In this document: positions 1-64,000 of the stretch, piece after piece | How positions within the stretch are numbered: position 1 is the stretch's first letter | Layout of the letters: every line of letters begins with the position of its first letter | Assembly (NCBI GenBank): GCA_029962745.1 | Contig: CM057169.1 | Coordinates: 22,056,437 to 22,120,436, forward strand | Origin: Echinometra lucunter | Taxonomy: Eukaryota > Echinodermata > Echinoidea > Camarodonta > Echinometridae | Direction of reading: 5' to 3' | DNA length: 64,000 nt | Program-made: the position numbers and the translations under genes | The notes under the pieces: generated by a model | The model's database searches: none | What the model saw: the letters and a program-made list of their open reading frames with translations, nothing else | Told to the model about the DNA's origin: nothing

Positions 1-1802
1 GTGTAGAGAGTCAGGAAATAAACATGATGTTATGTACATATACATTTATATTTGTATTTCAAAATTTAGGAAATTGCTGCCATTGTTGTCATAGTAGCAT
101 TTCTGTGGCATCAGTGTTAATCCTATGTTGTATTGTGAATAAGCTAGGTTAATGATCCCTGTGAACCATTGTCTCTTTTAGGATATCCATTTATCTAACG
201 TAAGGTTTCTCACTCTAGTTTTAATTATTCAAACTTCATACTACCTTTCGATAGAACAGTGATGTGTAGTGACAGACCGGTTTTGACTACTGAGGGGGGG
301 GGGAGAATGGGGGATGGGGAACAGGGATAGAGGAAGAAAGAGAAGGAGAGGCAGAGGCATTAAAATGAAGATGATATAACTTCTATTTTCCATACCCGGC
401 TCTCTAATGACTAACATACTACCAAATCTTGTGCCCCACCACCACTCTATGCCACTTGTATAGAATTTGTATCCATTCATTTGAATGATTCATAGTTCAG
501 AAGATGGGCATTTTTATTGTTGTCCAAACATACCTATGAATGGAGGATATGAATTCACAGGGGGTGGGGGGGGGGTGGGGTGTTCCTGTTTTCCCTCTAC
601 CCCAGGATATGCATTTAGCTGGGTTATGTTTATTTGAGAAAGTTGTATGAATGACAATACTTAGACAATAGATATTCCTCAGCAGGGGCAGGGGTATTCC
701 CTTCTCCAGTGGGCCTGGTTCTGCCACTGGGCAGGGTTGTCCAGTTGAAATAGAAGTTCACCTGTTTTTCAAAAACACATTGACCTGAACTTTTTATGAC
801 TGGTTTTGTAATTGTATTCATAAATCAGCTAGGAAATGATCCCATTGCCTTTATAAAAGGAGAAAAAGCAGAGCAGGGTCAAGTAGAAAGGTGTATCACT
901 CTGGTTAAAGAATCATGGAAATTTATTTCAGCTCAAATTTGAACAAAATAAAAACAAGGAATGGTCACTTGAAATAGATCATCATTCTCATCATTCTACA
1001 TATATGTACTCATGTCCCAAGTATGAATCAAGTTATTTATTTTTAGGGATTTCCTTGTTTAGTTTGCTCATTCTCTTCAGTATACTTTTATACTCTTGCA
1101 CAGGTATAGAAAGAAAAAGTTATTTATCTGATAAAAGAAATTGATCCTGGATAATTGTATCAAATATCAAAGTCATTAAGACAGTCAACATTAGCTTGTT
1201 TAATGATATTTATGGTCTATGTGTGGAGGAATGGTTTCCAAAACATATTTCTTTTGAGTTATAAATAGTATGCCAGATTTCTTTGTTATGAACTATTAGG
1301 GCAGGAACATGAAGGGTGAAGGAATGTCCCCCTTCTTGTAACTGTTTAAATGATGGGAATGATGGGAAGACAGCATTGATGAAGAGAGGGTATGCCATAT
1401 ACAGAAGACAGGAGGGGTGGGAAAGTTGACTGAAAAGAAAATGAATGTAATGAATATTCAGAGAATATCAAAACCAAATTTGACCTAAGTGTATTAGACA
1501 GCATAAGCTTCATGTTTGTATGCCTGCAAAAACTTTATTGAAGTATGGCTTGAGGGATATGAAGGAAGGTAGAGGAAGGTTAAAGACCACCTGCTCAGAC
1601 TCTATGGTTGGTAACTAATTATTATAACAAGCACAGTGGATGCCAGGCGGTCAATAACCTCACCAATTACTCTATCTTTGAATTGCATTTATTTTGGGGG
1701 GGATGTCAGGTCCAATGTCAGTTGTCCAATACATTATCCTGATTTCAGTGACAGTTGCACCGTGGTCAGCTTCTTACAGTAAGTGATGGGCATCAGTTGG
1801 GA

Positions 1803-1820
1803 GGGGGGGGGGGGGGGGGG
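1803..1820. repeat. G18 homopolymer
   Basis: Eighteen consecutive G residues after a GA. Tracts like this are length-unstable and error-prone in assembly; shorter G or C tracts recur at 3677-3688, 9272-9283, 9460-9477, 9906-9918 and 15796-15808. Confidence 0.9.
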
Positions 1821-1831
1821 AGCAGAGAGAC

Positions 1832-1945
1832 AATGCCCCCCAAATTTTAAGGTTGGGGGGACACAATAGGGTATATCCCCCAAATTTTAAGCTTAGGATC
1901 CCCTCCCCCAATTTTAAGTCAAGGTCCCCCTTTTTTGGTCAGCGT
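1832..1945. repeat. Degenerate CCCCCCAAATTTTAAG tandem repeat (copy 1)
   Basis: Three successive units of the form (A)TGCCCCCCAAATTTTAAG. The same unit recurs just before exon 1 (5813-6205). A repeat family is inferred; its class is unknown. Confidence 0.6.
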
Positions 1946-2289
1946 GACAGGCACGCTTTTGGATGGTGTCTTCTAAAAATAATTATGAAATGGATTGGTG
2001 CCCCTGCACTGGATAGGATAGGAGTATACTGCTTGTTGATGAACCGAATATGTCCACCTGCCACTTGATTTATTTGATAATTTTCTTGAATACATTTTGA
2101 TGCTGTGGGAGTGCCCACATCAGGGAGGCAAGGAAATAGTTTGGGTAATCATTGGAGGGTTCATAAAGTAATAAGTTGAATACTGCTTGGACTTCTGTAG
2201 ATCTGCTTGTACTTTCAAGGCATGTGAGGCTATTTAAATTGAAAAAAAAATTGTGAAAGGGTTAATTCAGACAGGGAAATGATGGGCAA

Positions 2290-2456
2290 TTAAGCATTTC
2301 CTTTCATCAGTCCTTGTAAAATAGTACCATTGTACCCATAGTACAACTATGGTGATTTGATAGTATATGTTTAAATTACTATTTAATATAATGGTTTATG
2401 TCTAAATTACCATGTAAGTACTATGGGTAACATGGTTCTTTTTTACAAGGGTGGGT
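2290..2456. mobile_element. Fold-back MITE, CCTTGTAAAA...TACCAT ends
   Basis: CCTTGTAAAATAGTACCATT with ACCCATAGTA on the left is mirrored by TACTATGGGT and ATGGTTCTTTTTTACAAGGG on the right. The same end type occurs at 60017-60172, so this is a non-autonomous family. Confidence 0.6.
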
Positions 2457-2945
2457 TGGTCCATGATGGTACCTAGAAACCTTGGTTGGGCTGGCATACA
2501 ATAGATGTCAAAAACTTAGCAATGCTTGATTCTGTTTAGTTAATTTTTATAGAATTTATCCAGTTTTTATCGAGCGTCAATCTATGAAAGGTTTTGGAAG
2601 ACTTCAGAGTTCAGTTTAAAAAAAAAAACCCTGCTATTTAAAAAATTTTGTTTTATTTTTTGAACATGAATTATTATTTATCTATGATTTTGCATGATGA
2701 AAGAAGGGCATTCACTCATTTATGTTGCAGAGGTTAATACATGTGAAACAATGAAACATACAACCAGGCATTATTCATATAACACCTCCCCTCCCCAAAC
2801 AAAAGAAAGGGAAGCAATTTCTGTTCCAGTCCATATTTTTGAAGATATTTTTGTTCCATTTTAAACAATCTATAGCTGTAGTCTATGGAAGAAATAAAAC
2901 CAAATAATTTTGTCACAGGATGTTCTTAACATTTCATCTTTGAAT

Positions 2946-3003
2946 AGATTTAGATTTTAGATTTTAGATTAGATTTTAGATTTAGATTTAGATTTATTTA
3001 TTT
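2946..3003. repeat. ATTTTAG / ATTTAG short tandem repeat
   Basis: Irregular repeats of AGATTTT and AGATTT followed by TTATTTATTTCCGTTCAAC. The layout resembles the reverse-oriented 3' tail of a retroelement; similar tails occur at 28945 and 29868. Confidence 0.6.
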
Positions 3004-3871
3004 CCGTTCAACAATTTTTTTCAAAATACAATCAAAGTAACAACACATATTCAATATAATAGATAATACAAACAAATCAATGACATTTCGTAACAAATGT
3101 TGAATATAAATTAAACAAAGCTACAATTTGTTGCAGTAATTTTGTCAATGAAAAGAAACAAGAAATGAATGGAGGGACTTGCCAAGAAAAGCAAAGGCTT
3201 GTAAAGAAGGCAAGCCCCTAAACTTAGTTTCAATACTAATTATAAACAAACTATATATACAACTATATACAAAAATCGAATAATACAATAATACAGAAAT
3301 AAGTTATTATCTGATTGGTTACATGCAACCTGAGCTCTTTTTTGTGCTTTTGTTGTTTAATTTTACAACGACGACACTGAAATTTCACTTCGTCAGCTCT
3401 TCCTCATGTCATTTTTGACAGGATATAGCCACTCTGTTGTTTCACCTGTCTGGTTGCCTTCTATTGACACAAGAGGAAGGCTTCAAATCAAAACGATTGC
3501 ACAGATCAGCTCACAACCTTCTATTCTTGTCATTAAAAACTGTGATTTTTGGTTGTTAGTTTTCGATGCAGTTCAGTCTCATCGGCCTCCTTTTCAGCCT
3601 TGGTGTGGTCAGTGATAGATTTTCAGTGCAGCCTGGGTTCAGAATGCATGGCTGAAAAGAGAGAGAGAGAGGGTGGGGGGGGGGGGGGTGAGATGGAAAT
3701 AGGGAGAAAGAAATATATTCTATAGCAATCTAATACCACCTTATTTCACTGCATAAGAGTAATGAGTCCTGAATAGGTCCATTCAAAGCTTTTCCTACAA
3801 AAAATTCTGTGGAGAATCTCCTTCTGGTCTGGACTAGCCTATGTTTGGACTAAGTCTGGACTCAAAGGCGG

Positions 3872-4118
3872 GAATTCACAAAAGAGGTTTATATTGAAAC
3901 CATCAATCATTTATGTAAATAAGTGTAAATAAGAGTAAATAAGCGTAGATATGCTTAAAGCCTATAAAAGTGCATTGCTCCCTGCCCATTGGTCAAGAGC
4001 AAATGCCCTTTTCCTGTTTTTGGAGATTTAGACCATGGTTTGGAGATTTAGACCATGGTTTGGAGATTTAGACCATGGTTTGAATTTAGGTTTGAATTTA
4101 ACTCTCTTTTGTGAATTC
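3872..4118. mobile_element. Fold-back element with GAATTCACAAAAGAG ends
   Basis: GAATTCACAAAAGAGGTTT at the left is mirrored by AACTCTCTTTTGTGAATTC at the right. The interior contains TTTAGACCATGGTTT motifs seen again at 13669-13885 and 44491-44878, so these three form one family. Confidence 0.65.
4021..4080. repeat. Perfect 20-bp unit repeated three times
   Basis: TGGAGATTTAGACCATGGTT occurs three times head to tail without a single mismatch, inside the fold-back element at 3872-4118. Confidence 0.95.
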
Positions 4119-5208
4119 GGACCAAAGTCTTCTCTGGAAGCGAGTCAAGAAGTCTGCATCACTGAAGTGGGTCCAGCCTAAAATACTCTTCTACCCCTAA
4201 TATCATAAGGACGAGTATGTTCAGGAAAAAGATATTGTTTGATAGGTGTTTGGATTGTAAACAGTGAGGAGTGATACTAATGAGCAACAAAGCCCGAGGG
4301 GACAATACATACATAGAATTTCTGCTATGTCACTTGCAGAATGCAATCATTGATAGATACATGTAATCCACATTTATGTCTTCTGTCATTTGTTGCCTTA
4401 GGAAATGTACATTGACTGTTGAGAGGTAGAAGGTCATTATTATTGTTGCAGTGAATGATATGATGTAACATCCTTCTGGCTCTTGGCTTATTACATTAGA
4501 CCTTCAGATGTATTCCTTTGTGATTATAGACTAGAGGAGTAGAGCAGTATAAATAGAGGTAGGGTCCTTGGTAATATTAGTGTAACCTAAGTTCAGCAAT
4601 CCATTTCATCCCCGGTGCTGTCTTTGATTTTGTTCTTGTTTATGCTGTGACCATAATATGGGTCATGGATAAGAATGAAAAGTGCATTTCATTTTGTATT
4701 TGTGGTGGTGGAAAATATATATCGCGTACATATCTTAAAGCTCATGTACAGGTTTGAAAAGAAAGGAAATTGATGAGAAACATGTTAAATATAGTGCCAG
4801 ATGACTGTTCCTCTCGTACCAAAGATACATGTGTGAGCTCATGTGATATTCCGTCCATGATTTCTGGAGAATTTTGATGTAAATATCTGAAGGGAACACA
4901 AGATCACGGCGCTACTATGACTCTTCCACTTTGACAGTTCCACGTACCATAACCCTTTCATGTAGAGCTAGTGAGCTTGTCACATACATACTGAACCCTC
5001 ATAGGGTTCACACATGTGCAGTTACTGTGTAGAGCACATTGATATAGCTGGAGTTTACATCTCTGGCCCAGCATCTAAACTATCTTTTGCCTCTCAGTTG
5101 TTTAACATTCCATTAGAGGAGGGAAAATCTTCACAAAGCTTCTTAGTTTTGCTGGAATCTTGCTATTTTTCACCTCAAAGCAGAGAAATCTAACAGTAAG
5201 AGTTTTAT

Positions 5209-5311
5209 AGTAAATGAAGAAGCTTAATGGGAGGAATTTTTGATTTGTAAACAAATTCTAGGCATTACTCCCAGTGGTGAAGATCATATGCTTGATCTGT
5301 AATGAAAATCA
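5209..5311 (-). mobile_element. SINE-body fragment (minus strand)
   Basis: The sequence from AGTAAATGAAGAAGCTTAAT through GGCATTACTCCCAGTG to GATCTGTAATGAAAATC is the reverse complement of the body of the tRNA-headed SINE at 36841-37030. The tRNA head is not present here, so the copy is 5'-truncated. Confidence 0.6.
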
Positions 5312-5812
5312 AGATTTAAATGGCTTTTCAGAATAAAATATTGGCAAAGAAAATTCCTAGTGAGAATTTCAGTGATATGCTTTCTTCAAAATAATTGTTT
5401 CATCTGCATTTCAATCTTTCATCCTTCAGATGCAATTGTTATTTTGATTTGTCATAAAATGATATCTGCATAATTCAGTAGGATTTATTATTTTTGTGAA
5501 AATACACTTCAATATCATATTATAGCGCAACCTCACTCAAGATAGGCTATATGATATCCAGGTTCATTGTATACTTCCAACTAATTGTTTTGATTTTAGT
5601 TATGTGTTTAAACTTTCTAAAAATATTAAAATTAATGGCTCTTGTAAGAATAACATAATTACTGAAATGTTTAAATCAGATCATGGAGGGAAAAGAACAC
5701 AAAAGCTTACTAATAAGTTTCCAATTTAAACAGAAACCAACATCCTCTTCTGTAGTGGTATTTTTGGAGCTTAGCAAATAGTGTTACTTCTGAACATCCC
5801 TTGGGCATCTGT

Positions 5813-6205
5813 TGGGGGATGGGGGACAGGGGGACACATCCCCCAAAAGATCTATGGGTGGGGTACACAATAAGATATGTCCCCTCCAAAAAGAAATTAA
5901 GCTGAGGACCTTTTTCCTGCTTTTCTGCAATTTTTTTTAGGGGGGTATGTCCTCCAAAATTTTAAGCCACTGACTGTTTTGCTTGTTAGCAAATTTTGAG
6001 GAGATGTTCCCCAAGCAAAATATTAACAAATAAAGTACATGACTAATTGGTTGAGGACTTTATTTTTAAATTTTTAGCTTGTAAGCCAATTTTGGAGGTA
6101 TGTCCCCCCCCCCCAAAAAAAGAGAAAATTATGGCAAGGACCTTTTTTTTATTTTGCTTGTTAGTGAATTTTTGACAGTGTCTCCCCCCCAAAAAAAACA
6201 AAAAC
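5813..6205. repeat. Degenerate TGTCCCCCCAAAATTTT tandem repeat (copy 2)
   Basis: About five diverged units containing ATGTCCCCCCAAA... followed by TTTTGCTTGTTAG. The array ends only about 75 bp before the exon 1 acceptor, and C-run lengths vary between units. Confidence 0.6.
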
Positions 6206-6280
6206 AAAAACAAAATGGATCGATGTCCCTCAAATATCCCACGCCCACATAACAACCATTCTGTTCCGTCTTTGATCCAG

Positions 6281-6415
6281 GGTCCACCAGGGTACGTCGG
6301 GAACAAGGGAAATCCAGGCCAACCAGGTCCAGATGGTGATCGAGGAGTTCCAGGTATAAAGGGAGAACCAGGCTATCCTGGAGACCCAGGTGCAAGAGGG
6401 CCTAAAGGAGATCCA
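6281..6415 (+). CDS. COL4A2-like: Visible exon 1: late 7S-region helix
   Basis: 45 codons (residues 1-45), [10 protein letters not shown]...GPKGDP, 15 triplets without a break. Acceptor CCAG at 6277-6280, donor GTAAGT at 6416; phase 0 at both ends. By comparison with vertebrate chains it lies between the Cys-rich 7S start and the CNG site, so earlier exons must lie upstream. Confidence 0.93.
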
Positions 6416-9400
6416 GTAAGTACAGTCAACTCTGGGCCCCGTTTCATAAAACTTGTTATCAATAACAAGTTGCAATAACTGTTATAAGCTACTGAAATCC
6501 TTGCATCTGATTGACTGAGAGCAAATTTGTCATAGAAATGTGGCAGTTGTTACTGATAACAAGTTTTATGAAACTGGGCCCTGAAAACAGAATCATGGAC
6601 CTACTACAAAGTACATGGAGATGTACAGTAGGTCTGTGGAAAGAAAGAAGGCATCAAGTTTACTCAGGATAGATGTATAGTTCGTGTGTTCTGTTTTTAA
6701 TACTGAATTGTTTTGGATATAAATATTTTTCTGTTTTTCTTTGCCGATTCTCAGTATGGTTCAGCCAAAAAGAGAGAAAAAATGCCAATCCCAGCTACAT
6801 TCAGGGATTGCCAAGGATCAACCAAGTTTCTAGTTTCTGTAGTACATTTGTAGCCTCACGTATACATCTTTATTGGAGTAGCACTCTCTTTGAGAGTCTA
6901 ACCTTTTTTGTGAGTTCTTATTTAAACTATTTAAACTTATGCAGTTGCAGTTTAATACTAATGATTCCTAAAAGCTTTTTTACATTTACTAATTCAATCC
7001 CTTATTGCTGATGTGTTATGTAAGTTATTGCACTTGTCATGATATGAAGAGAGAAGGATAAGCATCTCCTCTTGTTTGCTGAGTATGATAAGAAATCAAA
7101 TCCTTTTGAAATTTAGAGTGACGCCAAAATATAAAGATTTTATACACCTAGACAAAACAAATACTTAACCGTTGAATACTTAATTTGTTTAAAAAGTGCA
7201 TGCATGTGATAATTGTTATCATATAAAATTATTGGTATTTTATTTGACGTTTGCACACTCGCTTTTTAGGGGTAATATAATGAGTCTCGTTTTAAAATCT
7301 GGACATTTTGGGGTCATTATTGAGGGCCAACAGTCTATTGGTAGTAGCAAGCCCTGCTTTTTCTGCCATTTCTTTATTGTGTACCGGTATGTGAAATAGA
7401 CGTTGTATCCAGTGACTGTGGTAATAATATGTGTATGCTCTTGATCTGCATGTTAAGTGCTTTTTTTATGAGAATAAACAGGTACAAGTTGTTACAGTTA
7501 AAATATTGATTGTTATTATTATTCTTTACTTCAGGGTCCAACAGGTATTCCAGGTTTCGGAGGTCATAAAGGTTATACAGGTACACCAGGCCCACCAGGT
7601 ATTCAAGGTACTCCGGGTATCCCAGGATGCAACGGGAGTCAGGTAAGAGCAGTTGTTATCACATCGTTCTTAAACCATTTACTTAAACCATTCCAGTTCA
7701 AGTTATGCCAAGTTCAGATTTCAGAAGGAATAACTAACAGTAATGTGCATAGGCCTATGCATATGAAAGAAATATCAACACACAGGATTTTAAAATATTT
7801 GTAAATAGTGCATAGAGCTACTTACACACTGGACTGAATTTAGGGTTGTTATTTATAATCACAAAAGCAAACAGAAGAAATGAATGATAAAATTCCAGGA
7901 ACTTATGAATGATTTAGCCCTGGGAATATATATTTCAAGCTTAGTAATATAAAAAAGTATAATACCCTGACAGCAATGTCCATTTTACTTGACTTATCCC
8001 ACAAGCACCAATATTTGAATGCTGTTTAAGACATGAATGTACCCACCAAAACTCTTTCTTCATGTACACTTTGAGTAAAGAATCAAATGATTTTGGGAAC
8101 ACCTTACATAAGGATAGCACTAGATCTCTTTTTTCATTGGTTTAAAGTTCAGAAGCTTTGTAGGTAGTCTTGGTATGTTCTCAGAGCAATATTGAAAGGG
8201 CATTTTAGATGCTAAAGCCCTTGTGCATGTATGTATAATCATTAAACATGTGTGTCTTTGTCTAAAGCATTTTTGGGCATCATCTCATTTTATTTGTGGC
8301 ACTTTTATAGAAAGAAGTCGTTGTGCACCATAGGGGAAAAAAGACAAGGGGTATTCATATGTACTCTTGTTCTGTCATTTGCATTGAAGAAGCTGTAATT
8401 GTGTGCAAGAAGCTATAATGTGCACCCGAAAAGCTATATTAGCAGTTGTCCAGGGTGGACAGTTAATCTTGTTAATCTGTTGTATATTTATCCATCATTA
8501 TGCAAGCTCATTACACTTGATTTTCTTGAAGGGGTTTGATATTTTGTACAAAGCAAAGGTAAAGGTTGAAGAGTTTAAATTGAAGAGTAGCATACGAAAG
8601 TTTTTAAGGCTTGTGTAATGACTTGTCTTAATTGTCCAATTTCCTTTTCCTCTTACCATACAAGGGGTTCCTGTCCAGTTGATTATGTAATAGTAATCAG
8701 GAAATTGCCTCCTTATTTCCCCTCATGGGTAATTTAAATGAATGGCAATGTTGGCTTAAATATTCATTTGCATAAAGGATACAAATGTGGCCTCATAATC
8801 CTTCATATGTACTGTAATTACCACCACCAAGGGGAGCAGTTTAACCCAAATGTTGCAGTTATAATTGTGGCTGGTGATGGTGGAACCAAAACAGTGGCAG
8901 GGGGAGATACTGGGTCTTTTTTTCCAAATCACATAATTACTTATCAGTTATATGCCAATGGTATGTATATTACACTTGATTTTTACTAGGCTGGAAACAT
9001 TTCATTATGTTTTAGTAAATTGAGCAAGTCAACGTTAAGGATTTTAGCCAAACCATACCAGTCTGAAATTGAATTACTTGAAGCTTCTGGTAAAATGCAT
9101 CTCTATTTTGCATCAGAAAAAAAGTTCCTATTTCGATGAAAGCTATCTGGCCAGCTTCCCTCAGTTATGTGTAGTCAAAGATTGCTAATGCATATCCATT
9201 TGATTATTTCATATTCCAACTTTTTATGTCTCCTTCCTGTAATTCTAATTGGTATGAGGGCCAATCAAAAGCCCCCCCCCCCCTCGAAAAAAAGGGAGAA
9301 TGAAAATATAGGGAGACAAAAGAGACAAAAGGACAAAGGTCAGACTGGAGATCATGTCAGAAGAAGACTTTGTAACCACCCCCTCCCCCATATGCCCTCC

Positions 9401-12400
9401 TCCTGACTGTTAGTGTTGTGAATTGGTATTTCATTCATCTGTGCCCCCACCTTCCTCCTTCCCCCCCCCCCCCCCCACCACCAACTTCTTGCAGCCAAAT
9501 GTGAAGTTCACTGCACAATTGCAGGGGAGAAGTTTACAGTGTAAAACCAGATGGCACTCATTAATTACAGCATGATACAGAGATGACCTCATACTGTCGG
9601 TATGCTATCTAATTGGGCCCCTTCCCCCTCTAACCATGCTGTATTTATATAGACATACGACCAGGAGCATTTTCGTTGCCCTTGAAATACCGCAGGGTTA
9701 CATCCGTGTCCTATGTGACTTTTAAAGCAAGCCTAGGGCAGTAACCTTATGCCAGATAATGAAGTCATGTTCTCTCTGTGTAATAATTAATGTCACAGGG
9801 ATCAAACACTCAACTCTTAGCTATTGTTTGTTATCATTAGACAATGGCAACATCCTGCCTAGTGCTAATGTACTATTCAAAGTAGTAGTTGAGAATCCCC
9901 CAACCCCCCCCCCCCCCCACACACACACACATCACCCACACATGTACCTAACTTAGGCTTGATATTTACCCTTGATATATTAACCAAATGAATACTAAGT
10001 TGCAGATAACTCAGGCCAGGGTCTAGGGGAGATGGGTGTTAATATGAAATGAAATTGTGCTAAATGGGATAAAAGTAACAACAGTGGCAGGTTTTATCAA
10101 TAAAGATTTTAAGAGTGATCAGGGATAAATTTTTCAAACACATTTGTGGACTGTAAAAGAACCCTTAAAACATTGTATTTCTCTTATCCAACTTCCTAAA
10201 GCTGAGGTACGTGGTGTTATCACCAGGATGTGAAAATACTCTCTTGCTTTAACAAGTGCTGAGCTTTTCTTGGATTTGCCAAATTGTGATTTTCGGCTTA
10301 ACATTTCCTCTTTTTATTTCTTTTTCATAAGAACTGCACTATGTTCTATTTTTCGCTATCTCTTCTGAAGTTTTGAAGCTTGTCAGAGTGCAGTTTGCTC
10401 ACCAGTCCATACAATTTTTTTTGCACCATTACCTTTAAACATGAAGCATGCACACCACTGTAATACAATCAATCTTCTCTAGAGATATAGAGATGACATA
10501 TCCTCACCTGTATTCTCCATCAGTAAAGGCATTCGCTATCTATACTTGGATACCTCTAAATACATCTGTACACAAACTGTCAGGTTCTTGCGTGCCTACA
10601 TGCAGCAGTACATGTAGTTGCCACTAGTAGGTCCGAGATATAAACAAAGAAATTTATAAATCATTCTTTTTTTTAATAAAGTTCTATCCCCAGTTGCTCT
10701 ACCTTACCTGTAATCTCCATTAATAGCATACGTTATCTGTACTCTGCAATCTAAATACATCTTTACAAAAACTGTCAGGTTGTACATAAATTGTTCATTT
10801 GGATGGTCATGATACTTCTGCGGCATGTAAATAAAGTTATTAAAATCACATTTTTTCTCCAAAATTATATCTGTTTGGGGCTATACCTCTACATCCAGCT
10901 GTACACAAACTGTCAGCTTCTCACGTTTATATTAACATGCAGAGTCTTAAACTTGCTACATATACATATGAACAAATGCAATTATTGTATAAAAATTGTC
11001 TTGATCTATTTTCATCGTAATTATCCTATAGGTGTATATAAATGTAGGATTGATATGGAAACTGGGTTCATTTCAGTTCAGTTTGCACAGGCACTTGAAA
11101 AATTTGCAAACATAGAATGTTGTGTGATATTTTAGAGTTTCATGAATATATCTTACATGCATGTTTTCACTTTTCTCTGCCTAGGGGGAACCAGGACCTC
11201 AAGGTCCAGGACTTATTGGACCTCCAGGAGACAAAGTAAGTTTAATCAGGGGCCCTCTCTTTACATCTAAATCTTTCAAAATATTCCCAATCAATTAGAA
11301 ATGTATCAGAAATGATATTATGATTTTTTCAGATATTGTGATTTGTTGAAGGTCATCTGGAAATTCTTTGTAATTAGGCTGAGGATTGATTTTATAGTGC
11401 ATTTTTAAACAACCCACACAGTCCAATAATATGGTGAGTTCTTTTTTCTTCACCCACAGGGGGAGCTCTTCCATATGTTCATACAGTGTGTTCTTTATTG
11501 TTTCGACTGATGGGCAAGTTGAATTTACATGCATGTTTACTTGCCCATTTGCAAATACGGGTTTTCTTTGACATTGGGCAACTCATGTTAGGGATTGTTG
11601 CTTTTGCTGTTCTTCCTTTATTTATTTTTTTTTAAAGCTGTTATACCCTCTACCACTAGTTTTAAAATAGCTCCAATGCATGCATGCATAACTACTGGTT
11701 TTTTTTTTCTGAATTGCAGGGCCCTCCTGGTTTTAAAGGAAGACCAGGTACGCCTGGCCTGTTCACTCCGTCACCGAGGGGTGATCCCGGTGAAAGTGGT
11801 GAAGATGGTCCACCAGGTCCACCTGTAAGTATGAACACTACCTTTTTCTAGGGAATATAAAGTATGGCTTTCATTTATTAATATTTTTATGAGACAGAAA
11901 GTTCATATAACATAAAAAAGTATATAAACAAACAAAACATTTTGATACATATTATTTACTTTTGATATAAACAAACTGTTAAAAAAAATTTTTTGAAAAT
12001 GATAAAAAAATTGAAAAGAAATTAGACAAAATGAATAAAAAGGTAACTTTCTTATCCACTATTTCATTTGTCTCATAATTTTACGATGCTTTTTCTCTCA
12101 TTTTCTACCTTCATTTATGTTTGAAGATTTACGTAATTTGATTTTATGGCATACTGTAGGATAAATACATTCTCTCCCAGAAATTTGTTTTTATTCAGGT
12201 TCATTTTAGGGTATATTTTGCCATTGATTTTCCTTCAACTGTGAAAGGCAATGGCCATATTGGGTGAAGTTACAGACATGTCTTGTTTCAGTCAGAATAG
12301 TAGTCACTTAGTTCTTGTATGAAGACTGTGTTTCTCGTTAGCTCTTCCCGTTGTTAATTTTATTTTGTTAGAATGTAGGTATGTTCTTTTGTATGTCTCT

Positions 12401-15400
12401 TCATGTATTTGTGAATGAAATCATTGTAAATCATATGCATTTTTAAAAGCAGTGAGTGTAATTAGAGGAACTTTGAACTCTTGAAGTATGAACACTGTAT
12501 ATAGACCCTATATTATGCAACTATCTTTTCCTGGTATGCTAGACATGATTCTAGTGATAGTAGAGCAGACATTAATTAGATAAGGTAAGGCTTGTGTTGT
12601 GGAAGGTCAGGAGGTCCATGGTCTGGTGATTTAGATAAGAAATGGTGTTTATTGAGATTATGATAGTGACCCTGGGTATGGAAGTCAGGAATACTACCCT
12701 TTGTGCTTAACCCATTCATGACAGGAATTATTTAAAGCCTAATTTAATCAGCTTTTATTCTTCAAATTGGCAACACCAACATTTTTATTTTATTTTATTA
12801 CTACATTTTTCTTATGAATGTATCTGAAATGAATATAAATTGACAGAAATTATGATGAGAAGTCAAAAAGTTGCCAATTTGCAGGGGAAAACGGTGATTT
12901 TAAACTATCTATCACATTGCCAATTTAAGGATTTTAATGCTTATTTTCCTTTAAAAAATTTTCAGCATCAAACAACGAATATTGATGCAATCAAAATTGG
13001 CACAGTTTGTGTAGAATTTTTTGCTCTTTCTGCTCATGTATTTGGTATGATTTTTAGGGCTTTGCATCAAAAGATATTAGACCAAACCACAAAATGTGGA
13101 CCTCTGTCACGAATGGGTTAAATATGTGTTGGTGTGAGGGCATGGGTGGGTGTGCAGGGATGTGTGGATGCGTGCGTGTGTGTGTGTGTGTGTGAATTAA
13201 TTTCAATTTTATTGATAGAAATAAATTTTGTATGTCAGGTTATTGTGGATATCCTGGCCCCCCAAAAGAGTGAATCATATGGTCATGTGGGCCTACAATT
13301 TTTATTTTCATAACCAAGAAGATATTATTAAAGAAAACCGTCTTCCATATACTAAGTACCCTCCTCCTTCATTCAGAGTATGGTGATTTAAGGAAATATA
13401 TGAGATATATGTAATATGCAAACTATTAGTCTTTCTTTCTATATTAGCACCAAGTTTATCAACACCCAAGAAACAAATCATTTAACCATTGATAACTGAA
13501 TTCTCAATTTCCCATAGGGTAAACACTGGGGCCGTTCAGTTCTAGGAGCGAACGGGTTAAGAATTACCCCAAAGAGACAAAACTGAAAAAGGATGACATT
13601 TTTGTTTCATTATTTTCAGTTTAAACTCGTTTAGTGTGCTTTTCACATTACTGTGTCTCAAGTGCACTCCTAGGCCGAATTCACCAAAGTTCAGGGCCTT
13701 CCTTGGTTTTTTTTAAAGTGTACATGCGCATACCATGATAGATACCTGTCCAATTATCTGTTCTCTTTAGGCACGCACATGGCCAATATGTGTCTATTTA
13801 CACCCATTTCAGTACGCTTATGGTGGTTTAAACCAGGTTAAAACCACGCCATGGTTTAAACCTCTTTTGTGAATTCTGGCCCTAGAGTCTAGCTATTACA
13901 CTTTATATATTTCTGCATTTTGTAAGATTTTATTATTGATAGTAGTGTATCATTTTGGGCTTATGATTTCAGGGCTTTGATGGCTTTCCAGGAAACCCAG
14001 GGCCAAAAGGAAACAGAGGACCAAAAGGAAGACGGGTAAGTAGTTCAGAAATTAGCTTTGTCCTTTCTGGGCACCATGATAATTGTCCGAAATGAAACTT
14101 CACAAGAGTTCTTTTATCTTAAAAGATCCATGAAATGTTTTGTTTCCTTGATCATGACGTTGGCATAAAACATCATTGCATGCAATGTATGTTTAGAATA
14201 GGAATGGTCACCTAAAGCCCACATGACGTACGATTCTTGGGAAAAAAATATGAAGAAAAATATGTATTTGCATGACATAAAACATGGTATACCCAGGATA
14301 TACCCTGTTTAAAGCTATTGACAGACCTATCATGATATTATGAATGGATTCACTGTGCCATTACTCTCTGTTAGGGGTACCGTTTGTGTAGGCTGGGGCA
14401 TGAAAATGGTTGATTGATATTCATTTTCTAACAGATTTCTTGATAGTATTTTTGGGGTAATTTTTGATGAGGGATTTTATAAATAAAAGATACCATACAC
14501 TCTTTTCAAGGCATCATTAAATATGATGAGTCTTCAGTGACTGGCAAACCGACTGTTTTCTTTATGGCTGCACCTCTCAGTCACCTCAGAGAATCTATAA
14601 TTTCAACCAGAACCTCTCAGGGCATAAAGGCGTTTTCTCTTTATGTCATTGTGCAAAAGAACGCGTCCGGAATGCAAAATACAAAAATTAGTAAATTAAA
14701 ATGTCTATTTTGACATTCTGGGAAAGAATTCTAGCAAAGATCATGCCACAAGAAGATCGTATATCAATTTACAAGGTCTACATGCTTGCCGCAAAATTAT
14801 CAATTATTGTCGGAAAATGGGATTTTCAATAATTTTCCATTTTGCATTCTGGATGCGTTCTTTCGCACAACGACATAAAGATAAGATGTGTAAGTGTGTA
14901 CTTATTTTTATTAGTTTGTTATTCTGGGGAAGGGGTATGGCAATTTAATGGAGGAGCGAATTTCTAGTTGTGTTGTTTTTAACCTTTGTACTTTTGATGT
15001 TTTGCTATTTATATGTCAATTGATATGTCTTTGTATAATGTGAAATATTGTATTTTTGATCTAGAATTGTGAAATATTTTTCTACATGGTTGCCTATGAG
15101 GGCTCGCATGCCTCTAGGCAAAAGTGAAGGATTTCACTTTTGTGAGCCCTGGCCGATAGGTAACCATTTCTTTCTCTTTCGCTGTTGTTTTTAAAGATAA
15201 TTGTATTTATTTCACTCTGTTCACTTTGTATATGGATTTCTGGTTTTCAAATAAATACTACTACTACTAATAATAATAATGATTTTTTTTTTTTTCAGGG
15301 TATGGTTGGAGATCCTGGTGAGAGTGGTGAGCCTGCTAGTAGACCAACTGAAAAACCAAAGGGTGAAAAGGTACATATAACTTGCTGCTTTACATTGGAG

Positions 15401-18400
15401 GCCTTATTCAATTCAGTATTCACTTGATTTCATCGTTTAATTTGATAATTTATTTATATGTATACTTATCAAGAAAAGAAAAAAAATGCATATATTTATA
15501 TTTTTCTATAATTATACCTATGCTATGTCATTGTATTTCCTATCTTTCTGTCGGAAATGAATACATGTGAATTTGAATTTGAATTTGAGTTTGACTAGGT
15601 AAGTGTTTTACTTAGCATTTGGCTTTGGCTAAGTAAACTGGCTTATATAGTTTTTACATCTTGTTTCAGAACAGAATTTGGGGTGTTATTCTAGTCCAAA
15701 ATACATAGACTAATGCCCACATGATGAAATCCATGAATAAAAATTGAAGTAAAGGAAGAGCTAGGGATGAAAAGTGAAAAGAAGAGCGATCGATGGGGGG
15801 GGGGGGGGAGGTGATCATGTAGAGAGAGATAAAAAGTTAAAGAGACAAGGAAGAAAGTGAGAGAGAGTGGTGTGGAAGATAATCCAATCTTTTTGTTCAT
15901 TAGGTGCGTCTTCATCAGCGCGAGCTTAAGAAATGGCTCACTGCTTGTGATCCTATGAATTAGTCCGATCAGAGAAGAGCCAGCCAAGGCCACAAAAAAA
16001 AAAAATTTGTATTGGCGTAACCCGCGCGACCCTAAAAATATCCCCGACACTAGGTTTTTTTTTTATTTATTGCTATCGATATCGCATATGATCGTGCTGC
16101 CTTCGCGATCGAATTTGCTGTGTAGAAAACCAGAAAGTGTTGCAGACAGAACAGCTATTTTCCCGCCGTAAAATATGTGTTTCGAGCGGTTTCGGCGAGA
16201 GTAAACCTCTTTTTCCTCGTGAGCACGCCCAAGGCCGCTTGTTTGGGCAATATCCTTGCCCGTATTGCTGTGTATCTCGCTCAACATAACGCTAGCTCGC
16301 TAGCTGTGTACCTCAACATGGCGTCGTACACTGTGAAGGTCACGGGTAAACTTGGGCCTAAAACTCTGTTTAGTGTTCTCCGAAAGTTTGACATAAATGC
16401 TGTAATAGGTGAAATATTGCAAGAAATAGCCGACAATAGTGAATATACATGTATAGCTGACAAAGTGAAAGCATTAACTGGCATCTTGGTCTGTTGTTTA
16501 ACCTGTTGGAGACGGTGCATGAGATATCTCAGGCTGGGGTCTATGGGAAACCAGGGGGGTGTAACATAAAGAGATGCAATCAATCTTACAATCAATTGGA
16601 TCTCTTTAGTACATGGTTTGCCATAGACTTACGATTGATATCAGTCGTAAGATTGATTGTATGTTTTATGTTACACCCCCCAGTTAATATAGCAAAATGA
16701 ACCCATCTTCAGTGGGTTGTATGTTTGAATGTATGCATGTGCGTGTATGGGTGTGCGTATTGGGTGTATGTGTGTGTATAAATAGTGGTATAATGTTATG
16801 CAGATTGGAACTTGGGGGGAAAAAAATTTAAAAAAACAAAAAAACAAACACCACCCTACATACCCTATTTTTCAGTGACCCGTTACTCAACAACAATTGG
16901 CCTAATGCTCTGATGAAAACAGAATTAGCCCTATATTCCAATTGAAATGTAAGCCTACATCATCTTGGACTTATTTGCAGAATAGCCTGCTGAACCGCAA
17001 AAAAGTGGGCTATTGTCGGCGTGTTTTCATCAGCTTGAGCTTCAGGGGGCAGGTTTATCCATGCCATCATGCGCAGTGTACCAACATGGGGAGCGTTTCA
17101 TGAAAGGACTTGTAAAGTCTGTTTTATCCGACAGTTGCCATAGTAACGACGCTTCTCAGCCAATCAAAATCAAGGAAAGATGTCAGATCTGACAACTTGT
17201 CAGACACCAAATGTTGATGAAACGCTCCCCTGGCTATATATAGCTCAAGCTACATGTATACATATATGTATTGGAGCTCGAGCTGATGTGGACGCAATTG
17301 CATGCTTCAGCAGAGTTTGGGAAAATACCCCTGATCCCCCAAATAGCCAGCTATTAACCCATTCGTGACAGGAATTATTCAAAGCCTAATTTGATCAGCT
17401 TTTATTCTTCAAATTGGCAACACCAACATTTTTATTTTATTGCTACATTTTTCTTATGAAACGTCATGTATCTGAAATGAATATAAATTGACAGAAATTA
17501 TGATGAGAAGTCAAAAAGTTGCCAATTTGCAGGGGAAAACGGTGATTTTAAACTTTCTATCACATTGCTAATTTAAGGATTTTAATGCTTATTTTCCTCT
17601 AAAAAATTTTCCGCATTAAACAACAAATATTGACGCAACCAAAATGGGCACAGTTTGTGTAGAATTTTTTGCTCTTTCTGCTCATGTATTTAGTATGATT
17701 TTTAGGGTTTTGCATTAAAAGATATTAGGCTAAACCACAAAATGTGGACCTCTGTCACGAATGGGTTAATAAGCTCAAGATGACGAAGACCAACATATTT
17801 TGTTTTTTTCCTTGGAAGAGCAAGGAAACCAAGGTCCTCGTTTCACGAAGTGTCTTAATTGTCAGTGATTTTTACCGACAACCGTTAATAAGCTACTGAT
17901 AAAAGAAATCCTTGCAAATTTGTCAGTAAACATCACCGACTAGACATTTCATGAAGCACCCCCAGATCATACCTTCGGATAATAGGCACGTTCACACACA
18001 AATTAAAGAAATCGAAATTTGAATTGCGATTCCCATCGCGATTCGAATTTCGATTTTATAGCAACCGTTCACACACAGGGAAACAGCGAGATTAGGATCG
18101 CGATTTGAATCGCGATTAGAATTTCAATTTTTTTTTTACCATTCACACACACGAAAAAGCAACAGAAACAGGCAGGAGAGCCCACAAACTTCTCCGCTTA
18201 ACTGCTGTTATACACGATCTGGATGGGGGAAAATACACATCGACAGTAAAAGGGCTACAGAAAGTACAGCAACATTGAATGATAAATGATTATGTACATG
18301 TACTATCATACAAAACATTTGTGTTCTACACGGGATCAAGACAGGGCGCCAAGATAGCATGCAGTGTGTCCATGCTATACAGTGCATGCACCCCGTAACC

Positions 18401-21400
18401 AACGTAACACACACTGCATACACTGCACAGTGCATGCACAGCGCATCGATCGCACACACGCAAAGAATGATGGGATAGATAAAACCGATTTTTTGCGATT
18501 CCGTTCACACACACAAAGCTCGCCAAATAATTTCGATTATTCTGAAAATCGCACTTCTTACTGCGAGTTGAATCGCAATTAGAATCGCGATTATTAGATT
18601 ATTCTGTCCACACACAAAAAAAAATCGATTTCTAATTGCGATTACAAAATCGATTTTTTAATCTCACTTTTTACCTTGTGTGTGAACGCCCCTAATGATA
18701 CTGTTAGTTGAAAAGAAAAGTAATAGAGCAGTAGGAAGAAAGTAAATGAAGAGTAAAAAGGGAGAGAGAAAGGAAGAGAGGGAATTCCTTTCAACTACTT
18801 TTTAACCACATTGGGTTTTTTTTTCCAGGGTGATCAAGGAGACCCAGGTCCTCCTGGTCCTAGATATGTAGAGAAACCTCCAGATGACCGCACCATTCGA
18901 GGAGAAAAAGGACCAAAAGGATATAAGGTACACTTTCAATTGTAATGTAATATAGATTTACATTTTAAAATGTAATTTAAAAATTATTTCAAATTTTAAT
19001 CCATGTAAATATGGAAGTTTAGGTCATGAAACTTTGTCATATATTTTCAACATAACTATATAGCAATTGAAAATACAAGTTCAGTATTAAATCACAAGTC
19101 ACAAGGTCAAAGATCAAAGGTCATAGATGTCATTATATACGTGAAAAGTGCTTGATCTCACAATAACTTAAGAACCATTTGGCGGATCAACTTGAAATGT
19201 GACTGACACAGTGTATTCTTAATATATCCTAATACATTTCCCATAATTAAAAGTATATATATTTCTGATCTGGCAAGGGCGGAGGCATAAATTCGACTGC
19301 ACTTGGTCGAGCATTCATCTAGTTTGTTTTCAGTACACAATGAGTGCATCGATTTACAAGTGATTGATTGGTTATAAAAGTTTTTTTCTGTAAAAATGTA
19401 GAAATACCTTGTTCATTTTAAACTTGACCTCAGAATTAACCTTCGAACTTTGAACTCTATCTTGGCAGGGTGACCCTGGTCCTTTAGGAATGGTAGGAAT
19501 GAAAGGTGAACCTGGAGAAGTGGTAAGTGTTGATTCCATTGTTTTCCAGAGGAGACCTAACATCTCTCCTCCCATGCACCTGTAATCAATAATAATGCTG
19601 ATTTAATATTATTGTATTATTGTTACAATTATAATTATTGTTGAATTTTGAATAAAAAATTAGTCCTGTGGTGATTGGTTTCAAGAGCTTCATGTGATCA
19701 TATGTATTTTCAGCTATTTCAAGATGCTGGCATGCATGGCACTATATTTAACTACCCGGTAAACTATTTGGCAAATGAAGTCACTTTTTTATGTCAACAT
19801 TTTCCAATTAGTACATTGTAATTTGTGAAATGATGTCACAACTGTACTCGGGATGAAACAATCAACAACCCCAGTATTCATCGGCCATACGAAAGCTCCA
19901 ATGTCTACCCTGGGCAACTCTCTCATGGTGTCAAGCTAACACTGTTCAATTTTTGATCACTTGGATACATACTGTAAAATCCCCAAACTGTGAATTCCCT
20001 CCCTGGCCATGCATAGTAGGAAATGTTTCAGTTAATGGACTTCAGCATTTAAATGCATAGTACATTGATACCTCCTTGACCTTTTTTGTGACATGATTTT
20101 GTTTAGAATTTGTAATACTTTGTTCATATTTGTTTCATTTGACATATAGTAGTTACTTATTTAGAATTGCAGTGAACCATTTGATTGGGCCTACAGAGCT
20201 GGCTCTCAGTGATAATGCTCAGCACATGTAATGATTCCATGGCTGGGAGGCTATTGTTCACTTTTGTATTGTGTATGCAAAGAAAAAGGGTTGGGCCAAA
20301 CTCTTCAGCTACATCTTGTCTTATTTCTAATATGAGGTCATTTGAAGAGCAATCCTTTAAACCCATCGACTACTAAATTCTCAAATTATCATAGGTTTAA
20401 TAGAGAGACAACCCAGTTCCGGTAGGCAGTGGGTTAAGAAACCCTTCTACTCTAGGGAACTTTTCTACTGTCATGTTCTTCCTAACGGACAAAGAATTAT
20501 GAGAAAGTTCACAAATCATTTGAAGCTTTCCAAGCTTTTCTTTAAAGGAACCAGAAACTGAGAAATCATGGGGGAAAAGCAGGGCGATTTCGGATGAGAG
20601 AGGGGGAATGCAGTCGGTCCCCCGAGTTTTGAGACAAGGGATAATCTATTCTAAATAACTGTGACTTATTGCCCTGTTTCAAATTTCGTGCCATGAAAAA
20701 GCAACAGCTAGTCATATGGAAAAACAATTACATGGCCAGCTTTCTGGGAGAGCCTGAGGGGTGTTACATAGTCCACGGCGAAGATGTGTGGGGGGAAAGG
20801 CAATGAAGAGTAATGGCTAGACTAACCAACCAGAACTAAACTACTATATTTTGTATTTTGAAGTGTTGGAGCATTATACAAGACGTTTCTTCGAGCGAAC
20901 ATGATGAGACCCGTTAAGAGTCTAAACACTTAAAATTGTTGAGAAATGTGAGAACCCAAAGTATGTGACTGTTTGGTAAACTTCGTGCTGTCTGAACTTT
21001 TATCGCATTAGTCTGACAGGCTTGCAATACGGGCGGGTTATAATTTACAAGTAAACAAGCTTTTTGCAAATTCATTTTTTCCATGATTTCCCAGTTGCTG
21101 GCCCCTATAATGGGCATCTGTGCAGATATAGCTGGTTCAACCACTCAAGTGTTATGGTATGTTTGTCTTTCATTTGCAGGGTGATATAGGATCGGTTGGT
21201 GAATATGGAGAAATGGGTTTGCCAGGGTATAGTGGAGAAAGAGTGAGTATATCCACAAGCCTCCCATAACCCTTCGATTGGTGATGGCAACAGTGATGAC
21301 GTTGATGGTGATGATGATGATGGTGATAATTAGCATGATTATACTCACTGTGCTGATGATGATAATGACAATGGTAATGACAATGATAATGACAATGATA

Positions 21401-24400
21401 ATGATGGTGCTGTTAGTTATGGTGATGGTGTTGATGTTGGTACTGATGACTGTTCGTTTATTACATGCTTTCGTTTGTACTGTCATTTTATTGGTTACAG
21501 CTCGTTATTCCTACGATCCGTTATTCTGAAGGTTCGTTATTCCTTGTCCGTTATTCCGAAGGTTGGATTCTCCGAGAATGAAATAGGGTTCCTTAATTCG
21601 AAAATGAAATGGGGTTCGTCAGTCCTAAAATGAAAAGGGGTATGTTGGTCTGAAAATGAAATAAGGTTCGATAGTCCGAAAATGAAATAAGGTTCATTAA
21701 CAAACCCTATTTTCTTTTTGGATGAACAAAGCCTTTTTTATTTTCGTACTAACGAACCTTATTTCATTTTCAGATTAACAAACCCTATTTCATTTTCAGA
21801 ATAATTAACCTTTGGTATATTGAACCCTATTTTTTTTTCAGACAAACGGGCCTTCGGAATAACGACCCGGCAGAATTATGAACCTTCGGAATAACGAACC
21901 TTCGAATTAATGCAGCAAATGTTTGGATAAATGAACCCAGGTATACAAAATTTGTTAGTTCGGAATAACAAGCCGCACCCTATTTATCTTCGTCGTCCCC
22001 AACACAAGCTCCGCTTTTCAGGTGTTTGCCACTTTCTTTGTGTATCATATATGCTAGAATGAGGCCAATGTACTTTATGTTATTGTCAATAATAATTGTG
22101 AAATAAATGTGAGTTTCAGTCAATCAGTTATTTGATGATGATGATGATGATGATGATGATAATGATGATGATGATGATGATGATGTCATCTATAAAGATA
22201 GAGATAGCGGTAATGATGATTGCTGTGATTTTGATGGTAATGGTACTGATAAATGGTAACTATTTGAATATGTTCATCTCTACAGGGTTATCCTGGAAAT
22301 CCTGGTATCCCTGGACTTCAAGGCATGGCTGGGAATCCAGGGACAGATGGTCTTCAAGGAAGACCAGGATACGATGGCTACAAGGTAAGAACTCACCTGC
22401 TTGGAACCAGATTGGCCATCGTCCTTAAGGCTTGTTCAGATATGAGCTGACAAATCCCCACAACACTTTTAGTGTTCAGATAAGGCATGACAAACCACCC
22501 CACTTGTGGTAATGAACTCACATTAATGTGTCACCTTTCAAATAAAAGAGAGATTTGTTAAAGTTACACAGACATACTGATGACAACATATTTGCACTCA
22601 CTTTTTAAAGAATTTGATTAGTCCACAACTTTTTGCCACCAGGCAACAAAAGAAATGTCTCCTGCCTCAGCGACCTTTTTTTTTCGCCTCATACCTCATT
22701 GACTTGTACACTAGAAATGTTGCAGGGAATTGTCTCCTCATATCTGAACAAGCCTTATTTAACTAGATAGATAGGTTATACTCCTCTAATACTCAAGAGA
22801 GGAAGCCTGCATTTAACTGATTTCAGAGCTTCTAGAGCTCAAAATTTGGGTTTCCAATACCGTACAGGGCTCGACATTTAACAGGCGCCCGGGAACTCGT
22901 AGGCCCCCGAAATTTAGGTCTGACCCCCCAAATTGAACAATTTTAAAACAGAGCTCAATTTATAGAGAGCCCAGAATTTCACATACCTGTCAACTGTTCC
23001 TACTGAATAGGAATATTCCTATTTGGGGGAAAAGAAAATTGCCATTTTAACTCGTGTGTTTGTATATCTGTACAAATTTGTCTGTAGTATTGACTGGGTA
23101 ATTTAGGAATATTCCTATTTTTGAAAATTAATAATTTGTTCCTATTTCTTGGCTGTCAGGGTTGGCAGGTACGATTTCAGTCCAAACCACCTACAAAAAA
23201 CTCTAGTCTGGAGCCATGCAATATATCTATTTAGATATTTAATATCCTTTGCGAGGTTCAAAATTAAGATGAATTAGACCCTATGAATAGTATAAAGTCC
23301 AGGTACTTTCAGATGCCCAGAACATTGGATGGATACAGTTTATCCACGATTCTCAGCAGGAATTGCAGTTTAGAGTAATGTATAATATTGTCATTTCAGT
23401 AATTACATGTAGCACTAGTCACTTAATTTCACAACTATTTCATCCTTGGAATTTGACAAATTATCATTTGAAACACTTAAGGTGCTTTCACACATGATGC
23501 GACAGTGTGGTACCACACTGTGGCGCCACACTGTTTCGTCTTCACACATGGTGGGACTTTGTGTCACCACATATGCTAATGAACGCGCATTAACGCGTCA
23601 ACTCTCAATAAGAGAGCATATTGCCAAAACTTGCGCAAGCAATCTCATGGCAGCAATTTTTGCACTAACTTTTTAGATATTTGATTGGTGCGCATTTTTT
23701 GTGTTCTAGGCAGCAAAAAAAAGTGTGTCCTGCCTCGGCAACATTTTTTTGTCGCCCTATACCCTATAGGCTTGTACACAAAAAAGTGTGGTGACACAGC
23801 TTGTTACCACACTGTTGCATCATGTGTGAAAGCACCTTTAGAAATATTTGTTTTAAATGCTGTAGAAATGTAATTTCTGTTTCCTAATTGCTAGTTTCAT
23901 TTCTCCCTTGTTCCCATGATATTGTGATGGGAAGTTCACTATATTTCTGTATGAACCACACAATATGTATTTACAATGATTTATTATCATGATTAATATT
24001 ATTATCACTATTATGATTATTGTTATTATCATCCTTATTAGTTTGTCTTGTTATTATTATAATTAGTATGACTGTTTTTACAGTAATTATTATTGTAATT
24101 GTTTGTAATTGTTATTGTTATTATTTTTACTGTTATTATTATTATTGTTTTAATTATTATTATTATTAAAATACTATTATCATTCTATAGGGTCCTCCAG
24201 GGGACTATGGAGAAGATGGAGACCCAGGACCACCCCCTGACTACACTCAAATCGTAAGTGGTGTTCCGACATATCCTTGGACAACAATTGCTTTTGGCTT
24301 TATTTGGTCAGAAATGTAAAGGGTTAGGGCTAGGGTAAAGTCCCCGTTTTCTGCGATACAGAAAATAAAAATTTCACGGAATTCGGAAGAACATGCAAAA

Positions 24401-27400
24401 CGCGATTTTTCATGCCAAAAAATTTGAATCATGAAAAATTACAGTGAAAAATATGAAAAACAAAACAAAATCAAATAAAACAAAACCGTGCATCAGCGGA
24501 AATTCTGGATCAAACCTGTTCGCAGTGTTTAGAGTGTGTTCACCAAGCTTTAGTTGTGTCTGCGATATATACTGCAATGCCTGTATATTACAGTAACTTA
24601 CGTTTTTCTAAGATTTTTACTTTTTACAATTGCTTTATCATATGTTTTGTACATGTCACCAAAGAACATGGAATTTGAAGTTTAGAGCACAAAAAACAAC
24701 AGAATTTGCAATTTAGAAAATGGAAAATGGGGGACTTTAGGCTAGGGCTTGGCATAGGATTTTTATGTTAGTTTTCAGATAAGGGTTGGGATTAGGCACC
24801 TTATCAAAAGCCAGAGCTAATTTGGAACACAGTCTTTAGCATCTTTCCCGCTCAGCGTCTTTTCCCCTCCAATCCCCTCGTTCCTCCATAGACAAAACAA
24901 TGAGAGAACACTAATGTAAAAGAAAGGTCAGTGAGAGGATGACCAAAGAAGCAGGACGAGACTTTTGATAAACGGCCTTATGTATAGTGTCGGATCAAAG
25001 GTAAAATTAAGATGATTAATTAGTGGATTACAATGATGCAAGCCATTGTCACTGGAGCATGTTTTGAACAACATTGCAAGCATTTCACTTTTGTCCATTC
25101 TTAGTTCTGAACCACCCCCAAAAGTGGTAGGTATGTGCCGCGGCGAGACAAAAAAACGGGGGTTTTGGAACGGGCTTATTGTGAAAAGGAGGGTCTTCGG
25201 AACGGGCTTCGGAACTACCAATGTTTGTGAAAACGGGGGTCTTTGGAACGGTTCGCCTGCATGTGAGTGTGTATGTATCCCTATGGCACAGTCATACTAC
25301 ATGCAGCTAGCCCGGCGGCACGGGCACCGGGTGCGCTCGCGCAGAGGCGATGGTCGGACAGCGCTCTGCGGGCCGCTTTTCACAAAAAAATGCAGCTCAT
25401 TGTAGCGGATCAATGCGGCCGGAACGGCGTAACGAAAAATATGCGAAGCTTTGGAACGGATTTCTTTCTTCTTTTTTCGCAATAAAAAGAAAACGCTATG
25501 CTTTGGAATGGCTTTCTTTGTTCTTATTCTCAATAAGATAAAAATGCTATGCTTTGGAACGGAAATTTGAGTGTAAAAATGGGGGTCTTCTCCGCGGCAC
25601 ATACGCACCACGCATTATATACTGAGTGCCCCCCCGGGAACCACCCAGCACCCTTGAATGCAGCCACACTCAGACTATTGACCTTGTTTTCTCCAATTTC
25701 AATGTTCAACAGGTTCCTCTTAGTATTAAATGCTAAAGAGAATTTGATGATGACATTGTTGACTGGCTTTTCACCAGCATTCCCATATTGATCTGAAGAG
25801 AAGTTAATTAGCAACTACACATGAATTCTTGATTCTTGATTCTCTATTTAGTGGGCACAATATAATATGCATGCAGTATTTGTTATAGAAAAATGAGGAT
25901 ATTCGCGATCTCAGGCCTTGCCACTTTGGAGTCAGGCCCTCTTGATTCAGGCTACCTTCTTGCCTAAAGCATGCTGCTAGAGCAGAGGAAACAATCACGA
26001 GTTTTGCAAAGGGGAACATAATACTACACATCTAAGGTGTATGCAAACATAACTGGGGAACATACAAAAATGTTGAACGGTTTATTTTTTTAAGAATGTC
26101 TTTGTTTTTCTTCCCGAAACACAAGCAGGTACCTACATTGTAAAGTTGGGATGGTGGATTTGTTCCTATTCTGACTGTAAAACAAAACAATAATTCCAAT
26201 TCAACCCTTGGAGTATTGATGGCATGGTGGGGGGGGGGGGGGTGGGGGGCTAAGGGTGATCAGTGATTTGAATGTACCAAGAAAAAGTTGTTGACCCAGT
26301 TATTTTTTTTTAATTGTCTCTTGTTAGGAAGTAGGAGTTGGTCCTCCTGGAGACCCAGGACCACAAGGTAACCCGGGTTCTAGAGGTTTCCCAGGAGCTT
26401 CTGGTTTGTTTGGTGATCAAGGACAGCCTGGTTACCCTGGACCTATGGGAGATCCAGGGCCACGAGGCCCCATAGGATTACCAGGAGATGGAAGGGATGG
26501 AGAGAAGGGAGAGCCAGGAGCTCCAGGTAATTCTGATTTGATTTGAGGAGGCGCTGTGGCTCAGCAGTAGAGCAGTGGTCTCGTAACCGGGAGTACCCTG
26601 GTTCGAAACAAAGCGGATACTCTTATGACCTTTGGTAAGGTATTGATCCTCATTACCAAGTCCTTCAGAGGGGACTTAAAGCCATCGGTCCCCTGGTTGC
26701 TTACTAACAAGCATACACATGCTTTCTTAACAATCAGGTAAAATAACCTACCATTTAACCCAAATTTAACTTGATTTTCTATGATTAGATACGATTTAAT
26801 TTGATGATCAAGAACACCCTGGTTACTGTAGACTCAAGGGAGGTCCAGTGCCATGAGGCAGTGCTTGAGCAAGAAGTAAAAAAGAGAGAGAGAGAGAAGC
26901 AGAAGCTTCATGTAATTCTCACGTTTCGCAGTCCCTGCACCCTTCCAACAGTCACTCTAGCGCAAAATTGGTCGACAACAGTACCATTTACCTTGCACAC
27001 TGAGTCGCCTTTTCTGCTCCTATTCTAATTGATTACAGACTTCTAACACTTTATATTTTCCCTTAGCTCTCACTGCTAATGCTACTAACTTATTCTTCTT
27101 CACACTTGCGCTTGGCATTCCTCGGTCAGTTAAATATTTCTTCAATGGGTCAACTCTAACTCGCGGCATCTGCTATCATGAAAAAAGTTGTTGACCCGCG
27201 AGTTGGAAAATAGGTCTCTCATGGTACGAACGTTGGTGGCGCATGTATTGTGAAATGCAAGAATGTGGAGTTGATTTGATTGGACCTGATGAAAAGAAAC
27301 AAAAAAGCTGTGGTAAAAGGGAACAGTACTTTTCTTTCTTTTTATCTCTATGTCATACATGTATGTATTTTGCTGCCAATGGCACGAGAAGACAACTTAA

Positions 27401-30400
27401 AATAAAGAGAAATATGAACGAATTAGGGGATATGGGTAAAATTTTGTCTTGACCGATGTTTATACTTTCCATGTCCCTTAGGTATACCTGGTTTCCAAGG
27501 AGATGCAGGCGACCAAGGACCTGATGGGAACATTGGAGATCCAGGAGAGAAGGGCAACATGGGGGAGTCTAGACCAGGACCACCAGGTATGGATGGTTCC
27601 AGAGGTCGCCAAGGAGTGATAGGTCAGAAGGGAGCCAGAGGACCTCCTGGAAGAGCAGGTAGATGCCGTCTCTCTCCAAATAACATTTTGTTTTTCCAAA
27701 TGAAACCTCTTTTTTCTGAATACCATCTCCTTTAAATGTGATATTCATTTGATGCATCATTGACATAGTTAAAGATTTTTGTCTCCATCCATTAAAGGTG
27801 GCCCCTATTCACAAAGGTGTACTAACCTAAACCATGGTTTAAATCTTTCTCTCTTAACGTGTTGACTACCGAATTCCATGATTTCCATGGTTTTAATACG
27901 GGGACAAACCGGTTCCAGGAGCAACGGGTTAATTATCTTTTGTTTAATACTTTCACTTTAATTAAATTCAGAGTTTTATATTCATTTAGTGGCATCCTGG
28001 GACTAAATTGTTACAGATTTACAGGCTTACAGCATTGATGAAATTAATGGAAAAATAGCTAAACTACCAAAGAGGTAGCACTTCAGCATGCCACATACCG
28101 GTACCCATTTACCCATCAGTAGAGAGAGAGTGGCAAATTATGTTTTACCAGAGGACATGAGTGCTGGGGTGGGATTCGAACCCACAACCTCTTGATTGAG
28201 AGTCAAGGGATTGACCAAAACCACTTTCTATGATCCATGACTATTGCTGACTTTTGCAAGAGATTGCTGAAAGCTTATCTTTTCTATAAATGTTTTAAAA
28301 GAGAGTAAACATAAATTGTGGAGAGGGAACATAAATTGTAGGGTGCATTGAAAGTTAGAACAATCCAAAATGTTCTACATAAGAACAAATTGTTATTATT
28401 TCATTGTGTAATTTTTTCAGGACCTGCTGGTCGGACCATGAAAGGTGATCTGAGTTTCCAGGGTCCACCTGGAGAATCTGGAAATCCAGGGCCAAAGGGA
28501 TTCATGGGCTATCAGGGAGCCCCAGGAAGAGATGGTCGTTCTGGAAGCAAGGGTTAGTAGGAGAACCTTGCATGCTTTACTTCAACAGTCACTTTTTCCT
28601 AGATTTGTCCTTGATGGCACATTTTTTAAAAAAAATCCATACTTTGCTATTTTTTTACTCAGAAAATTACTTTTGAATTTATTGTCTTTGATAATGGGCA
28701 TGAAAAGTCAAATTAAAAAAATGAGGGGGAAACTAACACATGCACTTTTCAGGCTAACTTTTGCCCACATTTCTGCTTTGGATTGTTGGTAGAAGGATGT
28801 TCAGAGTTTTGTTTGTATTTTCAGGTGCACCTATATTCACAGAGGTAGTATTTGTTCATATTATTATTGATATTTAAGGACTTTTTCACGGGCTACTAAC
28901 TTCGAGAATATTTCATTCATGTTACAGAATCATGAAATTTGCTTATTCATATTCAAATTCAAATTCAAATTCCAAAATGTATTGATTTCAATCCGAACAT
29001 TAAGGATCATTCTAAATTTTGAACATAACAAAACATAATAGCAAAATGAAACACTAAATAAACACAAAAAAAAACAAACAGATGATAGGCATGCATGTCA
29101 TGTAAAGAATAGCTAAACAAAACAAAACAAAACAAAACAAAACAATGCCACAGTCCAATTCAGAATATGATACAACAGTTTTTCGAAATAATTACAAAAC
29201 AACCAAAATCATAGTAATAATTATGTTTAAACATTTTAATTTCTTAAAATTGATATTACTGAGATTATGTTACTTCTTTCTTTCAGTATAATAATATCAT
29301 GTTAGTTCATTAACCTCTTTTAAAGAAAAACAAACACAAAAACAGAAAAGGAAAAAAAAATCGAACAAAAAAAAATAGATAATTATATAATCACATTAGA
29401 CAATAAGTTGATATTATAGTGAAGGTATCACCATAAACAAGAGTAGAAAGAGGGAGAGAGAGAAAATGAAATTAATGTGCCTTTTACCTTGTGGATTTGT
29501 TATTGCTTTTCAGCCTGTCTAATCCTTTGTCATACATTTGGCTAATTTCTTGGATTATTATTGTGCTTATGTCTGTCTCATTACTGGTCATCATTAGCTT
29601 GTGCAGTCTACGCTGTACCCTTGCATCTATCCTCAAGGCCATTCAGTAGAAGTAATGTGTTTCTGATTAAAAATGGAAATTCGACTTTTCCCAGCAATAT
29701 TTAATCAATTAGACTAAGTTAAACATATAATATTACATCATCATATCACACCGTGAACCTCTTATGCTATCTACACCACCATGCAAACACTTTCCTTCAA
29801 CAGACATTCAATATTACATCATGAAAAAGGCAATTTCTTCTTCTTTGATATGGAACCACATTTCATTCATTTTCATTTTCATTTCATTTATTTATTTCGT
29901 ATTCCAACAAAACAATAATTCACAAAATATAAACAAGAATAAATCAAAATACAATTGTTCAATAGTTTTGCTAAATAATACATAGTCGCAATATACATGT
30001 ATCACCAATGCTTATGTTACAATTTATTATTACAGAAATACGAGGAAATACGAGGAAAGACGAGGAAAGACAGAGAAAAGGATAATGGAATTATAACAAG
30101 TTTATACTAGCAATGTTGAAAGTGATTTGCACATTGGAATAGTGATGAACACAATATGAACTGCAATGCATTGATCTTGTCTTTGCTTTCATTTACATAG
30201 ACAGGCAAACGAGTGAGGGGGCAAAATTACACAAAAACTATGTGAAAAGGTGTATTTAAGCATTGAAATGGATCAATGTAACTGTTCTTTGGGAACAGAT
30301 TATGAGTTTTATGTAGCCGTGTGTACCCATCTCCTGTTGGTTGAGAAATACTCTGTTTTATATTCCTTATGATTGTCTTGCTAGGTGATCTTGGAGGTAT

Positions 30401-33400
30401 TTGTCCCCTGTGTCCTCCCGGACTCAAAGGCCGGCCTGGAGACCGAGGCTTTGAAGGTGAGGCCGGTCCTCCTGGACAGAATGGTGGTCCAGGTGCTCCA
30501 GGACCCAAAGGATACCCAGGAGACATTGGAGTCCCTGGAGATGATGGAGACAATGGAAACCCTGTGAGTTGATCACCTTTCAGTCTTTAGAGCTTTCCTG
30601 TTTTATTTTTACTCAGGATCTGGTAACAATTGCTCCAGATCACTTTGAATTCCTAATTTAGACCCATTGCCTAATGCTATACCCTGTGGTATACATAAAC
30701 CTGCAGTGATTAATTAATACAATGCAAATGGACATTGGAACAGAAATTAGGTGCAAAACTATCTTGCATAGGTATTGCACGGCCACCTCCTGGCCAGTTG
30801 ACAGGAATTAATCTGTATTGAGTTGTTGGCATCTTTATGTTCCAATTTTCTTCAGGCTTTTTTTTTTCCAGGCTTCATATTGTGGAATGTATGTTGCTCC
30901 AAGATGTATTGATGTCCTTTTGGTCTATTTCCTCAGAGGCCAATGGTATCGATAATGATGTCAGTGTTACATGCATATCACTTTTGAAGATTGCAAATTT
31001 CAGTAGGTGATACACTAAGCTTCTAAAAATGGCTCTACTTTGTAAGTAGTTGTGTATTTGTGTAAAATTATTGATATGAGTTTGTATATCCTGTATATCA
31101 GGGTCCATCTGGACTGCCTGGACCTGCTGGTACCCAAGGTCCAAAGGGAGAAAAAGGACGAACAGGACCACCTGGCAGAGGTAATAACTAACTATGTATG
31201 AATGATTAGTTACTATAATGATGATGGTGGTGATGATGATGAGGATGATGAGGATGATACAGAGGCGGCAGAACATCAGGTTCGGACAAAGGAAGTGGAG
31301 GGGCACTTTATGTCTGTCAAACAATAGATACCCCTCCACTTTCATTTTCTGGGCCCGACATTCCGCCGCCTCTGGGTATCATGATGAAGATGTTGTTGAT
31401 GATTTTGATATGCATGATGAGGAGGATGATGATGTTGATAATGATAATGATGATGGTGTTGTTGATGATGATGATGATCATCATCATCATCATTTTCATG
31501 GTAATGGTGATAAGGGTGATGACTGATGAGGAGGATAATGTTGATAATGATGATGAATATGATGTTCATGATGGTGATGATGTTGATGAACAGCAATGCA
31601 GGGCGTGACAAACCCGCTTGCCCGCTTGCCCAAGGCAAATAAAAATAACGGGCTGGCAAGCAAATGTCAGACTCACTTGCCCGATTGGGCAAGTGGTGAT
31701 TTTTAGATCATCTGGCCCAAATGGGCCAGATGAGCTTATGCCGTGGAGTGGCATCCGGCGTCCATCCAAAATTTCAAAATGCTTCTTCTTTGTCATTCCT
31801 TGTCTGATTTCAATTCCGTTTCCTTTATATGATAGCACTAGGTGGGGGATTCGAAACTTCTGCACAGAATTTTGAAACTCATTAAATATGCTAATTTATG
31901 CACATTTTTCAAAAATCACAAAAAATGTTTCTTCTCCATCATTTATCAACTGATTTGGATTTTTTTTGTTTCATCTGGTAGAGCTACATGAGGTACGCTG
32001 AACTTCTACACAGAATTTTGAAATTATGTCTCAAAAATTACTTATGCTAATTTATGCAAAATTTACTTGGAAATCACAAAAAATGCTTCTTTTCCTTCAT
32101 TTGTCAAACGATTTTTTTTTTGTTTTGTTTCATTCAAGCATACACTTAAAGATTTCTTATTGAAGGCATATGCATAAGGTTCTTTCTCGTTGTTTATTGC
32201 CTCGCTCGAGTGACTACTGTTATTTGACTGTACTTAATATGCATCACTTATTTTCCTAAAAGATTGTCCGTCTCTCGAAATTGCATTAGAAGTTTAATAC
32301 AACATTAGGTATCTTTTGGGGAACCTATGTTATACAAGCTTTGCTTTTTGATAGGTTCCTCATATTTCACATGATTGTGTTTATAGTTATAACCATTATT
32401 TTTGTCAATATTCTTTTTCTTTGTTGAACAATTACATAAAAAATTGCCTCATGTCAAATATCACACAAAATCAGTAAATCCACAGAGATATCCGTAAAAA
32501 AAGATAAACAACCACTTCTAAATTTACTCAAACAGACAAAAAATAGGAGTTAAACTCCTAAACTTAAGACTTGTGATATCGAGATGAAACGATTCTTACA
32601 TGAGACGGAAGCTTGTTAGGATGGATATGGGCCGGAGGCGCGTTTTCGATTAAAATTAATTATTAGTAGTTAGTAGACCTTGGTTTACACTCTATGCCAG
32701 CCTCGGCAATGGTTGATTTTGCAGCCGGAAGTAGGGCATTTTATGAATTACGGAAAAGGGCACGACGGCCAGCTTGAAAAGAAAGGGCACGGCCTTTTCG
32801 GCCGTGAATTGGTCACTTTTTTGGAGGGCATCGCGGCCAGTCATAGGGGCATCGACGGCCTGGCCGTCGATGGTTGTCGATTAATTTATGCCCTGCTGTT
32901 TGTTGATGTACTAAATATCACACGGTATCATTCAAACCTAGATCTTTCTGAGCCATGAAGGAAATGAGATAATTATGCCTCCGCCCACCGTAGGTGGTTG
33001 CCAGAGGCGTTATGTTTTCGGGTCATCCGTCCGTCCTGTTTGCGTTCTCGCGATAACTTAAGAACTGTTTGACGGATCAACTTCAAACTTGGCTCGTGTA
33101 TGCATACAGGAGGGACAATGATCTGATTACATTTTGGAGTCTCAAGGTCAAAGGTCAAGGTCATAGAGGTAATAATACACATAAAAATGGCTCGTTCTGG
33201 CGATAACTTAAGAACCATTTGACAGATTGGCTTCAGACTTGGCTCATGTATGCACATGGAAGGGACAATGATCTTAGATTTGGGGGTCACAAGGTCAAAG
33301 GTCAAATGTCATAGAGGTAATTATGTACATAGAAATGGTTTGTTTTCACCATAACTCAACAACCATTTGACTGATCAACCTCAGACTTAGCACATGTATG

Positions 33401-36400
33401 CATATGGGAGGGACAATGATCTAATTTAGATTTTGGGGTCTCAAGGTCAAAGGTCAAATGTCATAGAGGTCATTATGTACATAGAAATGGTCCGTTCTCG
33501 CGATAACTCAACAACCATTTGACGAGCAGCTTCATACTTGACACATATATGCATATGGGAGGGACAATGATGTGATTAGATTTTTAGGTCTCAAGGTTAA
33601 AGGTCAAAGGTCATAGAGGTCATTATATACATGAAAATTGCTTGTTCTTGCAATAACTTCACAACTCCGTGACGATTCATCTCCCAATTTGGCTCATGTA
33701 TGCATATGGAAGTCTCATAATTGTCTTATTACATTTGGGGTCACAAGGTCAAAGATGTCATTTTATTCATGAAAATAAAAAATCAACATAAATGTGCCAT
33801 ATATTTCTGATCTGGCAATTGCGGAGGCATAATTTCGACCGTGCGCGGTCTAGGATTCATCTAGTTTCTCTTTTAAGTTTTAGTTAAGAACCAAATTAAA
33901 CCACTTTTAAGAAAATATGAACATAGGAAGGACATTTCATAGGTGTGAGACATGAATCTTACCGATATTTTGGCAGTTGTGAGGAAGGATTTTACCTCTC
34001 TTATTTTTTTTCATCTAACATTATTCTGTATCTACAGTATATTTGAAATGGTAAAACGAAACCATCCGGTTTTTTTTAAACGTTTTGCAAAAAACCTTAA
34101 TGACCAAGCCCTATTTAAATGATATTTGCTACTGGAAAAAAATTAGATAAAAACAAAGGAAATAAAAAGAAAATTCGGGAAAGTTCTTCTTCCTCCCGGG
34201 CAACCAATTTTTTTCTTTATTTGCCTGTCGGGCAAGTGAAGAAAAAATTTTTTGTAAAGGCCTGAGCAATGTATTTTATGGAGGAGAATAGAAGGAGAAA
34301 TCTACTAAAGTATCTTCTTCTAGTTGCATGGCAGGCCTCTCTCATCAAAAACTTACAAAACTGTCCTGAAACTTGGGACAGTATGAAATGTATATGAAAT
34401 CATAAATCGTATGAAATTTGTGTTCTGCAGACTGTTCATCATGAGGGATTGAATAATAAAAAGAATATCGTCAAAACCTCACAAAGTCTACATTAAGATG
34501 TAGAAAATTGATAATCATGTTCAGATAAAGATACTGTAAGCGAAAAGACCAGAGGTGGACAAAACAAACACATGATAGACAAATTGAAACTGCAACACAT
34601 GAAATCCAATCAAAAGCATGCATTTGACAAGTATCTATTGACAGCCGTTGACGAATGAAATAGATTTATTCATTTTTGATCCCTCGAACTGGTGCCTTTT
34701 GTGTGTACCATTCAGCACATATGGCAAGCCTGTGCCAGTCAGCTTTCTCAGCCATTGAAGGTTTAATGCATCTACCATGACTTTTGTTTCTTGCTACCAG
34801 GTGGGTTTGGTGCAAAAGGAGTTAAAGGAACAAAAGGAGAGGCGGGAGTTCCTGGTATCATGGGAGATCGTAATCTGACGATCCCTGAAGGAATAGATTT
34901 AACAGTGAGTATCGATCTTTGGAGAGGTCATGTGGATTGAGAGTGGCTAGGTAATATTTAATTATTATTATCTTTACCCAACAGGAAAGTGATTTAAAAT
35001 TCAATGCAAATCATTTTGGCAACCAAATAGGGCCCCTCACCATACATTAATTTTGATCACACAAGTTTGACTTACCCCTTTATGACGTCATCTAAGTATC
35101 ATTTGCGCATTGCATGTATTGCGTATATCCACGCATTGTATGTTCCTATTACATATGGGTTTGTTATATTGCGCATGCGAAGAGACCATGCAAAATACGG
35201 TATAATATTGCATGGCAAATTTAGTACATTAGCTTATGAGGAATTCAGTGTGTCATTGAATATGCTCTGATGTTGCACAGGCAAATTGTGCCGACAAAAA
35301 TATGCGTTTTTAATGCGCTGCTAAAATGCTTTATATAGATAATAATATGCGGTATGTGGTGTACCATATGGAAGGGCATTTTCAACGGATATACAGTATT
35401 GAAATATAGCCAAAAATATAGATCCGATTCATTACCATGGTAAATGAATGCTATGTTCAGTAACATTTTTTTATAGAATTTTAGGTCGCTTGCCATTTAT
35501 TGTTTGGCTATGAGGCACTAAGTAAAATACTTGTGATCTGTAAGAGAACCAGTGATTTTGTAACAGTATAAAACTTCTCTATCAATTGTGTCCTGGATAT
35601 CAGTCTTGGGACCAATTTTGTCTTCTCTTTGTGAATGTCAATGATTTGTCTGTGAAAGGCATATGGTAGGCAGTTTCTATGTATGGTAGGGCATAATTTG
35701 CTGCCACCAGACTTGGTGGAAAGCACTCTAAATAATTTTCATGGTTGTACCAGTCTGCAAGCAGCAAGCCTGCTGCCTCATCAAGAAATAGCCCATGGTT
35801 GGAATATGCAGGACATTACATAGTCTGTTGGTCTTAAAACTAAAGTCCACTGTTGGTGATTGACAACACCTATTATTGGGTTATCACCCTTGCGGTGTGA
35901 AATTTCCCTTGAGAGTCCACTACTTTGTGTATTTAATGACCCTTGACCATTATCACGACCTTTCTAATGTAACCTAGGGTGAAAAGGGAAATAAAGGTCT
36001 GCCGGGTCCAAGTGGTCAGGATGGAAGGCCGGGGAATCAAGGACCCCAAGGAGATCCAGGTCCTGGGTTACTTGGTCCAAAAGGTTATAGAGGAAGGCCT
36101 GGAGATCCTGGACCACAAGGCGAAGACGGACTCAGAGGACTCAAAGGAACTGCTGGTAAGAACACATGATGATCTCTTTTCCAGGGACAATTGCTCCATG
36201 TTAGTCAACTGTACACAAACCAAATTTGAATCTTTGAGCTTGGACCAGACACTTCACCTAATCTAGACCCTTAACCCAACCTGATATACCAATTACAATC
36301 CTCACCTTAAATCTACATCTTTTTCAAATTAAAGCCTGAAGCAATCATCACCAGAACTCTATGTTGGAACATCCTGAGTGAACCTTTCACTGTTCCAACA

Positions 36401-39400
36401 AATATGTTGGGGGGTTTTTATGCCCCCGCAGATGAAGTCTGGAAGGGGCATTAAGCATTGCACCTGTCCGTCCATCCATCTGTCCTCAAATTGGATTCCG
36501 CGCAATAACTTGAAAAATTTTGGACAGATTTTAATAATTTTGTGTGTGTAGGTAGATGACACTAAAATACAGGTCAAGTTTGAATTCAGAGTCTGCAGGT
36601 CAAAGGTCAGCAGTCACAGCTCATTATATATGCTAATTGTAAACAAGTTTTTAGCATTACTCCCAGTGTTAAAGATGGTATGTTCTATCTGTCATGAAAA
36701 TTTGTTTACAAATTATAAATTTCTCCCATTAAGCTTCTTCATTTACTGTCTATTGTCCATGGCGGACGGTTGCATATTAATGAGTCAGAAAGAAGAGGAT
36801 CTTGGGTATTTGACTCCAGTTCATCGTGATTTGGCCGTGAACCAGAATAGCCTAGTGGTTAAGTCGCTGCCCGGCAAGCAGTAGATGGCATGTTCGAATC
36901 CCACTGGTTCCACTTTTTTCTGACTTGTGATTTTCATTACAGATCAAACATACAATCTTTAACACTGGGAGTAATGCCAAAAATTTGTTTACAAATTATA
37001 AATTTCTCCCATTAAGCTTCTTCATTTACTATATGCTGATTGGTTTCCATGCGATAACTTGAAAAATATTGGGACAGATTCTAATTACTTGTGGTGTGTC
37101 GGTATATGACACTAACATACCGGTCAAGTTCGAATTTGGAGTCCGCAGGTCAAAGGTCAAGGTCGCAGCTCATATATGCTAATTGGTTTCTGCACGATAA
37201 CTTGAAAATATTGGACAGATTTTAATAATTTCTGGTGTGTAGGTACATGTAGATGACAGTATAAGTCAGGTCAAGTTTGAATTTGGAGTCCGCAAGTCAA
37301 AGGTCAAAGGTCACACTTTCATATATGCAAAGTGGTCAAAGATGTGGTTTCCAATCCATATAACTTCTGAAAATTTTGATGAATTTTGATCTTTTTTTGT
37401 TATGTCACTAGACAATAGTGAAATACAGTTCAGGTTCAAATTCATATCAACCGGGAGCATCAATGTCCTATGGACACAAAACATTATTTCTAGTTTTATT
37501 GAGAAATGAGGCTAACCACCTTTTCAATCTCTGTTGCGCCAAACCTACATCTGTTTTGAATACATGTGTAGTTTTCATCTCTTGGTGTTCATTTGTTTGA
37601 ATATGTCTGCGTAAGAGCCAAAGGGGTGTTAATCTATGTACAGTTAGTCCCCTCTTGGCTCTCGAGAAACACTGGTCAAATTTTCTTTTTAAAATTGATG
37701 ACAAATTTTGATGGTATTAGTATACATATTGATTAGGAGTTGTGTTTTATGACCGTCTCACACTCTTCTCTTCTTCTGTGCTTTCTTTGTGTCATTCTAA
37801 TTTCTGCTTGACTGTACTTGTGTGTATGTTGAAGAAACTATATTTCTTATGTCAAACAATGGTCTGTTACATTTTCCTGTGCATTTTGTATATAGCCGTT
37901 CCCCCAGATGAGCCCACGGGGTTCCAACCAGGACTCTATGGAGACCCAGGACCAAGAGGACCCATGGGCCGTCCAGGCCAGCAAGGCTATGATGGAGAGC
38001 CTGGTGCACCTGGATCCCCAGGATTCAATGGCTTTCCAGGAAGTATTGGTGACCCAGGTCCAGTGGGACCTTCAACATTTGGACCTAAAGGTGCATGTAC
38101 AACCTTAGTACAATTTTTTTTGCTTTAAGATTAATGTTTGAGCACTGGGGTCCTATTTCTCTCTTAAGGGACGTTCACATATGAGGCAACATTGTGGCGC
38201 CACAAAATCCCCGCAACATCTTGGTGAACAAGTCGATGGGGTATGAGGCGACAAAAAATAGTTGCCGAAGCAAGACACATTTTTTTTTTGCCGCCTGGCT
38301 GCGGAAAATGTGCAGCAATCAAATTCCTAAAAAGTTAGCCCAAAATATGTTGTCATTAGATTGTCTGCGCCAGTTTTGACAAAGTTCTCTTTTATTTGAG
38401 AGTTGATGCATTAATGCGCATTCATTAACAAAAGTGGCTCCACAATGTTGTGCCATATCTGAATATTAAAACTTTTGTGGCGCCACAATGTTGCCTCATA
38501 CCTGAACACCCCTTTATTGACAGTCAATATTATTCATCTGGACAAGCTAATTTAATAATGGAACTTTGGATGCGTTTAGAACTGTATTGCCAAAAGGGGC
38601 AAATTGTACAGCATACATTATTATCATACATAGAGTATGAGGATAATGATAATAATGATAATAATAATAATAATAATATTAATTGTTAATTTATATTGGG
38701 CAGTTTCTATAGGAATATACTCAACTGCAAATAACAATATAGCGGGATTAAGGGAGAGTGGTACCAGTGATAATATGAATTAAATCATTACTCAAAGGGA
38801 AATCTGGAAAGACTACTGGCTCTACAAAATTGCCCTACAAAAAACATGTCTATGGACAACTTTCTAAAAACAGGTGAGTTTTCAGAAGTTTTTTGAACAT
38901 GTTGATGATGTATGCCTAATTGAAGGAGGGAGACTATTCCAGATATGAGCTCACATTTTCATTCAGTTTTAGGTTTGGAAATATGCTCTGTTGTTATTAT
39001 GGTGATAATTATCAAGAGTGTGACTGTATTACTAGTTACCATTTACACTCTCTTGTTTTTATTTCATTTTGTTTTGTTTTTATTTCTTTTTGATTTGTCA
39101 GGATTCCCTGGTGTAAGAGGAGACAAAGGCATAGAGGGACCTGTCGGTCAGACTGGAGGCAGAGGCCCACCTGGTATAAATGGACCTCGTGGGCAGTATG
39201 GACTTAAGGGTTCCCCTGGAGAGGCTGGTCCAGACGGTTTTCCTGGGACATCAGGTCCTCAGGGATTTCCTGGGACTCCAGGAGGATCTGGAGTGAAGGG
39301 AGAGAGGGGTCCACCAGGGGCACCAGGTATATTTTCGGGGATGTGATACTTGTTTCAGCGACCTTGAATGGCTAAATGTCATCATGAAACACAGTTAGGC

Positions 39401-42400
39401 TAAGGATGTGATTGGGGTCTATTTTAGATGTAGATGTGGATAAGAGATAAGAGAGAAATTTGATAAGTGACTAACATTTGCTTCAGGCATTTTATCTTTA
39501 TGTCATTGTGCGAAAGAACGCGTCTAGAACGCAAAATACAAAAATGCAAAAATTAAAATGTCTATTTTGACATGATGGAATAGAATTTTAGCAAAGATCA
39601 TGCCACAAGAAGGTCATATATCAATTTACAAGGTCTGCATGCTACCCTTGAAATTATCAATAAATGTTTGAAAAATTTGATTTTCAATAATTATGCCTCC
39701 GCCCACTGAAGGTGGGTGCCAGAGGCATAATGTTTTCGGGTTGTCCGTCTGTCCCGTTTTCGTTCTTGCGATAACTTAAGAACCGTTTGACGGATCAACT
39801 TCAAACTTGGCTCGTGTATGCATATGGGAGGGACAATGATCCCACTAGATTTTGGGGTCTCAAGATCAAAGGTCAAAGGTCACAGAGGGTCATTATATGC
39901 ATGAAAATTGCTTGTTCTTGCAGTGACTTAACTCTGTGACAGTTCAACTTCAAACTTGGCTCGTGTATGCGTATTGGAGAGACAATGGTCTGATTAGAAT
40001 TGGGGGTCACAAGGTCAAAGGTCAAAGATGTCATTGTATACATGAAAATAAAAATATCAACATGAATGTGCCATATACTTCCAATCTGGCAATGGCGGAG
40101 GCATAAATTTCGACCGTGTGCGGTCGAGGATTCATCTAGTTTTCCATTTTGCGTTCCGGACGCGTTCTTTCGCATGACATAAAGATAAGATGCCTTAGGA
40201 TTTTTGTGGTATGTGCAACATACAGCAGAAAGACATTTGAACCTGATTATTTATCTCTTTCTGCCCCTCTCTTTCTGAAATAAGTATTTCTTGTACATCT
40301 GGATAATCATTTTTTTTTCAACTTGCATTCATATTTTCAAAATTACTTTTATTTCTGCCAGTCAATTTTTGCAGTCGTTGCTCTCTTGCCAGTGCAAAAT
40401 GATATTAATGCAGTCTCATTGTATTCCTTCTTGCAGGTATTTCTGGTTTTCCTGGTTTTGAAGGGCAGCAGGGTGACAGAGGAGACTATGGACCAGACGG
40501 ATTTCCAGGTCCACCTGGTATGACAGGAGAAAACACCCAAGGCCCTCGAGGTTTCCGTGGTTCTCAAGGACCAGATGGAAGGGAGGGTCGCAAAGGTAAG
40601 CCTCTTTACTTGGTCTGAATATGAATTTGACCCCTCTAAATAAGATACTAATTACTTAATTGTTTATAGGAGCTCTATTTGCTTTTTCTATAGTACTAAA
40701 CTTTATTTATGATTATTATTTGGGGGGGGGTAATATTATTGTCATTATTATAATTATTATTTTCATCATCATTTTTTTGAAATTTATACTATTTTCATGA
40801 TTTTTTTAATTTTCATTTTCCTTTTCTTAGGTCAACCTGGGCAGCCCGGTCCCAAGGGTGAGCGAGGATTCACAGGTGACTTTGGTCAACGGGGAGATGT
40901 GGGTGAACCAGGTATCCCTGGAATACCAGGAAGGAAAGGTTTCAATGGATATGATGGCAGACCAGGAAGACCTGGACCTCCTGGTCCTCAAGGACCACGT
41001 GGTAAGTATTTCAGTGAGGGTTGATGCTGTTTCATTTCAGATACAATATTATTGTTGTTAGTTATTACACAACCTAGTTTTCACCAGAAATTCGTTCTGC
41101 ATTGTTCTTCCTTTTAAAGAGGATGAGTTTTGATCAATATAAACTACCATAAGGGGTGGTTGTTTAATTTCCATTGGCGAGGTGGCAGGGCACTAGAGGA
41201 AAAAGAAGTTGGGTCTGTGTTACTGATGTAGATGTGTTTATGCCTGCTGGAAGCAGTAGGATACAAACCCATGTCATTAGATTGGCTGATGGATCATACA
41301 TCACTGACATGGTTGCAGAAATGGGATACCAATAAATGCCCCTGAAATGACTAGTGAATCTGACAGTGCCAAAATCATGGCATGACTAGTGACTCTTACA
41401 TTACTGACATGGTGGCAGCGGTGGGATATAAACCCATGCCCCTGAAATGACTGGTGGATCTTACATTATTAACATGGTGGCAGCAGTGGGATACAAATTC
41501 ATGCCATAGAAATGACTAGTGACTCTTACATTACTGACATGGTGGCAGCAGTGGGATATAACCCCAGGCCCCCCTGAAATGACTGGTGACTCTTACAGTG
41601 ACAACATAATGGCAGCAGTGAGATTCAAACCCTTGCCCCCTGTAATGACTGGTTGACTCTTACTTTACCAACATGATGGCAGCAGTGGGATACCAGCCCA
41701 TGCCATACAAATGCCTAGTAGATCTTACATTACTGACATGCAGGCAGCAGTGGCCAAGGATGCAAACCTATGCAATTGAAATGTCTGGGGATATAATATT
41801 ACTGACATGGTGGCAGCAGTGGGATAACACTAAGGCCCTTGAAATGGCTGGGGGATCTTACATTACTGACGTGGTGGCAGCAGTGGGATACCAACCCAAA
41901 TCATTGAAATGACTTGCGACTCTTATTGTACTGACATGGTGGCAGCAGTGGGATACCAACCCAGGCCCCTGAAATGGCTGGGGGATCTTACATTACTGAC
42001 ATGGTGGCAGCAGTGGGATACCAACCCATGTCATTGAAATGACTGGTGGGTCTTATATTACCAGCATAGTGACAGCAGTGGGATACTGTAAACATGGAAT
42101 TTTTCGCAGTGTTTAAATTTTCGCACATTTAGCGCGGCACGACACTTGCGCGAAAATAATAACATGCAAAATATTCTGTTCATTATGCACATGAATACAG
42201 TTATCCAAACCGTCTGTGAAAATTAAAAATGCGTGATTTTTTTCAACTTGGCTGAGCCTGAAAAAGTAATCATGCGAAAATTCCATTTTTACAGTACTTA
42301 ATTACCCCATCTCAATGTTTGATGACTCTTACCCCAACATGTTGATTAAGGATTCATTCCTTTCCTTTTTGTTTATGGATTTGCCATATTTTCCTCAATT

Positions 42401-45400
42401 TGTAAATAAGGTGTTAATGCCATTGTGACAAAATAATTTCTCTGATGAGATTTGTTTGAAGATGGAAGACAAAGGCCTTCCCAATCTAAACATCATTGGA
42501 TTCTGTGTGTTAGTGCACTTTGTGCATGGAATTTTATATTAAATTGCTCAACACTTAATTTTTTTTATAATTGGACTTGTCACCCGTGGCAAGGACAGAA
42601 TTATTATCAGTCACACAAACCTTGTTTTCATAGGTGAAATTGGAGATGTAGGTCCAAGTGGCGTAGATGGGCCTCCTGGACCACCAGGTCTTATTGGAGC
42701 AAGAGGATTACCAGGGGTGCCAGGGGATTTAGGACCAAGTGGCTTCCCAGGATTCCAGGGAAGGCCAGGACCAAATGGTAAGACCAGGGACCTTGAGTAA
42801 AATTCTGATTATTTTTCTTCTATGTCTTTGAAAAGGTGTATTATCATAACAAATCAACATTATGATAACTAATTGGCTAATATCTGTGTAAGGCTTACTA
42901 ATGTCAATTTTAACTATTTTGAATAGTTTAAAATGGACGTCTGTGCAAGCACCAGTTTTTATTTCAATATGTGTATCATGGCAATTTTCAATTTTCCTAT
43001 TGTGAAAAGATAAACATAGTTTTCAAAATATGATTCCTGCTTTCTAGAACTTGACAAATTCTCTCTCACCCAATTCATGATAGGTCAGTATTGTGCTTTG
43101 TTACTGGCTTGTACCTTAAGCATGATGTATAATATATGTACTATATTGACTATGTAATTTTGTTTTGCTGATGTTGAATTCCTGTGTGCATAATTTTTCA
43201 ACTTGTGAGTTTATGAAAGCACCCAAAGAATAGTTTTCTAAAGAAGATAAATAGCATTTCATCAAGTTCTTGTCAGAGAAAAACTTAAAGGCATTGATTA
43301 ACATTGTTATGATTTTTGTAAAACCTCAAACTTAAAAATGGGATAAACATAAGGGTTATAGTGCAAAAATACCAGTCTGAAAGTTTCAGAGTATAATATC
43401 CACAGGAAGTATTTTTAAATATAAGAAATGTGAACCAATGTTTGAAAAATATATAAGGGTCGGTCGCACAGACGAGACGTAAGGAGTGCGCATGCGCGCA
43501 TGGCTCACCAGACCATACTTTGTGTATTGGCATATCACGTGGATGGGGGCAGATAACAGTTTTTTTAACTCAAGCAAAACGGTCCTCTTATTGATTGTCT
43601 CTGAGACGAAAAATAATAAAATCACAGTTTGCATCTTACTAAAAGTTTTTCATTCCAAATTATCGTTGTTTTCAGGGTTTTTGAGTACAAATACAAGTAC
43701 TCATACACATGTTTCATCTTAGTTTGAGAATTTCATAAATCGACTGCTCACAAAGTTAGCCAATAAAGGATGAATTTAAAAGACAAACCCAACAATATAA
43801 CTTCAGTCTCTTATTAACAAGGTAAAAACAGTATAGACTATTGCGTGCCTTTAAATTTGTTTTCAATCTATGCTTCCATTGTTTCAGGAATGTTCGGAGA
43901 ACGGGGACCTCGTGGTATCCCAGGAGCCTTTGGTGAAACTGGATTCCCCGGACGCCAAGGAATGCAGGGTAACCAAGGACTAGATGGAAATCCAGGACCT
44001 AATGGAAACATTGGCAATCCTGGTGAGTTTTTTTTGTAACCTACTTTGTCATTTTTTTGAAAACCTTCTTTGTCAATTTTTTTTTAAATTGTGAAGTATG
44101 TATATTATTCCCTGACTGTGGAGAGCCACAAGAGCATCAAAGGCTTGTTCACATATGAAGCAGCTAACACTACAGTAAACTCCTTGCATTTTTTTTTTGG
44201 TGTGTAAAGATGAACAGGATATAAGGGGGCAAAGAAAAAAATTTAAAATGCTGAGGCAAAAAGCATCTTTTTTGCCTCCTGGCTGCAAACAGGTGTGGAC
44301 CAATCAAATTCTTATAAAGTTATTGCAAAATATGATGTCACAAATATATTTGCACACCTTTTGGCAAAATTCTCTCTTATTTGAGCATGAACTATTATTG
44401 TGGAGTTAATGCGCATCTCATTATCATGATGGCGCGGTGAAAATAAAACGTGGTTTGCTGGTGGATATCCGGATGAGCCTTGACTCTATGGCTGGAATTC
44501 TCAAAGGTGGTTTAAATTTAGACCATAGTTTAGGCAAATTTTGTGGTATAAGTCCGCTTGATTTAGCGTGTACATCCAATTATGAACGGGAGTGTGTGGC
44601 AAAGGGCGCTGAATTTGCGCTAGTTGCCATGATTTAGACCACGGATTATGTAAATTAATTTAAATAAACCATGCATAAATTGATTTAAATAAACCATGCA
44701 TAAATTTATATAACTGTGGTCTAAACCATGACAACAGGTGCAAAATTTAGCGCCCTTTGCCACACACATGTGTTTATTATTGGACCTATCTTAATGTACA
44801 CGCTAAATCAAGTGTAATTACCACAAAATTTGCTTAAACCATGGTCTAAATTTAAACCACCTTTGAGAATTCCGGCCTATGAGCATTTGAGTTGGTGCTT
44901 TTCTGGTTCATGGCAGCTGACGTATTTTCTTCAACTGAGGAATGCTTGACTAACTTGTAGAGATTCTCAAGATCACATCTACCAGAGGTCATTGTTGTAG
45001 TCAAGGCCTAAACCCTCAAGGCCAAGGCTAAGGCTTCAACCTCCAAGGCCAAGGCCAAGGTCAAGGCATCGAAGTCCAAGGCCAAGGCATTGAAAAATCT
45101 GGCCTTAAGGTGCCTTAAGACCAAGGCCAAGCATTAAGACATTACAACACTTTCAGAGGTTAACCGAGCTGTTGAGGTGTTTTATCTTTATGTCGTTGTG
45201 CGAAAGAACGCGTCCGGAACGCAAAATACAAAAAAGCAAAAATGTCTATTTTGACATATTGGAATAGAATTTTAGCAAAGATCATGCCACAAGAAGATTT
45301 TATATCAATTTATAATGTTTACATGCTACCTGTAAAATTATCAATCATTACTTGAAAAATCTGATTTTTAATAATTTTCCATTTTTCCGGATAAAGATAA

Positions 45401-48400
45401 GATGCCTAAGCTAAAATGACATTCCACTTGAGTCCTAGGCTCCTGTCACTACACTGGCTGTAAGACTGAATGAAATGATCCTTTTATTTCTTTTTCCTCT
45501 TATTTTTCTTCTTTTTACTTAAAGACATTGGTTAACATTGTTATGATTTTAAAAAAAATCTTGTTTTGTTACTTGAAAATGGGATAAACATAAGGGTTAA
45601 AGTGCAAAAATACCAGTTTGAAAGTTTCAAGGTATAATATCCACAGGAAGTATTTTCAAATATCAAAAATGTGAACCAATGTTTGGAAAATATAAGAGGG
45701 TCGGTTGCACAGACTAGAGATAAGGAGTGCGCATGCGCTCATGACTCACCGAACCGTACTGTGTGTATTGGCGTATCACAGGGCGGGAGGCATATAACGG
45801 CATTTTTAAATTGGAGCAATGCGGTCCCCTTAGTCATTGTCTCGTGAGACAAAGGATTATAAAATCACGGTTTGCGTCTAAATTACAGGTTTTCATTTCA
45901 AATTATGGATGGTTTCAGGGTTTTTGAGTACAAATACAAGTACTCATACGCATGCTTCATCTTAGTTTGCAAATTTTTTAAATCAGCTGCTCACAAAGTT
46001 AGCCAATACCTTTAAGGATATTTTCAAAGTTTTCTTTACATTAGGATTAGTTACATTTTAGATACTCTCATTCCAGGCTTAACTGGTGTACATCATTTCA
46101 TCATACAATGTAAACTCCAAATATTCATAGAGTCATAATAGTTCTAATTAATAGTCATTGTGTTCATGTATGTGGTAGTGGTCTTGTTTACTTTTTTTTC
46201 CTTTAATTTCTTAATGGATGACAGTTGTCATAGTATTAAAGGTTGCAAGCAGTGTGTGTGCCCTTTCTTCACTCCCTGCGGAGTGCCTTTGCCACCTCTG
46301 CCCCTAATATACTGAAACAATATACATGCATGAAGATGACTTATGGAATATTTGTTGATATGTAGGCCCAAGCGGTCGAGTTGGAGACCCAGGCGTCTTT
46401 GGAGTTGATGGTGTCCCAGGAGGACCTGGTCTAGCTGGAGATGTAGGATCGAGGGGCCAGATGGGTGGTATAGGAGACGTGGGTCCCCCTGGACCTAGGG
46501 GAGATCCAGGACCAGTAGGGGACTTTGGTACTCCAGGCTTACCAGTAAGTGATACTATGTGTCATTGTCTGGTTTTATTCTTAAGTCTTGAATACTGTTT
46601 TGAGCATTTGCACTCTGTGTAGAAAATTCATGAGGTTTGGGGAGTGTGTTTGTGTGAGTGCTTAGCAAGTTCAGGAAATGCATTGAATGTTCCTGTGCGG
46701 CTTTTTAAATGCTGTCCTGCATGTCAGCAAGCAGAACACAATGTGGAAATTACACTTCTGTCCTTATATTTTCTTACAACTGTGTACAGTATGGTCGCCC
46801 TGAAGTACGCGGCCATGTGTTGACAGCTGACACAAATTCACACACGTGCACCACAGACGTGCACGTGTTCATCATACACAGGATATGTTGATCTATTCAC
46901 ATCCTTCGCACTCGCACCGCTCAGCCATGTACAAAAAATTCACAACCCTAGGTTGTCAAATGTGAAATTCAGGACCCAAAGTCACGAATTTCATGACTAC
47001 GGGGCGTGAAGTTTGCAACCCTTGTCGCAAAGTTTGCGCCTCGGGTCACGAATTTCGGGTCCCAGGACATGAATTTCAGGTCGTGAGTCATGAAATTGGT
47101 GACCAAGATTGCCAATTTCGCGCCTAGGTCGTGAAGTTTGCGTCGCACATGGCCTGTCATCGAGCGTACTTCAGGGCCACCATGGTACAGAGAGGCAACC
47201 GGAGGCAAAATGTCTCATCCATTGAGATGATTGCTAGATTGCAAATACACCAGAGTTAAGTTCAAACATGCATGTACCATGGTGTACTGTATGTATACTC
47301 TGTAGGTGGCTGATTATCTGGTGTTTAAAGACATTGGTTAACATTGTTATGATTTTTAAAAATCTTGTTTTGTTATTTGAAAATGGGATAAACATAAGGG
47401 TTATAGTGTAAAAATACCAGTCTGAAAGTTTCAAAGTATAATATCCACAGGAAGTATTTCTAAATATCAAAAATGTGATCCAATGTATGAAAAATATACG
47501 AGGGTCAGCCGCACAGAATGGACATAAGGAGTGCGCATGCGCGTATGACTCACCTTACTGTACTGTGTGTATTGGCGTATCACACGGCAGGAGGCACATA
47601 ACGGATTTTCAAATTCAAGCAAAGTGGTCCTCTTAGTGATTGTCTCGTGAGACAAAGGATAATAATATCGCTGTTTGAGAATTTTTTAAATCAGCTGCTC
47701 ACAAAGTTAGCCAATGCCTTTAAAGCTGATTCATTCATGTTCCATCTTGCAGGGAAACCCAGGTCTAGTTGGACTGCCAGGCAGACGAGGAGAGGTTGGG
47801 CCAGATGGTCCAGATGGTAGGTGCAATGGGGTCTTTGTAGATTCTGAACACAAATAACTGTATGGGGAGCTGTTACATGAATGTGGTTTTTTCAACCTTT
47901 AACAGTTAGTACTTACACCAAACAGCTGGTACCATAATATATTTTGACAAAAGACAGCTGGTAGGATGGGGATCATGTGTCCGGATGACAAAAATGAAGC
48001 CTTCTCTTTTGTCTTTGGATTCAACAAAAACTATTCATTAAATAGCACTAATCATCAACAATATTTGTTCTCTGTAATACTGTCTAACACAAGTTTTAGA
48101 AAATATTGCTTGTAAACTTCTTTAAATGGCTGTTTTAAATCAACTGTATGGGTACACAACCTGTCCGGACACACAACATCTGGTTTTATATATATATATA
48201 TATTATTATTATTATTATTATTATCATTATACATTAAGCTTGGATGATTTTGTATCCTTTGATATTCTTTGATCATATAGGTGATCCTGGACCTGCAGGA
48301 ATAAAAGGCTTCCCTGGCAACCCAGGACGCAATGGTTTCTCTGGTTTGCCTGGAGAGAGGGGAGACAGAGGAGATGATCCAATCATTGAAACACCCATTG

Positions 48401-51400
48401 CGGTCCAGACGGGTGAACCTGGAGCCCGTGGAGATCCTGGACCAAGCGGATTGGCAGGTCAGTTACACTTAGCAGTCATATCCCATTCATGAAAGGAAAT
48501 CATAAAGAGCTCTTAGGGAATCAGCTTTTCCTTTTCACAGGGGTATCACTTTGATTTTCTTTCATTTGCTCTACTCTTAGAATGAAAAGCCATGTATCTT
48601 GAAACAACTATGTCCACTATGAAATTGTTTCATGTGTACACAGTAGAAACAAAATTTGATTAAATGAATGATGCATGTATTCCTTTTTGTTTTATTGTCG
48701 TTGGTGTTGCAGGAAGATTTGGAGATAAAGGTATTCAAGGACCTCCAGGTTTCATCGGTCGTATTGGAGAACCTGGTCTTGATGGCCCACCTGGACCTGA
48801 GGGAGATCCGGGGCTGCCAGGTAAGTTGGTTCTACCACAATTGCTCTGATGAAACTCCTTCACAATAGGTTACCCACCATAATGGAAAAAAAAACCCTGG
48901 AAAGTCAAGGGAAAATATATTCTTCTGGAAAGTAATGGGAAGTCATGGGAAATTTTTTTTTTTAATCTCCCCAAGTCATGAAAAGTCATGGGAATCATAT
49001 GTGGGTGTGGGTCGTGTGTGGCTCTGGTTGTTCGGTGAGGTGGAAGTCATCACAAACATGCTATGATATCAATGTGTGGTACTTGTAGCCATGTCAAAGT
49101 GGTGCTTATCTGGTCATGAAAAAAGGCTAAAATTGGTCATGGAAAATCTTGGAAAATCATGGAATTTTGTTCTCAACTTTCTATGGGAATCCCTTTCATA
49201 TTCATTTGCTATCTCAACTAATCATGGAGACATTTGAAAATAACGTGATATGCACTATACAAGAACGGAATATTATTATTAATTAAGAAATAACTTAAAC
49301 ACATGGCATTACCACGCTTCCTTTGGGATCAGTGTCTTACACAAAGCAAATATATATAATGTCCTCCATGGACCAAAAACTATAACTAGCCTTTAGACTT
49401 AGCTTAACTTGAAAATCCAGTTCCGATTCTGACCCGTAAACTGCATCTTTAACCCATTCGTGACAGAGGTCCACATTTTGTGGTTTGGCCTAATATCTTT
49501 TGATGCAAAGCCCTAAAAATCATACCAAATACATGAGCAGAAAGAGCAAAAAATTCTACACAAACTGTGCCCATTTTAGTTGCGTCAATAATTGTTGTTT
49601 GATGCTGAACATTTTTCAAAGAAAAATAAGCATTAAAATCCTTAAATTGGCAATGTGATAGAAAGTTTAAAATCACTGTTTTCCCCTGCAAATTGGCAAC
49701 TTTTTGACTTCTCATCATAATTTCTGTCAATTCATATTCATTTCAGATACATGACGTTTTATAAGAAAAATGTAGCAATAAAATAAAAATGTTGGTGTTG
49801 CCAATTTGAAAAATAAAAGCTGATCAAATTAGGCTTTAAATAATTCCTGTCATGAATGGGTTAATGGAATAAAGCCTGGAGGACATTTCAGATTGCTAGT
49901 AGGTTATGTTCAAATTTATCCCAGATCTTACATGAACAGACCATGAGCCTGTCGTCTCTACAGAACTTTGTAATAGATCAGAGCTCAACTTGAGTGTGAT
50001 GTCAGTTACAAGTCTGTACGTATAAGATAAAAGAATACAAGTTTGTGATCAACTGAAAGACTTTCGATTGATTTAATGAGGATAGTGATTTTTATGTGAT
50101 GGGGCCCAGTAGTTCCAAACTAACCCAATCCAATTGAATCCCCATTGGAGATCCCCATTGAATACCAATTGGCAATTGGGAGTACGGTTGAAAGTCAAAA
50201 TGCGTTTAATTTTTTGAACTGCCTTAATTGCAACTTTTTATGCAAGAGGGCCCTGTAGGGAAAGCAGGACGTTCTATTTAAGCACAAGGCATTGTACCAT
50301 CCCTCACTGATTAAATCGTTGTCATAAATGATTGCCAAGCATTATTTCTTATTTTTGTTCCTTCTATTAGGTCTTATAGGATTCCGTGGACTAGTTGGTC
50401 CAGATGGACCCAAAGGAGAGCCAGGTCCTACTGGGGATCTAGGTAGGCTGTTACATACTGTCAAATATGTCCTAGTGGCCACTTCTCTATAAAGATCACA
50501 TGCCTATAGTGGCAGTTTACATCATCTCCTTTGAAGGAGAAATAGTTATAGAATCTGCCTTTAGCAGTGCCCTGTTTACAGTGGCCACTTTTTCTGTTTC
50601 CCTTGGGTGGTTTGTATAGACAGTTTTGACCATATATGCTTTTAAAGCAATCAAATTGCATTATTTGCAGTTACATGGTATCATTTTCAAGATTGTTTTG
50701 ACCTTGTTTAAATGGCATCACAGACAAAATATTTCATATGATATTAAAATGAAACAATGTGTAAATAATTCAAATGCCTTTAATTTCAAGTATAGATAAA
50801 GTTAGATATTCATACCTGAAATTGTTGCAATTTTTGAAGGGTTCATATTTGCTAGGTTTCAGGTTGCACAAATTTGTTATTCTGCAATATTAACATACCC
50901 ATATGCTTTCTGAAGTTAAGGTCAAGACTATGGAAGGTTGATTTTCTGCTGTTGTTTTCCAGGCTTCCCTGGATTAAAGGGTTTTCCAGGATACAATGGC
51001 ATTCGCGGTCAGAAAGGTGACCCAGGAAGAGGTGGCATCCCAGGATTTCCGGGTGACCCAGGTGATGCCGGAGATCAAGGACCGCCAGGTAAGGTTCTTG
51101 GACTTATTAAGGAAAACTAGTCCTATCCTATCCTTTCAATTCACCTTTCTCCTGAAGGCCTGTTCACATATGCAGTGATAGACCACTTTGAAAAAAAAAG
51201 CTGAAGAATTTAAGTGTACTGCGCTTCACATTTTCTTAATATATTGTAACATGCACAGGTAAGGAATATGTATAGGTCCTTTGTTCTGTTTCCCAAATTG
51301 ACTTTCACTAAGTAAACTAAAACTACCACACTTTTTAAAAAATTGTGGTTTATTGCGCTATGTCTGAATGAGTCTTTAATGTGTCAGTGTTACTTACCTA

Positions 51401-54400
51401 TGGGAAATCTGGATCCATGTTTAATTGTGTGTACAGGGGCCCGTTGCATAAAACTTGCGTTTGATTGCAACTCCTAAAAATGAAATGCAAGTCCTTAATG
51501 TGCACTTTTGATTAGCTGAAAATAAAGTTGTGTTTGATTTTACCGAGTTGCATTCAAACGGTCCCTAGAACCAGCATTTTTCCAGTATAGGGGTTCGGTC
51601 ACTTGACTCTCAATCAAATTGTACAATGTTTCAGTTTCTGCCTATTGCATAGACCTGAGAAAGGCTCGGATTTCACCTAAGGTTGTCTTTCTCCGCCCAG
51701 GTTTTAAATGTGTAACTAGCTTGAAGAATGTATTCCTGGAAATGCAAAGCATACTAGTAGCAACTGCCAGCGCTAAGGCTAGGGTAATGATATCAACCCC
51801 TTCAGAAGTACATGTACAAGAATACTATGCCAAAATGTGACATCTCCAAAAATGTTATTGTTGTTGTTGTTGCTGTTGTTGTTTTTGTTGATTGTGTTAT
51901 TAATATTACCAGATTCTCCAGGGGGGTAAGGCTACCACAGTAGTAAGGGAACCAACCACAGTTTGCCTTTTGCATGCTTTTCTATGACAGCCTCAAGCTG
52001 TTCTGTATTACTTTAAATCAGGTTATGTTGCCTGTGGTTATAATCTGAATTTATGTCTGATTGTTTGTTCAAGGACCTCAAGGGCAGAAAGGTTACCCTG
52101 GTCTAAAGGGAAACCAAGGATTATCACCCCCAGAGGGAAGTAGAGGAGAACCAGGAACACCGGGTAGACAAGGAGAGCCGGGTGACAGAGGTGTGTCCAC
52201 CTAGCTGTTCTGTAGGGCAATAGAATTTTCAAAGTCAGAAAGAGGCAACTTTTTGTTTCTGTATTGCTTTTATCCCCTTTTTCTCCCTTTTTTTTTTAGT
52301 TGTTGTCTCCCTCTTGTTCCCTCATTATACAAGAAGGTAAACTGCTCTTTATAATAATAATAATAATAATAATACATAGGATTTCTATAGCGTCTTTTCC
52401 ATTTTGATTAAATGCTCAAGGTGCTTTAAAAAAAAAATACAGATAAACAAAGAATGCGTAACAACATAACACAGAAAAGAAAAAGAAAATGTCTGTCTTC
52501 AAACCTAGTACCTGCTTAGTTTGAACAAATTTCTTCTCCATTCTCTCCTTCTCTCTTTCTCCACTCTCCTATCCATTTTCTTCTCTCGCTCTCCCCTTTA
52601 ATCTCATGTTTTCTCTTTTCTTTTTTTTTTCTCTCCAAATCTTTTTATTTCGCTCAGCATATAAACCTTTCTCTCCTGCTTCCCCTTTTTCTATTCTTCC
52701 CCTCCACATCCTCTTCTTGCTCCCTCTCCTCCACACACCTTCCTTCTTCTCTCTTCTTTTCTTCTCTCTGTCTCTCCCTCTCTTTTCTTTGTCTATCTCT
52801 CTTCCTCTTCCTTTCAGCATGTCTGTGACTCTTACGTTAAGAAACCTGTTGAACACTAAGGCCAAGATAACTGAATACTAAAACCAAATCGTGCTCAATG
52901 GGTTAAATAGGTTAAATAGGGTAAAAACTGTGTCATGTTTGTCTACAGGTGGTATACAGCAGACTTTTACCTCTTTATATCTGGTTGAATATTTATAAAT
53001 CATCTGTAATCTCTTCCATCTTCCAGGAACACCAGGAAGGTTTGGTTTCCAGGGTCCCAGAGGTCTTCAGGGAGTGAAAGGAGAGCTTGGTGAGCGAGGA
53101 CTGCCTGGTCGCGTACCCCCTGTTGGCCCCCCAGCCCGTAAAGGAATGCCAGGAGTTCCAGGAATACCAGGTTTTCCAGGTAATGACCTTTTTTATGCCT
53201 CCGCCCACCGTAGGTGGGTGCCGGAGGCATTATGTCTTCGCATCATCCGTCCGTCCGTCCGTCCCATTTTCCTTCTCGCGATAACTTAAGAACTGTTTGA
53301 CAGATCAACTTCAAACTTTTCTCATGTATGCATATGGGAGGGACAATGATCTGATGAGATTTTGGGGTCTCAAGGTCAAAGGTCAAAGGTCATAGAGGTC
53401 ATTATGTACGTAGAAATGGTTCGTTCTCGCGATAACTCATTAACCATTTGACAGATCAACTTCAAACTTGGCTCATGTATGCATATGGCAATGGCGAAGG
53501 CATAAATTTCGACCGTGCGCGGTCGAGGATTCATCCGGTTTTTTTATATTTCGTGAAGTTGCCAGTGATGCCAGTTTTTAGGTTTGGCCAGAATTCAGGC
53601 CCTGTCACCTTTCAAGTTCTTTGAGGCTTGGCTTCATAGTGTTCAGAATGTATGAGACTTCAACATGTTATGATTTTTTTCCCGATTTTCAGCAAAGTAA
53701 CTGCCATGGTATCCTGCAATAGCAAAATTAAAGCTACTTTAATGTAGGTATATTTTCAGATAATTGTTGAAAGTTGGTCATGCCAGCATTTATTTTAAGA
53801 AATATTTGAAATAGATCAATTCAGTTGGTTTTGTGCACCTTGTTCATGATATCAGGTTACTATTTGCATACACACATGCACTTATAAGGCATGTACCCGC
53901 ACATGCACCTACAAAAAGAAACTTGCCCAGCAGTATAATGTATCAGTCAGAGGCCTAGAATCTTAATATGCAGTATATAATTTTGCATGTAACGGTATCT
54001 TCGTATTTACCTTCTATGATAAAACAATTCATTGAAAAGTTTTCGAAGGCTGAAAATTTGAAAGTTTTTCTGTAATCTCTTGACAGGTTTGAATGGGTTT
54101 ATTAGCTCGTTCATGACATGTGGATAATATTTGAATGCATACGTAACAGTTAAAGCATTTGAAAGGCATGTACCAAGACACACACACACATACACACAAA
54201 TAAAGTAACTTGTTCAGCAGTATAGCAATCAGGGGCTTAGAGTCTTGATATGCTGTATGTGATTTTGCATGTATCTTCCTATTTACCTTCTATAATGAAA
54301 TAAATCTGGTGAGTTTTTGTGATGTTTTTTTTTTCTGAGTTTTTTTTTTAAAGGCATGTACCAAGACACACACACACACACACACATACACACAAATAAA

Positions 54401-57400
54401 GAAACTTGTCCAGCAGTATAGCAATCACGGGCTTAGAATCTTGATATGCTGTATATGATTTTGCATGTATCTTCCTACATGTATTTACCTTCTATAATGA
54501 AATAAATCTGGTGAGTTTTTGTGGTGTTTTTTTTTTCTGAGTTTTTTAACCCGTAGAGGTACAGTGTCACCTTTAGGAGATGCTTTTGCAGTATCTGTTG
54601 GTCCAGAATGTTGGACATATCATACATGAGCAGAAAGGGAAAAATGCACTGAGAAATTTAAGCCCATTCCCATTGCTGTATGGTGTGGCATTCTCAAATT
54701 AGAGCAGTTTAATACTGTTTTCACACTGCCGAAACGGAATATCCATGCCGTTATATTTCATGACGCTTCACTTTCAAAACGCTTCCAAAACGCTTCTGGT
54801 TTCTGTTCACACTGAACCAATGAAGTCCGTTTTGAGCGAAAGCGTAATATTACGGTGTGAGAGAGTGCGGAAATACGTCATTACCCACCATGCATTTTGC
54901 TATCTCTAGCTGTGTAATTTTTTTGTTTTATTTGATATATGTAACAAAACAAATCAGTTATTCAGAATAAAATGTATAATTATTACTTAACTTATTGCAA
55001 TTTGTTTAAATTTATTGAATAATTATTTTTTTTATTTGTATGTATAGTTTAATTTTTAAACTCATGTACGAATGCTAACGCGTTTGTTTCTTCATACATG
55101 ATTCGCGTCCATGCAGCTAGAGCTAGTGGCGTCGAACGTACGCTGCACTGCCATGCCGATCCATGCAGCTCGCTAGCGCTGCGATCGAAGATACCCGCGC
55201 TTTCACTCGTTTCCCGCATTTTCCAGGTTTTTGGTGGGAACCTAGTTGACCTTTGACATTTCATTCTGCTTTATTTCCTTTTTTCTGTACATACCAAAAA
55301 ATAAAGCGTCATATTTGGAATATTCCGTTTTCAAAACACCTCAAAACCTAGTGATAGACCTCACACGTAGATTGCGGAATATTTGATTCCGTTTTAAAAT
55401 ATGACGCTATGCCGAGTGTTCATACCAAAGCGTTTTTTTCAAAAAACGCTTTTATTCCGTTATATTTGTTTGGTGTGAAAGTGGTATAAGTGTAACTAAT
55501 CATTAAACTCTTTAAATTGGCAATGCAGTGATTTATTTATAATCACTATTTCTGTGTTCAAATTGGCAATTTCTTATTCAATTTTACAATTATATTTAAT
55601 TTTGGTTTATGTTATATCCATTTTTTTTTTCAAGCTATGTAAGCATGGAAAAAATAATTTTTATTGGCAATTTGAGGATTGAAGATGATTAATTTACACC
55701 TTAAGAAAGCTCTGTACTTCTATGGGTTAAGGCTGAATATTTGAATGCTTTGTGTAATCTCTTGACAGGTTTTAAAGGATTCATTGGAGATTATGGAGAA
55801 ATGGGAGATGAAGGTCAAAAGGGAGAAAAAGGAAGGCCAGGAAACTATGGACTCAAAGGTGCCCCAGGAACTTCAGGTTAGTTTTATAATTCCTCTCAAC
55901 CTATTCATGACAGAGGTTCACATTTTGTGGTTCGGCCTAATATCTTTTGATGCAAAGCCCTAAAAATCATACCAAATACATGAGCAGAAAGAGCGAAAAA
56001 TTCTACACAAACTGTGCCCATTTTGGTTGCGGCAATATTCGTTGTTTGATGCTGAATTTTTTTTAAAGGAAAAGAAGCATTCAAATCCTTAAATTGGCAA
56101 TGTGATAGAAAGTTTAAAATCACTGTTTTCCCCTGCAAATTGGCAACTTTTTGACTTCTCATCATAATTTCTGTCAATTTATATTCATTTCAGATACATG
56201 ACATTTTATAAGAAAAATGTAGCAATAAAATAAAAATATTGGTGTTGCCAATTTGAAGAATAAAAGCTGACCAAATTAGGCTTTAAATAATTCCTATTAC
56301 GAATGGGTTAATTTGTACTGCCTCAAGGGGACTAGTCACTCATATTATTTCACTCTGAAAGGGAAAGTCCACCCCAGAGGTTTCATTGTTTCAATAAAAG
56401 GAGTTAAATTTAAACAGCATTTTAAAAAAGAAATGAGCAAAATCGGTCAAAGAATAAGAAAATTACACTCATGTACATTTTCTATGTAAGTTACTCTTGG
56501 CTCTGCAAATTGGCAACACCGATGACATCAATAGCGAGCAGCTCTCCATTTACTTTGTACATGAAATTTCACATTTTATCAATTTTCTTGGAAGTTACAC
56601 ATTTTCTCACCCCATAGTCAAAGTATGTTACATAAAAAGCAATTCTTCTGAACAACCCTTTTGTTTTGTTAATTGTCAAGAGGGAGACAGAGTACTGTGA
56701 TTCAGTTCAATTCAGTGCACTTCACTATAGTTCATTTCAATTCAGTTTGATTTAGGTTTAATTCAATGCAGTTCCATTCAATGTCATTCTATTTCACTGA
56801 ACTTGACAGGTCAGTCTGGGTTTAATGGTCAGAAGGGAGACAGAGGAGATCCAGGTCCTAGAGTGAAAGGACAGAAGGGAGAGCAAGGAGACGAAGGATT
56901 CCCTGGGTTCTCGGGTAGAATGGGACTACCAGGTATCGATGGACCTCAAGGGCCTCCAGGTGAGTAAAAAAAAACTCAGACTAGAACTTGTGTGACTGGA
57001 TAAATTTGAAAATTGGTTGGGCTGTGCTAGCTCTGGCACAACTTGTAGAAAATGTGACTGTTCATCATGTTTTACTTTCTTCTCACTGTTCAGACATGAA
57101 CAGTGAGAAGATGTTTTGATGTTTTTATATTGCCATTCTATGATTATTGCTCTGACATAAGCAGCATTAGCTCTGGTCCTTATTTCATCAGGGATATGGA
57201 GTTAGAGTTGGGATTAGGGTTGCAAATCCTTGATGACTTTTAAAAAATCGTTTGACTGTTTTCTTTGTGCAGGACCCAAAGGAAGGCCTGGACCATTTGG
57301 AGATTTTGGTACTTCTGGTTTACCAGGGCGGAACGGAGAGCCAGGAATGCCAGGCTTCCAAGGAGATAGAGGACAACCTGGATATCCAGGTAGGAATGTT

Positions 57401-60400
57401 TACAGCACCTGTGTCTGCTTTAACCCGTTGAATACTTATATAATATTGACTGGCCTTGAGGGAGAATTCTCGCCAGTACATAACACCCATGGTTCCAGTA
57501 TCATGCATAAAGGGTTTCAGACAAGAAAGAACCATGTGTGAAATTGCTGCACCATGCGTGGCAACAAGGGTAAAAAAAATAATGGAGTATATATTCCTAA
57601 CAATAAAGATAAATGTCACAGATTGTTTTGCTTTTTGGCAATGTATTTTTACTTTTATGCCATTAGTAGACAACTCCTGCTTTACCAAGAAGTATTTTTC
57701 ATCCTTTTCCTATATAGCATATACTGGCGCCACACCTAACTTTAGGTGTTTTCCGTAAAACTTCCGAAACTTCTACGTTTCGCGCAGAGTGGGAACCGTG
57801 TGTGGATTTTTTTTTTAGTGAGAACCCTGAGGGAGATACCACATATATTTCCCAAACTAGTCTCATATTGTCCCGAGTCGAAGACTAGGGCAATATGGGT
57901 CTAGTGAGGGAAATTTATGTGGTATCTCCCGAAAGTTGAGCCACTCAATATTATTATTGTTACCTGTTCACCCCTATTAGGTGCATTTAATTTAAAGTTT
58001 AAACTTTAAAGTTAAAAAAAAAATCAAAAACACGTAGAGAGTCTAACACTAACACTCAACAGCGATTTTCAGTTTGCTCTCGTGTACCAATTGGCACACT
58101 AAAATTGTTGATAACTTCAGTTTGTATGAGCTTGCACAAACAGAGGTTTTCCCCATAGAAAAGCACAGGAATCGCCCACATGCCAGCGAACTATCTTCCG
58201 CGTGTTGAACGTAACTGAAGTAAGCGACATTATTTTGCCTATACGTGTTTTATATGTGCGGCGTGCTAGGATCGCAAGCAAAGATTTTATTGCAGTCTTC
58301 ATCTCAAGTGCCCGGATGTAAGATCGTGGAATACAAAGGTATATTTTCACTTGTCTCTCCACACAAGGTCTATACGCGCAAAGAGACCAAGCAAAATACA
58401 AATAATATACCTATCCATTCTCAATGTTCATGAAAACTAGGGCAATACAGTTTTGTAAATGACCCAGCTCAGATGTCTGATACGGGTAATAATAAGCCTG
58501 AGATAACCCAGCTGGAGTCTATGGAAGATGTGTGTGTTATACTGAAATTAGATCATGCTCACTGGGTTAGTAAGGCCCTTATACAACTGGGTTCCCATGC
58601 AGGGTTGTGGAATAACATGGAAAATACTGGAAAAACACGGTCCCTTCGGAAAGTCATGGAAGGACATGGGAATTTTTTTTTTACAAAAATCTCCCAATGT
58701 CATGGAAAGTCATTAAAAAAGTGATTGTGGATGTTGGCCAGTTGTGGCCATGATTGTAAATTGGATGCCACAACCTATACCTAAGTGTAACTATATATGG
58801 TCATGGCACAGAGTGAAAATGGGTCATAGAGAGTCATAGAAATTCATGGAATCACTGCCTTGTTTCTCTCTCTGACAGGACGTCCTGGATCACCTGGCCC
58901 TAAGGGAATGGAAGGAAACATTGGTCTTCTACCAAACCGAGGACACTTCATCACCCGTCACAGCCAGACCAGGAACGTACCCACGTGTCCCCCAGGCACT
59001 GTGGAACTCTGGCGTGGCTACAGTATTCTCTTCTCCATGGGTAATGGCCAGGCTCACCATCAAGATCTAGGTGAGTGTCTGGTGGCCCAATGTCCTGTAA
59101 CTTCTGGGACAAGTTTTACAAAGAGTCGCGATCGATTCAAATCAATCTCAACTTTGAGATTAATCTCAACTGTGTACTTAAGAGATGGGAGTTGAGATCA
59201 ATCTCACAGTTGCAAATGATCCGAATTGATCGCAGCTCTTTGTAAGACAGAGCCCTGTTCTTCATTCTTGACCTTCATGTAGGAAACTTTGTCTAAAGAA
59301 AGGATTATTTCTTGAATGTTATGACCACTGCATAACATAGTAAGGTTAGAACCATTATTATGAAAATATAGGCTTTGTTTATCTCTTTATGAATGGGGGC
59401 TTCATTTTATGATAAATAGATATTCTATTCCAAGGTCACCAAGCAAAATTCAGTCAAAATTACAGGCTTGTCAAAAAGTTACGTTTGTAGGGGGGATATT
59501 CATAGGAATGATGTGGTAGGGGTTTGTTTTATTGATCTCATAGCAACATACATCTACTGCTTGTGATCTTAAGTCGCCCCCCCCCCCCCTCCCCAATATA
59601 TCTTGCAGCAATATGGTACTTTTCGGGGCTACATCTGTGCTTTTTTCCCTATCATTCTTGTGAATCAAGATTTTGATATAGTATGGTTAATATTGTTGTT
59701 CATAAGGTGACGCTGGCTCCTGCTTGCAACGCTTCAGTACCATGCCTTTCCTCTTCTGCAACTTCAACAACGTCTGCAACTACGCCAACCGCAACGATCG
59801 CTCATTCTGGCTGACGACCAACGAACCCCTTCCCATGATGCCGGTCATGAACCAAGCCATCGACCCGTACATCAGTCGTTGCTCGGTGTGTGAGGCTCCC
59901 ACTCAGGCCATTGCAGTACACAGCCAGTCGCAGGAGATCCCGCAGTGTCCTGGAGGATGGAGAAGTCTATGGACAGGGTACAGTTTCTCCATGGTAAGTC
60001 ACCGAGTTCTATCGCGCATCCCTTGTAGAAAAGTACCATGGCTACCATGGTGCTTTGACGAAATTACCATCAAATCATGGTAATTTGATGGTACTTTAAT
60101 GATACTTTCATGGTTCTAATGCTCATTTTGTCAAAGTACAGTGGTACCTATGGTACTTTTTTAGCAGGGATGGCCTAGCAGAAATTGCCTGTGGGCTCCT
60201 ATCACATATTCCGTGGCATACTCCGTGTGTGCTGTAATTCTTTTTGTGCAGATTTGTTGCTGACCTATTACTGATATTTGAAGGTTTTTATAGATGAGGT
60301 GAGTGAGTTAGGGTGCCAGATTTACCAGAGTCTGCCCTGTCTCTTGTTTTCTTGCTGGATGGAACTTCAGGCATTGGATCAGCTTTATGACATGACATGG

Positions 60401-61893: not shown

Positions 61894-62544
61894 GACCACT
61901 CCCTCCCTTCCTTACTAATTCAGTCTAACTACAAAATATTCATGGTATGGAGATTCATCAACAAATGTCAGGACAGTTTTAGTCTGCAGTAGCTGCTGCA
62001 TAGTCAGCTGGGACCTTTCTGTTCTTGACGAATGCAGTTTGAGCAAAAAACTTAACATGGATCATGGTTTTAAGATTTGGCAACAAAATAGTTTTTTGTG
62101 GAAATGGAATCACATGAAAGGAACAACATTCAATGAAATCCCAGTGAAAATCATTACTTGAGACCTGCTTAAATGGAAGGAGAGAGATCAAGGAATAATG
62201 ATGTATGTAGGATAAGACACTAAACCGGCAAGACTTGGCTGAGAAACTCCCTCAGCAAAGAATTGAGTGTTCCCAGGAAGATGACTGCCATAATTTTTTG
62301 TAGTCCTTGCTAATCTGGACAATCAGGAGCGAAGCATTGCACCAGAAATCAAGAATGTTTGACAGGAATTCACTAAGTATGTGTATCCTACATCATGGTT
62401 TACAAAGAGAGACAAGAATGAGGCATACTGTTGCATTTTACCTTCAAATTGAATTAGAATTTCAGATTTTATTCCAGGTTTTTAAGTAATACGTTGGGAA
62501 TGTCATTGATATTCTTTGTGTAACAGTATATTTCATGGTTACTA

Positions 62545-62550
62545 AATAAA
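62545..62550 (+). other. Poly(A) signal candidate 1
   Basis: AATAAA followed within 30 bp by AGTCTTTTCAGCATCATAC; it would give a UTR of about 680 bp. Confidence 0.5.
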
Positions 62551-63392
62551 AGTCTTTTCAGCATCATACTTTTAAAAAAATATTTCACCATTGCAATGAA
62601 TTTTACATATTGGTATGTACATACTTCCATATGTCACACAGGAAAATATTGGACAGTTCTTACATCTAGATGTTTTTTTTTTATTTCATTCGAGTATGGA
62701 ATTTTTAGCATCACATCACATGTAGCCTGATAAATTACGAAAAGTTACAAGAAAAGTAGTATTTTCTCGTAGTCCATCTTCATGTTGTGTGTAGTGTGTG
62801 CTAGTAGCTTGCCATTATTTAATATACATTTTTTTTTATATGAGATTGCCTTCTCTTCAAACACTTTTGCCTTATTATCATGCTGATTTTATACATCATA
62901 CTTTTTATAGCTGATAGTTTTGAAATATAGCATGTGCTACATTTAGTTGTAGATCTGGGCTACTTTGACTTTGAAGAGCAGAAGACATGTTTAAAGTGTT
63001 GTATTTATTCTGACAGTCTATGAGCAAAACACCCTGAAGTTTTTAATGTATAATAATAGCATACCAATTAGGTTTTAAGAAGATAGGCATTGTCAGAATA
63101 TCGGGTTAAAAATTTCCAGTAAACCTGTAATGCCTAAAGCTTGCCTATATGTTGCCATTAGTTATTGATCATGTTAATCATGTGATCTTGCCGACCACAA
63201 AATTTTACCATTGTGAACTATGCAAAGGTGCTGCATAATAGTTTGTATTTTTTGTAGACTATGACAAAAATGGTGCTAACAATATTGATGTGATATATTT
63301 TGTACAAAATGTGCCCGTACAGGTTTGCTGTCATCTCAAGTGTATTTTCTTTGCATTTTGTTTGACTTATTTCTTAGTTAAAGGGAGGAAAG

Positions 63393-63398
63393 AATAAA
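63393..63398 (+). other. Poly(A) signal candidate 2
   Basis: AATAAA in AGGAAAGAATAAATGATAC; it would give a UTR of about 1.5 kb. Confidence 0.45.
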
Positions 63399-63994
63399 TG
63401 ATACTAATATAAAACACGAGTGGGACAAACTTTTAAGATAGTACCTTGCTTTCAAGTGTGTTGTTATAGGGTTTAAAGGTCTACATGTTACACCAATTGA
63501 AATTTAATGTAATGTAGACACTTTGTATAGTTGTCTTTAGCTTCTTTCATATCCAACTACTATTATATGAATATATTTATGAATCATGTACAAATTGCTA
63601 GTTAGATCAGTCATTACATGTAGATCTATTCATGTAGTGTAAAAAAATTAGTTCATTAATGTTAAGAAAAAATCAGTTAGATGTGTGAGCCTCAATATCT
63701 AAAAAAATTGTTTCATTTATTATTTGGCATCTGCTTTTTTTATTTCAGTACTTTTTCCCCCAGGTACTGTAGTTTTCCTGTATATTGTCGTATACGGAGT
63801 TTGTTTATTTTATACAATGATAGGTGTATTTGTTTGATAAGATATATCAAAAAGCCAGGGAGTACAAACATCATTTCTTTATCTTTCATTTGGGATGGGT
63901 AGTTTGTTCAGAAAACAGGTCAAAAGATGAGTTATTGCTGTTTCAAACTTTTCAGTTATTATGTTGTCATTTATAGCATCTGGATACAATTAAA

Positions 63995-64000
63995 AATAAA
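63995..64000 (+). other. Poly(A) signal candidate 3 at the window edge
   Basis: The last six bases are AATAAA; the cleavage region is outside the window. Confidence 0.4.

Follow-up and report, generated by a model that had tools for sequence, protein, structure and literature searches.

Tandem duplications inside genes are commonly observed (PMC4974935). The closest known case to the one analyzed here is, as its report describes it, that of the potato RdRp gene PGSC0003DMG402000361, in which a tandem duplication of an intron end together with an exon start created an intron (PMC4974935; Ma, Lan and Niu 2016). The intron gain in that gene, which involved activation of a cryptic GTAAG, is backed by RNA-seq (PMC4974935). 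An intragenic tandem duplication of an exonic AGGT segment, associated with intron gain, is a further known case (PMC3443670).

The locus described here lies in an intron of a collagen gene and involves the same kind of mutation as in potato, in that an intron end and an exon start were copied. It differs from the potato case, as described in that report (PMC4974935), in that the exon piece is about 19 nt long and is soon followed by a stop, and in that the copies have diverged further. Like the AGGT case it is an intragenic tandem duplication that copied a splice signal, but the duplicate spans an intron-exon boundary, whereas the segment described in PMC3443670 was exonic. Because a gained intron is not evident, unlike in potato, the collagen case is classed from its sequence as a boundary-spanning tandem duplication, a known kind of event, rather than as an intron gain. 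A spare splice site that has decayed within a large intron would be unsurprising.

Host gene and the copied splice junction

The window, i.e., the whole 64,000-nt stretch of DNA that was analyzed, contains glycine-X-Y segments on the plus strand spanning 6281-58931, and C4 (NC1) domains come after them. PF01413 (C4/NC1) was present in all three of the C-terminal pieces scanned (E values 2.1e-13, 5.2e-34 and 5.3e-24), and comparison of the NC1 region with the sequences of solved structures gave 13 distinct matches, every one named type IV collagen. Glycine-X-Y segments followed by C4 (NC1) domains identify the predicted host gene as a type IV collagen gene. A protein homologue search scored 7953 candidates, 4985 of which passed, and other collagen types were numerous among the 120 matches listed; a search with the NC1 protein passed 34 of 305 candidates, with top identities of 63% and 62%. 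Neither among those 120 listed matches nor in the NC1 search was a close protein relative found, the best identity over NC1 being the 63% just given.

Other introns of the gene hold large tandem arrays at 41382-42086 (periods 65/130/199) and at 33043-33754 (periods 150/302). There is also a weak tRNA match within the gene at 28168-28224 on the minus strand (32.2 bits vs a gathering score of 29), which is perhaps a tRNA-derived repeat.

The features of the real splice junction and of its upstream copy are as follows.

55729-55768, plus strand: real intron end and acceptor, placed by local alignment and by the exon list
55769-55876, plus strand: real collagen exon, 108 nt, phase 1, encoding (G)-35 residues-(G)
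54046-54086, plus strand: relic intron end with the acceptor CTTGACAG, identical to 55729-55768 at 36/40 aligned positions
54087-54105, plus strand: relic of the exon's first 19 nt, encoding (G)LNGFIS, identical to 55769-55787 at 14/19 positions

The exon at 55769-55876 is real, although the number 33 that the original prediction had given it does not necessarily apply, as it is number 32 in the list of GXY-bearing exons. The same prediction held that about 60 bp of intron end and exon start recur 1.7 kb upstream of this exon, and the alignments bear this out. The AG of the relic acceptor ends at 54086. The repeat finder reported the ungapped pairs 54046-54068/55729-55751 and 54067-54103/55749-55785, at spacings of 1683 and 1682. 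In a comparison of 54020-54160 with 55600-55900, the top gapped local alignment paired 54046-54103 with 55729-55785 (score 68), and blastn of the relic against the real junction gave 84.5% identity over 58 columns (E value 3e-12 against the window). With 54040-54130 as the query, the highest score among 1000 first-order Markov shuffles of the target was 34, and the top 300-base tile in the rest of the window had a score of 26. Likewise, among the 630 pairs of acceptor regions that can be formed from 35 exon starts and the relic, the relic and the real acceptor score 68 and the runner-up 31. Since the likeness spans the splice junction, continuing from the intron into the exon, it exceeds a plain acceptor consensus.

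The junction of this exon also stands apart from the others in the gene. When the ends of 37 exon pieces, some of them approximate, were used as 74 boundary probes on the plus strand of the window (E value ≤ 0.001), solely the acceptor of exon 55769-55876 matched elsewhere in the window across the splice junction, and the remaining matches were on the intron side. Read in the same phase as the real exon, the relic frame encodes 13 residues before the TAA at 54125-54127. The predicted GLNGFIS is therefore read, but the stop does not follow it directly, being six codons past the first S.

The exon just before the real one has, in its acceptor region (52980-53025), TCTGTAATCTCTT in common with the relic acceptor. 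That exon's acceptor (53026) was considered as a further member of the family. It has 13 bases in common with the relic, and its score of 26 is tied at about the 13th rank of the 630 pairs; against the real acceptor, 12/3000 and 31/3000 single-pair shuffles equalled or exceeded the observed score for a pair that had been picked post hoc, and the claim was dropped.

The duplicated block and the later insertions

The copied junction belongs to a longer block, which includes a left arm and a repeat, R, that is present in three copies (R1 to R3). The parts lie in the following order.

53839-54030, plus strand: left part of unit 1, consisting of the left arm and R1, 68% identical including gaps to 54106-54306
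54106-54345, plus strand: start of unit 2, consisting of the copy of the left arm and R2, with the tandem junction at about 54105/54106
54346-54547, plus strand: R3, a later duplicate of R2, in a tandem array of period 196
54546-55730, plus strand: TTAA-flanked element between R3 and the real acceptor, with inverted ends of about 15 bp inside the TTAA

The anatomy of the duplication is demonstrated. The sequence that starts at 53839 (CTTGTTCATGA) is found again at 54106 (CTCGTTCATGA), immediately after the copied exon bases; the two positions are also given as CTTGTTCATGATATC and CTCGTTCATGACATG, respectively. The left end of the block thus reappears behind the exon bases, and the duplication junction, where the right end of copy 1 joins the left end of copy 2, is still visible. 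The scored alignment of the relic stops at 54103, and the next two bases are ambiguous. Compared alone (53820-53880 vs 54090-54165), the two left arms score 29, a value reached by 0/2000 shuffles (maximum 26), and likeness is lost in the flank upstream of the unit, which scores 18 against its counterpart. Because R1 and R2 are highly diverged and gapped, as the 68% identity with gaps indicates, the ends of the block are uncertain by a few bases. The copies of the block 53839-54105 are in direct order and adjoin once later insertions are discounted, which is the arrangement of a tandem duplication and agrees with the earlier view that intron end and exon start were duplicated together as one block.

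Among the three copies of R, the core identity over aligned bases is 91/107 (85.0%) for R1-R2, 95/107 (88.8%) for R1-R3 and 104/109 for R2-R3. When the three were aligned together, all copies agreed at 109 ungapped columns, R1 alone differed at 25, R2 at 5, R3 at 5, and all differed at 1; these counts take in a few columns at the T-rich start of R3 that may be non-homologous. As R1 alone differs at 25 sites, compared with 5 each for R2 and R3, the latter are the younger pair.

The element that separates R3 from the real acceptor has TTAA at 54546 and at 55727, measures 1181 bp from TTAA to TTAA, and has ends reading CCC(G/A)TAGA(G/A)GTACAG. Its TTAA duplication and inverted ends, which agree at 17/19 bases with the TTAA included, are those of a transposable element. 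It may be piggyBac-type, a class with which it shares the TTAA target duplication and short inverted ends starting with CCC. When the flanks of the element are joined, copy 1 (53882-54103) aligns through R3, the real acceptor and the start of the exon. This alignment is gapped, the largest gap being one of 26 bases between R and the acceptor block that is accounted for by extra T-rich sequence of R3 absent from R1. The expectation that the relic stands behind the first repeat copy just as the real junction stood behind the third before the TTAA insertion was thus confirmed.

Partial relatives of the TTAA element are present inside the window. A second element is seemingly nested in it at 54706-55489 (limits approximate), with ends resembling TAC..TTTCACAC and what may be flanking TAA. 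Just 3' of the real exon, a diverged sequence at 55912-56315 resembles the TTAA element in both of its parts and ends with TGGGTTAA near 56311, so that the real exon seemingly lies between two relatives.

In the proposed history, about 267 bp (53839-54105), reaching from mid-intron to base 19 of the exon, would have been duplicated in tandem. The downstream copy would have kept the whole exon, which is still used, while the upstream copy would have been cut off inside the exon at the junction; it would now be intronic, with its acceptor left as a relic. The duplication of R2 into R3 and the insertion of the TTAA-flanked element would have followed, in either order. We regard this history as a whole, from the tandem duplication through the two later changes to the relic acceptor, as very probable. 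Weighing against it are the high, gapped divergence of R1 and R2, the 26-base gap in the joined-flank alignment, and a stretch of about 40 bp in R1 that comes from a dispersed repeat.

Splice potential of the relic and alternative readings

The relic acceptor was scored with a matrix built from 30 other acceptors of this gene, which were placed by a simple AG rule. Position 48703 was dropped as lacking an AG, 26340, 27481, 30420 and 34800 were excluded, and the lowest-scoring acceptors in the matrix, 37931 and 35977, may be misplaced. Donors were scored with a matrix from 11 of 20 candidate positions, the other 9 having been dropped because they lacked GT at the assigned coordinates. One candidate donor is relevant to the relic.

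54308-54314, plus strand: candidate cryptic donor CTG/GTGAGT in R2, PWM score 10.68, last exon base 54308

Could the relic acceptor still be spliced, either to the donor at 54308 as a 222-nt poison exon or as an upstream acceptor competing with the real one? Several values are compatible with this. The relic acceptor scores 6.88, higher than the real one at 4.68. The donor at 54308 and a second copy of GTGAGT in R3 at 54510, also scoring 10.68, are the best in 53300-55760 and fall inside the range of the real donors (8.1-12.7; n=11), and the 222-nt frame meets its stop after 13 residues. Within the 19-nt exon piece a strong donor was not found, its edge CAG/GTTTGA scoring 4.29 vs 8.1-12.7 for real donors, and the nearest strong GT downstream is the one at 54308. 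The acceptor score itself is not special, because 22 of the 30 real acceptors used for the matrix exceed it, as do four AGs in the relic's own intron, and 84 of the 3628 other AGs across the window reach at least the same value. Nor is the copied acceptor conserved beyond the copied sequence around it. Acceptor and exon piece together (50/59) do not differ from R1-R2 (91/107; Fisher p 1.0) or from the left arm (43/54; Fisher p 0.62), and in small samples no extra conservation of the acceptor alone (36/40) was found against R1-R3 (95/107; p 1.0) or against the exon piece (14/19; p 0.13). On these sequence features, continued use of the relic acceptor by the spliceosome, in either form, appears very unlikely. 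The relic is most likely silent, with no detectable constraint in these small samples; that it would be unspliced is suggested by a decay that matches the rate of its block and by the early stop. The relic and the remainder of the block show about equal divergence, which fits a single duplication event across the intron-exon boundary that left a relic without detectable constraint.

The two remaining explanations concern the origin of the similarity. Exon duplication occurs in collagen genes, and the relic does contain a copied exon start, so that it might be the remnant of an older duplication of the full exon, the remainder of which was deleted. Against this, the exon likeness ends after about 19 bases, the following base already belongs to the repeated left arm, and further likeness to the exon is absent from 54106-54180 (score 10); such an origin is highly improbable. 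The similarity might otherwise have come from independent insertions of a dispersed repeat that carried an acceptor-like sequence, given that a stretch of about 40 bp of R1 is dispersed in the genome. The genome search, which skips simple repeats and very common words and hence gives match counts that are lower bounds, covered 743 Mb. With 53846-54108 (263 bases) as the query it returned at least nine matches, of which four fell at this locus; the five at other places cover just about 40 bases of R1 (88-95% identity). In a comparison of four of these five loci with R1, matches at E < 0.01 were confined to the same stretch of about 40 bp, without the acceptor or exon part. To the relic acceptor block, which is contained in the query, the other match was the real acceptor alone. 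The left arm with R2 gave at least three matches, namely itself, R3 and R1, all at the collagen locus. R thus appears to hold a fragment of a dispersed repeat, yet the block, taken in its entirety, appears to be local, and we consider independent insertions extremely improbable as the source of the likeness. The dispersed part of R1 was placed at 53942-53984, and among the other loci the shared stretches reach about 98 bp.

Significance of the duplication

A tandem duplication followed by decay of the upstream junction is the reading that we retain for this locus. There is, in addition, a very small chance that the stop-containing 222-nt exon (54087-54308) is spliced conditionally and adjusts how much of this type IV collagen is made. 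If so, it would be a regulatory exon that arose from the scar of a duplication, having obtained its acceptor via the partial exon duplication and its donor via R2. Were the spare acceptor used, such duplications would offer a route to new regulatory exons.

As it stands, this collagen intron provides an example, readable step by step, of an intron end and an exon start that were copied together, apparently without effect on the collagen protein. Silent duplications of this kind form the baseline from which claims of intron gain by duplication should be judged.
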